A model generated the notes under the pieces. It searched no databases. It was not told the origin of the DNA and was given only the letters and a program-made list of their open reading frames with translations. The position numbers were made by a program, and so were the translations under genes. This document shows positions 1-64,000 of a stretch of 64,000 nt of DNA, in pieces. This DNA is from an uncultured Campylobacterota bacterium (lineage in GTDB: Bacteria; Campylobacterota; Campylobacteria; Campylobacterales; Sulfurovaceae), in assembly GCA_937141405.1 (NCBI GenBank), contig CAKZQQ010000005.1, positions 124,001 through 188,000 on the forward strand. Reading direction: 5' to 3'. Each line of letters begins with the position of its first letter. Within the stretch, counting starts at the first letter, position 1.

Positions 1-593
1 ATGAGACAAACGGAGTGAGCGTCTACCCAACGCCTGCTATCGCCATGGTCGGGCTCAATGATGATGCTAGGAATGTACTTACAAGCAGCTTTAAAAAAGC
101 GGGTAACCTCTTGTTGCTTGTCGGTAAAACAAAAGGAGCATTTGGCGGTTCACTCTATATCAAAGAGCTCTACGGTGAGACCTGCGGGACACTAGAAGGG
201 ATCGACTATACGGCTGAGGCGAGATTGTGGGAGTTTGTGATAAAAGCAAACAAAAAAGGCCTGCTCCAAAGTGCCAAAGATTTGAGTATGGGTGGTATCG
301 CCATAGCACTAACGAAGATGGCAGCCCTTTCAAACAAAGGGGTAAAAGCAGAGATAGCCCTAGATGATCCACGATGGATATTTGATGAGACGCAAAGTAG
401 AGCTATCATCGAGGTTGCGCCTGAGGATGCACAAAAAGTTGCTGCAACGGCAAGGGACCTTGGACTGCACATAGAGTCCTTAGGCGAGGTTACCGATGAG
501 GGCTTTAGGCTCAATGATGTGAGCATGGAGTTATCTGCTTTGCAAGATGTATATTTCAATCAATTTGCCAAAACGATAGAACAAGATTTATAG
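1..593 (+). CDS. purL: Phosphoribosylformylglycinamidine synthase PurL, C-terminal part
   Basis: This is the 3' end of a gene that begins left of the window. The reading frame is open from base 3 (E-T-N-G-V-S-V-Y-P-T-P), so the GTG at 15 is not the real start. PurL makes FGAM from FGAR, ATP and glutamine-derived ammonia in purine synthesis. The visible ~196 residues match the C-terminal AIRS-like ATP-binding half: GGSLYIKELYG, then the SMGGIAIAL segment and the ISLGEV-like IESLGEV. It lies 11 bp upstream of purH and is probably co-transcribed with it. Only about a quarter of the usual ~730 residues is seen. Confidence 0.93.
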   Translation, partial: ETNGVSVYPTPAIAMVGLNDDARNVLTSSFKKAGNLLLLVGKTKGAFGGSLYIKELYGETCGTLEGIDYTAEARLWEFVIKANKKGLLQSAKDLSMGGIAIALTKMAALSNKGVKAEIALDDPRWIFDETQSRAIIEVAPEDAQKVAATARDLGLHIESLGEVTDEGFRLNDVSMELSALQDVYFNQFAKTIEQDL

Positions 594-604
594 AAAGAGG
601 ATAG

Positions 605-2137
605 ATGAGAGCATTAATTAGCGTAAGTGACAAAAGCGGTGTTGAAAACTTTGCAAAAGAGTTAGTAGCACTTGGGTATGAGATCATAAGTACAGGCGGA
701 ACATACAATAAACTTAAAGAGGCAGACATAGCCGTCATCGAAGCCAATGAGGTAACGAAGTTTCCTGAGTGTTTTGAGGGGCGTGTAAAGACGCTCAATC
801 CTTACATCCACGGTGGCATACTCCATAGACGCGATAAGCAGTCACATCTCGATCAAGCCAAAGAGCTTGGTGTAGAGGGGATCGATCTTGTTTGTGTAAA
901 CCTCTATCCGTTTAAAGCTACGATTGAAAAAACCGATGATTTCGAAGAGATCATTGAAAATATAGATATCGGTGGGCCTGCTATGGTACGCTCGGCTGCT
1001 AAAAATTTTGATAGCGTGATTGTCGTTACTGATGTAGCTGATTATGATTTGGTATTAACTAATATCAAGAACAGTACAAACACTGTTGAGTTTAGACGAG
1101 ATATGATGATAAAAGCGTATGAGCACACAGCAGCGTATGATGCTATGATCGCAAACTATATGAACAGAAGATTTAACCAAGGCTTTGGTGCGTATCAGTT
1201 TATCACAGGGAAAAAGGTATTTGATACAAGGTATGGTGAAAACCCACATCAAAATGGCGCACTCTATGAGTTTGATAATCACTTTAGCGATAAGTTCATC
1301 GTGCTTAAAGGCGAGCCGAGTTTTAACAATATGGGTGATATCAGTGGAGCTGCTAAAATAGCAGCTGCTTTTGGTGATGAAAATGCCGTGTGTATCGTGA
1401 AGCATGGTAACCCTTGCGGGTTTGCTATCAAAGAGACGCTTCTTGAGAGTTATACTGAAGCACTCAAGTGTGATCCCGTCTCAGCCTATGGTGGTGTGGT
1501 CGCTGTCAATGGCATCATCGATCTTGAGCTTGCCGTGAAGATGAATGAAATCTTCCTAGAGGTCGTTTTTGCTGCGGATTTTAGTGATGAGGCGCTCGAA
1601 GAGCTCTCAAAGAAAAAGAGAATCAAGCTCTTCAAGCAGGGCACAACAAAACTAGAGCTAGCCAATGATGGGTATAACTTCAAGATGGTTGATGGCGGTT
1701 TTGTCTATCAGACGAGCGATAAGGTCGGCGAAAATGAGGTCGCTGACTCAGAGCTTAAAACACAAAGAGCGGCAACAAGTCAAGAGCTCAAAGATATGGA
1801 GATAGCGCTTAAAGTTGCGGCGGGTACGAAGTCAAATTGTGTCGTGTATGTCAAAGAGAGTGCTATGGTTGCCATAGGTATGGGGATGACAAGTCGTGTG
1901 GATGCTGCAAAGGCGGCGCTTAGAAAAGCAGAGGATATGGGACTAGATGTAACAGGTTCTGTACTTGCGAGTGAAGCGTTTTTCCCATTTCGAGATAGTA
2001 TCGATGCTGCTGCCGCTGCGGGTGTACGGGCTATCATCGAACCGGGGGGAAGCATACGAGATGATGAGGTGATCGAAGCTGCCAATGAGCATGGCATGGC
2101 ACTTTACTTTACAGGCATCCGCCACTTTTTACATTAG
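605..2137 (+). CDS. purH: Bifunctional AICAR transformylase / IMP cyclohydrolase PurH
   Basis: PurH catalyses the last two steps to IMP: formylation of AICAR by 10-formyl-THF, then ring closure. At 510 aa it has the usual family length. The N-terminal MGS-like cyclohydrolase domain (about residues 1-190) starts [18 protein letters not shown] and has STGGT and [14 protein letters not shown]. The transformylase domain carries [24 protein letters not shown], the TKSNCVVYV loop and a C-terminal [12 protein letters not shown]. An AGAGG-type ribosome site (aaagaggatag) precedes the ATG. The gene follows purL with 11 bp between them. The 3' flank holds a repeat-derived hairpin that may end transcription. 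Confidence 0.97.
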
Positions 2138-2140
2138 TTT

Positions 2141-2252
2141 GTCATCCTGATGAAGTAACGCGAAATCTCGTAGGCTTCCAGCCGAGGACAACTGTTTCAG
2201 GATCTATATCAATATTCTACTTCCTCTCATTCCGCACTTGATGCGGAATGAG
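2141..2252. repeat. Intergenic repeat, copy 1 (collapsed form)
   Basis: This segment after purH shares two blocks with 2812-2940. Block A (2161-2197) begins CGAAATCTCG and contains GGCTTCCAGCC. Block B (2196-2243) begins TTCAGGATCTATATC and ends at the CATTCCGCACTTGATG motif. Here the blocks are fused directly; in copy 2 about 35 extra bases separate them. Both blocks have hairpin potential. It is a non-coding dispersed repeat; the family name is unknown to me. Confidence 0.8.
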
Positions 2253-2254
2253 GG
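2224..2254 (+). terminator. Hairpin downstream of purH
   Basis: CTCATTCCGC (2226-2235) and GCGGAATGAG (2243-2252) form a perfect 10-bp stem around ACTTGAT, extendable by a G-U and a C-G pair. The bases after it are A-rich then TTTT (aaaattaaaagatttt), not a clean U tract. It lies inside the repeat. It could end purLH transcription, but that role is inferred. Confidence 0.45.
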
Positions 2255-2314
2255 AAAATTAAAAGATTTTATATATAATATTAGAAAAGTTAATATTTTT
2301 ATTTTGGAGAATTT

Positions 2315-2767
2315 ATGAAAGCACTATTAGGTATATTGGTATTTTTAACAACTTTAACAGTCTTTGCAGATGAAAATAAACAGGCAAATGCTACTCCTGA
2401 ATTGATATTAAAGAAAATTCAGCAATATAAAGCAGATCCGACAACCAAAGAAGCTCTTGACACTCTTTCTTTTATTGTAAGTTTTGCTGTAGCATCCGAT
2501 GATGTAACTGTAATTGTTGATCCTGAGTTTCTTCCCTGGAAACTTGGAAGTCTAGATGAAGATCTTGAAACTAGATATGTCGGCGCATTTGTCGCAGGAG
2601 ATATTGAATATCAATTAATACACAAAGATAATAAAAACAACCCTCAAGCAGGAGTCAAACTACTCCTTTATACTTATAAAAAGTTACGTGAAAAAAATAT
2701 GATTAAAATAGATAAGGCATTTGAAAATTGTATCAAACTAGTACAGCAAGATAAAAAATGTAAATAA
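2315..2767 (+). CDS. Hypothetical secreted protein, 150 aa
   Basis: I do not recognise a family. The first ~18 residues (MKALLGILVFLTTLTVFA, cleavage probably before D19) form a Sec signal peptide, so the mature protein should be periplasmic or secreted. The rest is soluble and mixed-charge, with two Cys near the C-terminus (residues 143 and 149) that could form a disulfide. TTTTGGAG sits 7 bases before the ATG. It is flanked by the two copies of the intergenic repeat (2141-2252 and 2812-2940), which suggests a single inserted gene at the start of the accessory island. Confidence 0.7.
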   Translation: MKALLGILVFLTTLTVFADENKQANATPELILKKIQQYKADPTTKEALDTLSFIVSFAVASDDVTVIVDPEFLPWKLGSLDEDLETRYVGAFVAGDIEYQLIHKDNKNNPQAGVKLLLYTYKKLREKNMIKIDKAFENCIKLVQQDKKCK

Positions 2768-2777
2768 TATATTTAAC

Positions 2778-2800
2778 TCGCCCCACCTCTTTTGGGGCGA
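2778..2800 (+). terminator. Hairpin after the 150-aa secreted protein gene
   Basis: TCGCCCCA (2778-2785) pairs perfectly with TGGGGCGA (2793-2800) around CCTCTTT, just 10 bp past the stop codon. It is GC-rich and well placed for a terminator, but no T run follows, so it may instead stabilise the 3' end of the mRNA. Confidence 0.5.
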
Positions 2801-2811
2801 AACACGAAACG

Positions 2812-2940
2812 CGAAATCTCGCAGGCTTCCAGCCGAGGACAACTGTTTTAGAATCTCATATTTTGAGTCGTCATCCTGAACTTGTTTCAGGATCTATATC
2901 AATATTCTATTCCCTGTCATTCCGCACTTGATGTGGAATC
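2812..2940. repeat. Intergenic repeat, copy 2 (full form)
   Basis: Block A (2812-2848) and block B (2886-2934) match copy 1 at 2141-2252 with few changes. Between them are about 35 bases containing ATCCTGAA-CTTGT-TTCAGGAT (2873-2893), a perfect 8-bp hairpin. The two ends of the insert share the CTGTTT(C/T)AG(G/A)ATCT word, so copy 1 could derive from this form by deletion between short repeats. Confidence 0.8.
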
Positions 2941-2989
2941 CATCCCTCCCTAAAAAATTTCAATTTATTTTATTTAAGTATTCAATGTA

Positions 2990-3008
2990 TATAATGGTTG
3001 TTGAACAA
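2990..3008 (+). promoter_or_regulatory. Promoter core, boundary module S0
   Basis: TATAAT (2990-2995) lies in the word TATATAATGGTTGTT, which recurs exactly at 3900-3914 and 4432-4446. It is followed by GTTGAAC (3000-3006), which fits the integron core consensus GTTRRRY. The promoter would start transcription 30-40 bases upstream of the ATG at 3036. Confidence 0.6.
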
Positions 3009-3035
3009 AGAATTAGCTATCTAAGTGAGGTACAC

Positions 3036-3260
3036 ATGAAAACAACTGAGTTAGGACAAAAGCTCAAAGAAATGTATGACAAAGCACCCCATGGTGAAGC
3101 AGTGGCAATGATCCATTTATTTGGAATAAAATTTTCTGAAGACATTAAAGAAAGCAATGCCTCTTTCAAAGAAATTGCTGTTGCTGCTGGGATTGGTGAA
3201 TCATATGGAACTGAAATCAGTAAAGGCGCTAAACTCGCCAAGTATGTATCTGTTAAATAA
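3036..3260 (+). CDS. Small HTH-like domain protein, 74 aa
   Basis: I chose the ATG at 3036 because AAGTGAGG lies 6-7 bases before it. A longer frame from 2928 runs through the promoter and repeat. The protein resembles a widespread small family annotated as HTH-like: a charged N-terminal helix, an APHGEAVAMIHLFGI motif, then a possible helix-turn-helix (FKEIAVAAGIGESYGTEISKG). It may bind DNA; no partner gene is evident. The attC-like hairpin begins 4 bp after the stop codon, as in an integron cassette. Confidence 0.75.
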   Translation: MKTTELGQKLKEMYDKAPHGEAVAMIHLFGIKFSEDIKESNASFKEIAVAAGIGESYGTEISKGAKLAKYVSVK

Positions 3261-3263
3261 TTT

Positions 3264-3333
3264 ATATAACAAATCAGTGGAGCCAATAAATTACCCTGTG
3301 GGCAAATTCATCGGCTCATTTTAAACGTTAGAT
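3264..3333 (+). repeat. attC-like recombination site
   Basis: The 70-bp element has the architecture of an integron attC site. Outer arms are ATATAAC (3264-3270) and GTTAGAT (3327-3333, fits GTTRRRY). Inner arms are GAGCC (3280-3284) and GGCTC (3313-3317). Spacers on both sides are exactly 9 bp. The central part folds further: AATT with AATT and CC with GG. The left spacer begins AAATCAG, also found after ATCTAAC at 3815. It sits just after a small + strand gene. No integrase gene is in the window. Activity is inferred. Confidence 0.65.
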
Positions 3334-3349
3334 ATAAAAGAACAACAGA

Positions 3350-3820
3350 ATGATGCATATTGAAAAAATACCTACTCTTAATTCTTATGAGGATTGGATT
3401 GAAAAAGCAGAAAGAGAATTGTTACTATTTGAAAAAGTTGGTAGTGTTTATGATATGGCTAATTGTCTTCTAACTTTAAATGCTCTCCCGGAATGGATAG
3501 AAAAATCTGAAAAAGCACCTGAGATGTTAAGCCTTTTAGCTAAAGAAAAAATATCGATTATGAAGCACCTTAAATTAAATGTTGATAAATTAAAAGAAAA
3601 TGATATAGATCAAGCACTAAGGTTGGTTCGATTGTTTTGTAACCATGCAAAGCATGGTGATAAAAAGACTAATTTGGTTAAAATTGAAATGTCAGCTTCT
3701 TTGCCGGCTAAATTTCCTATAAGATTTGACTATTTGTCTGTTTGGGATGAAGAAAAACATTCTATTAAAGCTAATGAATTATTACGGAATATCATAGAGT
3801 TTTGGAGAAAACATATCTAA
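3350..3820 (+). CDS. Hypothetical protein, 156 aa, possible HEPN-like
   Basis: I do not recognise the family with certainty. The protein is mostly helical and soluble, without a signal peptide. It has RLFCNHAKHG near residue 100, a motif (R-x4-H, Asn and KH after it) seen in several helical families and compatible with a HEPN-type RNase; this is speculative. The start is ATG at 3350 or the adjacent ATG at 3353; the ribosome site is weak. The stop codon TAA (3818-3820) lies inside ATCTAAC, the left arm of the next attC-like site, a hallmark of cassette genes. Confidence 0.7.
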   Translation: MMHIEKIPTLNSYEDWIEKAERELLLFEKVGSVYDMANCLLTLNALPEWIEKSEKAPEMLSLLAKEKISIMKHLKLNVDKLKENDIDQALRLVRLFCNHAKHGDKKTNLVKIEMSASLPAKFPIRFDYLSVWDEEKHSIKANELLRNIIEFWRKHI

Positions 3821-3925
3821 CAAATCAGAGTTATAGGGTTGAGTAATAACGACAACGCACCCTCTTAATCGGAATACACGCAAGAGTTTATAAAATTTAT
3901 ATATAATGGTTGTTAGATAAGTAGA
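3815..3925 (+). repeat. Second attC-like element with embedded promoter (module S2)
   Basis: Outer arms ATCTAACAA (3815-3823) and TTGTTAGAT (3910-3918) are perfectly complementary and fit RYYYAAC/GTTRRRY. The left spacer AAATCAG equals that of the site at 3264. Inner arms are not as convincing as in that site. Inside lie a CTCTT/AAGAG hairpin (3862-3885) and a -10 box TATAAT (3902-3907), then the leader TTAGATAAGTAG (3913-3924). The right ~75 bp is repeated at 4373-4447 and more weakly at 8041-8105. Confidence 0.6.
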
Positions 3926-3943
3926 TAGGGCAAAAGGATTGAA

Positions 3944-4399
3944 ATGAACAAAATATTTTCGTCAATTATTATATTTTTAATAGGACTAATATCGGGATAT
4001 ATTTTTTTGATATTAGCTGGCTATGTGTCATGGTGGACAGACAGCTTGGTAGTCGCCCTCGCAAATATCTTAAAAGATTATGAAATGATTTATATGTTAG
4101 GCGTAATTAATGAGCTGAAAAATTTAATACTTTTAATATTTGTAGCAATTCCTGTTTTTTTACTTTCCGGATGGGTTTTAATGTATTTTTTTAGAAACAA
4201 TATAGGTATCGTTAAATGGATAAGTTCGATAGGAATATTAATTTTCCTCATTGTTTTTGCTGTATTTCCCTCTCTATATCATGGTCGATTTTTTGATGCA
4301 TTTACAGTGCTAGTCGTGCCGTTATCTATAAACTTATTTCTTATAGGTAAGATATCCAAGATAGATAGGTCTAGCAACAATGACAACTCATCCTCTTGA
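3944..4399 (+). CDS. Hypothetical inner-membrane protein, 151 aa
   Basis: I recognise no family. There are four strongly hydrophobic segments at about residues 5-29, 60-85, 93-112 and 118-135, so it should be an integral membrane protein. AAAAGGATTGAA gives a ribosome site before the ATG. The last ~10 residues (RSSNNDNSSS) are encoded by the repeat module that starts near 4370, so the natural C-terminus has probably been replaced where the module joined. It sits between modules S2 and S3, like a single cassette. Confidence 0.7.
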   Translation: MNKIFSSIIIFLIGLISGYIFLILAGYVSWWTDSLVVALANILKDYEMIYMLGVINELKNLILLIFVAIPVFLLSGWVLMYFFRNNIGIVKWISSIGILIFLIVFAVFPSLYHGRFFDAFTVLVVPLSINLFLIGKISKIDRSSNNDNSSS

Positions 4400-4450
4400 T
4401 TGGAATGCACACGCGAGTTTATAAAACTTTATATATAATGGTTGTTAGTT
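4370..4450 (+). repeat. Repeated boundary/promoter module S3
   Basis: About 75 bp here match 3845-3918 with few differences, including CCTCTTGAT-TGGAAT, CGAGTTTATAAAA and the exact word TATATAATGGTTGTT. The -10 box is 4434-4439. It ends GTTAGTT (4444-4450), one base off GTTRRRY. The CTC...GAG hairpin of S2 is weaker here. It overlaps the end of the upstream gene and supplies a promoter to the next one. Confidence 0.7.
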
Positions 4451-4468
4451 AAAATAAAGGGGAAGCAG

Positions 4469-5044
4469 ATGGAAAATAAGTTGGTAACAGAAAATTCAAA
4501 ATCTGCATTCGTGACAGTATTAGCTTGGATAGGAATCGTATTTTCAGGAGTTGGAACTTTTATTGCTATCATTCAAAATATCATGTTCAGGTTTCTGATG
4601 CCAAAACTGCCGATCGAACAACTTTTGAATGAACATAACAGTTCTCTGCAAAATCCTGAAATAACTCGATTTATGTTCCGGCACCTTGATTTATTGTTCT
4701 TAGTAGCATTGTTGATCTCACTGTTTGCCTTAATCGCATCAATCGGCCTTCTCAAGCGAAAAAACTGGGCAAGAATTGCATTTATTACCATGTTGGCTAT
4801 TGGTATTGTTTTGAATCTGCTCAGTCTTGTTCTTCAGCAGACATCGATGCAGCAGCTACCTTTGCCTTTAAATGCTCCTGTAGAGTTTCAATCACAAATG
4901 GAGACTATGATGAGAGTGATGTCAATCGTTTCTATAATTTTTGGATTGGCATTTACCGCACTTTATGGCTGGATTATATGGAAGTTACGTTCTCCAAAAA
5001 TTATCAATGAGTTTAAAAGCGTTGAGCATCTCAATGTCCAATAA
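4469..5044 (+). CDS. Hypothetical four-helix membrane protein, 191 aa
   Basis: I chose ATG 4469 because AAAGGGGAAG precedes it; the frame upstream overlaps the promoter module. Four transmembrane segments lie at about residues 13-40, 73-95, 102-124 and 148-172, with a charged soluble loop (PIEQLLNEHNSS) between the first two. The topology resembles small uncharacterised membrane proteins; there is no catalytic motif. A further gene follows after 49 bp without a module, so it may share this transcript. Confidence 0.7.
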   Translation: MENKLVTENSKSAFVTVLAWIGIVFSGVGTFIAIIQNIMFRFLMPKLPIEQLLNEHNSSLQNPEITRFMFRHLDLLFLVALLISLFALIASIGLLKRKNWARIAFITMLAIGIVLNLLSLVLQQTSMQQLPLPLNAPVEFQSQMETMMRVMSIVSIIFGLAFTALYGWIIWKLRSPKIINEFKSVEHLNVQ

Positions 5045-5093
5045 ACCAAAAGGGACTAATCAAACGCCATAAGGATAGAAGGAGATATAAAAT

Positions 5094-6341
5094 ATGAAAA
5101 AGATAATAATTTTAATCAATGTATTCCTTGGCGTAGCATATAGCGCAAGTTTTACAGAAGATTTAAATACAGCTAATGCATTATATGAACAAAACAAACA
5201 AGAAGAAGCTAAAAATTATTATATAAAAGCTTCAAAAAATGGTAGTGCTGAAGCACATTTTAAATTGGCCTATCAATATATTACAAATAAAGAAGAGTCA
5301 ATTTATCATTACTCAGAAGCAGCTAAACTCGGCCATCCTGAAGCTTTAGATTATGCCTTAGAAGCACTATTTTTTCGAGGAAATGATCTTGTTTTAGCGA
5401 ATCCAAGAAAAGCGCTTGAAGTTTATAATAACGTCAAAAAAAATAATAGTAAAATCACTATTTATAATGAAGAAAACTATATCAAAATTTTGAAAATGGC
5501 ATCAGAAGTTCCTCTGCTTGATGGCGAAGAGTTTATCAAAAGATACCAATTGGAAAAAGATGAGGGCTTTAGTGATGATAGTTACTATATTTGGAAACTA
5601 GCCGAAAAAGCTTCACGAGGAGAAAGATTTAAAAACCCAAGTTCAGAACTAGTCTTACAACTGATTATAAAAGGCGGTTCTGTTCCAGCTGAAGTTAAGA
5701 GTGCTGTAAGCGATTATTATAATATCTGGAAAAATGGAAAAGAAATAGTCGAATTTGATATATGTAACTATGTTACAAGTACTTACGGTATGAGTATGTG
5801 TGCCGCGCGACAAGAAAAAAGAGAAAATGATAAAATTGAAAAAAAGCTATCATCAATTTTAACGGATTTAAAGCTAAATAATAAAGAACTTTTGTACAGT
5901 TCATATGACATAACATCTCAATATCTAAAGACAAAGGTATGGAACGAAGAAGGCCACGATGGCTCAGGTTATGCTGTGTGGGCTATAGGCTCTTTACTAA
6001 AACAAAAAAATAAATATTTAGAATTTATGAAAAAAATAGCAAATGGATTTGTGCCTGAGTGCAAAGGAAGCTTAGCCGAAAATGATATACTATTAAACAA
6101 ACGATATGGAGAAATAAAAGAAAAACTAAAAAAGACTCCTTTGCGCGGTATGCACATGTCTATTACCGAAGAAGATTTTGAAAAAGTTCAAAGATTATGG
6201 ATTCCTTATCGGGATACAAATGCAAAATTATATGCATCAATTTCGAAACAAAAAGAGATAAATTTTTGGAAAAATTATTTCACGATTCAAAGAATGAAAG
6301 CATACGATTTGCTAGAAATTTTAATTGAAGATTATAAGTAA
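5094..6341 (+). CDS. Secreted Sel1/TPR-like repeat protein, 415 aa
   Basis: A signal peptide (about residues 1-18, ending YSAS) is followed by Sel1/TPR-like helical repeats, for instance NALYEQNKQEEAKNYYIKASKNG and HFKLAYQY...YSEAAKLGHPEA (about residues 27-85). The middle and C-terminal parts are helical and rich in Lys/Glu, with four Cys (two near residue 225-240). Such proteins are usually periplasmic scaffolds. AGAAGGAGATATAAAATATG gives a very strong ribosome site. It is unrelated in sequence to its neighbours and very AT-rich. Confidence 0.72.
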   Translation: MKKIIILINVFLGVAYSASFTEDLNTANALYEQNKQEEAKNYYIKASKNGSAEAHFKLAYQYITNKEESIYHYSEAAKLGHPEALDYALEALFFRGNDLVLANPRKALEVYNNVKKNNSKITIYNEENYIKILKMASEVPLLDGEEFIKRYQLEKDEGFSDDSYYIWKLAEKASRGERFKNPSSELVLQLIIKGGSVPAEVKSAVSDYYNIWKNGKEIVEFDICNYVTSTYGMSMCAARQEKRENDKIEKKLSSILTDLKLNNKELLYSSYDITSQYLKTKVWNEEGHDGSGYAVWAIGSLLKQKNKYLEFMKKIANGFVPECKGSLAENDILLNKRYGEIKEKLKKTPLRGMHMSITEEDFEKVQRLWIPYRDTNAKLYASISKQKEINFWKNYFTIQRMKAYDLLEILIEDYK

Positions 6342-6392
6342 AACCTTATACAAATAATATGTTAGTTAAGTATGTTGATTAAGGTTGTTTTC

Positions 6393-6416
6393 TATACAAT
6401 GTAATTAGATAAATAG
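6393..6416 (+). promoter_or_regulatory. Promoter and conserved leader for the 6437 gene
   Basis: TATACAAT (6393-6400) acts as a -10 box and is followed by TTAGATAAATAG (6405-6416). The same leader word follows the -10 boxes at 3902 and 11777, where it reads TTAGATAAGTAG and TTAAATAAATAG. Confidence 0.5.
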
Positions 6417-6436
6417 TTGGGTGTCAAGGGAGTATA

Positions 6437-6784
6437 GTGAAATATTTTGTTTTTGCGTTGCTTTTCTTCTTTTCTTCTGCTTCTGCCGAAACACTTACAA
6501 CGGATAACTTCATTATTGAGATTGAGCGTGGCTGCGAAGAAGGCGTAGTAACTTGTGATAATATAAAATTCACATACGTACTTGTTGGCTTTGATAAGAA
6601 GCAAACCGCCATTGGAAAAACTGTGCATACGAAGTGTGCTGATGGCATTACCCCATGTAGATTTCAAGGCTATGAATTTTTAGACGATGGAGCTAAATTC
6701 TTTATTTACGATTCAGGTGTGCTTGAAGTTACAGATGGCGAAGGTCACCAACTCTTGCTGGAGCAGGGTAAATGGCAATACTAA
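6437..6784 (+). CDS. Hypothetical periplasmic protein, 115 aa
   Basis: The start is GTG at 6437 with AGGGAG 7-8 bases upstream. Residues 1-17 form a signal peptide (MKYFVFALLFFFSSASA). The mature part has two Cys pairs, CEEGVVTC and KCADGITPC, spaced for disulfides, and a small beta-rich fold. No named family is recognised. It stands alone between a promoter with the conserved island leader and another secreted-protein gene. Confidence 0.7.
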   Translation: MKYFVFALLFFFSSASAETLTTDNFIIEIERGCEEGVVTCDNIKFTYVLVGFDKKQTAIGKTVHTKCADGITPCRFQGYEFLDDGAKFFIYDSGVLEVTDGEGHQLLLEQGKWQY

Positions 6785-6865
6785 AAACATGCGATTTGGT
6801 AAAGCCGGTGTTTGAGGTAGTATACGGCAGCAGTAGGAGAAAATCTTGAACCACAAAGAGGAAAC

Positions 6866-7483
6866 ATGAACATACTGACATATATCGCATTAGCGACAAC
6901 TCTACTTATCGGCACTACCGCGAAAGCCCAAAATATGGGCGAGAGATTTACCTCTTTTGCAGACTTTCAGCTCGGCACTGTGAAGTTGTCTAATATTCAA
7001 GATCAGTTGGGAGCAGCAGAAGTAATAGAAACCGGGGAAGCCGGCGAATATATAGCTTCAGTTTGTTATAACACTCCTCATGGTGTCATCCTATTTTTCG
7101 CCGGTGAACTAGACGGATCGGAGCACGATCTTGGAGGTTTCGGTTTTGCCAAGAAAACAGAACGAAAACCATGCGGGAATTGGTCGGCAACATCAACTGC
7201 GCCTACTCTCGATATAGGTGGCTTACGACTTGGTATTACCTTGAAGGAATTTACCGATATTGTAGACACTTCAGTTCGTGTGGAAGGCGATAGAGCTTAT
7301 GCTGTTTTCGAGAGCAAAGAGATCATGACCAAAGAAGAAATTTCACATCTTTCAAAAGAAGCGCAGGCGATGATCAAAAAAGGAGAACTGCAAAATTATT
7401 CTGATGTTCTTATTTCGGTTATTGCAATTTTTTCTGAGGAGCGTCTAGTAGAGCTTAATGTATGGAAGACAGAAACACTATAG
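6866..7483 (+). CDS. Hypothetical periplasmic protein, 205 aa
   Basis: A clear signal peptide (residues 1-21, ending TTAKAQ) precedes a soluble protein. Recurrent features are QDQLGAAEVIETGEAGEY, a Cys at about residue 68 and another near 102, and GLRLGITLKEF, which resembles the 'GI.lG.s..ev..llG' repeats of small periplasmic proteins. AGAGGAAAC precedes the ATG. Function is unknown. It is 33 bp upstream of the next secreted-protein gene and may be co-transcribed with it. Confidence 0.68.
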   Translation: MNILTYIALATTLLIGTTAKAQNMGERFTSFADFQLGTVKLSNIQDQLGAAEVIETGEAGEYIASVCYNTPHGVILFFAGELDGSEHDLGGFGFAKKTERKPCGNWSATSTAPTLDIGGLRLGITLKEFTDIVDTSVRVEGDRAYAVFESKEIMTKEEISHLSKEAQAMIKKGELQNYSDVLISVIAIFSEERLVELNVWKTETL

Positions 7484-7516
7484 AGGCAGTTAACCGTTTA
7501 ACATAAGGAATATCAA

Positions 7517-8005
7517 ATGAGAGTTACTCTTTTTATCTATCTGCTTATAGGTGCCGTCGTCGGTATCCACGCAGAGATAGATTCACACTGCACTAAAACC
7601 GAAAGTGTAATTTTTAGTTGTCAAATCAAGGATTCGGATAAGATATTTTCCTTGTGTGCATCAAAGGATATAAGTGATACATCGGGTTATATTCAGTATC
7701 GATTTGGAAGGTTAAATAAGGTAGAGTTAACATTCCCAAATGATCGTTTGCATAGTCAAAAACGATTTTTATATAGACACTATTTTCGCTCACAAGTTGA
7801 TAGAGTCGAGATTGCTTTTGCGAATCATGGAGAAAAATATACAATCTATAGTTACTACGAGGGGGATGGCGAGGGCACACCCGTAGAAGAAAAAGGAGTG
7901 CGTGTCGGTAATGTTGATTTGCAGTGCAAGGAGCCTAGCAAGGCAGATTTTACACTGCTTGAAAATTCCATTCCGTATGACGAAGAAAGTGTTTTGGGGC
8001 GTTAA
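7517..8005 (+). CDS. Conserved hypothetical periplasmic protein, 162 aa
   Basis: A signal peptide (about residues 1-19) is followed by a conserved uncharacterised domain with the landmarks SCQIKDSDKIFSLCASK, SGYIQYRFGRLNKVEL, YRHYFRSQVDR and a C-terminal SIPYDEESVLGR. I recall the same pattern in uncharacterised proteins of many proteobacteria, often in mobile or accessory regions. Three or four Cys probably form disulfides. TAAGGA precedes the ATG. Function is unknown. Confidence 0.72.
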   Translation: MRVTLFIYLLIGAVVGIHAEIDSHCTKTESVIFSCQIKDSDKIFSLCASKDISDTSGYIQYRFGRLNKVELTFPNDRLHSQKRFLYRHYFRSQVDRVEIAFANHGEKYTIYSYYEGDGEGTPVEEKGVRVGNVDLQCKEPSKADFTLLENSIPYDEESVLGR

Positions 8006-8040
8006 TGGCTAGCACGGTGTTGAAATAAGAGGGATCACCG

Positions 8041-8115
8041 GCGATAAGATAACGCATCCTCTTGATAGGAATACGGGCAAGAGTTTATAGATTTTTTTAT
8101 ATAATATTTCGATAA
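8041..8115 (+). repeat. Repeated boundary/promoter module S4
   Basis: AACGCATCCTCTTGATAGGA (8051-8070), then ATAC and GGCAAGAGTTTATA, matches modules S2 and S3. CTCTTG and CAAGAG make a 6-bp hairpin. The -10 box is TATAAT at 8100-8105. The right end lacks the GTTRRRY core of S2 (it reads TTTCGATAAATAATC). It provides a promoter for the sseB-like gene at 8144. Confidence 0.6.
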
Positions 8116-8143
8116 ATAATCATAGATTCAAAAGGAGGCATCT

Positions 8144-8902
8144 TTGTTTGAACCGGAAAATGAACTAGAAGAGTCTCTAGTAAAAGCTTTTGCCGATCCG
8201 GCGTATAGGCCGCAATTTTATAAGGACTTGGCACGCTCAGATATCTTTATAGTCCAAGATGATAAAGTCCCGAAGCAAGAAGGTGAAATAACATTAGAAT
8301 CCGGAACACCATTGGAGATTAGAAGTGTTAAGATTGAGGGAGAGTTGTGTATCCCGATATTTTCCTCTGTTCGACGCATAGAAGATGCGGTGCGAAGTGA
8401 GGTTGGATACTTAGCATTGAATGCTCTTGAATTTTTTAAAATTGTAAGTGGTTCCGATCTCATATTGAATCTGGGTTCCGAATATGGGAAAAAATTTACA
8501 AAAGATGAAATAGCTAGCATTATTGACGGTACTATTTGGGAGACCGGAGAAGCCTACAGGGTTGAAGAAGAAGCGCAAGCATTGATCGGCCAACCTGAAA
8601 ACTATCCACAAGCATTGGTGGATGCATTGACAAAATATTTTAAAACAAAAAATGAGGTTGTTTCTGCCTATTTGGCACTTTTTTACAATCCCAAAACCGA
8701 TGAAAAACCCCATACATTAATCGGCATTTTAGTTACGGAAAACTGGGATGAAATCGTTTCTTCAGTGGGAATGATCGCAAATCAAATAGAGGTGCCCAAT
8801 CCTCCGATTGATATCATAAAAATCGATACAAAAAGTGGAAATATTGACTATTTTCACGAGATCAAACCATTTTACAAGAAAAAGAAATTTGGTTTGTTTT
8901 AA
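8144..8902 (+). CDS. SseB family protein
   Basis: This is a two-domain SseB-like protein (enhanced serine sensitivity family), 252 aa. The N-terminal SseB domain shows ENELEESLVKAFADPAYRPQFYKDLARSDIF and LEIRSVKIEG...IPIFSSVRRIE; the C-terminal SseB_C-like domain covers about residues 140-245 and includes YLALFYNP and PPIDIIKID. The biochemical role of SseB is unclear; in E. coli overexpression alters serine sensitivity. The start is TTG at 8144, with AAAGGAGGC 7 bases before it. The gene has its own module-derived promoter and is probably acquired. Confidence 0.82.
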   Translation: MFEPENELEESLVKAFADPAYRPQFYKDLARSDIFIVQDDKVPKQEGEITLESGTPLEIRSVKIEGELCIPIFSSVRRIEDAVRSEVGYLALNALEFFKIVSGSDLILNLGSEYGKKFTKDEIASIIDGTIWETGEAYRVEEEAQALIGQPENYPQALVDALTKYFKTKNEVVSAYLALFYNPKTDEKPHTLIGILVTENWDEIVSSVGMIANQIEVPNPPIDIIKIDTKSGNIDYFHEIKPFYKKKKFGLF

Positions 8903-8934
8903 TGAGTAAAATATTACATAAAGGTTAAAAATTG

Positions 8935-9513
8935 ATGCGTATATTTTTATTGTTCATAGTTTTTATATTGTCTGTTTCAGCAAACGAAATTCGACTTAGA
9001 CCGACAGATTGGGCACAGCCTATCATTGGGTCGTCACTAGATAATTTCTATAAAGTGAGTGAAGGTGTTTATAGATCCCAACAGCCCGATAGTGAAGATT
9101 TTGATGATATCGTTAGTGTTGGTATCGGCGAGGTTTTAAATCTGCGAGAGTATCATTCCGATGATGATGAAGTCAAAATGTACGAAGTGAAGCTTCATAG
9201 GATCGAAGTAGATACAGGCGAGATGAGTGAGGTGCAACTTAAAGAGGCACTAAAGATTATCATCAATCGAAAATCTCCAATCCTGATACATTGTTGGCAT
9301 GGCTCGGATCGTACAGGAGCTGTGATAGCCTCATATCGTGTAATCGTAGAGGGATGGAGTAAAGAGAAGGCTATCGATGAACTTCAAAACGGTAATTTCG
9401 GCTATCATGCTGCGATTTATCCAAATATTGTCAAATTGATCGAGGGTTTAGATGTCAAGAAGATGAGAGAAAGCTTGGGTTTGGTTGATGACAATAAAGA
9501 GCAAGGCCGATAG
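8935..9513 (+). CDS. Periplasmic-type protein tyrosine/dual-specificity phosphatase
   Basis: The active-site loop HCWHGSDRTG (Cys120, Arg126) is the C-x5-R signature of the cysteine phosphatases; VYRSQQP near residue 46 and VLNLRE near 68 fit the bacterial DSP/Siw14-like branch. Residues 1-17 form a signal peptide, so it should act in the periplasm. The family hydrolyses phosphotyrosine, phosphoinositides or inositol phosphates; the substrate here is unknown. I use ATG 8935 (an in-frame TTG lies 3 bases earlier) with AAAGG upstream. It follows sseB by 32 bp and probably shares its promoter. Confidence 0.85.
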   Translation: MRIFLLFIVFILSVSANEIRLRPTDWAQPIIGSSLDNFYKVSEGVYRSQQPDSEDFDDIVSVGIGEVLNLREYHSDDDEVKMYEVKLHRIEVDTGEMSEVQLKEALKIIINRKSPILIHCWHGSDRTGAVIASYRVIVEGWSKEKAIDELQNGNFGYHAAIYPNIVKLIEGLDVKKMRESLGLVDDNKEQGR

Positions 9514-9545
9514 ATCAAAAAACGGTAGTCCTGTTGTTATTGTTT

Positions 9546-9595
9546 CTAGCTCATTGAAAGTTAGCTTTGATGAGCCTGTAGAGCTAGGCAATGAG
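9546..9595 (+). other. Segment with competing hairpins
   Basis: Three alternative pairings overlap: GCTCAT (9549-9554) with ATGAGC (9570-9575), CTAGCTC (9546-9552) with GAGCTAG (9581-9587), and CTCATTG (9550-9556) with CAATGAG (9589-9595). It lies between the phosphatase stop and the next promoter. Terminator or switch roles are possible; no U tract follows. Confidence 0.4.
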
Positions 9596-9683
9596 TATTT
9601 TGCATAATATAGAAACAAATACATAGTTCATTATGCACAAAAGTATTACTCTTCAATAGGGAAAAATTTATAAATTTAGCGTT

Positions 9684-9722
9684 TCTGTGACGCAATCTGT
9701 GACGCTCTCATGATAGTATTAT
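9684..9722 (+). promoter_or_regulatory. Tandem TCTGTGACGC boxes and promoter
   Basis: TCTGTGACGC occurs twice (9684-9693 and 9696-9705), exactly 12 bp apart, followed by a -10-like TATTAT (9717-9722). The same tandem pair with the same spacing lies at 27797-27818. Direct repeats one helical turn apart are typical of OmpR/PhoB-type regulators; such a regulator is encoded at 25221-25895. The link is inferred. Confidence 0.65.
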
Positions 9723-9758
9723 ATACATCTATAAAAATACTAAAACAAGAAGCGAAAA

Positions 9759-9977
9759 ATGGAAAATTATGTAATGAATGAAAACCCTCAAGCCAATGGT
9801 GATTATGAGATTCACAGTAAAACCAAAGGCTGTTCGCATATGCCTCACATTCAAAATCAAATTGATTTAGGGTATTATGTATCATGTGGTGAAGCAGTTG
9901 CTGAGGCTAAAAAAAGATGGCCTCACAAAAGAATCAATGGCTGTTTTTACTGTTGCCTTCTTTGTCATACAAGCTAA
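9759..9977 (+). CDS. Conserved small Cys-rich protein, 72 aa
   Basis: The protein has a pattern I recall from many small uncharacterised bacterial proteins, often found in accessory regions: NENPQANGDYEIH, a Cys at about 25, LGYYVSCGEAVAEAKK, then GCFYCCLLCHTS at the C-terminus. Six Cys and several His suggest metal binding or disulfides; no signal peptide is present. The promoter upstream carries tandem TCTGTGACGC boxes shared with the GrpE-like gene at 27894, so it may belong to the same regulon. Function is unknown. The 136 bp after it hold only a short GAGAC/GTCTC hairpin (10049-10061). Confidence 0.75.
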   Translation: MENYVMNENPQANGDYEIHSKTKGCSHMPHIQNQIDLGYYVSCGEAVAEAKKRWPHKRINGCFYCCLLCHTS

Positions 9978-10113
9978 GCATCAAATACGTTAAATAGCAA
10001 CGGTGTATCGGGATTCCGTAAATGTAATAGTAGTTAATCGGACAAAAAGAGACTAAGTCTCATCAAATATCGAAATAAGTATAATTTTTTAAACTCATTC
10101 TCGAAGGATACTG

Positions 10114-11676
10114 ATGCGATACCTCTTTTTATTCCTTGTCCCGTTCTTTCTTTGGGCTTTCGAACTCCCTGACCTTACTTATCCGGGGGCATCACCTAGC
10201 TCTAAACTTAAACATGAACGGTATGATAAACTAGAGTATTATGTCAAAGGCGAGGGGTATAAAAAGGTTTACGGCGAGACACACACTCAGGACTTTAAAA
10301 ATCCTGATTCTATCGGCAAAGATTATGAGCAGAAAGTAAAAGCTTTCGTTGCTAAGCAACTTGGCATTGATGTGACCGCTTTTACCAAAAACGGTTACGC
10401 CCGGTTTGAAAAGCCGGATGGCACCTACTATCTAAAACTCGACACCTATGCCAACAGCTACAGCTATACACTCTTACATGTAACTCCATGCCCCAAAATC
10501 ATTACACTCCCTGCCAAAGCACCTTATCGCATGGAAAAAAGAGTCTTTGATATTCCAGAGAATCCTCTAATTCCCGATGCTGCAGGCTTTGCCATCAGAC
10601 GTGCCAAATATGTGGATTACGACGAAGTCACCTGGTATTACAAACATAATGGCGAGAATAAGCATGTTCACAAGGGGCGCTACTGGAAAATCGACTTTGC
10701 CAAAACCGTACAAGATGAGGACAGCTACCGCTATATTCTTGCCCACGATTACAAGAGACATCTTGCTTCCATGGGCGCAGAAATCCTCGAAGACGAAGAT
10801 AATAGCTTCTATTTTAAAATGGGTAACACTATCGCAAAATTTGCAGGCTACAATGGTACATTTTCTCTTCAAATCATCCAAGAAGAAGCCTTTAAACAGT
10901 CTTTGGTGCTTACTCCGGATGCTATCAAGGTAGAGCTAGATAAAGCCGGCAAGGTGACGCTTGATGGAATCTATTTTGATTTTGATAAAGCTACACTCAA
11001 GAGCGAATCACAAAAAGCAATCCTCTCTACTGTGGCACTTTTAGAGCGTTATCCTGACCTTACACTCTCTATCCATGGACATACTGATAACAAGGGGAGT
11101 GATACTTACAATACCAAACTTTCTAGTGATCGCGCAGCAGCCGTGATGCATGCCATTATCGCACAAGGGATTGATGCTTCACGCTTGAGCTCAAAAGGGC
11201 ATGGCGAAGAGGATCCTGTCGCTACTAATGACACCGAAGAGGGGCGTGCACAAAACCGTCGAGTTGAGCTGCATAAAGAGAGTGGAGGAGATAAAAAATC
11301 TGTGATTACAATCGACTTTATCAAACCGATCGAAGGCTCTGTTCTTACAGGGAATCGTACCTATCAAGATGGTGCACTTGGCATTCGATATACTAAGCCA
11401 TATTCCAAAGATAAAAGATATGTTGAGTATAAGGGGACACACAAATACATTAGCTATGAGATTATGAAAGACGGTAAACTTAATAAGAGTTTCTCTCGTA
11501 AAGCAATCATAAAAAATTATGCCAATATTTTAGAGCTCTATAATGCCAAGATTGTGGGGGAGTATAGTGATACACTCTATTTTGAGATCGCCGATCGTGG
11601 AGACGGTAAAAAGGTATATGGGCGCATCGAGGGATATAACGGCAGTTATAGCATCAGATTTTTGATCATGGAGTAA
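10114..11676 (+). CDS. OmpA-family protein with duplicated flanking domain, 520 aa
   Basis: A signal peptide (residues 1-15) leads to a ~265-residue novel N-terminal region. An OmpA peptidoglycan-binding domain follows at about 283-388, with YFDFDKATL, SIHGHTDNKGSDTYN and GRAQNRRVEL. A ~130-residue C-terminal extension comes last. Residues 205-257 (YILAHDYKRHL...AKFAGYNGTFSLQI) resemble 466-519 (NYANILELYNAKI...GRIEGYNGSYSIRF), so the OmpA domain is inserted between two copies of one module. The family anchors the outer membrane to peptidoglycan. A GAAGGA site precedes the ATG. The flanking modules match nothing I know. Confidence 0.82.
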   Translation: MRYLFLFLVPFFLWAFELPDLTYPGASPSSKLKHERYDKLEYYVKGEGYKKVYGETHTQDFKNPDSIGKDYEQKVKAFVAKQLGIDVTAFTKNGYARFEKPDGTYYLKLDTYANSYSYTLLHVTPCPKIITLPAKAPYRMEKRVFDIPENPLIPDAAGFAIRRAKYVDYDEVTWYYKHNGENKHVHKGRYWKIDFAKTVQDEDSYRYILAHDYKRHLASMGAEILEDEDNSFYFKMGNTIAKFAGYNGTFSLQIIQEEAFKQSLVLTPDAIKVELDKAGKVTLDGIYFDFDKATLKSESQKAILSTVALLERYPDLTLSIHGHTDNKGSDTYNTKLSSDRAAAVMHAIIAQGIDASRLSSKGHGEEDPVATNDTEEGRAQNRRVELHKESGGDKKSVITIDFIKPIEGSVLTGNRTYQDGALGIRYTKPYSKDKRYVEYKGTHKYISYEIMKDGKLNKSFSRKAIIKNYANILELYNAKIVGEYSDTLYFEIADRGDGKKVYGRIEGYNGSYSIRFLIME

Positions 11677-11776
11677 TTTTATTGTAGATAGGTGACAATA
11701 TGGATTTGTGGAAATGAGTGAAGATGAGGTATGAAAAGTTTCTAAAAACTATTCAATAACTTTATAGAAATTTCTA

Positions 11777-11799
11777 TATAATGCACATTAAATAAATAG
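11777..11799 (+). promoter_or_regulatory. Promoter and conserved leader for the lipoprotein gene
   Basis: TATAAT (11777-11782) is followed by TTAAATAAATAG (11788-11799), near-identical to the leader after the -10 boxes at 3902 and 6395. Upstream is a TTTATAGAAATTTCTATA inverted repeat. Confidence 0.5.
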
Positions 11800-11839
11800 T
11801 TGTGTATGCTATCAATACTTTTAAAATATAAGGATTTTC

Positions 11840-12541
11840 ATGTTTTACAGATTTTTTGTTTTTCTCATGCTTGCTTTTTTTGTGGCAGGTTGCTCCGGAG
11901 GAGATAATTCCGCCAAAGGTTTTTGGGTATCTACTAAGGGAGATTCTATCATTGAATTTACGCCATCAAAGGCTACATTGACCCTTTCTAATGAAAGCCA
12001 TAAAAAATTTACGATGGATTATGAACCTATGGACGCATCAAACTATCGTCTCAAAAGTGAAGAGACTAAAAATACGCTGATTTTCTCCATAGACAAAGCA
12101 TCAGCGACTTTAAAAATCGATAGCCCGGAAAATGATGATGCATCTAAAAGTAAATATCTTAAAGCGCCTTTTGTTACAGCTAAAGATATTGTCGGAAAGT
12201 GGTATGAAAAAGATCAGGATGGAGATGAGGAAAACATATATATCATTACTCAAAAAGAAGGTTCGTATGATTATGAAACGATTACTTTGAATCACAAAGA
12301 AAAAACTTTCAAAAGAGAGATAGAAAAAGATATAGAGTTTCATATAGAAAATGGATTTATATTTGTTGATTTAGATACAAATGGAGAGTCTCAGGGGGAT
12401 AATAATTATGTCTATTATCTAACTTCTTTCACAAAAAATATTATGGAATTCATTGATTCTGAAGGGTTCAAGTGGAGTGAGCAAAGATTGGAAAATCCTA
12501 ATGATGTAGCAATTCCAAAAGAGTATGTGCTTGTCAAATGA
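11840..12541 (+). CDS. Hypothetical lipoprotein, 233 aa
   Basis: The signal peptide ends in a lipobox (VAGC, Cys at about residue 18), so it is probably a lipoprotein. Two similar beta-rich halves are suggested: KGFWVSTKGDSIIEFTPSKATL near the start and VGKWYEKDQDGDEENIYIIT near residue 117, both like small lipocalin-like 'GkW.....' domains. Function is unknown. ATAAGGATTTTC precedes the ATG. Its last 17 bases overlap the start of the CPBP protease gene, implying translational coupling. Confidence 0.75.
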   Translation: MFYRFFVFLMLAFFVAGCSGGDNSAKGFWVSTKGDSIIEFTPSKATLTLSNESHKKFTMDYEPMDASNYRLKSEETKNTLIFSIDKASATLKIDSPENDDASKSKYLKAPFVTAKDIVGKWYEKDQDGDEENIYIITQKEGSYDYETITLNHKEKTFKREIEKDIEFHIENGFIFVDLDTNGESQGDNNYVYYLTSFTKNIMEFIDSEGFKWSEQRLENPNDVAIPKEYVLVK

Positions 12542-13271
12542 TTCGATAAGTAGCGGGATCCAAAATAGTAAATGGGGTTTTTGGGGAACCCTGCTATGGG
12601 GTCTTCTTATTGCTATTCTTTATACAATCGTTCAAGTTGTAGTATCTATTATTTACTCTCAAGTAGTTCTTGGTGGCATAACAGAAGAGTTTATGAGAAA
12701 AATCGAATACAACGGTACGGCCGTATCTTTGGCAACTTTTTCAACAATGATTATTTGTAGTCTTGCCATTTTTGGAGTGATAAAACTTAAGAAACATTCA
12801 AATCTCAAAGAGTACTTGGCAATCAATAGAGTCAGTCTCTCCGATATGAGATATTGGATAGTTGTAGTGATTGTATTGCTTATAGCGATGGATACTTTGA
12901 CCTATCTATTGGGCAAGCCGATAGTTGTCGAATTTATGACCGCTATCTATAACTCTACAAGTCACCATTGGTTGTTGTTTTTAGCGCTTATAGTAGCTGC
13001 ACCGGTCTTTGAAGAGCTATTTTTTAGGGGGTTTTTACTCTCAGGACTTTCCGAAACTTTTCTCAGACCGGTAGGCGCTACGATAGTAACTTCATTGGTT
13101 TGGGCAGCGATACATCTTCAGTATGATTTCTATGTCATGCTCTTGATTTTTTTCATGGGTATAGTCTTGGCTACAGCTAGACTAAAGACAAATTCTATAC
13201 TCATAACAATCATAATGCATGCAATTATGAATCTTGTCTCCACAATAGAAACAATCATATATGTTTCATAG
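12525..13271 (+). CDS. CPBP family intramembrane metalloprotease
   Basis: The three motifs of the CPBP/Abi family are present: EELFFRG (Glu163-Glu164, Arg168), a His at 197 in LVWAAIH, and HAIMN (His232, Asn236). There are about seven hydrophobic segments. The family includes Rce1 and bacteriocin self-immunity proteins; the substrate here is unknown. ATG 12525 lies inside the lipoprotein gene with AAAAGAG 2-8 bases upstream. Coupling to a lipoprotein suggests a joint job at the cell envelope, which is inferred. Confidence 0.88.
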   Translation: MCLSNDSISSGIQNSKWGFWGTLLWGLLIAILYTIVQVVVSIIYSQVVLGGITEEFMRKIEYNGTAVSLATFSTMIICSLAIFGVIKLKKHSNLKEYLAINRVSLSDMRYWIVVVIVLLIAMDTLTYLLGKPIVVEFMTAIYNSTSHHWLLFLALIVAAPVFEELFFRGFLLSGLSETFLRPVGATIVTSLVWAAIHLQYDFYVMLLIFFMGIVLATARLKTNSILITIIMHAIMNLVSTIETIIYVS

Positions 13272-13291
13272 CCCATCGTCTCGATAGTTCC

Positions 13292-13354
13292 ATGGAAGAG
13301 GTTATTGAAGAGAATATCAATATTTATACTTTGCCTATGGATATTGAGTGTTAA
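13292..13354 (+). pseudogene. Possible gene remnant
   Basis: An in-frame stretch encodes SSMEEVIEENINIYTLPMDIEC and a stop. It lacks a ribosome site and a promoter, and looks like the C-terminal tail of a lost gene. The rest of the 13272-13477 gap is AT-rich and holds the promoter of the glycosyltransferase gene. This is a weak call. Confidence 0.25.
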
Positions 13355-13420
13355 TGAGGCGATTAAATGGTTTGATATATCGTTCAAGTGATTATATGAA
13401 TTAAATTATAAAGAAAATGT

Positions 13421-13426
13421 TATAAT
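13421..13426 (+). promoter_or_regulatory. -10 box upstream of the GT2 gene
   Basis: TGTTATAATATTC contains an extended -10 (TATAAT at 13421-13426), about 50 bp before the ATG at 13478. Confidence 0.5.
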
Positions 13427-13477
13427 ATTCATAATGTATATTTGTCGGCAATTTGCAACAAAAGGACTTCGCTTTAT

Positions 13478-14434
13478 ATGTATCAACTGAGTATAATCGT
13501 CCCTCATTTTAACTCTTCAAAAATGTTAGAAACTCTACTTGATACAATTCCTAAAGATAAAGATGTAGAGGTAATAATCGTAGATGATAAAAGCGAGAAA
13601 AAACATATTGAGCATATTGAAAAGATATTAAAAGAAAAGGAAGATCATCGCATTAGATTTTTTTTAAATGATAGGTCAATAAAAAGTGCGGGCACTTGCA
13701 GAAATATAGGTATTGAGAACGCAAAAGGAAAATGGCTTTTTTTTGCAGATGCAGACGACTATTTGAGTGATGATTTTTATGAAAAGGTTGAGCCTTATTT
13801 TGAAAGTACGAATGAGGTCGTTTTCTTCGTGCCAAATAGTGTCTATATTGACACAAAAGAGCAAGCTAATAGACATATTATATACGAAAATATAATCCAT
13901 AACTATTTAATGGATAAAAGCCTTAAAAATGAATTGTATATAAGATATAAAATGCATTCTCCTTGGTTGAAGATAGTCAAATCTGAATTTCTAAAGACTC
14001 ACGATATCAAGTTTGATGAGGTCATTGCCTCAACGGATGTTATGTTTTCAACAAATGTCGGTTACCATATGAAGCATTTTGAGATCTCAAAAGATATTAT
14101 CTATATCATAACAAGAAATGCAGGGAGCTTGACTGCAAATTATTCCAGAGAAGTTATTGAGAGCAGAGCCAAAGTGCATATTTTTTGGTATCGGTTTCTC
14201 AAAGAAAGATTATCTAAAGAAGAACTTGAATTATTGGATATTGAGGGATTACATTTGCTATCACTCTCTTTTTATAATTCGTTATCTATGCTTTTGAAGG
14301 TATTTTTTTTATTCCGCAAGAATGATCTACCTATTCTCTCTCGAAAATCGCATAGATTTAGCTATATACTACCTAAGATATATAGGCGATTTTTGGCTAA
14401 AGACTTTGAAAAGAGATATAGGAGATTTAACTAA
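13478..14434 (+). CDS. Glycosyltransferase family 2
   Basis: The 318-aa protein is a GT-A fold family 2 glycosyltransferase. It opens LSIIVPHFNSSKMLETLL, has VEVIIVDDKS at residues 30-39, the AGTCRNIGIENAKGKW acceptor-side segment, and a metal-binding FFADADDYLSDDF at 88-100. Such enzymes move sugars from nucleotide-sugars onto surface polysaccharides. I prefer ATG 13478; AAAGGA lies about 10 bases upstream. A longer frame from TTG 13442 is possible. The C-terminus is basic and amphipathic, fitting membrane association. A GT4 gene follows 14 bp later, so the two probably served one surface glycan. Confidence 0.87.
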   Translation: MYQLSIIVPHFNSSKMLETLLDTIPKDKDVEVIIVDDKSEKKHIEHIEKILKEKEDHRIRFFLNDRSIKSAGTCRNIGIENAKGKWLFFADADDYLSDDFYEKVEPYFESTNEVVFFVPNSVYIDTKEQANRHIIYENIIHNYLMDKSLKNELYIRYKMHSPWLKIVKSEFLKTHDIKFDEVIASTDVMFSTNVGYHMKHFEISKDIIYIITRNAGSLTANYSREVIESRAKVHIFWYRFLKERLSKEELELLDIEGLHLLSLSFYNSLSMLLKVFFLFRKNDLPILSRKSHRFSYILPKIYRRFLAKDFEKRYRRFN

Positions 14435-14448
14435 AAAAAAAGGGGGGG

Positions 14449-15080
14449 ATGCAAAAAGTACTTTATATCATCGGTACGTACTATCAGCTTTCAGAATCAT
14501 ACATCCATGTGGAGATGAATACACTCATCAAGCAGGGTTATGATGTAAAAATCATTGCTTTACGAAAGCCGGATTGCCCGGCAAAGAATCACTTGCCGTA
14601 TCAGACTATATCTGATGAAAAAGAGATTATCGAGTATGCAAAAGAGTATCAGCCTGATATTATCCATACGCATTGGATTTTTTATCAATTACCATTGGTT
14701 TATAGAGTTTCCAAAGCTTTAGATGTTGGTTTTACGATTCGCTCACACTCTTTTGATGTTTTGTGGAAAGAAAATTCATTAAGGCAAAAAATAAGACGAT
14801 TGAAAAAAAATGTTAATTTTAAAAAAATTATCAATGATCCTCTATGTAAAGGTGTTTTAGTATTTCCTTTTGCAAAAAATATTCTTGTTGATTTAGGTAT
14901 CAAGGCAGAAAAGATAGTAGAGGTTGTTCCTGTTGTTGATTTTGAAAAGTTTCACGATGAGGGTGATAATGGAACAGATATTTTAAACATGGGTGCTGCG
15001 ATCAAGAAAAAGGGTTTGAGCTTGCAAGAAAATATGATATCAGAAAGCAGATACATCTATTGACTAATCTTTGGAAGTAG
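14449..15080 (+). pseudogene. Truncated, frameshifted glycosyltransferase family 4 gene
   Basis: Only the N-terminal GT-B domain remains: ~190 residues with ESYIHVEMNTLIKQGYDVKIIAL, PDIIHTHW, FTIRSHSFDV and VVPVVDFEKF. The expected C-terminal sugar-nucleotide domain begins (ILNMGAAIKKKG), but the frame then reads SLQENM and stops at 15063. A +1/-1 shift near 15015 would continue as FELARKYDIRKQIHLL, still ending at 15078-15080. Full family members have about 370 residues. The strong AAAAAAAAAGGGGGGG tract before the ATG serves as ribosome site and could itself be slip-prone. It is probably non-functional. Confidence 0.75.
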
Positions 15081-15209
15081 TTAAAATTAGTTTATCATGC
15101 CTATGCATTTTAGAGAAAATTAATTTTTTTTAGATAAAATATGATTCATCTAAAGATTATAATTAACTTTTTATAAAATATTTTATAAATTATTTGGGGA
15201 AATAAGATA

Positions 15210-15818
15210 ATGAAAGTAAGAATATTGTTAGGGATTATACTGCTAGCAGGTATAGTATATTATCTGCTTGGCAACGGGGAGTATACACCAAAATCAGGTG
15301 ATTTGATTTTTCAATCTCCACCACATAGTGCTTTGGTTGATGCTATAGAAGGGGCTACGGAGTCTAGATATTCGCATACGGGTATCGTTATACAACTTAA
15401 AAATAAATGGATTGTTAGAGAAGCTTTTCATGATGGCGTATGCGATACGCCACTTCAAGAGTTTGTCAATCGCGGTCGTGATAGTAATATTTCTGTCTTT
15501 AGGGTAAAAAAACAGTACGAGAAATATTTACCATTATTTATAGAAAAAAGTGCGTCATATCTAGGTCGACCTTATGATATCCATTATCTTCTGGATAATG
15601 AACATCTTTACTGTTCCGAGCTAGTTTATAAATCATTTAAGGATGTTTCCGGCATAGAACTAGGTAAACTCCAGAGATTTGGGGACCTTAAATGGGGAAA
15701 ATATAAAGCATTTATAGAAAAGGTTGAGGGCGGGACTATCCCGACAGATCGTTTGGTTATCACGCCGGTGGCTATCACCAGAGCAAAACAGCTTAAGCAG
15801 GTCTATTCGTCATATTAA
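15210..15818 (+). CDS. YiiX-like NlpC/P60 superfamily cysteine hydrolase
   Basis: This 202-aa protein belongs to the permuted papain-like YiiX/YebB group. It shows GDLIFQ at 30-35, the catalytic His56 in RYSHTGIVI and Cys135 in HLYCSELVYKSF. One N-terminal transmembrane helix (residues 4-22) would hold it at the periplasmic face. The family is thought to hydrolyse amide bonds in peptidoglycan or lipids; the substrate here is unknown. Upstream (15081-15209) is a very AT-rich gap with a GGGGAAATAAG ribosome site. Confidence 0.83.
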   Translation: MKVRILLGIILLAGIVYYLLGNGEYTPKSGDLIFQSPPHSALVDAIEGATESRYSHTGIVIQLKNKWIVREAFHDGVCDTPLQEFVNRGRDSNISVFRVKKQYEKYLPLFIEKSASYLGRPYDIHYLLDNEHLYCSELVYKSFKDVSGIELGKLQRFGDLKWGKYKAFIEKVEGGTIPTDRLVITPVAITRAKQLKQVYSSY

Positions 15819-15827
15819 CTTTAATGA

Positions 15828-16496
15828 TTAGAGCATCTCATATTTGAGATGCTGGACATCCCTCCATAAATACTCTTTTGATTGAACTCTTTTGTAGTTC
15901 TCTTTTACTTTATATCCGTATTTTGTCTTTGTACCTTCTATATAAAAGAGATAACCTCTTTTAAAATAGTAAGTAGTCTCACCGTCGCGATACTCTTTTT
16001 TTACCAAGATATAAGGCGGTTCATCTTTAAAGGATATACCTTTGCTATCTAGAAGTATTCCCGATAAACCCATCTGTTTATCGGGCCGCATAATAGTTGG
16101 AGGTATATATTTTGTTGATGAAGATTTCTCTGCTTGCATAACGATGACTGTTTGAAAGGGTTTGCCAACAAGAAAAAAATAGCCTCTGAGATAAACTCCG
16201 CTCAATAAAGAATAATAGAGCACAAATGTCAATATAAAGGGTAGAAATATTATAAATATGCCTAGAAAAAATTGTGCTATTTTAACAAATACATTTGATT
16301 TTTCTTCAGCAAATATCTCTCTTAAGAACTTTTTAAATGATTCAAAAGGTCTATCTTTTTTTGAAAAAAATCGAATAAAGAAGATGATTGATAGACCTTG
16401 AGCAATCCAAGCTATATTGATGCCGATATTAGTAAGAGTATCTTCGTATTCATCTACAAGCAAGAAGGTATCACTCTTGTATAAAAAGTAATACAC
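15828..16496 (-). CDS. Hypothetical membrane protein, at least 222 aa
   Basis: No family is recognised. Three hydrophobic segments are visible, the central one being FFLGIFIIFLPFILTFVLYYSLLSG. The GTG at 16496 is the first conventional start, but the same frame continues upstream for ~30 codons. That stretch encodes another clear transmembrane helix (IFLSGIFLLFVIIVSFAVYY) that lacks any ATG/GTG/TTG. An AAGGAAATGGCATAA sequence (minus strand, about 16583-16598) suggests an ATA start or a one-base frameshift just after an ATG. The true 5' end is therefore probably near 16585. Confidence 0.6.
   Translation of the reverse strand: MYYFLYKSDTFLLVDEYEDTLTNIGINIAWIAQGLSIIFFIRFFSKKDRPFESFKKFLREIFAEEKSNVFVKIAQFFLGIFIIFLPFILTFVLYYSLLSGVYLRGYFFLVGKPFQTVIVMQAEKSSSTKYIPPTIMRPDKQMGLSGILLDSKGISFKDEPPYILVKKEYRDGETTYYFKRGYLFYIEGTKTKYGYKVKENYKRVQSKEYLWRDVQHLKYEML
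15832..15853. terminator. Bidirectional hairpin between convergent genes
   Basis: AGCATCTCA (15832-15840) pairs perfectly with TGAGATGCT (15845-15853) around TATT. It lies 14 bp after the YiiX stop and inside the 3' end of the opposite gene. AT-rich flanks make a two-way terminator plausible. Confidence 0.5.
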
Positions 16497-16699
16497 AGCA
16501 AAAGAGACAATGATGACAAAAAGTAAGAAAATTCCACTTAAAAAAATAAAATTTTTAACTTTTAATAATATATTTTTTATGCCATTTCCTTGATTTTCTC
16601 TGAGAGAGAGAGGTTTCTTGACATTATAATGAGATTAGTTTTATTTCACAATTTTTTAATACAAAAAAAGTACAATAAGCAAAAAAATAAGGAACACTT

Positions 16700-17089
16700 T
16701 TGAAAAAACTACTATTTATCCTCGCTATTTTGATCTCATCTTTAGTTGCCGATTTTAAAGAGACTCCGATAAGTGAAGATTTTTTAGATAGCGGTATCAA
16801 GATTATAGATATAAGAACGCAGGGAGAATGGCAGGAGAGCGGGATTATCGAAGGAGCCTATACGGTGACTTTTTTTGATGAGCAAGGAAGGGTCGATGAG
16901 CAATCTTTCATAAGAAGCCTTGAGTCGATTGTTACCAAGGATGAGGAGTTTGCACTTGTATGTCGCACGGGCTCTAGAACAAAATTTGCAGGAGAGATTT
17001 TATCGCAAAAGTACGGCTATAAGGTTATTAATCTCAAAGGCGGTATGGAAAAGCTCATCAAAGAGGGTTATGAATCCACTTCCTATTAA
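16700..17089 (+). CDS. Periplasmic rhodanese-like protein
   Basis: A signal peptide (residues 1-17, LISSLVA) precedes one rhodanese domain: IIDIRTQGEWQESGIIEGA at 36-53 and the active-site loop CRTGSRT with Cys88, then YGYKVINLKGGMEKLIKEGY. Single-domain rhodaneses carry sulfane sulfur as a persulfide; in a sulfur-metabolising Campylobacterota a periplasmic sulfur carrier role is plausible but inferred. The start is TTG 16700 with AAGGAAC upstream. Length (129 aa) is normal. Confidence 0.88.
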   Translation: MKKLLFILAILISSLVADFKETPISEDFLDSGIKIIDIRTQGEWQESGIIEGAYTVTFFDEQGRVDEQSFIRSLESIVTKDEEFALVCRTGSRTKFAGEILSQKYGYKVINLKGGMEKLIKEGYESTSY

Positions 17090-17113
17090 TAAAATTTTAA
17101 AAATAAAAGTTGA

Positions 17114-17143
17114 TTGACAATGACTAAAGGTTTTTGATATAAT
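17114..17143 (+). promoter_or_regulatory. Sigma-70 type promoter of cbpA-hspR
   Basis: TTGACA (17114-17119) and TATAAT (17138-17143) are both perfect, with an 18-bp spacer, 39 bp before the cbpA ATG. A perfect -35 is uncommon in this window. I see no clear HAIR-type HspR operator (CTTGAGT-N7-ACTCAAG). Confidence 0.75.
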
Positions 17144-17181
17144 AGATATAAAATAGTATCGATTTTAATATGAGGTAGAAG

Positions 17182-18033
17182 ATGTCAAAAAGTCTTTATG
17201 AAACATTGGGTGTAAGTGAAAATGCAAGTGCTGATGAGATAAAAAAAGCCTATAGAAAATTAGCACGGAAATATCATCCTGATATCAACAAAGATCCTGA
17301 AGCGCAAGATAAATTTAAAGAGATTAATGCTGCTTATGAGGTTTTGAGTGACGCTGAGAAAAAAGCGCAGTATGATCAATATGGTGATCAGATGTTTGGC
17401 GGTCAAAATTTTCATGATTTCGCAAGAGGTCAAGGTGCAGATATTGATCTTGATGAGTTACTTCGTGCGATGTTCGGTGGCGGAGGCGGTGGATTTAACG
17501 GCTTCGGAGGTAATTTCGGTGGTTTTGGTGCACAGCAGATGAATCTTGATCTGCAAACGAGAATCACCATACCTTTTATGACCTCTATTTTGGGCGGTAA
17601 GCACTCTTTAAATATAAATTCGCAGAGTTTTGATATCAAGATTCCTGCCGGCATTAAAGAGGGTGAGACACTACGAGTAAGAGGTAAGGGGAAGAGATTC
17701 AAAGATCAAGCAGGTGATTTGCTTGTAAAAGTACAGATATCTCCCTCTAGCGAGTATGAGCGCAAGAGAAATGATCTCTATAAAAAATTTGATCTCCCAC
17801 TCAAAGAGGCACTCTTTGGCGGCAAGGTATCTGTGATGACACCGGAGGGTGATGTTACATTGAAAGTACCTCAAAATACAAAAAATGGGCAAAAATTTAG
17901 ACTTAAAGGCAAAGGTATTGCTGATAGAAAGAGTTCTTTGAAAGGTGATTTATATCTTATGTCAAATATTGTCTTGCCTGATGTTGAGAGCTTGGATAGT
18001 GAACTAAAAAAAGCTTTAGAAGAAAAACTATAA
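17182..18033 (+). CDS. cbpA: DnaJ-family co-chaperone CbpA
   Basis: The 283-aa protein has an N-terminal J domain (residues 3-68) with HPD at 32-34. A Gly/Phe-rich linker follows ([18 protein letters not shown], about 97-115), then two DnaJ C-terminal substrate-binding domains (about 120-280). The zinc-finger Cys motifs of DnaJ are absent, which makes it the CbpA type. J proteins stimulate Hsp70 ATPase. It is followed 7 bp later by hspR, the classic Campylobacterota arrangement in which HspR controls chaperone genes. Confidence 0.92.
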
Positions 18034-18040
18034 AGGAAAA

Positions 18041-18415
18041 ATGATGCATAGTTATGATGAGCCGGTTTATCTAATATCTGTTGTTGCAAATATACTTAAC
18101 ATTCATCCGCAAACATTAAGACAGTATGAGAGAGAAGGTCTGTTGGAGCCCTCAAGAACGCAAGGAAGAATGCGACTCTACTCTCAAAGAGATATAGATA
18201 GGATGAAGTTGATACTCAGACTTACAAGAAATATGGGGGTTAATCTTGCCGGTGTTGATATCATCTTGCAACTCAAAGAACAGATAGATGAGATGCGAGA
18301 CGAGATAGGTGATTTGAAACAGACTCTCAGTGAAGTAAATCGACACGGCTATGTTGCAAAAAGTAAAGCTATCGTAGCTAAAAATAACTACGATATCATC
18401 ATATTTGAAAAGTAA
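18041..18415 (+). CDS. hspR: MerR-family heat-shock regulator HspR
   Basis: The 124-aa protein has the MerR winged-helix DNA-binding domain at about residues 8-75 (NIHPQTLRQYEREGLLEPSR, then RMRLYSQRDIDRMKLILRL) and a C-terminal coiled coil (QLKEQIDEMRDEIGDLKQTL). HspR represses chaperone operons and uses DnaK/CbpA as co-repressor in relatives. It sits 7 bp behind cbpA on the same transcript, so autoregulation through the 17114 promoter is likely. Confidence 0.93.
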   Translation: MMHSYDEPVYLISVVANILNIHPQTLRQYEREGLLEPSRTQGRMRLYSQRDIDRMKLILRLTRNMGVNLAGVDIILQLKEQIDEMRDEIGDLKQTLSEVNRHGYVAKSKAIVAKNNYDIIIFEK

Positions 18416-18422
18416 CGCCCGC

Positions 18423-18818
18423 TCAATTTGTCGGATCGTTTGCTATGCAGCTATTTCCTCTTGAGTTCCATTTGACAATTTTGTTGTTTTTGGCAACTTC
18501 TAAAAAGAGTTTACAACTCTTTTGTGTAATGGTCTGATAGCCTCCTATACCCCAACCGATATGGTTGCCGTAGTTTCCAAAACCCCATCCGAAACCAATA
18601 TCAGGAGAGCTTTCAATCCTCTTATCCTCATAGACATAAACAGCGTTGCCGTTTGGTGCTTCAAATGAGCTATCAGGATAACCATATTTGTCTATAAAGA
18701 GATTGATATCTTTTCCGACCCATCCATTATATTTTTTAACAAAATTTTCATGAGAAGCGCACCCGCTTAAAACAATAAGAGTAAAGAGTGCTATAATCAA
18801 TGATGATATGTATTTCAT
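18423..18818 (-). CDS. Hypothetical lipoprotein, 131 aa
   Basis: The signal peptide ends in LSGC (lipobox, Cys20). The mature part begins with a region typical of small envelope lipoproteins: YNGWVGKDINLFIDKYGYPDSSFEAPNG, like the SmpA/OmlA-type 'G.s...l...fG.P' motif. A Gly/Trp-rich patch follows (GFGWGFGNYGNHIGWGIGGY), with two Cys near the C-terminus. It is convergent with hspR, 7 bp apart. Function is unknown. Confidence 0.78.
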   Translation of the reverse strand: MKYISSLIIALFTLIVLSGCASHENFVKKYNGWVGKDINLFIDKYGYPDSSFEAPNGNAVYVYEDKRIESSPDIGFGWGFGNYGNHIGWGIGGYQTITQKSCKLFLEVAKNNKIVKWNSRGNSCIANDPTN

Positions 18819-18917
18819 AAATAATCCTTTAGGCTATTTTTTGTTATTATAGCCAATATAAGGTTTTTTGAGAAAAAATCATTATCGATGTGTAGTCTAT
18901 TTCGTTATATTTTAGGA

Positions 18918-18923
18918 TATAAT
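18918..18923 (+). promoter_or_regulatory. -10 box for rimB-rimK
   Basis: TATAAT (18918-18923) in GGATATAATTT lies 27 bp before the TTG start at 18950, with TATTTTTGGAGAAATTT supplying the ribosome site. Confidence 0.5.
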
Positions 18924-18949
18924 TTCTGTATTTTATTTTTGGAGAAATT

Positions 18950-19390
18950 TTGAAAGATTTTTATTTGCTCGGGTGGAGAGAGATTGCTTGCCTTCCTGAG
19001 TTGGGAATTGAAGATATTAAGTGCAAGATAGATACGGGTGCGAAAACATCTGCCTTGCATGCTTTTTTTGTGGAACCGTTTATAAAAGATGAAATCAAAA
19101 TGATTCGTTTTGGTATTCATCCCGATCAAGATGACACAAAAAATGAGATTATATGCGAAACAGAGATATTTGATCAAAGGGTTGTAACAAGCTCAAACGG
19201 AGAGAGAGATCTAAGATATGTGATTAAAACACAAATCATTATAGGCGGTCGAGTAAAAGATATAGAGATTACTTTGACCAATAGAGATAATATGCGTTTT
19301 CGTATGCTCCTTGGAAGAGAGGCTATGGGGGATGATTTTATTGTGGCACCGAGTTTGTCATTTCAAAACGGCAAAAAGATAGTCTTTTAA
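18950..19390 (+). CDS. rimB: RimB-like retropepsin-type protease
   Basis: The 146-aa protein belongs to the family first called ATP-dependent zinc protease (PF05618) and now known as RimB, a retroviral-type aspartic protease. It has LGWREIACLPELGI, the catalytic KIDTGAKTSALHA (Asp at about residue 27) and RMLLGREAM. In other bacteria RimB trims glutamate tails that RimK adds to ribosomal protein S6. The start is TTG, with GGAG 7 bases upstream. It is 9 bp before rimK. Confidence 0.86.
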   Translation: MKDFYLLGWREIACLPELGIEDIKCKIDTGAKTSALHAFFVEPFIKDEIKMIRFGIHPDQDDTKNEIICETEIFDQRVVTSSNGERDLRYVIKTQIIIGGRVKDIEITLTNRDNMRFRMLLGREAMGDDFIVAPSLSFQNGKKIVF

Positions 19391-19399
19391 GGAGAGAGA

Positions 19400-20320
19400 A
19401 TGAAAATAGCGATTATGTCTAGAAATAAAAAATTATATTCAACAAGAAGACTCGTAGAGGCTGCCCAAAGCCGAGGACACGAGGTTCAAGTACTCGATCA
19501 TCTTAAATGCTATATGAATATTACATCAGAAAAACCAAGTATGCATTATATGGGAGAAAAGCTAGAGGACTTTGATGCTATTATCCCTAGAATCGGTGCT
19601 TCAATCACTTTTTACGGTACTGCTGTTTTAAGACAGTTTGAGATGATGGGTGTCTATCCTCTCAATGAATCAGTAGCCATTTCTAGATCAAGAGATAAAC
19701 TCAGAAGTATGCAGCTCCTATCTAGAAAAGGTGTCGGGATGCCAGTCACAGGTTTTGCAAGAAACCCCGATGATATCAATGACCTCATAGCGCAAGTCGG
19801 TGGTACACCTTTGGTTATCAAGTTGTTAGAAGGAACACAGGGCATTGGAGTAGTTCTAGCTGAGACAAAAAAGGCTGCTGAGTCTGTTTTGCAGGCTTTT
19901 ATGGGGCTCAATGTCAATATCATGGTGCAAGAGTTTGTCAAGGAGTCCAAGGGGGCTGATATACGATGTTTTGTCATTGACGGCAAGGTGGTTGCAGCGA
20001 TGAAAAGACAAGGGCCTGAGGGTGAATTTCGATCGAACCTTCACAGAGGTGGAAGCGCAGAGCTTGTCAAGATTTCACCCGCCGAGAGAAGAGCGGCTAT
20101 CATGTCGGCAAAGATTATGGGGCTTAATGTGTGTGGTGTTGATATGTTGCGCTCTTCAAGAGGCCCACTTATCATGGAGGTAAATTCATCGCCCGGGCTT
20201 GAGGGGATTGAGATGACAACCAAAAAGGATATAGCAGGGATGATTGTAGGTGTTATAGAAAAAAATGTTGCCGATATGGCGGGTAAGAAAAATAAAGCGA
20301 GAACAAAAGGTTGCGGATAA
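19400..20320 (+). CDS. rimK: Ribosomal protein S6--L-glutamate ligase RimK
   Basis: This 306-aa ATP-grasp ligase adds glutamates to the C-terminus of ribosomal protein S6. Landmarks are [48 protein letters not shown], the ATP-grasp [13 protein letters not shown], and the metal-binding end [25 protein letters not shown] precedes the ATG. It is paired with rimB in one operon, as in many proteobacteria. Length is normal. Confidence 0.93.
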
Positions 20321-20337
20321 AATAAGCAATGATATTT

Positions 20338-20343
20338 TATAAT
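20338..20343 (+). promoter_or_regulatory. -10 box for the 72-aa gene
   Basis: TTTTATAATAC contains TATAAT (20338-20343), 28 bp before the ATG at 20371; AAAGAGGAC is the ribosome site. Confidence 0.45.
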
Positions 20344-20370
20344 ACTTTTAAAATAAATAAAGAGGACTAA

Positions 20371-20589
20371 ATGAAGATCGATGATGTTGTTTTTGAGCTT
20401 GAGGCAAATTATGTCGATGAAGAGCATATAGCTCAAATAGTATCTTTTGTAAAGCAGAATGGTTTTAAGGCCGAGGTTATTGATGATATGTTAGTTCAGC
20501 TTGGGTATGATGCTATATTTGATGACCTTGATCAGTACGGATTTGATGTAACCGAGAAGATACAGCACAAGAAAACGCTCAAAGATTAG
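20371..20589 (+). CDS. Hypothetical acidic protein, 72 aa
   Basis: This is a small, acidic, helical cytoplasmic protein (KIDDVVFELEANYVDEEHI, DDMLVQLGYDAIFDDLD). It has no membrane segment, Cys or recognised motif. A good AAAGAGGA ribosome site and its own -10 box support it as a real gene. Its stop overlaps the convergent M42 peptidase gene by 4 bp. I think it is conserved in Campylobacterota, but cannot check. Confidence 0.65.
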   Translation: MKIDDVVFELEANYVDEEHIAQIVSFVKQNGFKAEVIDDMLVQLGYDAIFDDLDQYGFDVTEKIQHKKTLKD

Positions 20590-21638
20590 AAGAGATAGAG
20601 ATTTCTTAGTATTTTGATAGCCTGAGTAATCGATTTTGCTCTTGCTGTTTCATTTGTGGTGTGGTAGTTGATTGTAGGGATTTGCAGTGTTGTTCCTTGG
20701 ATTGCTCCCTTTGTTGCAGAGACTATTCTTCCAAGCTCTGTAGAGCCCAAAGAGTTTTTAGCAAGCCCCTCTTTGATTGCTTCTTGATTTTTCTCTTTAA
20801 GATAAGCATCTTTGTACTCATAAGAAATCTTATGTTTTTTGCATATGTGTGTCATCTTTTTCAAAAGAGGCGATTTAAATGCAGCATGAATATCTCTTTT
20901 TCTAAAGACTACATCTCTTGTGTCTAGCATTTCAAGTTCCGAGTAGGGACTTGTATCGACGATGAGAAGCTCTTGTGTATTTATATCAAAGCGTTGAAAC
21001 CACTCTAGCAGATACCTCCAGCTCTTGCCTGCCTCCTCTTCGGCAGTAAAGAATGCAGTGCCTTGAAAGCCGAGTTGATAGAGATAGATAACCATTGCGT
21101 TTGTGACGACATTATCAAGTTGCCCCGAGAGATATTCATCATCCGAACTAAGCTTATCGACAAATGCTATGGGTGTATTTGCCTCAATATCTTCTAAACC
21201 CTCTATCTCAAAGATGAGGTTTTTTCTACGCTCGCAGACATATGATGAGGTTATCTGCCCGATTCCCTTGTAGCTTCCGGAGCATTGATTGTATGCTTGA
21301 ACGCTTTGATCTATAAAACGATCTACGAGACTATGGTAGGTCTGTTCTGAAACAGATTTCCCCGTAAGATCACCCTTATTTTTATTGATATAAGCAGCAT
21401 ATTGAAATTCATTAGGCCCTGTGCAGATGAGTCCGTGTCTATCAACATGACTGGAGATGTAGCCACACTTTGGATCATTTCCTTGCGCTACAAGCATTCC
21501 CTCGTAGAGTGTAGTTTGAATGCCTAACTCTTCAAGCTCTCTTTTGAGCGTGAAAAAATAGGGATACTCTGCTCCTACGACGGACGGTGATCTGATAAGT
21601 TGTTTGAGAAGATCAAAATAGTCTTCAAAAGTATTCAT
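20586..21638 (-). CDS. M42 family peptidase
   Basis: The 350-aa protein fits the M42 (glutamyl aminopeptidase/FrvX-like) metallopeptidases. It has an N-terminal LIRSPSVVGAEYPYF, metal ligands in SSHVDRHG, SGQLDNVVTNAM (bridging Asp) and FTAEEEAGKSW (catalytic Glu pair), and IVDTSPYSE. The fold would be a cytoplasmic aminopeptidase assembling into a tetrahedral oligomer. The sequence is divergent, so the substrate is uncertain. It lies 18 bp downstream of nhaD on the same strand. Confidence 0.82.
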   Translation of the reverse strand: MNTFEDYFDLLKQLIRSPSVVGAEYPYFFTLKRELEELGIQTTLYEGMLVAQGNDPKCGYISSHVDRHGLICTGPNEFQYAAYINKNKGDLTGKSVSEQTYHSLVDRFIDQSVQAYNQCSGSYKGIGQITSSYVCERRKNLIFEIEGLEDIEANTPIAFVDKLSSDDEYLSGQLDNVVTNAMVIYLYQLGFQGTAFFTAEEEAGKSWRYLLEWFQRFDINTQELLIVDTSPYSELEMLDTRDVVFRKRDIHAAFKSPLLKKMTHICKKHKISYEYKDAYLKEKNQEAIKEGLAKNSLGSTELGRIVSATKGAIQGTTLQIPTINYHTTNETARAKSITQAIKILRNLYLF

Positions 21639-21656
21639 TTCTGCTCGTTTACAAAA

Positions 21657-23003
21657 CTAGAGCAAATGTCCACCGATACCAAGTTTTATAAACTGAAGGT
21701 ACCAGATAGCAACAGAGATTACATAACCGACGAGAACCGTCCAGGCCAGTTTTATGTGTGCACCAAATGTATAGACACCATGAAGTTTTCCCATAACACC
21801 AACGCCCGCAGCCGAGCCAAATGATATGAGCGAACCGCCGATTCCGGCTGTCAAAGTTACAAGCATCCATTGTGATTGTGGATCGAGACCCATATTTGGC
21901 TCAGATTTTAAAACAGCAGACATTACAGGAACATTATCAACAATAGCAGAGAGGAAACCGACGCCGATATTAACAGGCGTTGCACCAAAATCTTCATAAA
22001 GTTCTGTGAAATACTCCAAGAAGCCTAAAAAGTGAAGTCCACCCACTGCTGCTAGGATACCAAAGAAGAAGAGTAGGGTGTCATTTTCAATCTTGGCTAT
22101 AAAGGAGAATACATTTACTTTAGGATACGCAATCCCTTCACTATCGTAATGTACTTCTCTATTCATCTTGTAGATATAGAGTTTGAGTATGGCTAAACCA
22201 AACATCATACCCCACATTGCCGGCAGGTGTAATACCTGATGTGAAAGTACGGCAGATGTTATTGTCACACCAAAGAGTGCCATAATCGGTTTGCCGCCCT
22301 CAGATATCTCGATCTTTTTCTCACCTTTTGCAAAAGGAGGATTATCTCTTGGGATATATCTGCTGAGCAAATAGGCTGTTACAAACCAACCTATGATGGA
22401 TGCCGGAAAAAGAAATAAAAATTCAGAAAAAGGCGCTTTTTTATCGACCCAAACCATCAGCGTTGTGATATCTCCAAAAGGACTCCACGCACCACCTGCA
22501 TTGGCCGCTACGACGATATTTATGGCTGATGGAACCAGGAAATCTTTATTCTTGGCATCTATGGTTATAAGCACCGTTGAGAGTATGAGTGCCGTTGTCA
22601 AGTTATCGGCAATCGGCGAGATGAAAAATGCCAAAAGTCCCGTAATCCAAAAGAGCTTTTTGTAGCTATAGCCTTTAGATACGAGGTTGTATCGTAGACT
22701 TGAAAATACATTTCTATCAATCATTGCCTCGATATAAGTCATTGCCACATAGAGGAAAAAGAAGATTCCGGCAATCTCATATACAAGGAGTTCTACTTCA
22801 TGGTGTAGCTTCTCTACATTAAGCCCATTTATTGCATAGTAGAGTCCGATAAGCATAAAGATTGATGTTCCTGCAAAGAGTGCAGGTTTTGCTTTGTTGA
22901 TATGGTATTTATCTTCTGCAGCTATAAAGTAATATCCGACTACAAATATAATGAGTGATGTTATCCCCACCCATGTTGTGGTCAAATCCGGCATTTCAGT
23001 CAT
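21657..23003 (-). CDS. nhaD: Na+/H+ antiporter NhaD
   Basis: About 448 aa and 11-13 transmembrane helices. It matches NhaD of the ion-transporter superfamily: SPIADNLTTALILSTVLI, NIVVAANAGGAWSPFGDITTLMVW and, near the C-terminus, FLSAIVDNVPVMSAVL with GSLISFGSAAGVGVMG. It exchanges Na+ (or Li+) for protons, typical of marine bacteria. I use ATG 23003 because GGGGAG precedes it by 5 bases. An in-frame ATG 16 codons upstream has no good ribosome site. Confidence 0.9.
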   Translation of the reverse strand: MTEMPDLTTTWVGITSLIIFVVGYYFIAAEDKYHINKAKPALFAGTSIFMLIGLYYAINGLNVEKLHHEVELLVYEIAGIFFFLYVAMTYIEAMIDRNVFSSLRYNLVSKGYSYKKLFWITGLLAFFISPIADNLTTALILSTVLITIDAKNKDFLVPSAINIVVAANAGGAWSPFGDITTLMVWVDKKAPFSEFLFLFPASIIGWFVTAYLLSRYIPRDNPPFAKGEKKIEISEGGKPIMALFGVTITSAVLSHQVLHLPAMWGMMFGLAILKLYIYKMNREVHYDSEGIAYPKVNVFSFIAKIENDTLLFFFGILAAVGGLHFLGFLEYFTELYEDFGATPVNIGVGFLSAIVDNVPVMSAVLKSEPNMGLDPQSQWMLVTLTAGIGGSLISFGSAAGVGVMGKLHGVYTFGAHIKLAWTVLVGYVISVAIWYLQFIKLGIGGHLL

Positions 23004-23196
23004 AGTGTCTCCCCAAATTCGTAATATAATATCTTGGTACATTTTTTTCACTTCTGTTTCATAGATTTTGATCTATCAAGTTATGAAAATATTGAACATG
23101 TATTATAGCAAAATCAAACAAGCAGTTAGCTGTATATTGGAGAAGATATCTGTGTGAGTAATAAAAATGATGTGCGTAACAGATCGCGTCATAAAA

Positions 23197-24372
23197 TCAA
23201 AACATTTTGCAATATTCTTTTAAAATGTCGATAGATTTTTCAAATGATTTCATAAAAAAACTATGTGTATGTGACAGAGCATCATAAAAAAGTTGCATTT
23301 GCCTAAGAGAGCGTTTGACAAGAGCAGGGTGTGGACGTTCGTTATCTAAAAAACTTTCTATTTTTTCACCAACACCTTCTGCTTCTAAAAGAAGCTTGAA
23401 TTCATATCTATTCATTGTTTTGTAGTATCTATGGTGAGTTTTGTCTTTTTGAAGTGAATGCTTTGAGCGCTCGTAGATTGTTTTTAAATCGATTTTTGAA
23501 AAACGACTCTCAAGCGGAAAGAGCATCTGAGCCAGTTTGACTACATAGAGTAGATTAATACCTGTATAGTAGCTATAAATTCCTTTTGCAGCATGAAGTT
23601 TTTGATAACCTGCTATAAGGTCATAAAGTTTCTCTTTATCAATGGGTCTTTCTTGTAATAGTTCTCTCTTGTGGTTGGAGAGCGCGGAAGTTCGAAGGTT
23701 GATGCTTTCAATAAAATCATCATCTATTAAAATATGAAGTATCTGTTTCGCTTCCCCATACTCTCCTAGACATCCCAGTGAGTTTGCTTCAATTTTTTGT
23801 ATTTTAGTAAAGAGGCGATATTTCCTATATAGAGGTGGCAAAATAGATGAGATGATGATTTCATACAATCCTTTTTTATAGGAAAGCATGAGCAATTTGA
23901 GTAGAAATTCTTGGTTTTCAACTTTTTTATCTAGTAGCCCAATGTGTAAAAATTGATTTATCATTTTTCTCTCTTCACTCTCTTCGTTGAGTTTAATAAA
24001 TCTATCAAGATGATCGATTTGCTCTTGAGTAATAGGAGTGCTAGAGTGAATAATATTTGAGATATCCAATGCCTCCTCGCCGGGAAATTGTCGCAATAGT
24101 AGCTTTTTTTGTATAGCTTCTCGTATCCGTTTTTTCTGAGTACTTTCGCTTATGTGCCATATATCTCTTTGAAAGTCAAATTTTTTTTCAATAGCATTTA
24201 AAAAATATCTGTCTCGTATTTCTCCACGGCGATTTATATACCCACTAAGCCTTTTTATATAGATTTTGTTTGTCGGTATGTTTATATAAGACAATAAATC
24301 TTTGTTGTAAGTGATGATGTTTGCTTCTTTGAGAGCATCAATAAGATAGCCGATGATTTCTGTGTGTTTCAT
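23197..24372 (-). CDS. Repeat-rich helical protein, 391 aa, unknown function
   Basis: No clear family. I chose ATG 24372 because CAAGGAGACCGC lies directly before it. The first ~70 residues (EIIGYLIDALKEANIITYNKD..INRRGEIRDRYFLNAIEKKF) look like a small, possibly DNA-binding, helical domain. The rest is helical and TPR-like, including NSLGCLGEYGEAKQILH and YYTGINLLYVVKLAQMLFP, the latter reminiscent of the TRAFs-binding (DUF4071) region. It is divergent from the LuxI-like gene (229 bp between starts), which suggests a regulator or partner of that gene; this is inference. Confidence 0.7.
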   Translation of the reverse strand: MKHTEIIGYLIDALKEANIITYNKDLLSYINIPTNKIYIKRLSGYINRRGEIRDRYFLNAIEKKFDFQRDIWHISESTQKKRIREAIQKKLLLRQFPGEEALDISNIIHSSTPITQEQIDHLDRFIKLNEESEERKMINQFLHIGLLDKKVENQEFLLKLLMLSYKKGLYEIIISSILPPLYRKYRLFTKIQKIEANSLGCLGEYGEAKQILHILIDDDFIESINLRTSALSNHKRELLQERPIDKEKLYDLIAGYQKLHAAKGIYSYYTGINLLYVVKLAQMLFPLESRFSKIDLKTIYERSKHSLQKDKTHHRYYKTMNRYEFKLLLEAEGVGEKIESFLDNERPHPALVKRSLRQMQLFYDALSHTHSFFMKSFEKSIDILKEYCKMF

Positions 24373-24440
24373 GCGGTCTCCTTGAAAGATAAAAAACTTT
24401 AATACCCATTGCATCAAGTCCGAAAAGTCGGAATTGAGTA

Positions 24441-24461
24441 TGTGACACTTACTTGTGCATC
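24441..24461 (+). promoter_or_regulatory. Degenerate TGTGAC-like boxes
   Basis: TGTGACAC (24441-24448) and TTGTGCATC (24453-24461) loosely resemble the tandem TCTGTGACGC boxes at 9684 and 27797, but the spacing is 13 bp and the second box is poor. They lie in the divergent promoter region upstream of the LuxI-like gene. Confidence 0.25.
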
Positions 24462-24508
24462 TAGTTTATCAATAAATAAATAGAACTGATGCATGAAAGG
24501 AGTGGAAT

Positions 24509-24607
24509 ATGACACAAACAAAGAAGAATTACTTACAAGATGAGTTGGGCTTTTGCCGTCCAAGCACAATGCATCAAAAACAAAAATACAAGAGCATTAT
24601 ATGCTAG
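24509..24607 (+). CDS. Short leader ORF, 32 codons, overlapping the LuxI-like gene
   Basis: ATG 24509 has the best ribosome site in the area (AAAGGAGTGGAAT). The frame encodes a 32-residue basic peptide starting MTQTKKNYLQDELG and ending in Cys (KSIIC). Its stop TAG (24605-24607) overlaps the ATG of the acyl synthase gene at 24601. The synthase start itself has only a weak ribosome site, so translation of the leader probably drives it. It could be a regulatory leader peptide, a small signal, or the N-terminus of a frameshifted synthase. It is too short to identify by homology. Confidence 0.5.
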   Translation: MTQTKKNYLQDELGFCRPSTMHQKQKYKSIIC

Positions 24608-25224
24608 ATTCAATAGCAAGAAATGCACTCTCTTTCAACAAAAAGTTATCATTGGAAGGCTGTAAAAACAATATTTTTCTTGCAACGACTCTGGATGAAT
24701 TGTTGGAGGTGTATAAAATACGAAGTAAAATCTACGCTAAATTACAATATAGCAATGAGTTTCCCGATGCCATAGAGGGATTGAATTTTGATGCTTATGA
24801 CGAGCATTCCGCTATTATCTATACGAAGAAGAATGGCAAAATTAGCGGTACTTGCAGATTGATATTTGATTGTGATAAATATAAATTGCCTATAGATGAA
24901 CATTATTCTTTGGATTATTTACGTAAAAAGGGTAAAAAGTTAGCGGAATTGTCACGATTGGTTATAGAACATGAGAATAAAGGTTTAAATCAAGAGTTTA
25001 AATTGCTTACAAAGGGTGTCTATTTTACTATGATTAATAACGGTATTACCGACGTTGTATCTGTTATGAGCGAAGAGCATTATAGGTGGTATGATAAGTT
25101 TGGAGGATTTCAAATAGAAGAGAGATTTGAGAGTTATGGAAATATAGGCAAACCTTTTGTCGTCACATCGTGGAATGTAGCAAAAATATCAGATTTTTTT
25201 AAGAGAGTTTTTTTAAGAGATTAA
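24601..25224 (+). CDS. LuxI/FeeM-like N-acyl synthase (GNAT fold)
   Basis: The 207-aa protein carries the spaced signature of acyl-homoserine-lactone synthases and related FeeM N-acyl-amino-acid synthases: Arg41 (YKIRSKIY), Asp64-x-x-Asp67 (FDAYD), Arg86 (GTCRLI), Glu116-x-x-Arg119 (ELSRLVI). Distances from the first Arg (+23, +26, +45, +75, +78) closely match LuxI. The usual Trp is missing. Product could be an acyl-homoserine lactone, an acyl amino acid or another acylated compound. ATG 24601 overlaps a leader ORF; a TTG at 24553 is the alternative start. It ends convergently with the response regulator gene (4-bp overlap). Confidence 0.72.
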   Translation: MLDSIARNALSFNKKLSLEGCKNNIFLATTLDELLEVYKIRSKIYAKLQYSNEFPDAIEGLNFDAYDEHSAIIYTKKNGKISGTCRLIFDCDKYKLPIDEHYSLDYLRKKGKKLAELSRLVIEHENKGLNQEFKLLTKGVYFTMINNGITDVVSVMSEEHYRWYDKFGGFQIEERFESYGNIGKPFVVTSWNVAKISDFFKRVFLRD

Positions 25225-25895
25225 TCTTTTATCACGAGTCGATACCCAAAAGAAGGAATGGTTTCGATTGGAAGATCTTTTAGTTTCATTCGTAATCTAT
25301 ATACAAGGTTTCTCAAGGAGTTCTCGGCAAGTGGCGCATTTTCACCCCAAAGATGTTCTTCTATGACATTGACGGGAACTATGCTTCCCTTGGACTCTAC
25401 GAGTAACTGTAAAAATAATCTCTCGTTGGAGCCGAGATAGATAGGTACTTTTTTGTGGTATATCTTTTTTGATTTATTATCATAGTAATACTCACGACCT
25501 AGAGATTGTAAAGCATTTTTTTGTTGTATTTTATTGAGAACAATCATGAGGTTGGATTTGAGTTCTTCACGTCTAAATGGTTTTGTGAGATAAGCAGCAG
25601 GGTCTGTTTTGGAGGCTTCTCTCATAGTATCATCGTTATTATCAGAAGTGAGATAGATAAATGGTATAGGATCATTTTCGGATATTTTTTTTGCAAGTTC
25701 TATACCGTTTTTTTTACTCTTAAGATCGATATCCAAAAGTATGATATCCGGCTTTTTTTGCTTTATACTCTGCAAAGCATCCTCGTAACTACTCACAATA
25801 TCTGTGACACTATAACCCATTTTAATGAGTGATTTTTTTATCTCAAGCGCAGTGATTGATACATCTTCAACGATTAAAATATTAATTTCGTTCAT
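25221..25895 (-). CDS. OmpR-type response regulator
   Basis: This 224-aa response regulator has a receiver domain at residues 4-120: acidic pair Glu10/Asp11, phospho-acceptor Asp55 in IILLDIDL, Lys105 in YLTKPF. A winged-helix Trans_reg_C domain follows at about 135-222 (LGSNERLFLQLLVESKG, ENSLRNLVYRLRMKL, IPSFGYRLV). The start overlaps the kinase gene end by 14 bp, so the two form an operon. Tandem TCTGTGACGC boxes 77 bp upstream of the kinase start are good candidate binding sites; that link is inferred. Confidence 0.92.
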   Translation of the reverse strand: MNEINILIVEDVSITALEIKKSLIKMGYSVTDIVSSYEDALQSIKQKKPDIILLDIDLKSKKNGIELAKKISENDPIPFIYLTSDNNDDTMREASKTDPAAYLTKPFRREELKSNLMIVLNKIQQKNALQSLGREYYYDNKSKKIYHKKVPIYLGSNERLFLQLLVESKGSIVPVNVIEEHLWGENAPLAENSLRNLVYRLRMKLKDLPIETIPSFGYRLVIKD

Positions 25896-27720
25896 TATTG
25901 CTCCATAGAATATTTATCTCGGTTCCGTTTTCTGTATCGATACGTAGCTCTCCGCCAAGTTGATTTTTGGCTAGAGTATCAATGATAGTTAGCCCTAGGG
26001 TATCACTCAGAGAATCATATGTAAAACCTATACCGTTATCCTTTATCATAAAATGATATATGTTATCACTCTTATCCAATGTAATCAATGCTTCTCCGGA
26101 GTTTGTATGATTAAAGGCGTGCTGATAGATGTTTGTGATTGATTCATTGAGGATGAAGCCACAATATACGGCATCATCAGAGTTTAGCTCTGCTTTAGTC
26201 TCCAAATTTATGGTGATATATGGTTTTTGAAAACTTTTTTGCACATTGCCTATAAGTGATGAAAAATAATCATAAGCATTGACTGTAGAGATATTTTCTT
26301 GTGTGTTTAAAAGTGCATAAAGATCATTGATTGCAAAAACCTTATTTTCTAAATTTTGCAAGATTACTTTCCCCTCTTTGCTCTGGGTTTCATCTCTTTG
26401 GAGTCGCAAAAATGAGACGATGGTCTGCATAGAGTTTTTTACTCTATGGTTAAGCTCTTTAAGGAGTAGTTTTTTCTCTTCTAGAGATTTTTTTAGTGCT
26501 CCTGTTTTATTTTCTACGATACGAGAGAGTCTATCTGTCTCTTCTTCCTGATAAGATATGAGTTTATTTTGTGCAGCTATTTTCTCTTTGCCAAGTTGTT
26601 TGATTTTGTCTGCAAGTGAGAGAGAGAAGATGACCGATTCGGCAGTTATAGAAAATTCTGTATAGTAAGGATAAGAAACAAAAATATCGTAGATTCCCCA
26701 ACTTGAGAGAAACATAAGAAGTGCGGAGGTGAAGAAGAGTATCCACCCAATCGTGATAAATTTAGCTTGCCTGTTGTTTCGCAATAATGCATAGATTGTT
26801 GTTCCAAAGAGTATAAAGAGAAGCACAACAGGTGTGATACTGCGCAGTTGATTGAGATCAAGCAAGAAAAAGAGAATCGTCAAAAAGATGAAAGCGCCGA
26901 TACTATAGTTTAAAAAACGATTGAGTTTAGGGTATTGTTGTGTATTGAGGATACTCATCGTAAAAAGTGCTAAAAAAAGTGTCGGTATAGCAACGATAAA
27001 GGATGAGTATTTTATCGTTGTGAGAATACCTTCATGGGGCAATATATATAGATTTGCAACACCTTTATAGAGGAGATGATGCATGGTAATGCCGATGAAA
27101 GCAAGTACATAGTAGAGGTAACTTCTATCTCTTGTGCTAAGATAAACGATGAGGTTATAGATGATGATGATGCTCATCGCCCCAAAAAAAAGAGCCAATA
27201 TAAATTGGTAATGTATCTCTTCTTTGTAGAAAGCATCCTCGTCCCACAATTTCATTTGAACTATAAGGGTTGTGATATCTGATGTAGCTTTTATGTAAAA
27301 TGTTTTAGACTCATTTGGGAGCAAGGTAATCTTAAAAGAGGGGTGGATAGATTTTCTATTCTCTGCAGTATCCAGGAGCCCATCTTTTGCTAAGAGTCTA
27401 TCGGGGTTTGCTTCATAAAGCATAATGTTTGAAGTAAGAGGGTTCTCATATTCGATAATCCTATGGATAGTTTGTGAGGATGTGTTGTTGAGATCAAAGC
27501 GTATCCAAACATCAAAATCAGGCGAATAGCCGTAACTCAACATCTTTTTGCTATTTGGTTGAAACTCTTTATCTTTTACCGTGTGGATAGTGTCTGATCT
27601 ATTGTGATCGATATAGATTTGAGCATGAGGCAAGAGCTCATAGAAGGTTTTTTTTGCATCGATATCTAAAGCAAATAAAAAACTGTTAAAAAGAAAAATG
27701 AGGCATATAAACCTTTTCAT
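25882..27720 (-). CDS. 7TMR-DISM sensor histidine kinase (HisKA_2 type)
   Basis: About 612 aa. Order: signal peptide (1-18), periplasmic 7TMR-DISMED2-like beta domain (about 22-160, with WIRFDLNNTS), seven transmembrane helices (about 170-372, 7TMR-DISM_7TM), a coiled coil, HisKA_2 phospho-acceptor region (LKELNHRVKNSMQTI, His425) and a HATPase domain (FILNESITNIYQHAF, DNGIGF, LGLTIIDTLA). DISM receptors are thought to sense carbohydrates or other small molecules. I use ATG 27720; a TTG start 12 bases upstream is possible. It is coupled to the response regulator gene. Confidence 0.9.
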   Translation of the reverse strand: MKRFICLIFLFNSFLFALDIDAKKTFYELLPHAQIYIDHNRSDTIHTVKDKEFQPNSKKMLSYGYSPDFDVWIRFDLNNTSSQTIHRIIEYENPLTSNIMLYEANPDRLLAKDGLLDTAENRKSIHPSFKITLLPNESKTFYIKATSDITTLIVQMKLWDEDAFYKEEIHYQFILALFFGAMSIIIIYNLIVYLSTRDRSYLYYVLAFIGITMHHLLYKGVANLYILPHEGILTTIKYSSFIVAIPTLFLALFTMSILNTQQYPKLNRFLNYSIGAFIFLTILFFLLDLNQLRSITPVVLLFILFGTTIYALLRNNRQAKFITIGWILFFTSALLMFLSSWGIYDIFVSYPYYTEFSITAESVIFSLSLADKIKQLGKEKIAAQNKLISYQEEETDRLSRIVENKTGALKKSLEEKKLLLKELNHRVKNSMQTIVSFLRLQRDETQSKEGKVILQNLENKVFAINDLYALLNTQENISTVNAYDYFSSLIGNVQKSFQKPYITINLETKAELNSDDAVYCGFILNESITNIYQHAFNHTNSGEALITLDKSDNIYHFMIKDNGIGFTYDSLSDTLGLTIIDTLAKNQLGGELRIDTENGTEINILWSNNERN

Positions 27721-27796
27721 ACAATAAACCAATCTTAATATATACTTTAATTATATTTTTTTAATTATAGTGGAAAATAATAAAAATTTAACACTA

Positions 27797-27832
27797 TCTG
27801 TGACGCTATCTGTGACGCTTTATGATTATAAT
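27797..27832 (+). promoter_or_regulatory. Tandem TCTGTGACGC boxes in the kinase/GrpE-like divergent region
   Basis: TCTGTGACGC occurs at 27797-27806 and 27809-27818, 12 bp apart, then TATAAT (27827-27832) for the + strand gene at 27894. The second box sits where a -35 would be, fitting activation by an OmpR-type regulator. The same pair precedes the gene at 9759. Possible minus-strand -10 boxes for the kinase are at 27764-27769 and 27750-27755. Confidence 0.7.
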
Positions 27833-27893
27833 GGAATATTAATCTGCTTACTCTTTAAAGCAGAGCTAATAATATGATGTTGAAGGAAGCAAT

Positions 27894-28373
27894 ATGAAAA
27901 AAAATACAGATACACAATCTTTAGATCTAGCGCAAATCCATCAAAATCAAAAAATTATTTTAGATTTGTATGAAAAAAGATGTAAACATGAGAAGATAAA
28001 AGAAGATACGCTTGAGAGGCTTTATGAAGAGCTCGATGCTCTTAAGCACAATAAAGAGTTTCAAAAGATAAAACCCTTTTATCTCGATTTGATTTCCCTC
28101 TATGATCGTGTGGCTGACCTAAAAAAAGAAGATGATGCATTGAGCACGATATGCGACGAGCTGTTAGAGGTTCTGCAAAAGCAAAATATAGAGATCATAA
28201 AGATGCAAGATGACATCCTTGATCTCTCTTTGCAAAAAGTTATTGACATAGAAATCGTAGATGATGCCAATGCACATTCGAAGGTTGTTAAAGTTTTGCG
28301 AGACGGCTTTAGATATAAAGATAAGCTTTTAAGACCTCAAGAAGTTACAATTGGAGCACATATCAAGCTTTGA
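27894..28373 (+). CDS. GrpE-like protein
   Basis: This 159-aa protein resembles the Hsp70 nucleotide-exchange factor GrpE. It has a long N-terminal helical part (about 8-110) and a C-terminal beta domain with ANAHSKVVKVLRDGFRYKDKLLRPQEVTIGA, matching the GrpE 'GY...drvLRPa.V.V' end. It lacks a typical acidic GrpE N-terminus and is divergent, so it is probably a second, specialised GrpE-like protein; the canonical hrcA-grpE-dnaK operon is not in this window. Its promoter holds tandem TCTGTGACGC boxes. GAAGGAAGC precedes the ATG. Confidence 0.72.
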   Translation: MKKNTDTQSLDLAQIHQNQKIILDLYEKRCKHEKIKEDTLERLYEELDALKHNKEFQKIKPFYLDLISLYDRVADLKKEDDALSTICDELLEVLQKQNIEIIKMQDDILDLSLQKVIDIEIVDDANAHSKVVKVLRDGFRYKDKLLRPQEVTIGAHIKL

Positions 28374-28443
28374 TTGATTATCTCAAATGTGTGAAAAAAG
28401 ATTAATATAATTAGTGATTTTTTATTTGTAATAAAAAAGGAGT

Positions 28444-28520
28444 TGGTGGGTCCTCGGAGACTCGAACTCCGGACCACTCGGTTATGAGCCGAGTGCTCTA
28501 ACCAACTGAGCTAAGGACCC
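28444..28520 (-). tRNA. tRNA-Met (CAU)
   Basis: Full cloverleaf on the minus strand: acceptor GGGTCCT/AGGACCC, D arm AGCTCAGTTGGTTAGAGCA, anticodon stem CTCGG/CCGAG with loop CTCATAA (anticodon CAU), T arm GGAGTTCGAGTCTCC, encoded CCA. Elongator Met is most likely; a lysidine-modified Ile2 tRNA cannot be excluded from the anticodon alone. It lies 19 bp downstream of rodA. Confidence 0.92.
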
Positions 28521-28539
28521 TTCTTCGATACCGTATGAT

Positions 28540-29679
28540 TTAGATTCTATTTTTCGTAATCATAGATATTTTAGAGTCAGAATTATATCCTAAGTAGCTT
28601 TGAAAAGCAAGTAGATTTTGCAAAATTCCAAAAAGGAATATGAAAACCAAAAAGGAAGTTCCTCCATGGCTAAACATCGGTAATGGAAGCCCCACAACAG
28701 GGGCTAAGCCGATGATCATATAGATATTGACCCCCATATGTATAAAGAACACCCACGCGATACCTCCGGCAACAACCCTGAGCATAAAATCATTTTGGGC
28801 GCTCCTCGATATGTAGAGGAGGTGCAAGATAAGCAGTATATATAAAAACACCACACTTGCCATCCCGATAAATCCAAGTCGCTCTCCGAGATAAGCGAAG
28901 ATAAAATCGGTCGATGCGACAGGTAAAAATTTCATCTGTGTTTGAGTGGCTTCCTCTTTTTCTTTCCCTTTTACGCCGCCTGAACCGATGGCAATGAGTG
29001 CTTGTTGAACTTGGTAGCTTGGTTTATTGAGAAAATCTTGTATTCTATCTTTTTGGTAGTTTTTTAATCCGTAGGTATACAGAAGTGGTGCGCATAGGGC
29101 AAGAACTATAGTGATAATCACCCAGATTCTCCACCGTACGCCAACGAGGAATAAAACGCCAAAAGAGGGCAAAAGAATCGAGAGCGCTGTTCCAAGATCA
29201 GGCTGTATAAGGACGATAAAAAAAGGCACCAAGATAATGACCGAGAGTTTTAAGAACATCATGAAGTCATAGCCCTCTTTTTCCGGAGGGTTTTTGGCGA
29301 TAACATATCCAAGCATCAAGATAACCGTAATCTTAAGTATCTCAGAAGGTTGTACGGTAAAATGGGTTCCCGGCAGAGCAATCCATCTTTTGGCTCCATC
29401 GGAGACGATGCCAAAAAATTGGACAGATTCAACCAAGATAAGGCTTGAAAAATATAAAAAAGGTATAAACCACCAGGCTATGATTCTCCACGGGATGATG
29501 ATGGTGACCACAAAGACGAAAAGACCGATAGCGTAGTATATAATCTGTTTTTCAAAAAGGCGAGAGTTAATCTCACTGATAAGATATGAGGAGATGACAA
29601 GGATGGGGAGAATCTGGATCATCAAAAGATAGTTAAATTTTGTAAAAGTTTTTAAGTTCCAAACTCTTGAGTTAAACAT
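28540..29679 (-). CDS. rodA: Rod shape-determining protein RodA
   Basis: The 379-aa SEDS-family peptidoglycan glycosyltransferase polymerises glycan strands for cell elongation with a class B PBP. It has about ten transmembrane helices. Landmarks are DGAKRWIALPGTHFTVQPSEILK, IQPDLGTALSILLPS (catalytic Asp), FLPVASTDFIFAYLGERLGF and MFSHGGTSFL. I use ATG 29679 with AAGGGAA upstream. The longer open frame to 29910 overlaps pgeF on the other strand. MreB and MreC, its partners, are encoded at 56-58 kb. Confidence 0.93.
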   Translation of the reverse strand: MFNSRVWNLKTFTKFNYLLMIQILPILVISSYLISEINSRLFEKQIIYYAIGLFVFVVTIIIPWRIIAWWFIPFLYFSSLILVESVQFFGIVSDGAKRWIALPGTHFTVQPSEILKITVILMLGYVIAKNPPEKEGYDFMMFLKLSVIILVPFFIVLIQPDLGTALSILLPSFGVLFLVGVRWRIWVIITIVLALCAPLLYTYGLKNYQKDRIQDFLNKPSYQVQQALIAIGSGGVKGKEKEEATQTQMKFLPVASTDFIFAYLGERLGFIGMASVVFLYILLILHLLYISRSAQNDFMLRVVAGGIAWVFFIHMGVNIYMIIGLAPVVGLPLPMFSHGGTSFLVFIFLFGILQNLLAFQSYLGYNSDSKISMITKNRI

Positions 29680-29734
29680 CGATTCCCTTGTTTTTTCGCT
29701 ATTATAACAAAAAGGTTGCAAAAGGTTTTTAATT

Positions 29735-30499
29735 TTGAAAGATTTTATCTCATATCCCGCTTTAGATGCGTTTACAAATTGCATCAATGCAACTTCTTTG
29801 AAAATGCAAGATAAGCCACTTCTCTTTTCGCAAGCACTCCATACCGGGCAAGATCCAAAGATCATAACGCAAAACAGAAAGGCATTTTTGGACACCCTTG
29901 AGATTGGCAAAGATTTTAAAATCGTTTTAGCAAATCAAACTCATAGTGATCATATCGCGATTATCGATACATATGAAAATAGAGGGTGGGAAGAGCTTGA
30001 AAGTGCGATCCCCGATACCGATGCACTCATTACGAATAAAAAAGAGATACTTTTGGGTATTTTGAGTGCTGATTGTCTTCCGATACTGCTTTTTGATCCT
30101 AAAAAGGAGGTTATAGCAGCGATTCATGCAGGATGGGCAGGAACACACAAAAGAATCGCACCCAAAACAGTTTTGAAAATGGCAGAGCATTTTGGCTCAA
30201 ATCCAAAAGATATCATCGCACAATTTGCACCGTGCATTGCTCCATGTTGCTATGAGGTCGGCGAAGAGTTCCAGGAGCAGTTCAAAGAGTATAAGGAGGC
30301 TCTTATAGAGCACCATGATACATGCTATCTGGATATTCCTCTTGTCAATAATCTTCAGCTGCAGGAGGTGGGACTCTTAAAAGAGAATATCCATCAAAGC
30401 GGCATCTGTACTGCGTGTGAGAATGAACGATTTTTCTCTTACCGCAAAGAAGGCGGATGCAGCGGCAGGATGCTCACATTTATCGGCATGAAAAGTTAA
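29735..30499 (+). CDS. pgeF: YfiH/PgeF family multicopper-type oxidoreductase
   Basis: The 254-aa protein belongs to the DUF152/YfiH (LACC1) family, with metal-binding His70 (NQTHSDH), Cys114 (SADCLPILLF) and His131 (IHAGWAGT). Members act on purine nucleosides and, in E. coli, prevent misincorporation of amino acids into peptidoglycan. The start is TTG 29735. It is divergent from rodA with 55 bp between the starts. Length is normal. Confidence 0.9.
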   Translation: MKDFISYPALDAFTNCINATSLKMQDKPLLFSQALHTGQDPKIITQNRKAFLDTLEIGKDFKIVLANQTHSDHIAIIDTYENRGWEELESAIPDTDALITNKKEILLGILSADCLPILLFDPKKEVIAAIHAGWAGTHKRIAPKTVLKMAEHFGSNPKDIIAQFAPCIAPCCYEVGEEFQEQFKEYKEALIEHHDTCYLDIPLVNNLQLQEVGLLKENIHQSGICTACENERFFSYRKEGGCSGRMLTFIGMKS

Positions 30500-30510
30500 A
30501 TCTATCAAGT

Positions 30511-30516
30511 TATAAT
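30511..30516 (+). promoter_or_regulatory. -10 box upstream of the site-2 protease gene
   Basis: AAGTTATAATATCG contains TATAAT (30511-30516), 33 bp before the GTG start at 30550. Confidence 0.45.
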
Positions 30517-30549
30517 ATCGAGAATTGATAGTGATAAGAAGGGGATAGC

Positions 30550-32223
30550 GTGTTTGCTTTAAATACTATATTGATATTTGGCGTCATTGTTTTGATTTTT
30601 TGGAATGGGACGGCATTGATACAATTTTTGACACTTCTATACTATAAATTTCGCATACCCACATATACCTCTATTGATAGAAAAGAGATTGGCGAAGAGA
30701 TAGAGAGTATCATCAAGCCACTTGAAGATTTTTTGCTCTCAAAAGGTTTTGTTTATCAGAGTATGTTGCTCCATGATGGATGGCTTTTAGGGGGAGATCA
30801 GAACTATTATACATTGTATTATTATGACAAAGAAAAAAGCATCCATGCATATATAGAAACACAACCTTATAGGGGTGCATTACAGAGCGCAAAGATTAGC
30901 TATAAGACAATATATGAGAGCACAAGAGAGTGCATTACGGTTGATGGGCTGGATTATGGGTATCCGACAATACCCGATGATACATATCTTTTTGATCACT
31001 ATCTAGGTAATAATGAGAGCGTGTATGAAGCGCATCTTAAAGATAGAGAGATACAAGAAGAGGTTATTGGCAGGGGAGCTTTTACGCCCGAAGAGCTTCA
31101 GCATCACAAAGAGATGATAGATGCGCACTATAGTAAAACATACGAAGAGGAGGGATATACTCGCTCGACATCGTATGGGTATAGGTTTACTCCTTCGATC
31201 AAACTATGGATTTTTTCTAAAAAAATGGTCAAAAAATATAAGCACTATAGCAAGGTTCTGATGCAATCAGCGTATGAAGGGGACCACAAAAGAGAAGAAG
31301 AGGAGGGAGATCGCAAAAGCAAAAGTGAGATAAATAGTCTATTGATGCAATTGAGTAGCATAGATAAACCTCGAGGGGAGAGCAATAAAATGGTGTGGTT
31401 TGTCGGCTCAATAATTGTTTTTGCTATCCTTTTTGGTTTTCTTGGGTTTTCATTGCTTGAAATTGGAATGCTCGTTGTGGTGCTTTTGATTCATGAGTTA
31501 GGGCATTTTTTAGCGATGCGGTATTTTGGCTATAGAGATACCAATATCTTGTTTATGCCTTTTGGTGCAGCTACAATGGGAAGAAAAGCAAAGAAGAGCG
31601 CATTTGAAGAGTATATCATTTTATTGGCAGGTCCATTGCCGGGAATTATCATAAGTGCGATATTGTTTATGGCAATGATGATGAATATTTTGCCGCAAGA
31701 GAATGAAATCATTTTACAATATGTAATGTTCAGTTTTGTTATCAATTATCTCAATCTATTGCCGATTTATCCATTGGATGGCGGGAGAATCACACAAATA
31801 CTTCTTCTGCTTCGATACCCAAGAGCGCAATTTTATTTTTATGCTGTAAGCTTTGTTGTGGTTGCTCTTGCTGCATTATTGGCTCAAGATTTTATCTTAT
31901 TGATATTTGTTGTTATCGTGGGGTTGGGTTTGAGACACAACTACTATATCTCTAAAGTCATGCGCAAAATTCTTCTCACTCGTGACGACAATGAGATAAC
32001 AAAAGAGGATGTTGCTGAACTGTTAGTAAATGATGAGAGTTTTAAGACGCAATTACCATTCAATAAAGCCAATATTGCAAAGCAGGTATTGGAGATACTC
32101 CATACGAAAAAGCCTAGCCTATTGTTAGCTATTTTTGGATTTGCTTTCTACTGTGCATTAGTATTTGTTCCATTATGGTTTCTGTTTTTATCGAGAATTC
32201 TAGGCGGTATGCCTATGGGCTAA
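30550..32223 (+). CDS. Site-2 protease family membrane metalloprotease, 557 aa
   Basis: An M50-type intramembrane protease: HELGH at residues 315-319 binds zinc, and PLDGG at 408-412 gives the third ligand (Asp410). About six transmembrane helices lie between 282 and 465, and one or two more at 525-550. The ~280-residue N-terminal part has one helix (4-30) and a soluble domain of unknown family, with a charged linker (HKREEEEGDRKSKSE). No PDZ domain is seen. The start is GTG with GGGGATAG upstream. The substrate is unknown. Confidence 0.83.
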   Translation: MFALNTILIFGVIVLIFWNGTALIQFLTLLYYKFRIPTYTSIDRKEIGEEIESIIKPLEDFLLSKGFVYQSMLLHDGWLLGGDQNYYTLYYYDKEKSIHAYIETQPYRGALQSAKISYKTIYESTRECITVDGLDYGYPTIPDDTYLFDHYLGNNESVYEAHLKDREIQEEVIGRGAFTPEELQHHKEMIDAHYSKTYEEEGYTRSTSYGYRFTPSIKLWIFSKKMVKKYKHYSKVLMQSAYEGDHKREEEEGDRKSKSEINSLLMQLSSIDKPRGESNKMVWFVGSIIVFAILFGFLGFSLLEIGMLVVVLLIHELGHFLAMRYFGYRDTNILFMPFGAATMGRKAKKSAFEEYIILLAGPLPGIIISAILFMAMMMNILPQENEIILQYVMFSFVINYLNLLPIYPLDGGRITQILLLLRYPRAQFYFYAVSFVVVALAALLAQDFILLIFVVIVGLGLRHNYYISKVMRKILLTRDDNEITKEDVAELLVNDESFKTQLPFNKANIAKQVLEILHTKKPSLLLAIFGFAFYCALVFVPLWFLFLSRILGGMPMG

Positions 32224-33416
32224 GCTTCAAGCTCTTTGACTTGCCACGGTAGCCCTTGTGTATTCATGAGCTCCATAAACGGATCGGGATCAAGTTGTTC
32301 CATATTGAAGACCCCTTTACCGCTCCAGATACCCTCTAACATAAGCTTTGCGCCTATCATCGCAGGAACACCGGTTGTATAGCTCACTCCTTGGCTCATA
32401 ACCTCCGCGTAACACTCTTCGTGATCTTTGACTTGATAGATATATATCTTGCGTTTTTCTCCATCTTTGATGCCTTCTGCGACGATACCTATATTTGTTT
32501 TCCCTTTTGTGCGAGGTCCCAAGCTTGCAGGATCAGGCAAGAGTGTTGCTAGAAATTCTATAGGAACTATTTTTATGCCCTTATGCTCCACCTCTTTGAT
32601 ACCGAGCATACCTACATTTTCCAAGCACCGCATATGTGTAAGATAACTCTGCCCAAAGGTCATAAAGAAGCGTATTCTTTTGAGCCCTTTGATGTGTTTG
32701 ACTAAACTCTCCATCTCTTCATGGTACAGTAGATAGCTATCTTTTTCGCCTACTTCGGGATAATCCCAAACTTGCATGATCTCCATCGGTTTAGTCTCTA
32801 TCCATTTACCCCCCTCCCAATATCTTCCTTTCGCACTTACCTCTCGCAGGTTTATCTCCGGATTAAAATTGGTTGCAAAAGGGTAGCCATGATCGCCGGC
32901 GTTACAATCGAGTATATCGATAGTATGAATCTCGTCAAAATAGTGTTTTTGTGCATAAGCGCAAAAGACATTGGTCGCACCGGGATCAAAACCGCTTCCA
33001 AGAAGTCCCATGATGCCTGACTCTTGAAATGCCGCGTCTCTTGCCCACTGCTCCTTATACTCAAACTTCGCAGTATCGGGATGTTCATAATTTGCAGTAT
33101 CAAGATAGGGTGTCTTCGTAAGAATACACGCATCCATGATAGTGAGATCTTGATAGGGGAGTGCAACATTGATGACGATATCGGCTTTAGTCTCCTCTAT
33201 AAGCTTGATCACCTTTTTGGTTTTATCGGCATTGACCTTTGCCGTTTTGATAGAGACGCCAATCTTCTCTTTGATATTTTTTGCGATTGCATCACATTTA
33301 CTTTTTGTTCTACTCGCAAGTGTAATCTTGCCAAAAGTATCGCTATTCATAGCGCATTTAAATGCTACGACATTCCCTACGCCGCCGGCACCTATAATGA
33401 GAGTTCTCTTTGCCAT
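32220..33416 (-). CDS. Carboxynorspermidine dehydrogenase (saccharopine dehydrogenase-like)
   Basis: The 398-aa enzyme has an N-terminal Rossmann motif (LIIGAGGVGNVVAFKCA) and saccharopine-dehydrogenase-like landmarks (INVALPYQDLTIMDACI, YLDTANYE, GLLGSGFDPGATNVFCAYA). In Campylobacterota this gene makes carboxyspermidine or carboxynorspermidine from aspartate semialdehyde and a diamine, in the alternative spermidine pathway. SpeA, at 37341, provides agmatine for the diamine precursor. The decarboxylase (nspC) is not in the window. It overlaps the convergent protease gene by 4 bp. Confidence 0.85.
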   Translation of the reverse strand: MAKRTLIIGAGGVGNVVAFKCAMNSDTFGKITLASRTKSKCDAIAKNIKEKIGVSIKTAKVNADKTKKVIKLIEETKADIVINVALPYQDLTIMDACILTKTPYLDTANYEHPDTAKFEYKEQWARDAAFQESGIMGLLGSGFDPGATNVFCAYAQKHYFDEIHTIDILDCNAGDHGYPFATNFNPEINLREVSAKGRYWEGGKWIETKPMEIMQVWDYPEVGEKDSYLLYHEEMESLVKHIKGLKRIRFFMTFGQSYLTHMRCLENVGMLGIKEVEHKGIKIVPIEFLATLLPDPASLGPRTKGKTNIGIVAEGIKDGEKRKIYIYQVKDHEECYAEVMSQGVSYTTGVPAMIGAKLMLEGIWSGKGVFNMEQLDPDPFMELMNTQGLPWQVKELEA

Positions 33417-33446
33417 CTTTGCTCCTTAAGATAATGTTGAATTTTA

Positions 33447-34361
33447 TCATAAATAGAGCATATTTATGATGGTATTGAGAACAAAAAGTAGAGGCAAGAA
33501 GAGAAGCGTACTCAAAAGTATCAAAGCTGTTATATCTTTTGGTCTGCAATCATACAAAGAGGCGAGATTGATATTGCTAATTGCTAAAGGCATCATCATC
33601 TCCATAAAAATAACGGCTTTTGCAAAAGCAGAGAGTGGCGTAAGGCTAAGGATAGCGATGCTTAAAAGCGGCAATAAGATAAATTTTTGCGAAAAAACAC
33701 CCAAGAGTAATCTAAGATTGATCTTTGTTAGCTTTACACCTTGCAGAAATGCTCCAAGCAAAAAGAGCTGCATCACGATACCGCTATAGGCACCCATTTT
33801 TAAGAACTCTTCTATCTGCTTGCCGTATTCTATAGAATTTACGTTGAGGATGATTGCTATGATAGAAGCAGGGATGATTGGTATCTTGATGATATTTAAA
33901 AGAGAGGTCTTCACATCAAACGAGCCTCTGGAGTAGATATAGACACCCAGCATATAGACGACAAAGACATTGGCAAGATTGATAAGTGTTGTGTAGATAA
34001 CGCTCTCTTGCCCAAAAAGTGCGATGCCAAGAGGTATGCCGATATTTCCCGTATTACCTACAAAGCCTGTGATTGAAAATATCACCTGTTCCTTTTTGTC
34101 GCTAAAGAGTTTTTTTGAGATAAGGATGCTCGGCAAAAGAACGATAAGGATGATAAAGATGTACAAAAAAGGCACGGAGATATGCTCTGCGTGCAAGCTT
34201 GCGGTGCCAAATCCCCACAAGGCAACAAAAGGCTGAAAGAAATAGACCGAAAGAAGTGTGAGTGTTTTTGTGTTGATATCCTCTTTGAAAAAGACTTTAG
34301 AGAGATACCCCAAAGAGATAAAGGCATAGATAAATATTATGGAGATAAAGACATTAATCAT
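33447..34361 (-). CDS. AEC family transporter
   Basis: The 304-aa protein has about ten hydrophobic helices in the two-half arrangement of the auxin efflux carrier/malonate transporter (AEC) family. Typical pieces are FFQPFVALWGFG, GFVGNTGNIGIPLGIALFG (conserved Asn/Gly/Pro helix break) and MMMPLAISNINLASLYD. Substrates in bacteria include dicarboxylates and amino acids; not predictable here. It lies 30 bp upstream of the dehydrogenase gene on the same strand and may share its transcript. Confidence 0.85.
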   Translation of the reverse strand: MINVFISIIFIYAFISLGYLSKVFFKEDINTKTLTLLSVYFFQPFVALWGFGTASLHAEHISVPFLYIFIILIVLLPSILISKKLFSDKKEQVIFSITGFVGNTGNIGIPLGIALFGQESVIYTTLINLANVFVVYMLGVYIYSRGSFDVKTSLLNIIKIPIIPASIIAIILNVNSIEYGKQIEEFLKMGAYSGIVMQLFLLGAFLQGVKLTKINLRLLLGVFSQKFILLPLLSIAILSLTPLSAFAKAVIFMEMMMPLAISNINLASLYDCRPKDITALILLSTLLFLPLLFVLNTIINMLYL

Positions 34362-34418
34362 GAGTAAAACTATAGCATATTTTGGGTATCATTACCCCAT
34401 TGATAAAAAGGAGTATTT

Positions 34419-34982
34419 TTGGAAAGCGCTTTAACATCATTGGAGACTTGGGGATATCTTGCTATCGCATTTTTCTGTTTTGGCGGCTCTTTAGTCACTG
34501 TCGCAGCGGCGGGTGTTTTTGCTGCACTCGGGAAGATCGATCTTGTAACGGCTTTAAGTGTTGCAACGGTCTCAAATTTCTTAGGTGATAACTTTCTTTT
34601 TTACCTAGCGCGCTATCAAAGAGCAAGTGTTAAGCCCTATTTTGAAAAGCATAAAAGAAAGATTGCTTATTCTAACCTTCTTTTTAGAAGATATGGTGAT
34701 ATCGCCGTATTTATCCAGAAGTTTCTTTACGGTATCAAAACGCTTATCCCGTTGACTATGGGACTTTCGAAATACTCATTTGCAAAATTTATCTTTTTAA
34801 ACATCTTTGCTTCTACCATTTTTGTTGTAGTTATAGGGCTTGCAGGATATTATAGTAGTGATTTTATCACGCAAGCTTTTGATTATGTGAGTGAAAATCC
34901 CTGGATCGCTCCGCTTGTACTTTTTAGTTTGCTTGGCGGAGTATGGTATTTTATGGAGCGAGTCACAAAGAGAAAAGATTAA
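34419..34982 (+). CDS. DedA family membrane protein
   Basis: The 187-aa protein matches the DedA/SNARE-associated domain: an N-terminal hydrophobic re-entrant part (GSLVTVAAAGVFAALGKIDLV), GDNFLFYLAR with the conserved Asp, RYGDIAVFIQKFLYGIKTLIP (the F.R..P-like signature, with KTL) and three C-terminal helices. DedA proteins are implicated in undecaprenyl-phosphate or phospholipid flipping. The start is TTG 34419 with AAAGGAG upstream. It stands alone, divergent from the AEC gene. Confidence 0.85.
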   Translation: MESALTSLETWGYLAIAFFCFGGSLVTVAAAGVFAALGKIDLVTALSVATVSNFLGDNFLFYLARYQRASVKPYFEKHKRKIAYSNLLFRRYGDIAVFIQKFLYGIKTLIPLTMGLSKYSFAKFIFLNIFASTIFVVVIGLAGYYSSDFITQAFDYVSENPWIAPLVLFSLLGGVWYFMERVTKRKD

Positions 34983-35396
34983 TTAATTTAAATAACTGTC
35001 ATGCGAGCATCCTTGTAAAGCAGGCATATCCGCGGCGGTACAGATAGCAAGCATGGATATGCCTTTCCTACGGCGGTGCAAAATATGCACATCGCCTTTG
35101 GTTTCAAAGCTATCAAGACAAAGCAGTTTGTCTTTATTTACGCTTTTCACTATGTGAGCATGACGCTTTTACTCCACTTTTCTAAAAAGTGGAAAGAAGA
35201 AAAAAAGAAATCTCTATAACTTTTCTTTTTAGTAAAGAAAAGTAAGAAAAGAAAATCGTCGTTTCACAATTGTGCGGGCGTTGTTCAACGCTCGTGCTTC
35301 GCAGTGCTCGCATTCACAACTGCACAAGAAGTGTGAAAGCGACAAATTTGCATAATGATTATTTAATGGATTGCTATGCTATGTTGCAATGATAAA
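34983..35396. other. Non-coding, hairpin-rich interval
   Basis: No gene is visible in these ~410 bp. They contain several strong inverted repeats: CCACTTTT/AAAAGTGG (35174-35192), ACTTTTCTTT/AAAGAAAAGT (35219-35243, loop TTAGT), GTCGTTTCACA/TGTGAAAGCGAC (35258-35343, one bulge) enclosing TTGTGC/GCACAA and GCGTTG/CAACGC. Also CATATCC/GGATATG (35035-35061). Locally higher GC than the surroundings. Likely a dispersed structured repeat plus terminators for the dedA and aspC genes. Confidence 0.6.
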
Positions 35397-36560
35397 CTAT
35401 CTATTCTCCACAAATCTTTTGATTCTGCCAATTCCTTCTCGGATCGTATCGATATCTGTAGCAAATGAAAATCTAAAATACCCTTCACTCCCAAATCCAA
35501 CGCCGGGAACCACCGCAACACCTGTCTCTTGTAGAAGTTGTTTACAAAATGCTATAGAATCATCAGAAACCTCTTTGATATTGACAAAGAGATAAAAAGC
35601 TCCTTTGGGTGCAAGCACACTCAGTCCATCTATTTCGTTGAAAAGTTTTACTGCCTCACTCGCTCTTGCTTCAAATGCTTGGCGCATTGACTCTATCTCA
35701 TCATTTACTTCGCCTCGAAGTGCGACGATAGCCGCTTTTTGCGTGATCGAGTTGATGTTGGATGTACTTTGACTTTGCAATTTATTCATAGCAGAGATAA
35801 GCTCTTTTTTTGGTGTGGCAAGGTATCCAAATCGCCAGCCCGTCATAGCAACGGATTTACTTAAACCATTGATTGTAATCGTTCTTTGAAACATATCTTC
35901 GCTGATACTAGCAGTTGAAGTGAAGCCTTCTTCATAGATGAGCTTTTCATACATCTCATCACTTGCTACAAGGATATCCGTGCCCTCTAAAACTTGAGCT
36001 ATCTCTGCAAGTTCATCTTTGCTGTAGATAGAGCCTGTCGGGTTTGAAGGGGAAGTAAGTACCACCATTTTTGTTTTTGGGGTGATTGCGGCTTGGAGCT
36101 CTTTCGCACTCATTTTAAATCCACTTTGCTCGTCTGTTTCTACGATAACAGGTGTACCCCCGCTATAGATGACAATCTCAGGATAGGTTACCCAGTAAGG
36201 AGCAGGGATGATCACTTCATCTCCCTCATCAATCACTGCTTGGAAAAGATTGAAGAGTGACTGTTTTGCTCCATTGCTTACGATGATCTCATTGGGTGCA
36301 TATTTAAGGTTATTTTCCTTTTCAAGTTTATAGCTTATCGCCTCGAGAAGTTCCGGAATGCCCGGAACAGCAGTATATTTTGTAAAACCTTCGTTTATTG
36401 CTTTAATCGCTGCATCTTTGATTTTTCTTGGTGTATCAAAATCCGGTTCACCGGCAGAGAAGCTTATGACATCCTTGCCTTCTGCTTTCATCTCTTTTGC
36501 CAAAGTGCTTATGGCGATGGTAAGTGATGGCGAAAGTGCCTGTATTCTGCGAGATAACAT
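35397..36560 (-). CDS. aspC: Aspartate aminotransferase (class I, AspC-like)
   Basis: This 387-aa PLP enzyme moves amino groups between aspartate and 2-oxoglutarate. It has the class I signatures: ISFSAGEPDFDTPRKIKDAA, SNGAKQSLFNLFQAVIDEGDEVIIPAPYWVTYPE, SPSNPTGSIYSK and the PLP lysine in NGLSKSVAMTGWRFGY. The C-terminus reads VGFGSEGYFRFSFA. The sequence belongs to subgroup I-gamma, typical of Campylobacterota. It is the last gene of the minus-strand run that begins with ubiX, 75 bp after cysE. Confidence 0.92.
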   Translation of the reverse strand: MLSRRIQALSPSLTIAISTLAKEMKAEGKDVISFSAGEPDFDTPRKIKDAAIKAINEGFTKYTAVPGIPELLEAISYKLEKENNLKYAPNEIIVSNGAKQSLFNLFQAVIDEGDEVIIPAPYWVTYPEIVIYSGGTPVIVETDEQSGFKMSAKELQAAITPKTKMVVLTSPSNPTGSIYSKDELAEIAQVLEGTDILVASDEMYEKLIYEEGFTSTASISEDMFQRTITINGLSKSVAMTGWRFGYLATPKKELISAMNKLQSQSTSNINSITQKAAIVALRGEVNDEIESMRQAFEARASEAVKLFNEIDGLSVLAPKGAFYLFVNIKEVSDDSIAFCKQLLQETGVAVVPGVGFGSEGYFRFSFATDIDTIREGIGRIKRFVENR

Positions 36561-36635
36561 TCGTAGTGCCTTTGTTGAAATATTATCGAATTATACTATG
36601 GTTTCATATTTTTTTCGATTAAAAAGATCCATCTT

Positions 36636-37340
36636 TTAATCTTTTAATGAATTGATAAAGAGCTCATAAATCTCATCCAATTGTGCATCATCATCTCTTA
36701 AGTGTGTAGCATCATTTGATTTGATCGCTGCTTCGATGATAGAGAGTCTTTTAAACATATATTCAAATATCTCTTTGTTGATATCGGGTATTTTGTCATG
36801 CGAAAATTTATTTTTATCAAAACCCCTAGCGATGATGCGTGCCGGTACACCGATAGCAGTGCAGTTATCAGGCACATTTTTAACTACAACGGAGTTTGCT
36901 CCTATCTTTGCATTTTCTCCGACAACGATATTGCCCAAAATCTTTGCTCCGGCTCCTAATATCGCGCCACTTTTGATAGTAGGGTGTCTTTTGCCTTTCT
37001 CAAGGCTCACTCCACCTAAAGTAACTTGCTGATAGATAAGCACATCATCCTCTACTTGAGCTGTTTCACCTATGACGATACCGACACCATGGTCGATGAA
37101 GACTCTTCTGCCTATGGTTGCTGCAGGGTGGATATCTATGATTGTAAGAAATTGCCCAAGTCCGGAGATAAGTCTAGGAAGGTAGGGAATCTTTTTTTTG
37201 TAGAGCGCATGAGAGATTCTATAAAAGAAGAGCGCCCAAATACCGGGATAATTGAAAAAAAGTTCAAGGCGTGATTTCAATGCCGGGTCATTCTCTTTAA
37301 CATTTCTAAAATCTTCTCTAATGAGAGAAAAAAGATTCAT
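36636..37340 (-). CDS. cysE: Serine O-acetyltransferase
   Basis: The 234-aa left-handed beta-helix enzyme makes O-acetylserine for cysteine synthesis. The N-terminal helical part (SLIREDFRNVKENDPALKS) is followed by hexapeptide repeats with the catalytic DIHPAATIGRRVFIDHGVGIVIGETAQV and GKRHPTIKSGAILGAGAKILG. The stop of speA and the ATG of cysE are adjacent (TAG|ATG), so the two are translationally coupled. A short C-terminal helical tail is present. Confidence 0.94.
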   Translation of the reverse strand: MNLFSLIREDFRNVKENDPALKSRLELFFNYPGIWALFFYRISHALYKKKIPYLPRLISGLGQFLTIIDIHPAATIGRRVFIDHGVGIVIGETAQVEDDVLIYQQVTLGGVSLEKGKRHPTIKSGAILGAGAKILGNIVVGENAKIGANSVVVKNVPDNCTAIGVPARIIARGFDKNKFSHDKIPDINKEIFEYMFKRLSIIEAAIKSNDATHLRDDDAQLDEIYELFINSLKD

Positions 37341-39221
37341 CTATTCTCCTTCCGATTCATATTCTTCATCCAGTGCTTGTATGGTCTTAAGATAACTATT
37401 TTCGCTTAAGTAGAGATAAAGTTTGCCTAAAATCTCTCTTTTTTCATCGTTTGTCAACAATTTTGACTCTTCTATTTTATATTTTAACGATTTGTCTATC
37501 TCATTTGTATCATAATCAAGATCATCAAGTACATCCATAAGGTTTTGTGCTTCTATAAGGCCTTCCGTATAGTAGTTGCCATCTTCGTCAAACTTAACAA
37601 CTGCTTCAGTAGGGTGCGTAAATAGGTTGTGTTTCATACCTAAAACTTCTTGATAGGCACCATTTAAGAAAAAGCCCAAGAAGTACTCCTCCTCGTCAAC
37701 ATCAATGTCATGCAAAAAGAGGGGCGCTTTAGGTTCAAAGTTTATCTCTCCATCGCTATCGCAGGTAATATCCCAGATGCTCGCAGGATTTGTCGGCTTG
37801 ATGTTGAGCTTATTGAGCGGAACGATAGGAAAGTTTTGCTTAAGCCCCCACCAATCAGGCATGGATTGGAAAACCGAGAAGTTGACGAGGTATTTCTCTT
37901 GAATCCTATCCTCTATTTTTTTAAGCTCACTCGTATCTTCATCTTTAAGCAACGCAATTGCTCTTTTTATGAGCAAGTTGACAAGTATCTCAGTATTTGA
38001 TCGGTCCTCAAGATCGATATATCCTAGATCAAAGAGTGTTAGCAGGCTCTCCATATGGTCAAGCGCATCATGCAGATATTCTCTTGCGTTTGATTTTTTC
38101 ATTGCGCTATAGATATCAAAAAGCTCTTGAACGAGCGGAGGATTTTGCTCCTTAAGTCGTAAACTTTTCTCATGATACTCTTGGCTAAAAAGTTCAAGCA
38201 CGGGAGCGACAAGCACCGAATGACTCGCTGCTATATATCTTCCTGATTCCGTAAAGATATCAGGTGCCGGGACATTTTTGCTTTTAGATATCTCTTGCAT
38301 AAGATAGACAACATCATTTGTAAACTCTTTAAGAGAGTAGTTTCTCTCTCGCAAGTTATGATGTTGCGAGTATTCTACCGCTAAACCGCCACCGATGTTA
38401 ATCGCTTTGAGTGACTCAACACCTCTTTTTTTAAGCTCTGCATAGATATTGCCTGACTCTCTCAACGCTTTTTTAAGAGCAGCGATCTCTCCCATTTGTG
38501 ATCCGATATGAAAATGGATCATCCAAAGATGTTCTAAAAGATTGTGTTTTTTGAGCATCCCGTATGCTTCAAGGAGTTCGGTTGATGTGAGCCCGAATTT
38601 TGAGCTAAATCCACCACTTTTTGCCCATATGCCTGTCCCTGAGCTATGGAGTCGGATACGCACGCCTATTTTTGGAACAATCGGATTTTTACCTTTTTTG
38701 TTAAACTCATCATTGACTTGGATAATCGTCTCAAGCTCTCCGATTCCCTCGATGGTTATGGTGATATTGTGTCCCATTTTTGCAGCTATAAAGCAAAGCG
38801 CTATCATCTCTTTGTCTTTAAAGCCATTGACCGTGATTGGGGCTCCAATCTTTGTTTTGGACATCGCTATGATAAGCTCAGCTTTACTTCCTGCCTCCAA
38901 ACCGTAATTGTAATCTTTTGATACATCTACGAGTTCATTGATAAAGTTTGGAAATTGATTGACTTTCAGAGGGAAGACTGCATAGAAATTGCCACTATAT
39001 TGGAACTCTTTTTTGGCACTTTCAAATGTTGCAAAGAGTGTATCGATCTGTTTTTTTATAAGATGAGGAAACCGAAGAAGTATAGGGCCTTTGTAGCCTT
39101 TTTCACGAACATCATTGGTAATCTCTAAGATAGATGGTTTTTTGCCGTAATTTATATTGATAGTATCATCTTTTATTACGAAGTTATCATCACCCCATAT
39201 ATCAAGACCAAAGCGCTTCAT
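37341..39221 (-). CDS. speA: Biosynthetic arginine decarboxylase SpeA
   Basis: About 626 aa, the usual size for the fold-III PLP arginine decarboxylase that makes agmatine for spermidine synthesis. Landmarks are FAVFPLKVNQ near residue 85 (PLP lysine), YGLEAGSKAEL, IHFHIGSQMG, INIGGGLAVEYSQ and ESGRYIAASHSVL. I use ATG 39221 because GAGG lies 7 bases before it; a TTG two codons upstream is an alternative. With the carboxynorspermidine dehydrogenase at 32220 it supports the alternative spermidine route of this phylum. Confidence 0.95.
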   Translation of the reverse strand: MKRFGLDIWGDDNFVIKDDTININYGKKPSILEITNDVREKGYKGPILLRFPHLIKKQIDTLFATFESAKKEFQYSGNFYAVFPLKVNQFPNFINELVDVSKDYNYGLEAGSKAELIIAMSKTKIGAPITVNGFKDKEMIALCFIAAKMGHNITITIEGIGELETIIQVNDEFNKKGKNPIVPKIGVRIRLHSSGTGIWAKSGGFSSKFGLTSTELLEAYGMLKKHNLLEHLWMIHFHIGSQMGEIAALKKALRESGNIYAELKKRGVESLKAINIGGGLAVEYSQHHNLRERNYSLKEFTNDVVYLMQEISKSKNVPAPDIFTESGRYIAASHSVLVAPVLELFSQEYHEKSLRLKEQNPPLVQELFDIYSAMKKSNAREYLHDALDHMESLLTLFDLGYIDLEDRSNTEILVNLLIKRAIALLKDEDTSELKKIEDRIQEKYLVNFSVFQSMPDWWGLKQNFPIVPLNKLNIKPTNPASIWDITCDSDGEINFEPKAPLFLHDIDVDEEEYFLGFFLNGAYQEVLGMKHNLFTHPTEAVVKFDEDGNYYTEGLIEAQNLMDVLDDLDYDTNEIDKSLKYKIEESKLLTNDEKREILGKLYLYLSENSYLKTIQALDEEYESEGE

Positions 39222-39294
39222 CTGCAATCCTCATGTAAAAATAAGTATTATTATAGCCAAATTGATTTGTTGATATAGCTATAAAAGGAGATTT

Positions 39295-40506
39295 TTAAAA
39301 CTTCTCGATAGGGAAGTTTTGCTCCTCTTTGTTTTCTAGGTTTTTGACCCATATGGTATTGTTTTTTAATTCATCCTCACCTATGATACAAGCTTTAAGA
39401 TAACCCATCTTGTCGGCATTTTTTAGGTGGGACTTGAGACTCTTCTTCTCATACTCCAAGTGTACTCTTTGCTCACCTCTTTTATCTTTTGCTATTTGCA
39501 ATAAGCTTGAGAGTGCTCTCTCATCAAGCGCACCAAGATAGAGTCCCTCTCTTGGTTTTTCCGGAAGTTGTACAAGATCCATAATTCTCTCGATGCCTAT
39601 AGCAAAACCGATAGCCGGCGTGCTTCTGCCTCCAAGAAATGCAACAAGTTTGTCATATCTGCCGCCACCGGCAATTGCCGATTGAGCGCCTACTTCGGTG
39701 CTTACAAACTCAAATGCACTTTTATTGTAATAATCAAGACCTCTAACGAGATTTGTGTTGATAGTGTAGGCAATTTTATTTTCATTGAGAAGTTGGCATA
39801 ATCTATCTAAATCACTTTTACACGTATCACAAAGGTTGTTGATGAGCTTAGGTGCATCTTGCAAGATCGTTCTGCAGTGCTCATTTTTGCAATCAAGTAC
39901 TCGGATAGGATTTGTTGCTATTCTTCTGTTGCAATCTTCGCACAATGACTCTTTTTTGCTCTCTAAAAACCCAATCAACTTTTCTCTATAGGCAGGCATA
40001 CAATTGCTATCACCTAGAGAGTTAATCTCAAGGTTGTATCGGATTCCAAGTGCATCAAAAATATCACTTATCATGCTTACGATAGTAAAATCCTCATACA
40101 CACTTGCCTCTCCAAAACTCTCACAGCCAAACTGATGAAATGATCTTAATCTTCCTTTTTGAGGGCGCTCATAGCGAAACATGGGACCATAATAATAAAA
40201 ACGATTAACGGTATCTTGGCGATCAAGTTTGTTTGAGATAAAAGCTCGAACGATGCCCGCAGTTCCTTCCGGTCTCATGCAGACATCATTATCGCCTTTA
40301 TCGATAAATTGATACATCTCTTTGCCTACAATATCGCTACTCTCGCCGACAGATCTTTTAAAAAGTGCCGTCTCTTCTAAAATTGGTGTCTCTATGTAGC
40401 TATAGCCATAATTTTTTGCTATTTTTATCGCGGTAGTTACAATGTGTACATATTTTTGACTATCTTCAAAGATTAAATCTTTCATGCCTCTCAAAGGATT
40501 TATCAT
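39295..40506 (-). CDS. hisS: Histidyl-tRNA synthetase
   Basis: This class II synthetase is 403 aa long. Motif 1 is in the N-terminal part (YIETPILEETALFKRSVGESSDIVGKEMYQF), motif 2 is FRYERPQKGRLRSFHQFGCE, the His-specific loop is LVRGLDYYNKSAFEF with GGGRYD, and motif 3 is FAIGIERIM. A short anticodon-binding domain ends the protein. It has the four-Cys insert CEDCNRR...CKNEHC..CDTC near residues 188-230. It lies 4 bp downstream of tmk in the ubiX-coaD-tmk-hisS run. Confidence 0.95.
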   Translation of the reverse strand: MINPLRGMKDLIFEDSQKYVHIVTTAIKIAKNYGYSYIETPILEETALFKRSVGESSDIVGKEMYQFIDKGDNDVCMRPEGTAGIVRAFISNKLDRQDTVNRFYYYGPMFRYERPQKGRLRSFHQFGCESFGEASVYEDFTIVSMISDIFDALGIRYNLEINSLGDSNCMPAYREKLIGFLESKKESLCEDCNRRIATNPIRVLDCKNEHCRTILQDAPKLINNLCDTCKSDLDRLCQLLNENKIAYTINTNLVRGLDYYNKSAFEFVSTEVGAQSAIAGGGRYDKLVAFLGGRSTPAIGFAIGIERIMDLVQLPEKPREGLYLGALDERALSSLLQIAKDKRGEQRVHLEYEKKSLKSHLKNADKMGYLKACIIGEDELKNNTIWVKNLENKEEQNFPIEKF

Positions 40507-40510
40507 TCTA

Positions 40511-41086
40511 TCATCTCCTTATAAAATCGACAATCTCACGCTGTATCTCTTCGATGCTTTTTGAAGCATTGATACAAAGGTTTTCAATTCCTAATTTCAT
40601 GATGATATCTTTCATGTCTTGCTGCACCTCAAGAAGGTACTTGAGTCCTCGCTTTTCTATCTCATCAAGCCCTTTCTGGGAGAGTCTGCGATCAAGCGTC
40701 ACGATGTCCATCTCTAGAAGTATTACTTTATCGGGCATTTTGTTTTCTAAAGCAAAACGATTCATATCTAAAAGCTCCATAAAGGAGAACTTATCTCTAT
40801 TCATCGCGTATGCCATACCTGAGACGAGTCCTCTGTCTGAGAGAATGAGTTTATCAAGATTAGGTTCGATCACTTGCTTGTAATGCTCAGCTCTATCGGC
40901 TAAAAAGAGTAAAACTTCAGCTCTTTTTGATTTGAGTTCACTCCTTAGAAGTATCTCTCTTGCTTTTTGTCCAAAAGTTGTTCCTCCGGGCTCTTGCGTT
41001 GTGATTGCATCAGGAAAAATCTCTTTTAAGAGCTCGATTTGCGTGCTTTTACCACAAGTATCTATGCCTTCAAATAGTATATACAT
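40511..41086 (-). CDS. tmk: Thymidylate kinase
   Basis: The 191-aa kinase phosphorylates dTMP to dTDP. It shows the P-loop FEGIDTCGKSTQIE, the TQEPGGTTFGQKAREILL segment and the DR motif LILSDRGLVSGMAYA. It overlaps coaD by one base (ATG shares a base with the stop), so coupling is likely. Length is typical of Campylobacterota Tmk. Confidence 0.95.
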   Translation of the reverse strand: MYILFEGIDTCGKSTQIELLKEIFPDAITTQEPGGTTFGQKAREILLRSELKSKRAEVLLFLADRAEHYKQVIEPNLDKLILSDRGLVSGMAYAMNRDKFSFMELLDMNRFALENKMPDKVILLEMDIVTLDRRLSQKGLDEIEKRGLKYLLEVQQDMKDIIMKLGIENLCINASKSIEEIQREIVDFIRR

Positions 41087-41559
41087 TAAGAACCTCTCTT
41101 TATCATTTCGGATACCTCTATAGGAACAAGATGATCTATCTTGCCATCGTATCTCAGAATAGCTCGCACAATAGAAGAGCTTATAAATGCATTTTTAAGA
41201 CTCGGCATCAGGTGGATGGTCTCAAGCTCTTGTCTGAGTGATGCGTGTGCATATCCCATTTGAAGCTCATATTCAAAGTCGCTTACTGCTCTTAGACCTC
41301 TGACGATGATATTTGCATCAAGTTTGTCGCAAAGATCAACGAGGAGAGTATTGAAACCTACGACCGAGACATTAGCATACTCTTTTGTTGCAAGGCGAGC
41401 CATATCGATCCTCTGTTGCATCTCAAACATCGGCTTTTTTTCTGCATTTTCAGCAACTGCTACGACAACTTCATCAAAGATGTTACATGCTCTTTTTATG
41501 ATGTCAAGGTGCCCGTTTGTTACAGGGTCGAAAGTCCCCGGATATATAGCCCTTTTCAT
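41086..41559 (-). CDS. coaD: Pantetheine-phosphate adenylyltransferase
   Basis: This 157-aa nucleotidyltransferase makes dephospho-CoA from phosphopantetheine and ATP. It has YPGTFDPVTNGHLDIIKRA (T/HxGH motif), FNTLLVDLCDKLDANIIVRGLRAVSDFEYELQM and the ISSSIVRAI motif. It overlaps ubiX by 4 bp and tmk by 1 bp in one tight operon. Confidence 0.96.
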   Translation of the reverse strand: MKRAIYPGTFDPVTNGHLDIIKRACNIFDEVVVAVAENAEKKPMFEMQQRIDMARLATKEYANVSVVGFNTLLVDLCDKLDANIIVRGLRAVSDFEYELQMGYAHASLRQELETIHLMPSLKNAFISSSIVRAILRYDGKIDHLVPIEVSEMIKRGS

Positions 41560-42101
41560 GGGTGCTCCTTATGATTGTTATCGCTCCATCGTTGGTACAG
41601 TTGATGCTGTATACCTAGCGTATCATACCATTTTCCTATCAAAAAGTCTTCCATCTTCTCCAATGTATCTGCTTCGCTATAGTACGCCATAGTAGGCGAT
41701 GAGATAACGACACCCATAGAAGAGAGTTTGTGCATATTCTCCAAAGCTATGGTTGAAAGCGGCATCTCTCGTGGAGCTAAAAGTAGGGGTTTTCTCTCTT
41801 TGAGTGCCACTGCTGCTATGCGCGTTGGTAGTGTATCAGCTATGCCACAAGCGATTTTTGCCAAAGAGTTCATACTACAAGGGATGATAGCTGTCGCATC
41901 AACGCCGAATGAACCGCTAGAGATGGCAGCGGCAATATCCGCATTGTCATAGAGTTTTGCTTTTTTCTCCTCACAAAGCGAGACAATCTCTGCATTTTTC
42001 GATGCACATACATAGAGATCGATACTGCTTGGTAGATTTTCAATAAATCGCATAGAGAGTCTTATACCGCTTGCACCGGTAATAGCAAGAGCTAATTTCA
42101 T
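41556..42101 (-). CDS. ubiX: Flavin prenyltransferase UbiX
   Basis: The 181-aa flavoprotein makes prenylated FMN, the cofactor of UbiD-type decarboxylases, used in quinone synthesis. It has LALAITGASGIRLSMRFIENL, the SGSFGVDATAIIPCSMNSLAKIACGIADTLPTRIAAVALKE region and PLLLAPREMPLSTIALENM. It is the first gene of the ubiX-coaD-tmk-hisS run on this strand and lies downstream of tRNA-Gly. Confidence 0.93.
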   Translation of the reverse strand: MKLALAITGASGIRLSMRFIENLPSSIDLYVCASKNAEIVSLCEEKKAKLYDNADIAAAISSGSFGVDATAIIPCSMNSLAKIACGIADTLPTRIAAVALKERKPLLLAPREMPLSTIALENMHKLSSMGVVISSPTMAYYSEADTLEKMEDFLIGKWYDTLGIQHQLYQRWSDNNHKEHP

Positions 42102-42168
42102 CGCAGTTCCTAGAGTTAAATAGGCGTGTATTATATCAAAAGTAAGTTAAATAGAATTGGATTGTGAT

Positions 42169-42243
42169 TGGAGCGGGCGAAGGGATTCGAACCCTCGACC
42201 CTAACCTTGGCAAGGTTATGCTCTACCCCTGAGCTACGCCCGC
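42169..42243 (-). tRNA. tRNA-Gly (GCC)
   Basis: Complete minus-strand cloverleaf: GCGGGCG/CGCCCGC acceptor, D arm AGCTCAGGGGTAGAGC, anticodon stem AACCT/AGGTT with GCC in loop TTGCCAA, T arm GAGGGTTCGAATCCCTT, encoded CCA. Confidence 0.95.
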
Positions 42244-42294
42244 ATATGAGAAATAGGGTATCAATAAAACAAAATCAAAAAAGTCTAGCCTAAA

Positions 42295-42369
42295 GCAACT
42301 AGTTGCGCGAGCCAACTGCTGAGGTTGTCACAGTGACAACGTAGCAAAACGGACTTTGTTCGTTTTTGC
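42295..42369. other. Three palindromes between tRNA genes
   Basis: GCAACTAGTTGC (42295-42306) is a perfect 12-bp palindrome. GTTGTCAC-A-GTGACAAC (42324-42340) is a perfect 8-bp-arm palindrome. GCAAAACG (42344-42351) pairs with CGTTTTTGC (42361-42369) with one bulge. They fill the space between tRNA-Gly and tRNA-Leu; they may end or process the tRNA transcript or be a mobile-element scar. Confidence 0.55.
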
Positions 42370-42380
42370 GTTATTATAAG

Positions 42381-42465
42381 TGGTACCTCGGGTCGGACTC
42401 GAACCGACACGAGCAAGCTCACCAGATTTTGAGTCTGGCGTGTCTACCAGTTTCACCACCGAGGC
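42381..42465 (-). tRNA. tRNA-Leu (CAA)
   Basis: An 85-nt class II tRNA on the minus strand: GCCTCGG/CCGAGGT acceptor (first pair G-U), anticodon stem CCAGA/TCTGG with loop CTCAAAA (anticodon CAA), variable arm GAGCTTGCTC, T arm TCGGTTCGAGTCCGA, encoded CCA. Confidence 0.94.
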
Positions 42466-42614
42466 AAATTGTGAAATGCGATTGTATAGGAGATGAGCTT
42501 AAAATGTGTTGAAATTTGATGGCTCATAGAGCGGAGTTTTTGTAAGTTTTTTAGATATTTTGAGTTTTCTTTTATCATTGATATGTGCTGTTTTAATCCT
42601 ATGGAAAAATTGGT

Positions 42615-42620
42615 TATAAT
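42615..42620 (+). promoter_or_regulatory. -10 box of ftsK
   Basis: GGTTATAATAC contains TATAAT (42615-42620), 38 bp before the TTG start at 42658. No good -35 is seen, as is common in this phylum. Confidence 0.5.
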
Positions 42621-42657
42621 ACTCTCAATATTAAAATATATGAGTTTTGGAGCTTTT

Positions 42658-44841
42658 TTGAAAATCACTATAATCATCACAGCCATACTTTTCATATACG
42701 CAGCGTTTTCGACGATATTTGTTGATACAAAACTTGTCGGCAATATCGGTAAGATCGTGGGTGAGACAAATTTACATCTTTTTGGTTATTTTGCTTATAT
42801 CAATCTTGTTATACTCTTTTATCCACTCTATAGACTCTATGTTGCGGGTGAGCTTTATAGGAAGCTTGATTATATCGTTGGCTGGATTTTACTTTTTATC
42901 GGTTTCGTGATTTTGAGTGGTCTCATCTTGCCACCTGAGGGTGTTGGTTTCGTAGCAAATGAGATTATCGATTTTCTCTATCCATATATAGGCACTGCAG
43001 GACTTTGGCTTTTATGGTTTATGATTTTTGTGCTTGCATCGGTACTTATCTTGGATGACGATTTTAGTTGGATTGGCTTTGCCAAAGAGAAGACGCCATC
43101 TTCATTAAATCTCTCTATTGACAAATTTAGCGCACCTTTTTTAGTTATAGGGAAGCTCTTTAAGAGTGTTTTTCAAAATCCTTTTGCTTCAGCCCCTCTT
43201 GATAATGAACTTTTTCTTGAAGAGAATATAAAAGATACACAGAAAAAAAAGACAAAGAGAAATGCCATAGAGCCTCTTGAAGAGATAAGGCGAGAGATAA
43301 AACATAGTGACCTGAGTGATATCGTGCTTGATCAAAAGAGATTGAAAGCCAAAAAGAGTCATGATGTAGAGATCGTAGAAGAACTTGAGGAGAACTCGAA
43401 GCTTTTAGCATCTATAGATAAAGGGGCAGTCTCTGCACCTAAAAATTTCAGACTTCCAAAGATAGAGTTTCTGAAAAAAGCACCACGGATGATTAAAAAA
43501 GTCAATGAAGAGGAGATCGATCAAAAGATAGGCGATTTGCTTGATAAGCTTAAAAAGTTCAATATAGAAGGGGATGTTGTTCGTACTTATAGCGGACCGC
43601 TTGTTACGACATTTGAGTTTAAACCTGCACCCCATGTGAAGATATCTAAGATTCTCAATCTCCAAGATGATCTTGCTATGGCACTGAGTGCTGAGACGAT
43701 TCGTATCCAAGCACCAATTCCCGGTCGTGATGTTGTAGGTATCGAGATACCAAATGATACGATCGATACTATCTACCTCCGCGAGATACTCGAGAGCAAT
43801 ATTTTCCAAAATGCAAAATCATCTTTGACGGTTGCACTAGGCAAGGACATTGTAGGCAAACCTTTTGTGACAGATATCAAGAAGCTGCCGCATCTCCTTA
43901 TCGCAGGGACAACAGGAAGTGGAAAATCAGTTGGGATTAATGCCATGATTCTCTCTCTTCTCTATAGAAACGATCCGAGTCACCTCAAGCTTATGCTTAT
44001 CGATCCTAAAATGTTGGAATTTTCTATCTATAATGATATCCCTCATCTTATCACTCCGGTGATTACCTCTCCTAAAAAAGCTATCACGGCACTCTCAAAT
44101 ATGGTTGCAGAGATGGAGCGAAGATATCAGCTCATGTCGGAAAATCGCACAAAAAATATAGAGGGTTATAACGAGAAGATAAAAAAGAGCGGCGGTGAAG
44201 AGTTACCATATATCGTAGTAATCATAGATGAGCTCGCTGATTTGATGATGAATGGAGGCAAAGAAGTCGAGTACTCTATTGCTAGACTTGCGCAGATGGC
44301 AAGAGCGAGCGGGATTCATCTCATTGTTGCGACACAGCGACCAAGTGTTGATGTTGTTACCGGACTTATTAAGGCAAATCTCCCTTCACGACTGAGTTAT
44401 AGAGTGGGGCAGAGGGTTGACTCAAAAGTGATCTTAGACACCATGGGAGCTGAGAGCCTTTTAGGAAGAGGGGATGCGCTCTTCACGCCTCCGGGGGCAG
44501 TAGGACTTGTGAGATTACACGCACCATGGAGCAGTGAAGAGGAGATAGAGAAGATTGTTGAGTATCTGAAGCTTCAAAGGGAACCTGAGTATGATGAAAG
44601 CTACCTCAGCAGTGGAGGAATAAACCAAGGGGGTGGCTCGAAACAAGATGCCGCAGGCGAGCTCGATCCGCTTTATGAAGAGGCAAGAGAAATCATCCAA
44701 AATGATAGAAAAACATCCATATCTTATCTTCAAAGAAAACTCCAGATAGGCTATAACCGTTCTGCTAATATCATCGAACAGTTACAAGAAAATGGAGTGT
44801 TGAGTGCCCCAAATGCCAAAGGTAACAGAGAAATATTGTAA
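42658..44841 (+). CDS. ftsK: DNA translocase FtsK
   Basis: About 727 aa from TTG 42658, which has GGAG 5 bases upstream; the in-frame ATGs further upstream overlap the -10 box. Order: four N-terminal transmembrane helices (about 1-130), a charged linker, the alpha/beta motor domain with Walker A GTTGSGKS near residue 418, Walker B VVIIDELADLMM, the ATQRPSVDVVTGLIKAN segment, and a C-terminal gamma winged-helix domain (LQRKLQIGYNRSANIIEQL) that reads polar DNA motifs. FtsK moves DNA at the division septum and activates dimer resolution. Confidence 0.95.
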   Translation: MKITIIITAILFIYAAFSTIFVDTKLVGNIGKIVGETNLHLFGYFAYINLVILFYPLYRLYVAGELYRKLDYIVGWILLFIGFVILSGLILPPEGVGFVANEIIDFLYPYIGTAGLWLLWFMIFVLASVLILDDDFSWIGFAKEKTPSSLNLSIDKFSAPFLVIGKLFKSVFQNPFASAPLDNELFLEENIKDTQKKKTKRNAIEPLEEIRREIKHSDLSDIVLDQKRLKAKKSHDVEIVEELEENSKLLASIDKGAVSAPKNFRLPKIEFLKKAPRMIKKVNEEEIDQKIGDLLDKLKKFNIEGDVVRTYSGPLVTTFEFKPAPHVKISKILNLQDDLAMALSAETIRIQAPIPGRDVVGIEIPNDTIDTIYLREILESNIFQNAKSSLTVALGKDIVGKPFVTDIKKLPHLLIAGTTGSGKSVGINAMILSLLYRNDPSHLKLMLIDPKMLEFSIYNDIPHLITPVITSPKKAITALSNMVAEMERRYQLMSENRTKNIEGYNEKIKKSGGEELPYIVVIIDELADLMMNGGKEVEYSIARLAQMARASGIHLIVATQRPSVDVVTGLIKANLPSRLSYRVGQRVDSKVILDTMGAESLLGRGDALFTPPGAVGLVRLHAPWSSEEEIEKIVEYLKLQREPEYDESYLSSGGINQGGGSKQDAAGELDPLYEEAREIIQNDRKTSISYLQRKLQIGYNRSANIIEQLQENGVLSAPNAKGNREIL

Positions 44842-44879
44842 CAAATTGTTACAAGAATAACTCTATAATTGTAGTTATT
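44836..44879 (+). promoter_or_regulatory. Palindromic operator and promoter upstream of acnB
   Basis: TTGTAACA-AAT-TGTTACAA (44836-44854) is a perfect 8-bp-arm palindrome overlapping the ftsK stop. TATAAT (44864-44869) follows 9 bp later and sits inside a second inverted repeat, AATAACT/AGTTATT (44856-44879). The layout suggests a dimeric regulator covering the -35 region of acnB. The regulator is unknown. Confidence 0.5.
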
Positions 44880-44954
44880 ATTTGTGGTTATACTGTTTTT
44901 AACTCTTTACTGATACTATTTGTAATAAATATAAACAAATAGAGGGAGATAATC

Positions 44955-47522
44955 ATGGCTTTGATTGAAGATTACAAAAAGCATACAGAAGAAAGAGCAC
45001 AATTGGGTGTTCCTCCGTTACCGCTTAACGCATCTCAGACGGCTGAGCTTGTTGAGCTTTTAAAACAAGATTCTATCGCCGAGAAAGATTATGCATTGGA
45101 GCTTTTCGAAGAGAAAGTGCCTGCAGGTGTGGACGATGCTGCCTATGTAAAAGCGGCATTTTTAAATGATATCATCCAAGGCAATGTAACTTGCGAGATG
45201 ATCACACCAATCAAAGCGTGCGAAATACTAGGTAAGATGTTGGGAGGATTCAATGTTAAGCCACTCATCGAAGCGCTCAAGCTTGGCGGTGAAGTAGGCA
45301 AGAGTGCAGCAAATCAACTCAAAAATACCTTACTAGTCTATGATTCATTTAATGATGTTAAAGCATTGATGGATGAGGGCAATGTACTGGCTAAAGAGGT
45401 GATCGTCTCTTGGGCAGAGGGTGAGTGGTTTACCAATAGAGCCGAAATGGACAAAGAGATTACGGTCACAGTCTACAAAATCCCAGGCGAAACAAACACC
45501 GATGATCTCTCTCCTGCAAGTGAAGCTTTCACAAGAGCAGATATCCCTCTCCACGCCAATTCATTCCTTGTTAATAGAATGGATAATCCTCTTGATACAA
45601 TGAAAAAACTCAAAGAGAAGGGGCACCCTCTAGCATATGTAGGTGATGTTGTTGGTACGGGAAGTTCGAGAAAATCCGGTATCAACTCTGTGCAGTGGCA
45701 TATGGGCAAAGATATTCCAGGAATTCCGGGCAAAAGAACGGGCGGTATCGTCATAGGTGATATCATTGCGCCTATCTTCTTCAACACGGCAGAAGATTCA
45801 GGATGTATCCCTATTCAGGCACCTGTGGGTAAACTTGAGACAGGTGATGTGATTACTGTTAAGCCTTTTGACGGTGTTATCGAGAGAGATGGAGAGGTTG
45901 TCTCTGAGTTTACGCTTGAGCCCAATACACTCCCCGATGAGATGAGAGCAGGGGGACGTATCCCTCTCATCATCGGTAAGGGTTTAACAGCTAAAGCAAG
46001 AGAAGCACTTGGTATGGATGCGGGTGATATCTTTATGAAGCCTGCACAACCGGCTGATGATGGCAAAGGGTATACGCTAGCACAGAAGATGGTGGGCAAG
46101 GCTTGCGGTATGGATGGTGTCAAACCGGGTGTTTACTGTGAGCCTATAGCGACCACAGTAGGTTCGCAAGATACCACAGGTCCAATGACTCGAGATGAGA
46201 TCAAAGAGCTTGCAGCACTCAATTTCGGTGCAGACTTTGTGCTTCAGTCATTTTGTCATACCGCTGCATATCCAAAGCCGGCAGATATCGATCTGCAGCA
46301 CACACTTCCTAAATTTTGGACAGAGAGAAAAGGCTTTATTCTTAGACCCGGCGATGGTGTTATCCACTCTTGGCTCAATAGAATGTGTCTTCCTGATACG
46401 GTAGGAACGGGTGGAGATAGCCATACACGATTTCCTATCGGTATCTCTTTCCCTGCAGGTTCAGGTCTTGTCGCTTTTGCCGGTGTAACCGGGATGATGC
46501 CTTTGACTATGCCTGAGTCGGTTCTCGTGCGTTTCAAAGGTAAGATGCAGCCGGGTATCACACTAAGAGATATGGTCAATGCTATTCCTTATCAAGCGAT
46601 CAAAGATGGTCTGCTCACCGTTGAGAAAAAAGGGAAGAAGAATATCTTTGCGGGTAGAGTGCTCGAGATAGAAGGTCTAGAGGATCTTAAGTGTGAGCAG
46701 GCGTTTGAGCTCTCTGATGCCTCTGCTGAGCGCTCAGCGGCAGCCTGTACGGTTAAGCTCAACAAAGAGCCGGTGATTGAGTATCTTGAGTCAAATATTG
46801 TTTTGATCGAAGAGCTTATTGCACAAGGGTATGAAGATAAAGCAACACTTGAGCGAAGAGCACAAAAGATGAGAGATTGGATTGCCGATCCGGTCTTGAT
46901 GGAGGCTGATGCTGATGCCCGGTACGCTGCGGTAATAGAGATAGATATGGATCAAATCAGAGAGCCAATACTTGCTTGTCCAAATGATCCCGATGATGTT
47001 AAAACACTCTCAGAGATTCACGAAGCAGGGCTTAGAACTGAGATTGATGAGGTGTTTGTAGGCTCTTGTATGACCAATATCGGTCTCTTTAGAGCGTTAG
47101 GAGAAGTGCTTAGAGGTGAGGGTGCCGTGCCGACAAAACTATGGGTTTGTCCTCCGACAAAAATGGATGAGAAGACACTCATAGAAGAGGGGTACTACTC
47201 TGTATTTGGTATGGCAGGCGCGCGTACTGAGATACCGGGATGTTCACTCTGTATGGGGAACCAAGCATCTGTTGCGCAAAACGCTTGGGTCTTCTCTACA
47301 AGTACACGGAACTTTGATAATAGACTTGGAAAAGGCTCTCAAGTCTATCTAGGTTCAGCAGAACTTGCAGCTGTAGTAGCACTCAAAGGTAGGATCCCAA
47401 CGGCTGCTGAGTATATGGAGATCGTTCCAAATAAGATCAAACCTGAGATGAGTGATGATGTCTATAGATATCTTAACTTCAACAAGGTAAGTAAAGAAGC
47501 ATTAGAGGCGATGGTAGAGTAA
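44955..47522 (+). CDS. acnB: Aconitate hydratase B
   Basis: The 855-aa enzyme interconverts citrate and isocitrate in the (reverse) TCA cycle. AcnB-specific order: N-terminal HEAT-like domain (1-155), swivel domain with [22 protein letters not shown] and [20 protein letters not shown], then the catalytic domains. Cluster ligands are in [24 protein letters not shown] (preceded by the CLP motif) and the C-x2-C of [12 protein letters not shown], with SCMTNIG. AGAGGGAGA precedes the ATG. It is transcribed alone and ended by a strong hairpin. Confidence 0.97.
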
Positions 47523-47546
47523 ACTCATAGCATTTTGCTATGAGTT
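47522..47546. terminator. Bidirectional terminator between acnB and a hydrolase gene
   Basis: AACTCATAGCA (47522-47532) and TGCTATGAGTT (47536-47546) form a perfect 11-bp stem with loop TTT, beginning at the last base of the acnB stop codon and covering the end of the convergent hydrolase gene. Confidence 0.7.
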
Positions 47547-48332
47547 GGTAAGCGTTTGTAAAAATGTTTCGAGAGCTTTTGAGAAATCCTTTGGATTTTC
47601 CAACATACTTGCATGACCACTATTTTTTAACTCTACATAGTGGCTGTTTTTTATACTCTTTGAGATATCTTCCATAACTTTTGGTGCAATAATCATATCG
47701 TCGTGAGCACTGATAAGCAGTGTGGGAATCTTGATCTTTTTAAGGCTTTTAGTCGTATCGGTTCTACTAAGCATCGCTAAAAGACCGCCCTTGATGCCGA
47801 TGGAGCTAAATCGCAATATTCTATTTTTTAAATCTTCCATCTCTTTTGCATGCCGTGTTATATATCTTTTGGTAAATGCAGCGGCTAAAAATTGATCCAA
47901 GAAAGGAGCAACTCCCTCGGCGTCTATCTTTTTGATAGCTGCTGCTCTTTTGAGTTTTGCTTCATCATTATCACTCGTAGTTGTTGTGTTTGCCAAGATC
48001 AAAGCCTTAAAATTACCGAGTCGCTCATTTGCTCTGAGTGCTATGTAGCCTCCCATCGAGAAGCCGCAGATGATCACATCTTTGAGCTCAAGTTTTGTGA
48101 TGATAAATTCAAGATCATCGACAAAACTCTCCATAGTATATTGACCACTTTTATGTTCAGAGTCACCAAATCCACGAATATCATAAGTGATGCAATAGTA
48201 CCTATTTTCAAATTGCGAAATGATATCGTCCCAAAGCGTATGATCAAAGGGGAATCCATGAATGAAAATGATAGGTTGATTTGCTGCGTTGCCTTCGGTG
48301 AATATATTTAGACCGTTCATAACTCTGTTCAT
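47538..48332 (-). CDS. Alpha/beta hydrolase
   Basis: The 264-aa protein has the alpha/beta hydrolase fold: oxyanion region IIFIHGFPFDHTLW, nucleophile elbow CGFSMGGYIA (Ser at about 95), an acidic residue in LLISAHDDMIIAPKVM and the catalytic His in NSGHASMLENP. The closest relatives are carboxylesterases such as the 3-oxoadipate enol-lactonase-like group; the substrate is unknown. The start ATG 48332 has AAGGGGC 5 bases before it; an alternative ATG lies 4 codons further in. Confidence 0.85.
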   Translation of the reverse strand: MNRVMNGLNIFTEGNAANQPIIFIHGFPFDHTLWDDIISQFENRYYCITYDIRGFGDSEHKSGQYTMESFVDDLEFIITKLELKDVIICGFSMGGYIALRANERLGNFKALILANTTTTSDNDEAKLKRAAAIKKIDAEGVAPFLDQFLAAAFTKRYITRHAKEMEDLKNRILRFSSIGIKGGLLAMLSRTDTTKSLKKIKIPTLLISAHDDMIIAPKVMEDISKSIKNSHYVELKNSGHASMLENPKDFSKALETFLQTLTNS

Positions 48333-48381
48333 TATAGCCCCTTGAAATATTTGTTCATTTTACCATAAATATAGCAATGTA

Positions 48382-48753
48382 TCAATATATTTTTTGTATC
48401 ATCTCTTTTACTATTTCGCTAATTTTTGCAGGTTTCCCCCCTATTACATAGGCATATTTACCAATCATAGAGAAGATAAGCAGATCGCCTTTGTATATCT
48501 CCTGTTTTATCTCAAGTGAAGCACCACCGACAGAGAGTACTTTGCTTGTAACTTCAATGATATCACCTAAAGTTGCAGGAGCTTTAAAGTCAGCTTCTAA
48601 ATGCCGCACCACAAAATGTCCCCCCTCAAATGCGGGAGAAAGCCCATTTGAGAAAAAGAATTCACTTCGTGCTCTTTCACAAAATTTGATATAGTTTGCA
48701 TGATAGACGATCCCACCCATATCCGTATCTTCATAGTAAATTCTGATTTTCAT
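48382..48753 (-). CDS. YbgC/FadM family acyl-CoA thioesterase
   Basis: This 123-aa hotdog-fold thioesterase has the family signature IRIYYEDTDMGGIVYHANYIKFCERARSEF (Asp in the active site) near the N-terminus. Members hydrolyse acyl-CoA or acyl-ACP and in several bacteria are linked to phospholipid metabolism and the Tol-Pal system, although no tol genes are nearby. AAAAAAGGAG precedes the ATG. It lies 49 bp upstream of the hydrolase gene on the same strand. Confidence 0.9.
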   Translation of the reverse strand: MKIRIYYEDTDMGGIVYHANYIKFCERARSEFFFSNGLSPAFEGGHFVVRHLEADFKAPATLGDIIEVTSKVLSVGGASLEIKQEIYKGDLLIFSMIGKYAYVIGGKPAKISEIVKEMIQKIY

Positions 48754-48819
48754 AAAACTCCTTTTTTGTATTATATTTATTTTTTTTGAATTAAACTTTT
48801 TGTAATTCTTATTATCTGA

Positions 48820-48825
48820 TATAAT
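48820..48825 (+). promoter_or_regulatory. -10 box of the DUF502/patatin operon
   Basis: CTGATATAATACC contains TATAAT (48820-48825), 34 bp before the ATG at 48860; CGGAGAG is the ribosome site. Confidence 0.5.
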
Positions 48826-48859
48826 ACCCTAGACTATATGTGATAATCGGAGAGTTTCA

Positions 48860-49459
48860 ATGAAAACATTTTTAAATGGACTTGGACTTATCATACCTAC
48901 GGCAATTATTTTTTATCTTCTTATTTGGTTGCTGCAAAAAACGGAAGCTTTTTTTCAAAAATTTTTACTTTTTTTCATCCCTGAGCAATACTATATTGCC
49001 GGTATGGGATTGTTAGCAGGGGTAGTTTTTGTCTACTTTATAGGTCTGCTTCTAAAATTTTGGATTGTGCAAAAATTTCGTGATTTTATAGAAAAAATTA
49101 TAGATAAAATGCCTGTTATCAGTAGTGTTTACGGAGGTGTAAAAGACTTTATGAATTTCTTTTACAATATGAAAAGTAGAGGCGATAAGATAACCGTTCT
49201 AGTCGATATACCGGCTATGGAAGCAAAATTGATAGGTTTTATAACATTAGAGGATTTAAAAAACTTTGATAATCTTCATATGGATGACCCTGTTATGGTC
49301 TACTTTCAGATGAGTTATCAAGTAGGAGGTTACAGCGTGTTTATCCCGAGAAAAAATCTGACACTTTTAGATATGAGCATAGAAGAATCATTTAGATTTG
49401 TGATGACTGCAGGAATTTCCAATACCAAAGGAGGGGTGCACAATGATGGACAAAGATGA
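48860..49459 (+). CDS. DUF502 family membrane protein
   Basis: The 199-aa protein matches DUF502: two N-terminal transmembrane helices (about 5-25 and 46-68), the PVISSVYGGVKDFMNFF motif, and a soluble C-terminal part with IGFITLEDL and YSVFIPRKNLTLLDMSIEESFRFVMTAG. The ends match the family's 'G...P....v.iP..d...ldms.e.a...i.S.G'. Function is unknown; plant relatives are LCV-like. Its end overlaps the patatin gene by 17 bp, so the two are coupled. Confidence 0.87.
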   Translation: MKTFLNGLGLIIPTAIIFYLLIWLLQKTEAFFQKFLLFFIPEQYYIAGMGLLAGVVFVYFIGLLLKFWIVQKFRDFIEKIIDKMPVISSVYGGVKDFMNFFYNMKSRGDKITVLVDIPAMEAKLIGFITLEDLKNFDNLHMDDPVMVYFQMSYQVGGYSVFIPRKNLTLLDMSIEESFRFVMTAGISNTKGGVHNDGQR

Positions 49460-50237
49460 TGGATATGGGTTGGCACTCAGTGGCGGCGCTATTTTGGGTG
49501 CAGCTCACATTGGAGTTTTAAAAGCAATTGAGAAAAACGATATAAAGATAAATCATATTGCCGGAACAAGCATCGGTGCAGTTGTGGGTGCGCTTTATGC
49601 TTTTGGTAAAAGTACCGAAGAGATAGAAGATTTGGCTCATAGTATCAATTTTAAAGCTCTTTTGAGTATCTCCCTAACAAAGCTCGGTCTCTTTTCAAAT
49701 GTTAAAATAGCTAAATTTATCCATGAGCATATCGGAGATGTAAAAATCGAGGATGCGCCCATACCTTTGCGTATCATAACAACCGATATTACCGATCTTG
49801 AAAAAGTGACTATCACCAAAGGAAACTTAGCGCAAGCGCTTATGGCAAGTTGTGCAGTTCCAGGGATATTTTCACCTATAGAATTTGACGATAAACTACT
49901 TGTAGATGGCGGCTTAGTAGAAAATGCACCTTTACAAACACTTAAAGAGCTTGGTATAGAAAAAACCATTACCGTATGCTTAGCTTCAAGACATATGCAT
50001 CGAAGACCAAAAAATCTTATAGAGGTCATCATGAATAGCCATAGCTGTATGCTGCAGATGCTCAACAAAGAGTCTTGTGGCGAAAATGATATCATCATAG
50101 CACCCAATCTTGAGCGTTTTAATGCATTTAAATCTTCCGAGATAGAAAATATAACAGAAGTCGGATATATAGAGGGGATGCGTGTTTTAAAAAATCTGGA
50201 TGATAAAAGCACTATAAGTTGTGGTAGTATTTATTGA
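49443..50237 (+). CDS. Patatin-like phospholipase
   Basis: The 264-aa lipid acyl hydrolase has all family elements: oxyanion loop SGGAILGAAHIG (13-24), nucleophile Ser43 in GTSIGA, and catalytic Asp155 in VDGGLVENAP. This is the RssA/YchK-like small patatin type. It is probably cytoplasmic and membrane-associated. GGAGGGG before the ATG makes a strong site within the end of the DUF502 gene. The pairing with a membrane protein suggests joint work on membrane lipids; inferred. Confidence 0.91.
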   Translation: MMDKDDGYGLALSGGAILGAAHIGVLKAIEKNDIKINHIAGTSIGAVVGALYAFGKSTEEIEDLAHSINFKALLSISLTKLGLFSNVKIAKFIHEHIGDVKIEDAPIPLRIITTDITDLEKVTITKGNLAQALMASCAVPGIFSPIEFDDKLLVDGGLVENAPLQTLKELGIEKTITVCLASRHMHRRPKNLIEVIMNSHSCMLQMLNKESCGENDIIIAPNLERFNAFKSSEIENITEVGYIEGMRVLKNLDDKSTISCGSIY

Positions 50238-50307
50238 CAATAATTTTTCCTTAAGTCAGATTGCACTACACTTAATATCTATAAGATTACAATAAAAGGA
50301 GATAGTC

Positions 50308-50823
50308 ATGGCACGAGCCGGAAAGTCGATTATTAAAGGTGTTGAGATTCAAGAGCTTATCGATATCCTCAATAGAGCATATGCGGATGAATGGTTAGCA
50401 TATTATCAATATTTTATTGAAGCAAAAGTTATTAAAGGGCTTATGAAAGATGCGGCTATTGCGGAACTTACTCAGCATGCAACTGATGAGCTTAACCATG
50501 CTAATTTGGTTGCCGATAGGATATTGCAACTTGGCGGTACACCGCTTTTAGATCCACATGATTGGTTCAAGCAAACTAATTGCGGTTATGAAGCACCAGG
50601 TGATTTTGATGTCGTCGCGATTCTAGATGATGCCATCAAGGGGGAGCAGTGCGCGATTGCTACCTATAGCAAGTTAGTTGACCTTACAAGAGATAAAGAT
50701 ATAGTTACCTATGATATTGTTAGCCAAATATTGGCTGATGAGGTTGAGCATGAGGAGGATCTCCAAGCACTTCATGATGATATTACGGAATTTATAGAAG
50801 ATATCAAAAAGAACCTTCATTGA
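50308..50823 (+). CDS. Ferritin-like (DpsL/bacterioferritin-type) protein
   Basis: The 171-aa four-helix protein has di-iron ligands spread as in the bacterioferritin/Dps-like group: ADEWLAYYQYF (Glu29), ATDELNHANLVADRI, KGEQCAIATYSKL and ADEVEHEEDLQAL. It could store iron or reduce peroxide. AAAAGGAGAT precedes the ATG. The 70-bp upstream gap has a TTGACA (50234-50239) but no well-spaced -10 box. Confidence 0.88.
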   Translation: MARAGKSIIKGVEIQELIDILNRAYADEWLAYYQYFIEAKVIKGLMKDAAIAELTQHATDELNHANLVADRILQLGGTPLLDPHDWFKQTNCGYEAPGDFDVVAILDDAIKGEQCAIATYSKLVDLTRDKDIVTYDIVSQILADEVEHEEDLQALHDDITEFIEDIKKNLH

Positions 50824-50833
50824 TATGTATTGA

Positions 50834-51193
50834 TTAAAGTTTTTTAAGAAGCGATTGCCTGAAGTTTTCAAAGGAGGGGAGTTCAAGGTTTGAGCTTCTT
50901 TGCTTTGTGCCCCACATCGGCTCAGGAAAATAGCTATCCTCTTCAAAACGCGCCATGATATGCCAATGCAGATGCGGTAGATAGTTCCCAAAAGAGGCGA
51001 TATTAATCTTAGTCGGTTTATAAAAGTCGAGCATCTCTTTTTCTATGATATTAAGCATCTCCAATATCCGAACCTGTAGTTCCCATGGCACTTCACTCAT
51101 CTCTTTATGGGGAAGCTTTGTAAAAATTTTAAGCCAAGGAATTTCGCTTTCGTGTGTCTCGATTCTAAGCTCTTTTTCTTCGTATATAATCAT
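50834..51193 (-). CDS. HIT family hydrolase
   Basis: The 119-aa protein has the histidine triad LPHLHWHIMARFEED (H-x-H-x-H) at about 74-88. HIT proteins hydrolyse nucleotide-phosphoramidates or dinucleoside polyphosphates. The C-terminal tail is a basic helix (FENFRQSLLKKL). Its ATG overlaps the stop of the Sua5-like gene by one base, so they are one operon. Confidence 0.9.
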   Translation of the reverse strand: MIIYEEKELRIETHESEIPWLKIFTKLPHKEMSEVPWELQVRILEMLNIIEKEMLDFYKPTKINIASFGNYLPHLHWHIMARFEEDSYFPEPMWGTKQRSSNLELPSFENFRQSLLKKL

Positions 51194-51624
51194 TATCGTA
51201 TCTTTTTGATATTGTTTTTGCCGAGTTTATATATCACAGAAGTACTCTTGCCCTCTTTGAGTGGATAGATAATAACATCGGCATTCTCTTTTGCAAAATC
51301 TTCATCGTATGTTTTATCGCTTTGATTTGCAGAGGTTGTGTATGCCCATTTGAGCCTGCCAAGCAGTAGGAGGTGGTGCGCGTCATCTACTACTCTATAG
51401 GAGTTATCTTTTATGATAAATGTTGTTTTTTTTGCGCGTCTAAGCATCTTTTTGTGTGCACTTTGAACTCTAGTGAAAGCTTTGAGTGTATCGAGTGAAT
51501 CGAGTGCTTTGATAAACTTTTTTTCATTTGATCTCTGTTTTATCTCGTTCAATCTATCGCTATCTTGAGAGATAAAACCTATAGTTGTATCGGTGGAGGT
51601 AAGAAAAACTTTGTTTTTTAGCAC
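51193..51624 (-). CDS. Short Sua5/YciO/YrdC-like protein
   Basis: The 143-aa protein has a TsaC/YrdC-like N-terminus (FLTSTDTTIGFISQD), the KxR-like part KQRSNEKKF and a C-terminal YTTSANQSDKTYDEDFA. It is shorter than YrdC (~190 aa), with a shortened middle. The family makes threonylcarbamoyl-AMP for tRNA t6A; whether this short form is active is uncertain. It is coupled to the HIT gene. Confidence 0.78.
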   Translation of the reverse strand: MLKNKVFLTSTDTTIGFISQDSDRLNEIKQRSNEKKFIKALDSLDTLKAFTRVQSAHKKMLRRAKKTTFIIKDNSYRVVDDAHHLLLLGRLKWAYTTSANQSDKTYDEDFAKENADVIIYPLKEGKSTSVIYKLGKNNIKKIR

Positions 51625-51683
51625 GACTTGACCTGTGTTGATTTTGTAAAATTATAGCGTAAAAGATAGCGTTTCATATTGAT

Positions 51684-52460
51684 TTAGTGGTTGATGAAGT
51701 TATCAAGTATCTCATAATATTTATGATAATTTGAAATGGTATTATGGTCTGCTCGATCTATAATTTTATATATTACTTGTGAATTTGGAAATGCATCAAC
51801 AAGCGCTTTGGTTCGTTCGGGTTTAATCATTTGATCTTTTTGTGCTGCGATAATAAGAGTTTTTGCGTGTATTTTTTTAACCCTCCCGATAGAGTCGTAT
51901 TTATCCTTTAATATAATTGACATAGGATAAAGAGAAAATACATCTTGTGCTACATTTTGGACACTATCAAAAGGAGTAATGAGTACAAGTTTATCTACCT
52001 CTCTTTGACTAGCCAAAAAAGTTGCGACGCCGCTTCCTAAACTCCTTCCTACTATAGTCATTTTTTTATATCGTGGTTTTATCTTATCAAAAATATAGAG
52101 TGCATCCGAATATAGGTTTTCCTCTGTAGCGTCACCTTCACTTCCACTATAGCCACGATACTTGATAAGATATATAGAATGGTTAGGAAAATTTGTTGTA
52201 AACATTGCACTATTATAATCAACTGTTTCTGCATTTCCTCCAAAATAGATAATTGCATTTTCTTTGCCTTCATTCAGTACGGTAGATTTGATTTTTATTC
52301 CATTGTTGATAAAAGTTTCTTCTTGAAACTGCTGAACAATTAAGGGGGTATTGTAGTAGATAAAATCTCTTTGTTTTATAAAGAGATAGATTCCAAAAAA
52401 AAGATATATTAAAGCAGCAGAGGTTAGTAAAGATTTAATAATTTTTTTCAATAGTCTCAC
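51684..52460 (-). CDS. Membrane-anchored alpha/beta hydrolase, 258 aa
   Basis: One N-terminal transmembrane helix (about 9-27) anchors a hydrolase domain of the YfhR/FrsA-like ABHD13 group. It has AIIYFGGNAETVDYN, IKYRGYSGSEGDATEENLYSDA, nucleophile elbow GRSLGSGVATFLA, an acidic residue in AAQKDQMIKPERT and a catalytic His near DRADHNTISN. The substrate is unknown. Its ATG overlaps the GNAT gene end by 4 bp. Confidence 0.86.
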   Translation of the reverse strand: MRLLKKIIKSLLTSAALIYLFFGIYLFIKQRDFIYYNTPLIVQQFQEETFINNGIKIKSTVLNEGKENAIIYFGGNAETVDYNSAMFTTNFPNHSIYLIKYRGYSGSEGDATEENLYSDALYIFDKIKPRYKKMTIVGRSLGSGVATFLASQREVDKLVLITPFDSVQNVAQDVFSLYPMSIILKDKYDSIGRVKKIHAKTLIIAAQKDQMIKPERTKALVDAFPNSQVIYKIIDRADHNTISNYHKYYEILDNFINH

Positions 52461-52939
52461 AGCTCTTTATGCATAATGTAACAATCCACATAACCTAAGC
52501 TTTTATGCAGATATGCTTTTGGGATAGTTCCAATGGTTTGAAAACCCATTTTCTTCCATAGGTAGACAGCTACAACATTCGTTGCTACGACATTATTGAA
52601 TATCATGGCTTTAAAGCCATGCTCTTTTGCTATGCTAAGAGAGTGTTCGTAAAGACTTTGCGCTATACCTCTGCCTCTACAACTTGGAGCGACCATGTAA
52701 CCGCAATTGCAGATATGCGCACCCGGGCCTTTGGCATTAGGCGTGATATAGTATGAGCCACAAACGACACCGTCTCGTTCATAAATAAAAGCACGCTTTG
52801 GAGGCGCACACCAGAGTTTATAGCCATCTTCAAAATTGATATTTGGATCATAAGCATAGGTTTCTTGATCACTGACAATACGAGAAAAAGTTGGCCAAAA
52901 GAGTTTAAAATCAGCCTTTGTCATCGTTTTTATGCTCAT
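52457..52939 (-). CDS. GNAT family N-acetyltransferase
   Basis: This 160-aa GNAT has the acetyl-CoA-binding motif A CGYMVAPSCRGRGIAQSLYEHSL (Q/RxxGxG/A as CRGRGIA) and ends FNNVVATNVVAVYLWKKMGFQTIGTIPKAYLH. Unlike RimI it lacks a recognisable acceptor site, so its substrate is unknown. AAGGAAGAATATT precedes the ATG. It lies 20 bp downstream of carB and overlaps the next hydrolase gene. Confidence 0.9.
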   Translation of the reverse strand: MSIKTMTKADFKLFWPTFSRIVSDQETYAYDPNINFEDGYKLWCAPPKRAFIYERDGVVCGSYYITPNAKGPGAHICNCGYMVAPSCRGRGIAQSLYEHSLSIAKEHGFKAMIFNNVVATNVVAVYLWKKMGFQTIGTIPKAYLHKSLGYVDCYIMHKEL

Positions 52940-52959
52940 AATATTCTTCCTTCTTAAGA

Positions 52960-55900
52960 CTAAGAGAGATAATCCTGTAATGCCTTTGGTTCAAGCCTAT
53001 TGTCTGTTGTCCTCAACTCTTTAATCGCCTCAGCCGCTGCTTTAGCTGCAGCGATAGTTGTAAAGTAGGCAACATTGTTACTAAGAACTGTTTGACGGAT
53101 AATCTTGGCATCGCTTTTACTGGCTTTGTTGTCACTTGTGTTAATCGCAAGTGCTATCTCCCCGTTTCGGATGATATCATCGATATTTGGGCGTCCTTCA
53201 GAGATTTTAAGTACTTTAGAAGATGCAACACCTGCAGTTTTGAGTGCATTATGCGTGCCCTCTGTTGCTATGATTTCAAATCCAAGCTCGCTAAAGAGTG
53301 TGCCAATTTCACCTGCAAAACATTTGTCGCTTGATGTGAGTGATAAAAAGAGTTTTCCCTCAAGAGGGATGATGTTTTTACTTGCAAATTGGCTTTTAGC
53401 AAAACTCATGCCGAAACTATGGCTGATGCCCATCACTTCCCCTGTTGATTTCATCTCAGGCCCCAAGATAAGGTCTGAGCCCGGAAGTTTATTGAAAGGA
53501 AATACAGCCTCTTTGACGGCGACATGATTTTTGATTTTTGGTTCAAGTATCTCTTGTGAATAATCAACAACTTCAAATGTATCATAATAACTCAAAGCTT
53601 CTCTGAGGTCTTTTTTTATCATAACCCTTGTGGCAACTTTTGCCAATGGCACACCCGTAGCTTTACTTACAAAAGGGACGGTTCTAGAGGCTCGTGGATT
53701 GACCTCGATGAGATAAATTTCACCCTTATGGATAGCATATTGGATATTGAGAAGTCCGATAACTCCAAGACCTAGAGCGATATCTTTTGTCTGTTCTTTG
53801 ATATCTTGGAGTGTTTTCTCGTCGATTGATACCGGAGGAAGGGAGCATGCGCTATCGCCCGAATGGATACCTGCCTCTTCAATATGCTGCATAATCGAGC
53901 CTATGTAAACCTCTTTGCCGTCACTTATGGCATCTACATCAAGTTCTATGGCGTTATCAAGAAACTTATCTATAAGTACGGGAGCATCATTCGATACACG
54001 AACGGCTTCATGTGTATACTCTTTGAGCTCATCATCATTATAGACAGTTCTCATGCCTCTTCCTCCAAGCACAAAGCTTGGACGGACAAGTACCGGATAA
54101 CCGATTCTATTAGCAATGGCAAGGAGCTCCACCTCTGTAAATGCAGTTCCATTGTCCGGTTGTTTAAGTCCAAGTTCTTTGATAAAGGTCGAGAATTGTT
54201 CTCTATCTTCGGCGAGATCAATCACTTTTGCACTCGTTCCGGCGATATTTGCACCGAAAGATGTGAGTTTTTTTGCAAGTTTCAGTGGTGTTTGTCCTCC
54301 AAAATGGACGATGATACCATCAGGGTTTTCTCTAGCTACTACATTGCGTACATGTTCAAAATCTATAGGCTCAAAATAGAGAATATCAGACGTATCATAG
54401 TCGGTTGAGACTGTCTCGGGGTTGCAGTTATACATGATAGAGGTTATGCCCATATCAGCAAGCGCAAAAGAGGCATGCACGCAGCAGTAATCAAACTCTA
54501 TCCCTTGCCCGATTCTATTTGGTCCGCCACCGATGACAAGCACTCTCTTCTCTCGCTTATCATTTTTTGCTTTTTCAAGTGGTAATTTGGTAATGTTGGT
54601 TGTAGAGTAGAGATAAGGAGTAAGCGCCTTAAACTCGGCAGCACAGGTGTCTACTTCATTATATTCAAGTTGAATATCGAGCTTTTCTCTGCTTGCGTAG
54701 ATATCATCTTCATTGAGGCTTGATGCTTCTTTTTCATTGATGATTTGAGCAATCATCATATCGCTAAAGCCTTCGCTTTTGATCTTTCTCATCTTTTGTT
54801 CATCATTTAAGATGCCTGAGTTAATACTTTTTTCAGACCGCACAATCTCTTCTATCTGATACAAAAACCATCTATCTATATTTGAAAGCTCATAAACCTT
54901 TTCGATATCTAAATCTCTTCTAAAAGCTTCGGCGACATAAAGAATTCTCTTTTCATTTGGTCTTCTAATTTCTCGTGTTAGCATCTCATCATCACAATTG
55001 ATTCGCTCAAATCCGCAAAGCCCGGTTTCTAAAGAACAGAGAGCTTTTTGAAAGGATTCTTTGAAAGTACGACCGATACTCATCACCTCGCCAACACTTT
55101 TCATTGCTGTTGTTAAGGTTGAATTTGCTTGTGGAAATTTCTCAAATGTAAATCTCGGTATTTTTGTAACGATATAGTCGATGACAGGTTCAAAGCTTGC
55201 AGGTGTTCCTGTGATATCATTGGTGATCTCATCAAGCGTGTAACCTACTGCAAGGAGTGTTGCTACTTTTGCGATAGGGTATCCCGTCGCTTTTGAGGCA
55301 AGAGCAGAAGATCTAGAGACACGCGGGTTCATCTCGATAACAATCATTCTTCCCGTTGTCGGATGGATAGAAAATTGGACATTTGAGCCACCCGTATCAA
55401 CGCCGATTTCACGCAAGATCTTAAAACTAGCATCCCTCATATGTTGATACTCTTTATCCGTAAGTGTGAGTGCCGGAGCAATCGTGATACTATCACCTGT
55501 ATGCACACCCATAGGGTCGAGATTTTCTATAGAGCAGACGATGATACAGTTATCGTCTTTATCTCGAATAACCTCCATCTCGTACTCTTTCCACCCAAGG
55601 AGTGACTCTTCAATGAGAATCTCATTGATAGGGCTAAGTTCAAGCCCACCTTTGGCTATCTCTCTAAACTCATCCATATTGTATGCAACACCGCTTCCGC
55701 CACCGGCAAGCGTATAGGAGGCGCGTATAATCATAGGAAAACCTATCTCTTTAGCGGCATCGAGTGCCTCTTCAATGTTGTAAGCATATCTAGAAATCGG
55801 GATATCCATACCAATCTTGATCATCGCTTTTTTAAACTCTTGTCTATCCTCACCTTTTTTTATGGCTTCCGGATTTGCTCCTAGAAAGATAACATCGCCT

Positions 55901-56223
55901 AGCATATCTTTTTCATGCATCTTCATAGCAACATTAAGTGCTGTCTGACCACCCATAGTAGGGAGTATGGCATCAATATTCTCTTTTTTGATGATGTCGG
56001 CTATTACATCTTCGGTAATCGGCTCTATGTATGTTCTATCTGCAAACTCGGGATCAGTCATGATAGTTGCAGGATTTGAATTGATGAGCACGACCTTGTA
56101 GCCAAGCTCTTTGAGTGTTTTGGCAGCTTGTGTGCCGGAGTAGTCAAATTCACAAGCTTGACCGATAACAATCGGCCCTGAACCTATAAGAAGTATATTT
56201 TTGATATCATTGCGTTTTGGCAT
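52960..56223 (-). CDS. carB: Carbamoyl-phosphate synthase large subunit
   Basis: The 1087-aa subunit makes carbamoyl phosphate from bicarbonate, ammonia and two ATP for pyrimidines and arginine. Two homologous ATP-grasp halves are clear: [20 protein letters not shown] at the start and [20 protein letters not shown] near 565, each followed by '[19 protein letters not shown]' or '[20 protein letters not shown]'. The C-terminal MGS regulatory domain covers about 935-1070. The start ATG 56223 is the family start. carA is not in the window. Confidence 0.97.
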
Positions 56224-56292
56224 GTAGATGAACCCTTAATTTTAGAAGATATTATACTGATAATAAGCCAAAAATGCTCTTAAAAAGAGCAC

Positions 56293-57303
56293 TTAGAACA
56301 TCTCAAGAGGAGAAGATTTCGGTTTAGCTTTAGGCGGCAATACTTGTGTTTCTTCTCCATTCTCTACAGTAGGGTGAATGGAGTCTTCTTGTGTCTGATA
56401 TATCTTAGGGGCGATAGTATCGGTCGTATTTTTGGGTACTGTCAACTCTTCTTGCTTGGGTATGATTTTCTCTTTTTTATCTTTTGCTAACGATGCTTTT
56501 ACTTTATCAATATTGAAATCATATACAAGTTTTTTCCCGGCATCTTTAATAACAGAGAAGGTTCCGGGTGTCAATGGGTTTGCATAATATTTAACCTTTG
56601 CAACTTTATAGTTATCTTCTGTGCTCACTTTCTCTACGACACCTACGGGAATATTGGCAAAAAATATACCATCAAGCCCATTGGTTGTTACAATATCACC
56701 CGCTTGCACCTCATACCATTTTGGGATAAAGCTTACTTTGAGATAGCGGTAATCTTCACCAAATGCAATCCCGGGCGCTTTATTTTTGCCAATAAATACT
56801 GAAAATCTACATTTATTATCTGAGATAAGATATCCATAAAATTGATTATCTTTCACTCTTGCTATACCGCCTACAACATTATTTTGGATAAGTCCGTAGA
56901 GCTTCTGCTCATCATTGACATTTTTCGGTTTTGTCAATATGACTTTAGAGAAACTGTTAAGCCTCGTATAGGATATAGTTTGGGTAAGCGTAATCTTGTC
57001 AAGTGGGAGTTGTGCCAAAAAAGGCATACTTTTATGGAGTGAGCGGAGCTGATTGATATATTCTGTTTGATTTAAAAGCTGTTTTTTAAGGATTTCATTT
57101 TGTGATTTATATCTTTTGATTGCCTCTTTTTGGGAGAGGTATCTATCTTTCGTGTCAGTGATAGATTTGATAGTTTCGTTATAGGTCTGTTTTATCGGAT
57201 TAATAAGTTTGAAAGCATATTGACTGATTATGTTTTCATTGTTTGTGCTAATTAAGCCCAAAATAAGTATGAGGGCTATTATAGCAACTATTCTAGTCTT
57301 CAT
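56293..57303 (-). CDS. mreC: Rod shape-determining protein MreC
   Basis: This 336-aa protein has one N-terminal transmembrane helix (about 5-20), a coiled coil (about 45-90) and the MreC beta-barrel domain (about 105-260). Landmarks are GLIQNNVVGGIARV, VSFIPKWYEVQAGDIVTTNGLDGIFFANIPVGVVEKV and KVKYYANP. The ~70-residue Lys/Pro/Thr-rich C-terminal tail is probably disordered. It works with MreB and RodA in cell elongation. It overlaps mreB by 11 bp. Confidence 0.92.
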   Translation of the reverse strand: MKTRIVAIIALILILGLISTNNENIISQYAFKLINPIKQTYNETIKSITDTKDRYLSQKEAIKRYKSQNEILKKQLLNQTEYINQLRSLHKSMPFLAQLPLDKITLTQTISYTRLNSFSKVILTKPKNVNDEQKLYGLIQNNVVGGIARVKDNQFYGYLISDNKCRFSVFIGKNKAPGIAFGEDYRYLKVSFIPKWYEVQAGDIVTTNGLDGIFFANIPVGVVEKVSTEDNYKVAKVKYYANPLTPGTFSVIKDAGKKLVYDFNIDKVKASLAKDKKEKIIPKQEELTVPKNTTDTIAPKIYQTQEDSIHPTVENGEETQVLPPKAKPKSSPLEMF

Positions 57304-58327
57304 ATGCCACTTGTTGGAGTATGTCTAGCTGCTCAAGTGCTTTACCGGTACCTTTGGTAACCGCGAGCAGTGGTTCATCAGCAATATAAACTGCCAGTTT
57401 TACAGCATCTGAGAGGTATTTGTCTATCCCTCTAATCAACGCACCACCACCTGTAAGAACAATGCCGTTTTCTACGATATCGCCCGCGAGTTCAGGCGGA
57501 GTTTTCTCTAAGATAACTCCAAGTGCTTTTACGATCTCATCAAGAGGGTCTTTGATTGCAGCCCTGATGTGTTCACTTGTAATATCTGCAGATATGATTT
57601 TACCCTCAAGTACATCTCTACCGCTTACTTTTGTTTTGAGCTCTTCTTCAAGTTGTACGGCAGTTCCTATCTTGATCTTCAAATCTTCGGCGATTCTCTC
57701 ACCGATAGCAAGATTGAAGTTCTTTTTAACATATTCTATAATTGCTTGATCTAGCTTATCTCCGGCGACTTTAATCGATTCACAAAGGACAAGACCGCCT
57801 AGAGATATGACACCGATTTCTGTCGTACCACCACCGATATCAACAATAAGGTTGCCATTTGGCTCTCTTATCGGCAATCCGGCACCGATAGCTGCAGCCA
57901 TAGGCTCTTCTATAAGGTAAACATAGCGTGCACCTGCATTGATAGCCGATTCTCTTACAGCCTTTCTCTCAACTTGGGTGATGCCGTAAGGAACACATAT
58001 GATAACTCTAGGGCTAAAGAGACTCTTTCTTTTGTGCGCTTTTTCTATGAAATATCTAATCATCATCTCCGTGATATGGAAATCAGCGATAACACCATCT
58101 TTCATAGGTCTAATGGAACGTATATTGCCCGGAGTTTTTCCAACCATATCTTTTGCTTCTTGTCCGACTGCTAAGATTTTTTCTTTGCCCATATGATCGT
58201 ATTGGATAGCTACAACAGAAGGCTCATTGATAACTATACCGCTTCCTTTGAGCAAAACAAGTGTATTAGCTGTTCCTAAATCTATCGCTAAATCACTAGA
58301 AAAGAGACCTAAAAATTTTTTTATCAT
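57293..58327 (-). CDS. mreB: Rod shape-determining protein MreB
   Basis: The 344-aa bacterial actin has DLAIDLGTANTLVLLKGSGIVINEPSVVAI (phosphate 1), the CVPYGITQVERKAVRESA segment, LIEEPMAAAIGAGLPIREPNGNLIVDIGGGTTEIGVISLGG (phosphate 2) and GIVLTGGGALIRGIDKYLS (adenosine). It forms membrane-bound filaments that guide wall synthesis. It sits 20 bp downstream of clpX and overlaps mreC. Confidence 0.97.
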   Translation of the reverse strand: MIKKFLGLFSSDLAIDLGTANTLVLLKGSGIVINEPSVVAIQYDHMGKEKILAVGQEAKDMVGKTPGNIRSIRPMKDGVIADFHITEMMIRYFIEKAHKRKSLFSPRVIICVPYGITQVERKAVRESAINAGARYVYLIEEPMAAAIGAGLPIREPNGNLIVDIGGGTTEIGVISLGGLVLCESIKVAGDKLDQAIIEYVKKNFNLAIGERIAEDLKIKIGTAVQLEEELKTKVSGRDVLEGKIISADITSEHIRAAIKDPLDEIVKALGVILEKTPPELAGDIVENGIVLTGGGALIRGIDKYLSDAVKLAVYIADEPLLAVTKGTGKALEQLDILQQVAYED

Positions 58328-58347
58328 ATGTTTATCCTTATTTTAAA

Positions 58348-59571
58348 TTATGCGCTTTTTTTATTTTTAATATAGAGCGGTTTTTTATTTTCTACAACAC
58401 TCTCTTTGGTTATTACCACATCATATCCGTCAAGTTCAGGAAGTTCAAACATCGTCTCTAGGAGTAAATCTTCAAGTATCGACCTCAGCCCTCTAGCACC
58501 CGTTTTTCTAGCAATAGCTTTTTGGGCAATTGCAAGGAGTGCATCCTCTTCAAAGATAAGCGTTGCACCATCTATTGCAAATGTCTTCTTGTATTGGCTT
58601 GCAAGAGAGTTTTTTGGCTCAGTAAGTATCCGCACCATCTCTGCTTCATTGATTTTGTTGAGTGTAGCGATGACGTGGAGTCTGCCTATGAGTTCAGGGA
58701 TAAGTCCAAAATGGACAAGATCATCAGGTTCAACTTGCTGGATGATATTTTCATCCTCAGAGTTACTTCTTTTCTCTTGATTAAACCCAAGTGTATTTGC
58801 ACCGAGTCTTCTTTTGATTGACTCTTCAAGTCCGTCAAAAGCGCCACCGCAGATAAAGAGGATATTTGAGGTATCTATCTGGATAAATTCTTGATTTGGA
58901 TGTTTTCGTCCACCCTTTGGCGGTATGTTAACAATCGAGCCTTCTATAATCTTCAAGAGAGCTTGTTGGACGCCTTCACCGGAAACATCACGTGTTATTG
59001 ATCTGTTTTCGCCTGCTCTTGAAATCTTGTCAATCTCATCGATAAAAACGATGCCTCTCTCAGCTTTTTCTATATCGCCATCTGCGACTTGGTAGAGTTT
59101 AGTGAGGATATTTTCAACATCTTCACCGACATAACCTGCTTCTGTGAGTGTTGTTGCATCAGCTATGGCTATGGGGACATTTAAAAATCTTGCTATACTT
59201 TGGGCCAAAAGTGTCTTGCCGCTTCCTGTTGGACCTATGAGAAGGATGTTTGATTTTGCGATTTCAGTATCGTCATTAACAACATCTTTTTTATAGATTC
59301 TTTTGTAGTGATTGTAGACTGCAACAGAGAGTGTCTTCTTTGCTTCGTCTTGACCTATAACATACTCATCCAATAATCTTTTTATCTCTTTTGGCGGGAG
59401 AAGTTCCTCATCGGTGTTAGTATCAGATTCATAGTTCTCATCATCTCCGAAAAGCAGTTTATAGGCCGATATGACACAGGTGGCACATATATAGACATCT
59501 TTATCGTGACCGGCTATAAATGGGTTTTCATTGCCATCATTGACTGTTTGGCAAAAACTACATTTTTTCAT
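58348..59571 (-). CDS. clpX: ATP-dependent Clp protease ATP-binding subunit ClpX
   Basis: The 407-aa unfoldase has an N-terminal zinc-binding domain (C4-x2-C7 and C29-x2-C32), Walker [20 protein letters not shown], Walker [14 protein letters not shown], and the ClpP-contact loop in LGAN-F-preceding '[19 protein letters not shown]'. Sensor/arginine elements are in the C-terminal part ([23 protein letters not shown]). It overlaps lpxA by 4 bp, an arrangement conserved in this phylum. Confidence 0.97.
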
Positions 59572-60356
59572 AATTGTTCATTCCTTTTAAAAGGGATCCC
59601 TCTTTTAGAATCCAGTATAAACTGACATATATTTTTAACAGCAAAATTATCGTTCGTTTCATAGAGATTAGCAGCGACATCTTTGAGTGGTTTGTTACTT
59701 TCAAAAAGTTCTCTATAGGTGCTTTTAAGTGCATTGATATCATCTTTATCAAAATGTCTTCTAAGACCTGTCAGATTGAGTCCTCGAAGATGGGCTCTAT
59801 TGCCTTCTGCGAGACAATAAGGCGGGATATCTTGCGAGAGAGCACTTGCACCCGCTATCATAGCATAATCCCCTATATGAACAAACTGATGAATAGGGGT
59901 AAGGCCACCCACAACTACATAGTTGCCAAGTTCAACATGCCCGGCAAGCGTTGCTCCATTTGCTAAGATGCAATGATCACCCAAGATGACATCATGTCCA
60001 AGATGCACATATCCCATAAGTAAGTTACCGTTGCCCACCTTTGTGACACCCCCGCCACCTTGAGTCCCCGGATTGAGAAGCGTGTATTCTCTGATGCGGT
60101 TGTTATCGCCGATAACGAGTTCGACCCGCTCACCGGCATACTTGAGATCTTGCGGGATAGAGCCGAGAGTTGCGTGTGAGAATATCTGATTGTTTTTTCC
60201 AATAGTGGTCACACCTTCAATGCTTGTGTGGGTGCCTATGACGGTTCCGTCACCTATACTTATCTCTTTGCCTATAAAACTATATGCACCTATCGTAACA
60301 TTTTCACCGATTTTTGCTCCATCTTCTATGATTGCTGTTGGGTGAATATTTTGCAT
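59568..60356 (-). CDS. lpxA: UDP-N-acetylglucosamine acyltransferase LpxA
   Basis: The 262-aa left-handed beta-helix enzyme adds a 3-hydroxyacyl chain to UDP-GlcNAc, the first step of lipid A synthesis. It has [72 protein letters not shown] (catalytic His region) and [12 protein letters not shown]-like [15 protein letters not shown]. It overlaps both clpX and fabZ by a few bases. Confidence 0.96.
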
Positions 60357-60799
60357 TATTTGTCCACTATCATTGCTTTGAGCTCTGCTTCACTTACCAA
60401 GGTATCGTCCACATATGCTTTTCCATCTAGTACCCAAATGGCACCTTTGTGTTTTGTTACACGCATTTTGTATTCAAGTTTATCTCCGGGTTTAACAGGA
60501 TGACGAAATTTAGCACTGTCAATACTCATAAAATAGACGACTTTATTGGATGCTTCTGCCTCTGTCATATCCATGCTTTGAAAAGCGAGTATGCCACCTG
60601 CTTGTGCCATGCCTTCAAGTATCATAACCCCGGGGTATATAGGATGATCAGGGAAGTGACCTTGAAATACCGGCTCTGATATAGAGATATTTTTATATCC
60701 TATCACATATTCATCCTTTTTGAGATCACTTATTCTGTCTACCAATAAAAAGGGATATCTGTGGGGGAGTATTTTTTGTATATCTGTAACATTTAACAC
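60356..60799 (-). CDS. fabZ: 3-hydroxyacyl-ACP dehydratase FabZ
   Basis: The 147-aa hotdog dehydratase has the catalytic sequence [13 protein letters not shown] (His near residue 12) and [25 protein letters not shown] (Glu near 61). It removes water from 3-hydroxyacyl-ACP in fatty-acid elongation and competes with LpxA for the same substrate, whose gene it overlaps by one base. Length is normal. Confidence 0.96.
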
Positions 60800-60869
60800 T
60801 ATATTGCCTCGTAAATAAAATTTTATTATTTTATCAAATATATCATAAGAGTAGGGTTTAAATAGCTGA

Positions 60870-61949
60870 TTAATTTACTATTTTTATGATTTCGCGAATA
60901 TCCTCGTAGATTTCACTTTGAGCATATATTTCTATTTTGCCGTTTAGCGTTTTTTCGGTGATGATAATGGAGCTTAAATTATAAGGATTTTTTGCGATTT
61001 TTGCTCGAATTTCAAGCTCATCTTTTAAATTTGGAGGATTGTAAATAAGCGCTTTTATGTCCGTATAATTGGTACGCGTGATTTGATTATAGTATGCAAG
61101 TGTGATAAAAACGACCCCATCTCTATCGAGATAGCCTTGCTCGTCTCTCCATTGCACCTTTCCTCTTGTATACTCTTTTTTGAGTGTAGAGTAGGGGAGA
61201 AAATGCGAGGGGATGACCTCGTTTTTTTGCGATATATAAGCTCTTTTGAGCCTATAATTAAGAAACCTTTCTTTTTCTATAGTATAGTTTTGTTTGCTCT
61301 TTTCAAGCGCATATCTCTCTTCATAGAGTGCAATCTTCTCCTCTATAGAATCAGGGAGTATCTGTTGTGATATAGGGGAGAAGAGTTCATCTGCAACTCT
61401 ATTCTGATACGCTCTTTGCTTGAGGAGTCCATAGATACAGCCGCAATAATCTTGTCTATAGAGTTTGTCCTTTTTGGCAACGATATTTTGCTCCTGCGTC
61501 CCCCCGTTTGATCGGTAATCGGGAGTTATAAAAGTGAGATTATATTGCTTTGCGAGCATATCACCCGACTCTTTTAATTTTGAGATAGATTTTTTTGGAC
61601 TGACAAGAAGGGTAGAGGTAAAGTTATCTTCTCCTAGCTCCTTCGCTTTCATCGCACTTGCCATAAAGCGATCATCAAAACATACTGAGCATCTTTTTCC
61701 TTTTTCGGGCTCATCTTCCAGTCCTGTAGCACTTTTGAGCCAATTATCGGTATCATATGCACCTTCGATAAGTTCGATTCCAAGCATCTCGCAACTTCTT
61801 TTGACATCCAAAAGTCGCAAAGTATATTCGCTCAAGGGGTGAATGTTTGGATCATAAAAAAAGCCGATAAGTTTTTCATCCGGATACTCTTGTGCGAGTT
61901 TTTGCAAAAAGTAGTGACTATCAACCGAACAGCAGATATGAACTAGCAT
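60870..61949 (-). CDS. queH: Epoxyqueuosine reductase QueH
   Basis: The 359-aa protein makes queuosine from epoxyqueuosine in tRNA. The N-terminal QueH domain (1-190) has the paired Cys motifs: [10 protein letters not shown] (Cys-Cys), [11 protein letters not shown], and YCGCIYGL, which hold an iron-sulfur cluster and metal. A ~165-residue C-terminal extension, lacking in short QueH proteins but usual in Helicobacter-type relatives, is helical then beta-rich. It overlaps lpxB by 7 bp. Confidence 0.9.
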
Positions 61950-62986
61950 TGATCTTCCATGATGATACTTGCTACCTCCTCAGAGCTTCCGTGTGCGAGA
62001 TATTTTTTAAGCATATCCGTTTTTTCTAAAAAAGCATCCCTATCCATATTCTTATAAAGTGAAAGAAGATTTTTTACATTGACATCACCTTGGACTATCT
62101 CTTCATGGAGTATGGAGCCATCAAGCTTGCCTAGTATGATATTTGCTAGACCTATTTGCTTGATGCCAAGTATCTTTGTACCTATAAAAAAATCAAGTTT
62201 TTTAGTGATATAGGTCAGTACAAAGGGGGTGCCGATCAGTGCAGCTTCAAGCGTTGCAGTACCGCTACATATAAAAGCAAATTCACTTTGGCTTAATGCG
62301 TGATGAGTATCTTGGATAAGCTCAAAACCATCGATATCGCCATAATACTCTTTTATCTTCTGCTTAGAGAATGTTGCGGGAACAACAAGGAGTGATCTTT
62401 TTTTTGGCAGCTTCTCTTTGAGTGCTTTAAAAATAGGAAAAAGTCTTTGTATCTCACTTTTTCTACTTCCGGGTAAAAAGGCGATTGTGCCCTCATTTTT
62501 TGCACTACTTGAGACTTTGATTTTATCAAGAAGAGGGTGACCGACATATCGTGCCTTGCCACTTTTATAGTAAGCGATCTCAAAAGGAAGGATGCCTAGG
62601 AGCTTATCGCAATAGAGTTCCAGCTTTTTTACTCTTTTTGGTCTGCTTGCCCAAATCTGTGGCAGTATGTAGTAGATAATCTCTTTGTCAGGATAACGCT
62701 CTTTGATCTTTTTTGCTAGCGGTAGATTGAATCCGGAGCTATCCATAAGAAGCACTTTATCTACATAAGCGGCTTGTTCACTCATGTCATTGAGTAGTTT
62801 TTTGAAAAAAGATATCTTTTTAAGGACATCGCTCACACCCATAATCGCCATTTGGCTGATATCACAAATCGGTTCACCCAAAGAGCTATCAAATATTCCG
62901 CTCAGTTCGATACCGTGCGTGTGTTGCAACATTGCTTTGAGGTGAACATTGGATGACGGCTCAAGTGCAGATACGAGGAGTTTCAT
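61943..62986 (-). CDS. lpxB: Lipid-A-disaccharide synthase LpxB
   Basis: The 347-aa GT19 glycosyltransferase joins UDP-diacylglucosamine and lipid X to make the lipid A disaccharide. It has LVSALEPSSNVHLKAML, GVSDVLKKI, IYYILPQIWASRPKRVKKLELYCDKLLGILPFEIAYYK, LPGSRKSEIQRLFP and CSGTATLEAALIGTPFVLTY. It acts at the inner membrane. It is coupled to queH, near lpxA-fabZ. Confidence 0.94.
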   Translation of the reverse strand: MKLLVSALEPSSNVHLKAMLQHTHGIELSGIFDSSLGEPICDISQMAIMGVSDVLKKISFFKKLLNDMSEQAAYVDKVLLMDSSGFNLPLAKKIKERYPDKEIIYYILPQIWASRPKRVKKLELYCDKLLGILPFEIAYYKSGKARYVGHPLLDKIKVSSSAKNEGTIAFLPGSRKSEIQRLFPIFKALKEKLPKKRSLLVVPATFSKQKIKEYYGDIDGFELIQDTHHALSQSEFAFICSGTATLEAALIGTPFVLTYITKKLDFFIGTKILGIKQIGLANIILGKLDGSILHEEIVQGDVNVKNLLSLYKNMDRDAFLEKTDMLKKYLAHGSSEEVASIIMEDQC

Positions 62987-63043
62987 ACTATTTTATTCCT
63001 ATGGATAATTATTGCATTTTAACATACTTTGCAAAAGGACGAG

Positions 63044-63322
63044 TTAAGATCTTTTTTTAAACCTTGCATATCCCCAGGCACTCAGCGTTAAAAGCAGATA
63101 GAGTCCCAATATAAAATAGAGTTGCTCTCTATGATTTTCAAACTCATAATAGAGGATAAGAGCGGTGCTAAAAAGGAGTCCAAAGATAGTCAAAGCTTTA
63201 GGACGACACCAAAGTTTCTGTTTCTCTTTCTTATAAATGGATGCACTATCTTTTAGTTGATAGTTTCTTCTGTTTTCACCTTGCAGGTAAGGAGTGATAA
63301 GCCTCCCCCAATCGCTAAACAT
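63044..63322 (-). CDS. Hypothetical membrane protein, about 92 aa
   Basis: No family is recognised. I use ATG 63322 (MFSDWGRLITPYLQG); the frame upstream overlaps the next gene more deeply and the ribosome site is weak, so the start is uncertain. After a basic cytoplasmic N-terminus there are two transmembrane helices (about 43-58 and 65-82) and a basic tail (RFKKRS). It overlaps the upstream paralogue gene by about 70 bp in another frame, suggesting coupling. Confidence 0.5.
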   Translation of the reverse strand: MFSDWGRLITPYLQGENRRNYQLKDSASIYKKEKQKLWCRPKALTIFGLLFSTALILYYEFENHREQLYFILGLYLLLTLSAWGYARFKKRS

Positions 63323-63642
63323 ATAAGCACAAAGATTACTGAAAGCACCCATTGCGTGATACTTGAGAGTCCTATTAAAATATTGATAAGACCAAAAAGC
63401 CAAACAGATATTCCTACATATCCGAGATAGCTAAATCTCTCTTTTGGAGCTTCCTTGTTGAGGCATCCAACAATCCAAAAACCTGCAACAGTTGATACGA
63501 TACTAATAACCGCGATCACTAGTGTCATCACTTCAGGCTCATTAATTTTTGCTACTCCCAAAACAAAACCACCGATAAAACCACCGACAAATGATAAAAG
63601 AATGACGATTGCCACATCCCTTATATATAGTTTTACATCCAT
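63253..63642 (-). CDS. Four-helix membrane protein, paralogue A
   Basis: The 129-aa protein has four transmembrane helices (about 10-30, 38-58, 78-96, 97-118) and ends GGGLSLLTCKVKTEETIN. It is clearly related to the partial gene at 63715: both contain GFWIVGCL, KERF/LFYLGYVGI and GGGLSLLTCK. GGAGTTTCAATG gives the start. The family is unknown to me. It is a tandem duplicate. Confidence 0.75.
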   Translation of the reverse strand: MDVKLYIRDVAIVILLSFVGGFIGGFVLGVAKINEPEVMTLVIAVISIVSTVAGFWIVGCLNKEAPKERFSYLGYVGISVWLFGLINILIGLSSITQWVLSVIFVLICLAIGGGLSLLTCKVKTEETIN

Positions 63643-63714
63643 TGAAACTCCATTATTTGAGATTGATAAAAATATATTTTATTATATTTTATATATCAAT
63701 CTCTTGATTTATTT

Positions 63715-64000
63715 CTATTTTTTAGTTTTACAAGTAAGAAGTGACAGTCCACCTCCAAGTATGATAAAAATAAAAATAGAGACAATCGAAAAGAGCCATT
63801 GTGCCATCGATGTGAGTTTCAATGCCACATATGCAAGCTCTAAGAGCCATATTCCAATTCCCACATACCCAAGATAGAAAAGCCGTTCTTTGACATCTTT
63901 TCCACTAAGACAGCCAACGATCCAAAAGCCAAGAGGGATAGCAATCATATAAAAGAGTTGTAATATCCCTCCCAAAGCTATTTGCGTAAGTAGCATGGTC
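63715..64000 (-). CDS. Four-helix membrane protein, paralogue B (5' end off the window)
   Basis: At least 93 residues, with GFWIVGCLSGKDVKERLFYLGYVGIGIWLLELAYVAL broken up as in paralogue A and the same C-terminus GGGLSLLTCK. By comparison about 30-40 N-terminal residues lie beyond the window, as the frame stays open to the edge. ATG 63996 is an internal Met or an alternative start. Function is unknown. Confidence 0.7.
   Translation of the reverse strand, partial: TMLLTQIALGGILQLFYMIAIPLGFWIVGCLSGKDVKERLFYLGYVGIGIWLLELAYVALKLTSMAQWLFSIVSIFIFIILGGGLSLLTCKTKK

Follow-up and report, generated by a model that had tools for sequence, protein, structure and literature searches.

A conserved acyl synthase, 7TMR-DISM kinase and OmpR-type regulator cassette with a shared promoter box in Campylobacterales: a candidate autoinducer circuit

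In Vibrio, the LuxM-LuxN and AinS-AinR systems pair an acyl-signal synthase with a membrane histidine kinase, not with a LuxR-type receptor (PMC5007282). FeeM-type N-acyl amino acid synthases share the autoinducer-synthase fold and have therefore been suspected to be signal makers (PMC4897644), while 7TMR-DISM receptors, e.g. SagS of Pseudomonas, combine a DISM sensor with a seven-transmembrane histidine kinase (PMC8544897). In a literature search, mostly outside subscription journals, we found no described receptor for the products of FeeM-type synthases, nothing relevant on a DISM/autoinducer pair or on FeeM or N-acyl amino acids in Campylobacterota, and no description of a synthase/kinase/regulator combination of the kind analysed here.

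The locus lies in a window of 64,000 nucleotides (the whole stretch analysed, G000:C5:124001-188000) of a 1.75-Mb genome. An earlier note on this DNA had described five open reading frames with tandem boxes, among them a convergent regulator-kinase pair and a divergent GrpE-like gene. All are present where it placed them, and reading frames and Pfam domains bear out the arrangement: a divergent helical-repeat gene, a FeeM-family synthase, a response regulator-histidine kinase (RR-HK) pair pointing at the synthase, and, reading away from the kinase, a GrpE-like gene. The RR and kinase genes overlap by 14 bp. The coding features are:

9759..9977, plus strand: 72-aa Cys-rich ORF directly 3' of the second perfect box, a candidate output
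23197..24372 (ORF to 24417), minus strand: helical-repeat protein, ATG start at 24372, fold from an AlphaFold2 model
24509..24607, plus strand: 32-aa ORF with a good RBS, its TAG overlapping the synthase ATG (ATGCTAG)
24601..25224, plus strand: predicted FeeM/LuxI-fold acyl synthase, likely start ATG 24601, longest ORF from TTG 24553
25221..25895, minus strand: OmpR/PhoB-type response regulator (Response_reg 73 bits, Trans_reg_C 48 bits)
25882..27732, minus strand: sensor histidine kinase (DISMED2, DISM_7TM, HisKA_2, HATPase_c), likely start ATG 27720
27894..28373, plus strand: GrpE-like protein, with box, -10 element and RBS upstream

The synthase matches the Pfam FeeM model with 75.7 bits (cut-off 27), while no match to the Pfam autoinducer synthase (LuxI) model is reported at E 0.1. 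Membership of LuxI by sequence was rejected on this ground and because a profile search of PDB chains returned FeeM only. VIA-align of the AlphaFold2 model (pLDDT 90) gives FeeM as the best match (2g0b, Z 18.2), followed by the AHL synthases RpaI, BjaI and LasI at Z 16-17 (LasI 1ro5: Z 16.1, rmsd 2.6 over 171 residues). Generic GNATs reach Z 15.2 at most, below both FeeM and the AHL synthases. The model thus points to a LuxI/LasI fold, and the label 'LuxI-like' in the earlier note holds for the LuxI/FeeM class by fold, not for the Pfam family. Residues R57, D80, D83, R102, E132, S134 and R135 are invariant across 36 homologues, a set that we take to resemble the R..D..D..R..E-x-S-R of LuxI enzymes; an N-acyl amino acid and an AHL-like molecule are therefore both conceivable products. 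Two positions that are presumably Phe/Trp in LuxI are mostly Tyr in these synthases. In the HMM alignment E132 is aligned with the glutamate in the 'AEV' stretch of FeeM, the proposed catalytic residue of FeeM/Nas (PMC4897644). The 32-aa ORF matches a stretch that extends other synthases at the N-terminus. This extension is out of frame in the window and broken at the same A9 run in G034 and G192 (loci L013, about 2979-3100, and L071, near 3009), which could reflect degeneration, an assembly error, slippage or translational coupling.

The kinase comprises a DISMED2 sensor, a seven-transmembrane DISM region, HisKA_2 and an ATPase domain (Pfam), and H429, N529/N534 and D565/G567/G569 are invariant across 18 cassette kinases. 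The response regulator consists of a receiver and an OmpR-type DNA-binding domain. The pair has the features of a two-component system: H-box, ATP-binding motifs and a receiver joined to a DNA-binding output. By analogy, synthase, kinase and regulator may form a synthase-receptor autoinducer circuit that is LuxM-LuxN-like in its working and built from other protein families, the reading that we favour, at about even chances. In such a circuit the FeeM/LuxI-fold enzyme would make an N-acylated amino-acid-type or AHL-like molecule and the 7TMR-DISM kinase would respond to it. The OmpR-type regulator would then bind tandem TGTGACGCNNNC-TGTGACGC boxes abutting the -10 element and switch target promoters, probably by activation from the box. 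Its targets across genomes would be the synthase gene along with surface, secretion, glycan and c-di-GMP genes that differ from one genome to the next.

Synthase, 7TMR-DISM HisKA_2 kinase and OmpR-type regulator are a real conserved cassette. The earlier note had proposed a gene-neighbourhood survey of Campylobacterota genomes as a check, with independent scattering as the refuting outcome; the survey shows that these three genes are not scattered independently. Synthase homologues occur in 14 of the 175 genomes of the window's GTDB-defined family. The RR gene adjoins FeeM in 14/14 of these and the kinase gene too in 12/14; in G072 and G189, both draft genomes with the locus on a short contig, a kinase next to FeeM-RR was not recognised, which we count against the autoinducer reading. 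HK and RR converge on FeeM in the family loci, except in G016, where FeeM lies downstream in the same direction. Across the order, genomes of Arcobacteraceae, of Sulfurospirillum-like bacteria and of others have the trio as well, frequently in the order HK-RR-FeeM, and HK-RR adjoins FeeM in the majority of loci; at L145 and L146 a kinase was not seen near FeeM. Some cassettes carry a second regulator after FeeM, and in several Arcobacteraceae cassettes (L205-L212) an OmpR-type one lies directly beyond it. Among 398 Campylobacterales genomes, synthase and cassette-clade kinase are found together in 30, the kinase only in 5, the synthase only in 0 and neither in 363 (Fisher p 3e-40, genomes treated as independent of phylogeny). 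These counts join two surveys, taken as one draw since handles and counts agree, and a synthase was counted where the FeeM match was strong.

In the kinase tree, all 39 FeeM-linked kinases fall with 8 solo kinases into one clade (support 98/98), in which the solos are nested at the tips among linked ones, and 15 other FeeM-less DISM kinases lie outside. The solo kinases thus appear to be synthase losses. Distances among the FeeM proteins parallel those among the kinases (Mantel r 0.82, 0/2000 permutations), as co-inheritance predicts. Taken by kinase part, the correlation with FeeM is r 0.58 for DISMED2, 0.83 for the 7TM region and 0.73 for the kinase portion; the sensor tracks FeeM less closely than the other parts do, and this too counts against the autoinducer reading. 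G388 and G461 have common neighbours, with FeeM present in one and absent in the other between the RR and lipoprotein genes. Probably the box-using two-component system came first, FeeM joined it at the base of one clade and several losses followed.

The likely regulator code is the tandem box TGTGACGCNNNC-TGTGACGC with a 12-bp period. Its copies in the window, a -10 element and a second type of repeat are:

9686..9705, plus strand: second perfect box, with the -10 element TAGTAT at 9714-9719
23174..23193, minus strand: degenerate box with 2 mismatches, directed toward NhaD; at the corresponding position in the sister genome G004 the box is perfect
24417..24433, no strand assigned: tandem AGTCCGAAAAGTCGGAA between the repeat-protein and synthase genes, also present in G004 and G030 and, in degenerate form, in G162 and G156
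27799..27818, plus strand: perfect tandem box TGTGACGCTATC-TGTGACGC between the kinase and GrpE-like genes, oriented toward the latter
27827..27832, plus strand: -10 element TATAAT, 8 nt after the box

Among 91 distinct box copies from the fetched loci (at most 2 mismatches, -10 element not used in the search), 78 have TAnnnT exactly 8 nt 3' of the box, with at most 14 at any other offset. We take this spacing to be that of activator sites of the PhoB/OmpR type. A form of the pattern with 14 specified bases, allowed at most 2 mismatches, matches four times in the 1.75-Mb genome, two of the matches being good, and the reversed control gives 0. A scan of 40 genomes yielded 73 box matches compared to 3 for the reversed pattern. 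FeeM genomes hold 71 of the 73, with at least one match in 20 of 28, while two of the 12 FeeM-less genomes have one each. From this co-distribution we infer that the linked regulator binds the tandem box. In G054, a perfect box (L273, 497+) precedes a small gene although this genome is FeeM-negative; the gene resembles the HTH_3 gene that this box precedes in the congener G370. The cassette-clade kinase was not found in G054 at E 1e-130, if this genome is in the 398-genome draw.

A box precedes most synthase genes outside the window's family. Of 46 loci, 30, the majority of them not from this family, have a box within 250 bp upstream of FeeM that beats all 200 shuffles. Within the family the FeeM promoter is mostly free of a box, and the kinase promoter region has the box or variants of it (TCTGACGC in G030). 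The shuffle test finds no significant box at the synthase promoter of the window or of the other repeat-protein loci, a further point against the autoinducer reading. A stretch at the window's FeeM promoter (24438-24460) resembles the box by eye and was rejected as no better than shuffles (p 0.88). The tandem AGTCCGAAAAGTCGGAA is conserved in loci that have the repeat protein and lack a good FeeM box and may be a separate operator.

The genes directly behind boxes vary by genome and have surface, secretion, glycan and c-di-GMP functions. They encode a two-partner-secretion translocator, a TolC-type outer-membrane protein, a type II pseudopilin and an OMP beta-barrel, as well as a glycosyltransferase, a UDP-GlcNAc 2-epimerase, a Tle1-like phospholipase, a FIST-GGDEF-EAL protein and DUF5625 proteins. 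Sulfurospirillum-like genomes have a box-led operon with racemase-like and AMP-binding enzymes divergent from FeeM, which might tailor the synthase product; at L216 (6982-11464) and L217 (1289-5804) this Asp/Glu-racemase-like/AMP-binding operon shares the box-bearing intergenic DNA with FeeM. In the window, the GrpE-like gene and the 72-aa Cys-rich ORF, the latter without a Pfam match, are the leading candidate targets. As a perfect box in promoter geometry directly precedes the GrpE-like gene, the proposal of the earlier note that this gene is an output is plausible. In three genomes, boxes precede short ORFs (42 to 77 aa) that contain Cys (window 9759-9977; L126 4940-5170; L263 about 371-496).

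Established here are the conserved cassette, its co-inheritance, the fold and conserved residues of the synthase and the shared box with fixed promoter spacing. These observations can also be read in another way, which we think somewhat unlikely and still a serious contender: the DISM kinase responds to some unrelated signal from the envelope or the environment, FeeM is one output among others and its N-acyl amino acid acts as a membrane aminolipid, surfactant or antagonist, with no feedback sensing. FeeM indeed has a box like any other target, the remaining targets are envelope and secretion genes, and lipid and surfactant makers are known among FeeM-class enzymes (PMC11631085, PMC4897644). 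Moreover, the box persists with solo kinase-regulator pairs, where a synthase is missing, and weaker boxes lie near some of the outgroup kinases that have no FeeM. The two-component system can thus do without FeeM, which argues against the autoinducer reading. However, an output role leaves unexplained why one kinase clade is tied to an adjoining synthase gene while the other targets differ by genome, and in a non-systematic inspection of FeeM genes an O-acyltransferase, the aminolipid partner, was not noticed beside them.

That the trio is a horizontally moving cassette whose members share no pathway is improbable. Its patchy distribution, with carriers in only 2 of the 11 genomes of the window's genus, and its plasmid copies would be in line with mere linkage, but co-occurrence holds where the genes are non-adjacent (FeeM and HK on one contig about 33 kb apart in G259 and about 24 kb apart in G520), and FeeM shares the box upstream.

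Least probable by far is a five-gene signalling island with the GrpE-like and repeat proteins as constant parts, which the genome survey largely refutes: the GrpE-like promoter has a box and the repeat protein divergently flanks FeeM in 5 loci, but close homologues of the GrpE-like protein were not found elsewhere and the majority of cassettes lack the repeat protein. Of the unit that the earlier note had proposed, synthase, kinase and RR are conserved across the order, while these two proteins are not constant members. The GrpE-like protein scores 40.3 bits against Pfam GrpE (cut-off 25.8) and stays below all NCBIfam GrpE equivalog cut-offs. A close homologue was not found in 175 family or 372 class genomes, in which it was seen in the window genome only. 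We rejected it as a conserved member since elsewhere only canonical GrpE occurs, at about 28% identity; in the sister locus of G004 it is absent and the neighbours are otherwise the same.

The repeat protein has no Pfam or NCBIfam match and no recognised DNA-binding domain. Its AlphaFold2 model (pLDDT 84.5) shows helical repeats throughout, and the top Foldseek match is the central region of ASK1 (5ulm, TM 0.50, prob 1.0, E 0.016), followed by a Rap protein whose TM is low. The idea of a regulator of LuxR or RRNPP type is thus unsupported, as is the 'regulator' of the earlier note, since matches in the PDB are to helical repeats only. With the TRAF-binding central regulatory region of ASK1 it shares the predicted helical-repeat fold; the match is weak, and the repeat protein is bacterial. 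The five loci in which it adjoins the synthase are all in the window's family, and it is an accessory gene in some cassettes. Distant relatives sit elsewhere. At L058 (7049-10965), L059 (8431-12343) and L060 (1965-5858) such relatives lie between TIR-TPR and YpsA/SLOG-like proteins (domains checked in L058, assigned by similarity in L059 and L060), possibly in a nucleotide-signal or defence operon.

Extending the autoinducer reading to the whole group, we propose, tentatively and with slightly less than even confidence, a widespread quorum-sensing language of Campylobacterota in which a FeeM/LuxI-fold product is perceived by a 7TMR-DISM kinase and a defined promoter code serves changing social-type outputs. 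If this is true, it assigns an acyl autoinducer to 7TMR-DISM kinases as their ligand and a membrane receptor of their own to FeeM-type synthases. Synthase, candidate receptor kinase, regulator and DNA code come as a unit, also in culturable named species, and with the box code regulon genes can be picked out directly in genome sequences. The named carriers Malaciobacter halophilus and Aliarcobacter cryaerophilus, the latter with the cassette on a plasmid of ATCC 43158 whose annotation calls the synthase a 'hypothetical protein', make the signalling question experimentally testable. On this plasmid (L332, pACRY43158, 3060-8123) the cassette adjoins a gene annotated dgt (dGTPase), and dgt-like-looking genes also neighbour cassettes in L201, L204, L315 and L320.

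Compared to known systems, the synthase has the Pfam match, the best structural match and the catalytic-glutamate alignment in common with FeeM-type enzymes (2g0b; PMC4897644). It differs from them by its linkage to a two-component system and by R102 and R135, where the HMM alignment has other residues in FeeM. With the AHL synthases LasI, RpaI and BjaI it shares the predicted fold, but neither a Pfam LuxI match nor a LuxR-type partner. The kinase has the DISM sensor and 7TM histidine kinase of receptors such as SagS (PMC8544897), yet comes with its own adjoining regulator gene and a linked synthase. As in LuxM-LuxN (PMC5007282), a gene for a presumed acyl-signal synthase is linked to that of a membrane histidine kinase. 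In contrast to that system, the synthase belongs to the FeeM/LuxI fold and not to the LuxM family, the sensor is a DISMED2-7TMR kinase with HisKA_2 whose acyl ligand is a candidate, and the output would run through a direct OmpR-type regulator with its own box instead of a LuxU-LuxO relay.

Follow-up and report, generated by a model that had tools for sequence, protein, structure and literature searches.

A FeeM/LuxI-fold N-acyl synthase adjoining a 7TMR-DISM sensor kinase and a response regulator forms a candidate chemical-signaling module in Campylobacterota

In the LuxM/LuxN, AinS/AinR, and CqsA/CqsS pairs, the synthase gene lies next to the gene for its membrane sensor kinase. FeeM-type enzymes are tyrosine acylases, and we know of none that makes up one half of a sensor-kinase module. 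The ligands of 7TMR-DISM receptors are, to our knowledge, mostly unknown. For one of these receptors, SagS, glucose-6-phosphate is a reported signal (PMC8544897). Among Campylobacterota, the signaling chemistry that we found described is that of LuxS/AI-2 (e.g., PMC2628731).

Here, we analyzed a 64,000-nucleotide stretch of DNA (the window) from an uncultured Campylobacterota bacterium of the Sulfurovaceae, in which a putative synthase gene adjoins genes for a 7TMR-DISM kinase and a response regulator. As in LuxM/LuxN, AinS/AinR, and CqsA/CqsS, the synthase adjoins a membrane sensor kinase, but the synthase families of these pairs are unrelated to the window synthase and their sensor domains differ. 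Compared with LuxM/LuxN-type pairs, the window module has a 7TMR-DISM sensor and a DNA-binding regulator with its own putative operator. The kinase has the 7TMR-DISM sensor architecture of RetS, LadS, and SagS and is paired here with a small-molecule synthase. FeeM (PF21926; PDB 2g0b) falls in the same profile family as the window synthase and is its best structural match, but has no equivalents of synthase residues R86 and R119 in the aligned stretch (GTISI and EVVQ). The LuxI-type synthases LasI, BjaI, and TraI are the next-best fold matches; six catalytic residues align with those of TraI, while the window synthase has Y at the position of TraI W35, and its partner is a membrane kinase, whereas that of LuxI-type synthases is LuxR. 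The acyltransferase of PEP-CTERM/exosortase systems (TIGR03694) is a partial match, and exosortase context was not seen in the loci examined. The parts of the module are known by family, and by analogy its function resembles that of LuxM/LuxN-type pairs.

The synthase gene (24601 to 25224, forward strand) encodes a FeeM/LuxI-fold N-acyl synthase of 207 aa with a complete catalytic domain; its ATG is at 24601, its stop codon at 25222 to 25224, and a TTG at 24553 is a possible alternative in-frame start. In a Pfam search, the protein matched PF21926 (FeeM) with 76 bits (cut-off, 27; E = 3.8e-21), and all 25 synthase relatives matched the same family (E ≤ 0.01). The score against PF00765 (LuxI) was 15.2 bits, which is under the 24-bit cut-off, and 4 of the 25 relatives matched this family (best E, 2e-4). 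A match to Acetyltransf_5 was barely over its cut-off, OlsB-type acyltransferase models matched weakly, and TIGR03694 scored 35.4 bits over residues 25 to 125, below its cut-off of 112 bits. The AlphaFold (AF2) model of the 207-aa form, for which the input was a 25-sequence alignment, has a mean pLDDT of 92.7 and a pTM of 0.89, with a confident first helix. Searching with this model, Foldseek returned FeeM (PDB 2g0b) as the top match (E = 2.1e-10; TM, 0.68/0.74), followed by LasI (7.5e-9), BjaI, RpaI, MesI, and TofI, with ordinary GNATs ranking lower.

A first-pass annotation made from the DNA sequence had described a LuxI/FeeM-like acyl synthase with R41, D64-x2-D67, R86, and E116-x2-R119, and our analyses bear out both the family and the residues. 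R41, D64, D67, E116, and R119 are conserved in 25/25 aligned relatives and R86 in 24/25, a degree of conservation beyond chance. In a profile alignment with two LuxI references (TraI of the Ti plasmid and TraI of pNGR234a), which is weak when taken alone (E = 0.054), R41, D64, D67, R86, E116, and R119 align with TraI R25, D46, D49, R70, E101, and R104. The R-D-D-R-E-R set of LuxI is, thus, present in the synthase, although other N-acyltransferases may have the same set. Based on Pfam, Foldseek, and the TraI alignment, the synthase belongs to the FeeM family by profile and fold and is LuxI-like by its catalytic residues; the structure prediction and family searches that the annotation had proposed, accordingly, led to FeeM, with LuxI PF00765 and TIGR03694 remaining under their cut-offs. 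As predicted from the fold and the residues, the product of the synthase is probably an acylated small molecule.

Convergent with the synthase gene, the gene at 25221 to 25895 (reverse strand) encodes a 224-aa response regulator with a receiver (PF00072, 2.6e-20) and a winged-helix Trans_reg_C domain (PF00486, 1.5e-12), i.e., the PhoB/OmpR-type domain make-up, and has the receiver residues D55, T83, and K105. Adjacent to it, an intact gene (25882 to 27720, reverse strand) encodes a 612-aa sensor kinase with 7TMR-DISMED2, 7TMR-DISM_7TM, HisKA_2, and HATPase domains (PF07695, 1.3e-32; PF07696, 5.5e-19; PF07568, 3.1e-17). Divergent from the synthase gene, the gene at 23197 to 24372 (reverse strand) encodes a 391-aa protein with a TPR-like Pfam match below the cut-off; an orthologue search found close counterparts in just five genomes of the family, all of which have the synthase, with the gene adjoining it in each. 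A gene for a GrpE-domain protein (PF01025, 3e-10) at 27894 to 28373, divergent from the kinase gene, is located behind an operator at 27799 described below and is possibly in the same regulon. The Rfam matches in the window are tRNAs only, and a search of phage records for a phage origin gave no match.

Consistent with the first-pass suggestion that such a synthase is uncommon in Campylobacterota, we found a synthase over the family cut-off in 25 of 397 genomes of the phylum and in 14 of 175 genomes of the window's own family. A profile search of genome contigs yielded 29 named loci, as opposed to none in a single-sequence search; these loci span Sulfurovum, Nitratifractor, Arcobacter/Aliarcobacter, Malaciobacter, and Sulfurospirillum and include two near-identical contigs of one assembly (L081 and L082). 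The free-living, non-pathogenic Malaciobacter halophilus (L073) is one host that has synthase, kinase, and regulator together. Of the 29 loci, 27 have the regulator and 26 the kinase adjoining the synthase; gene order and orientation vary, with convergent arrangements in some lineages and co-directional ones elsewhere. The synthases of L075 and L089 have neither kinase nor regulator nearby, and the kinase also occurs in several genomes that have no synthase. Within the window's genus, the synthase, the kinase (counted as close homologues only, E ≤ 1e-80), and the gene at 23197 to 24372 occur together in two genomes (G000 and G006) and are jointly absent from the other nine.

The module extends to plasmids, with the synthase present on six Aliarcobacter/Arcobacter plasmids. 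On two that were inspected, it is annotated as "hypothetical protein" and adjoins genes annotated as "7TM diverse intracellular signaling" and "response regulator"; a paper on one such Aliarcobacter plasmid names the kinase and the regulator (PMC6690266). On plasmid pM830MA (L157, 5857 to 6614), intact kinase and regulator genes accompany a synthase gene that a frameshift interrupts midway through the catalytic domain. In another genome (G423; L136, 145 to 339), a 64-aa remnant of the synthase N-terminus has two operators upstream.

A comparison of upstream regions revealed a direct repeat with a 12-bp period, YGTGAC-N6-YGTGAC, which we refer to as the operator. It is located on the coding strand at −55 to −64 of the synthase start in 14 Arcobacteraceae/Sulfurospirillum-type loci, which are the majority of such synthase genes, and of 28 GTGAC pairs 5' of the synthase, 18 have a spacing of exactly 12. 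Among the 397 genomes of the phylum, exact TGTGAC-N6-TGTGAC is present in 22 of 23 module genomes (mean, 4.4) versus 33 of 374 others (mean, 0.13; Fisher p = 4e-20 in a test that ignores shared ancestry). This count leaves out G246 and G375, whose PF21926 matches are weak or paralogous; if they are included, the fraction is 22/25. The module genome without the exact operator is G471, and two synthase-less genomes have the operator with the kinase-regulator pair beside it. In complete Arcobacteraceae genomes, operator copies are few, and many lie 54 to 75 bp before start codons, a layout that, by analogy, may be like that of PhoB boxes that take the place of the −35 element. The Arcobacteraceae genes behind the operator encode the synthase, a second regulator, small membrane proteins, and a DUF4062 protein; in other genomes, they include genes for lipoprotein-like and outer-membrane-secretion-like proteins, named by sequence appearance only. 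In L148 and L149, operators are located upstream of genes for two-partner-secretion-like outer-membrane proteins, and L064 has genes of this kind close to the module.

The window genome has two exact operator copies, at 27799 and 9686, and the sister genome G006 has two, both within the module. The copy TGTGACGCTATCTGTGACG at 27799 to 27817 (forward strand) is upstream of the kinase gene, at the same place as in the module locus of G006 (L065), and a third, degenerate half-site starts at 27787. Behind the second copy (9686 to 9704, forward strand), at a distance of 73 nt, lies a candidate target gene, a Cys-rich ORF of 72 aa (9759 to 9977) that belongs to no known family; this candidate is weak because a homologue is present in G001 of the genus but not in G006. 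A degraded operator with two mismatches, the L065 counterpart of which is exact, is located at 23175 to 23193 (reverse strand). The synthase promoter in the window lacks the exact operator and contains only a degenerate operator half-site and a different direct repeat. The half-site, TGTGACACTTAC (24443 to 24460, forward strand), is at −66, which would match the operator position in Arcobacter synthase promoters. The other element is a 9-bp direct repeat, TCCGAAAAG-TCGGAATTG (24419 to 24436, forward strand), which is unique in the genome, identical in L065, and similar in L056 and L049. The TCNGAAAAG repeat of this promoter was tested as a regulon motif and rejected, with one copy in the genome.

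In an exploratory distance-matrix test on 21 modules, controlled for the kinase domain and the regulator, the synthase co-diverged with the 7TM domain (partial r, 0.46; 0/1,000 permutations; leave-one-out, 0.43 to 0.53), and did so with 0.31 (9/1,000) in the Arcobacteraceae/Sulfurospirillum-type loci only. By comparison, the partial r was 0.01 for synthase and kinase domain and −0.08 for synthase and regulator, while regulator and kinase domain gave the expected positive-control value of 0.43. The co-divergence with the 7TM domain favors, with moderate strength, a ligand-receptor relation between the synthase product and the kinase, and a lipophilic acyl ligand would be more in keeping with sensing by the 7TM domain than by the periplasmic one.

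Judged from the sequences, linkage and the shared operator show that synthase, kinase, and regulator are one regulatory unit. Because the synthase is almost always beside the 7TM kinase and the regulator, with a common control site, the unit has the appearance of an undescribed chemical-signaling circuit. We lean toward the interpretation that the module is an autoinducing circuit working like LuxM/LuxN and that the synthase gene in the window carries a 5' frameshift. In such a circuit, as the fold and residues of the synthase suggest, the enzyme would use acyl-ACP or acyl-CoA to acylate an amino group, with SAM, an amino acid, or another compound as the possible acceptor, giving a small lipophilic molecule. 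The neighboring 7TMR-DISM kinase would perceive this molecule via its 7TM domain and phosphorylate the adjacent winged-helix regulator, which would in turn bind the tandem TGTGAC-N6-TGTGAC sites observed at the synthase, the kinase, and a few other promoters, and binding at these operators may close a positive feedback loop. Against a signal circuit speak the missing exact operator at the window synthase promoter, the solo synthases of L075 and L089, the kinase-only genomes, and G471. Alternatively, the two-component system may sense an envelope or environmental cue and control the synthase as an output enzyme, with the N-acyl amino acid serving as a membrane lipid or surfactant in an OlsB-like manner. 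For such an enzyme, the operator and linkage pattern is expected to be identical, and the weak matches to OlsB-type and PEP-CTERM-associated acyltransferase models as well as some genomes in which kinase, regulator, and operator persist although the synthase is absent, and in which the targets are lipoprotein-like, are in its favor. We nevertheless regard it as unlikely, if a serious contender, given that the synthase co-diverges with the 7TM domain and not with the regulator and that inspection of sequence starts in the loci examined showed neither an OlsA-like partner nor exosortase genes. A synthase that is an ordinary GNAT acetyltransferase lying beside a two-component system by chance would share the GNAT superfamily fold, but is hardly credible: FeeM and LuxI-type enzymes outrank ordinary GNATs in Foldseek, and the R/D/E/R residues, the loss of which in homologues would have pointed to an ordinary GNAT, are kept in the 25 relatives. 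Moreover, linkage across several families and the operator contradict chance.

Beyond the autoinducing circuit itself, we consider it an evenly balanced question whether the module represents a new class of cell-to-cell signaling, in which a FeeM/LuxI-fold N-acyl signal is read by a 7TMR-DISM kinase and repeated loss of the synthase has left signal-mute, receptor-keeping lineages. The accessible portions of the open-access literature, where absence is not proof, contained no description of a 7TMR-DISM kinase that has a FeeM/LuxI-type synthase as its partner and no report of acyl-type quorum sensing in Campylobacterota. If true, the proposal would provide the largely orphan 7TMR-DISM receptors with their first cognate synthase and Campylobacterota with their first case of acyl-type quorum sensing. 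With a receptor kinase that has its own synthase adjoining, 7TMR-DISM ligand discovery would become a direct experiment.

The synthase had also been suggested to be controlled by translation of an overlapping 32-codon leader ORF with a strong ribosome site. Both ORF and site are real: the ORF extends from 24509 to 24607 (forward strand; translation, MTQTKKNYLQDELGFCRPSTMHQKQKYKSIIC followed by the stop codon), AAAGGAG is ~7 nt 5' of its ATG, and its TAG overlaps the synthase ATG within ATGCTAG. In relatives, however, it is the full-length synthase gene that starts from this ribosome site. In the closest relative, L065 (G006, JAFGVX010000056; 81% identical), the synthase is a single ORF of 241 codons that starts at the counterpart of the leader ATG, and in the nucleotide alignment the window has a one-base gap at ~24546, next to a short run of T, with a second gap, of 3 bases, farther along. 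Nearly all other orthologues, including L067, have an N-terminal segment of 35 to 50 residues in frame. The exceptions are L066 and L068, in which an A9 tract within this poorly conserved segment divides the 5' end, so that a separate small ORF exists only in the window and, elsewhere in the segment, in these two loci. Because L065 and almost every other orthologue have the segment joined in frame to the synthase and the window has the one-base gap, the leader is the detached native N-terminal segment of the synthase, out of frame, and the proposed control by leader translation is not supported. An in-frame fusion in homologues is also the outcome that the first-pass annotation had named as refuting its leader proposal. 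Relative to the L065 sequence, the 5' end of the window synthase gene, thus, carries a one-base frameshift.

A true regulatory peptide acting by translational coupling or attenuation would fit the strong ribosome site, the ATGCTAG overlap, and the split 5' ends of L066 and L068, but we consider it very improbable in light of the in-frame segment in relatives and the gap relative to L065. Also, in the fused frame, the 5' segment is 29% diverged from L065 with third-position bias absent (27/92 sites, 8/12/7), whereas the synthase body is 20% diverged with the bias present (32/24/70). It is a real possibility, to which we give somewhat less than even weight, that the one-base difference arose in assembly and that the actual gene specifies the ordinary fused synthase of ~240 aa, which would be compatible with the signaling module. 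The genome is a draft of 8 contigs, the gap adjoins a short T run, and kinase and regulator are intact; on the other hand, the synthase copies of pM830MA, L066, and L068 are also frame-broken, so real breaks may occur. With a genuine frameshift, the catalytic domain could be translated only from the ATG at 24601, possibly through reinitiation at ATGCTAG, which would give the 207-aa enzyme, or from the TTG at 24553. Programmed −1 frameshifting is not favored because inspection by eye of 24541 to 24607 in the leader frame found no canonical XXXYYYZ heptamer. The A9 tract is common to two species (L066, ~76 to 84; L068, ~3072 to 3081) and could reflect transcriptional slippage or phase variation.
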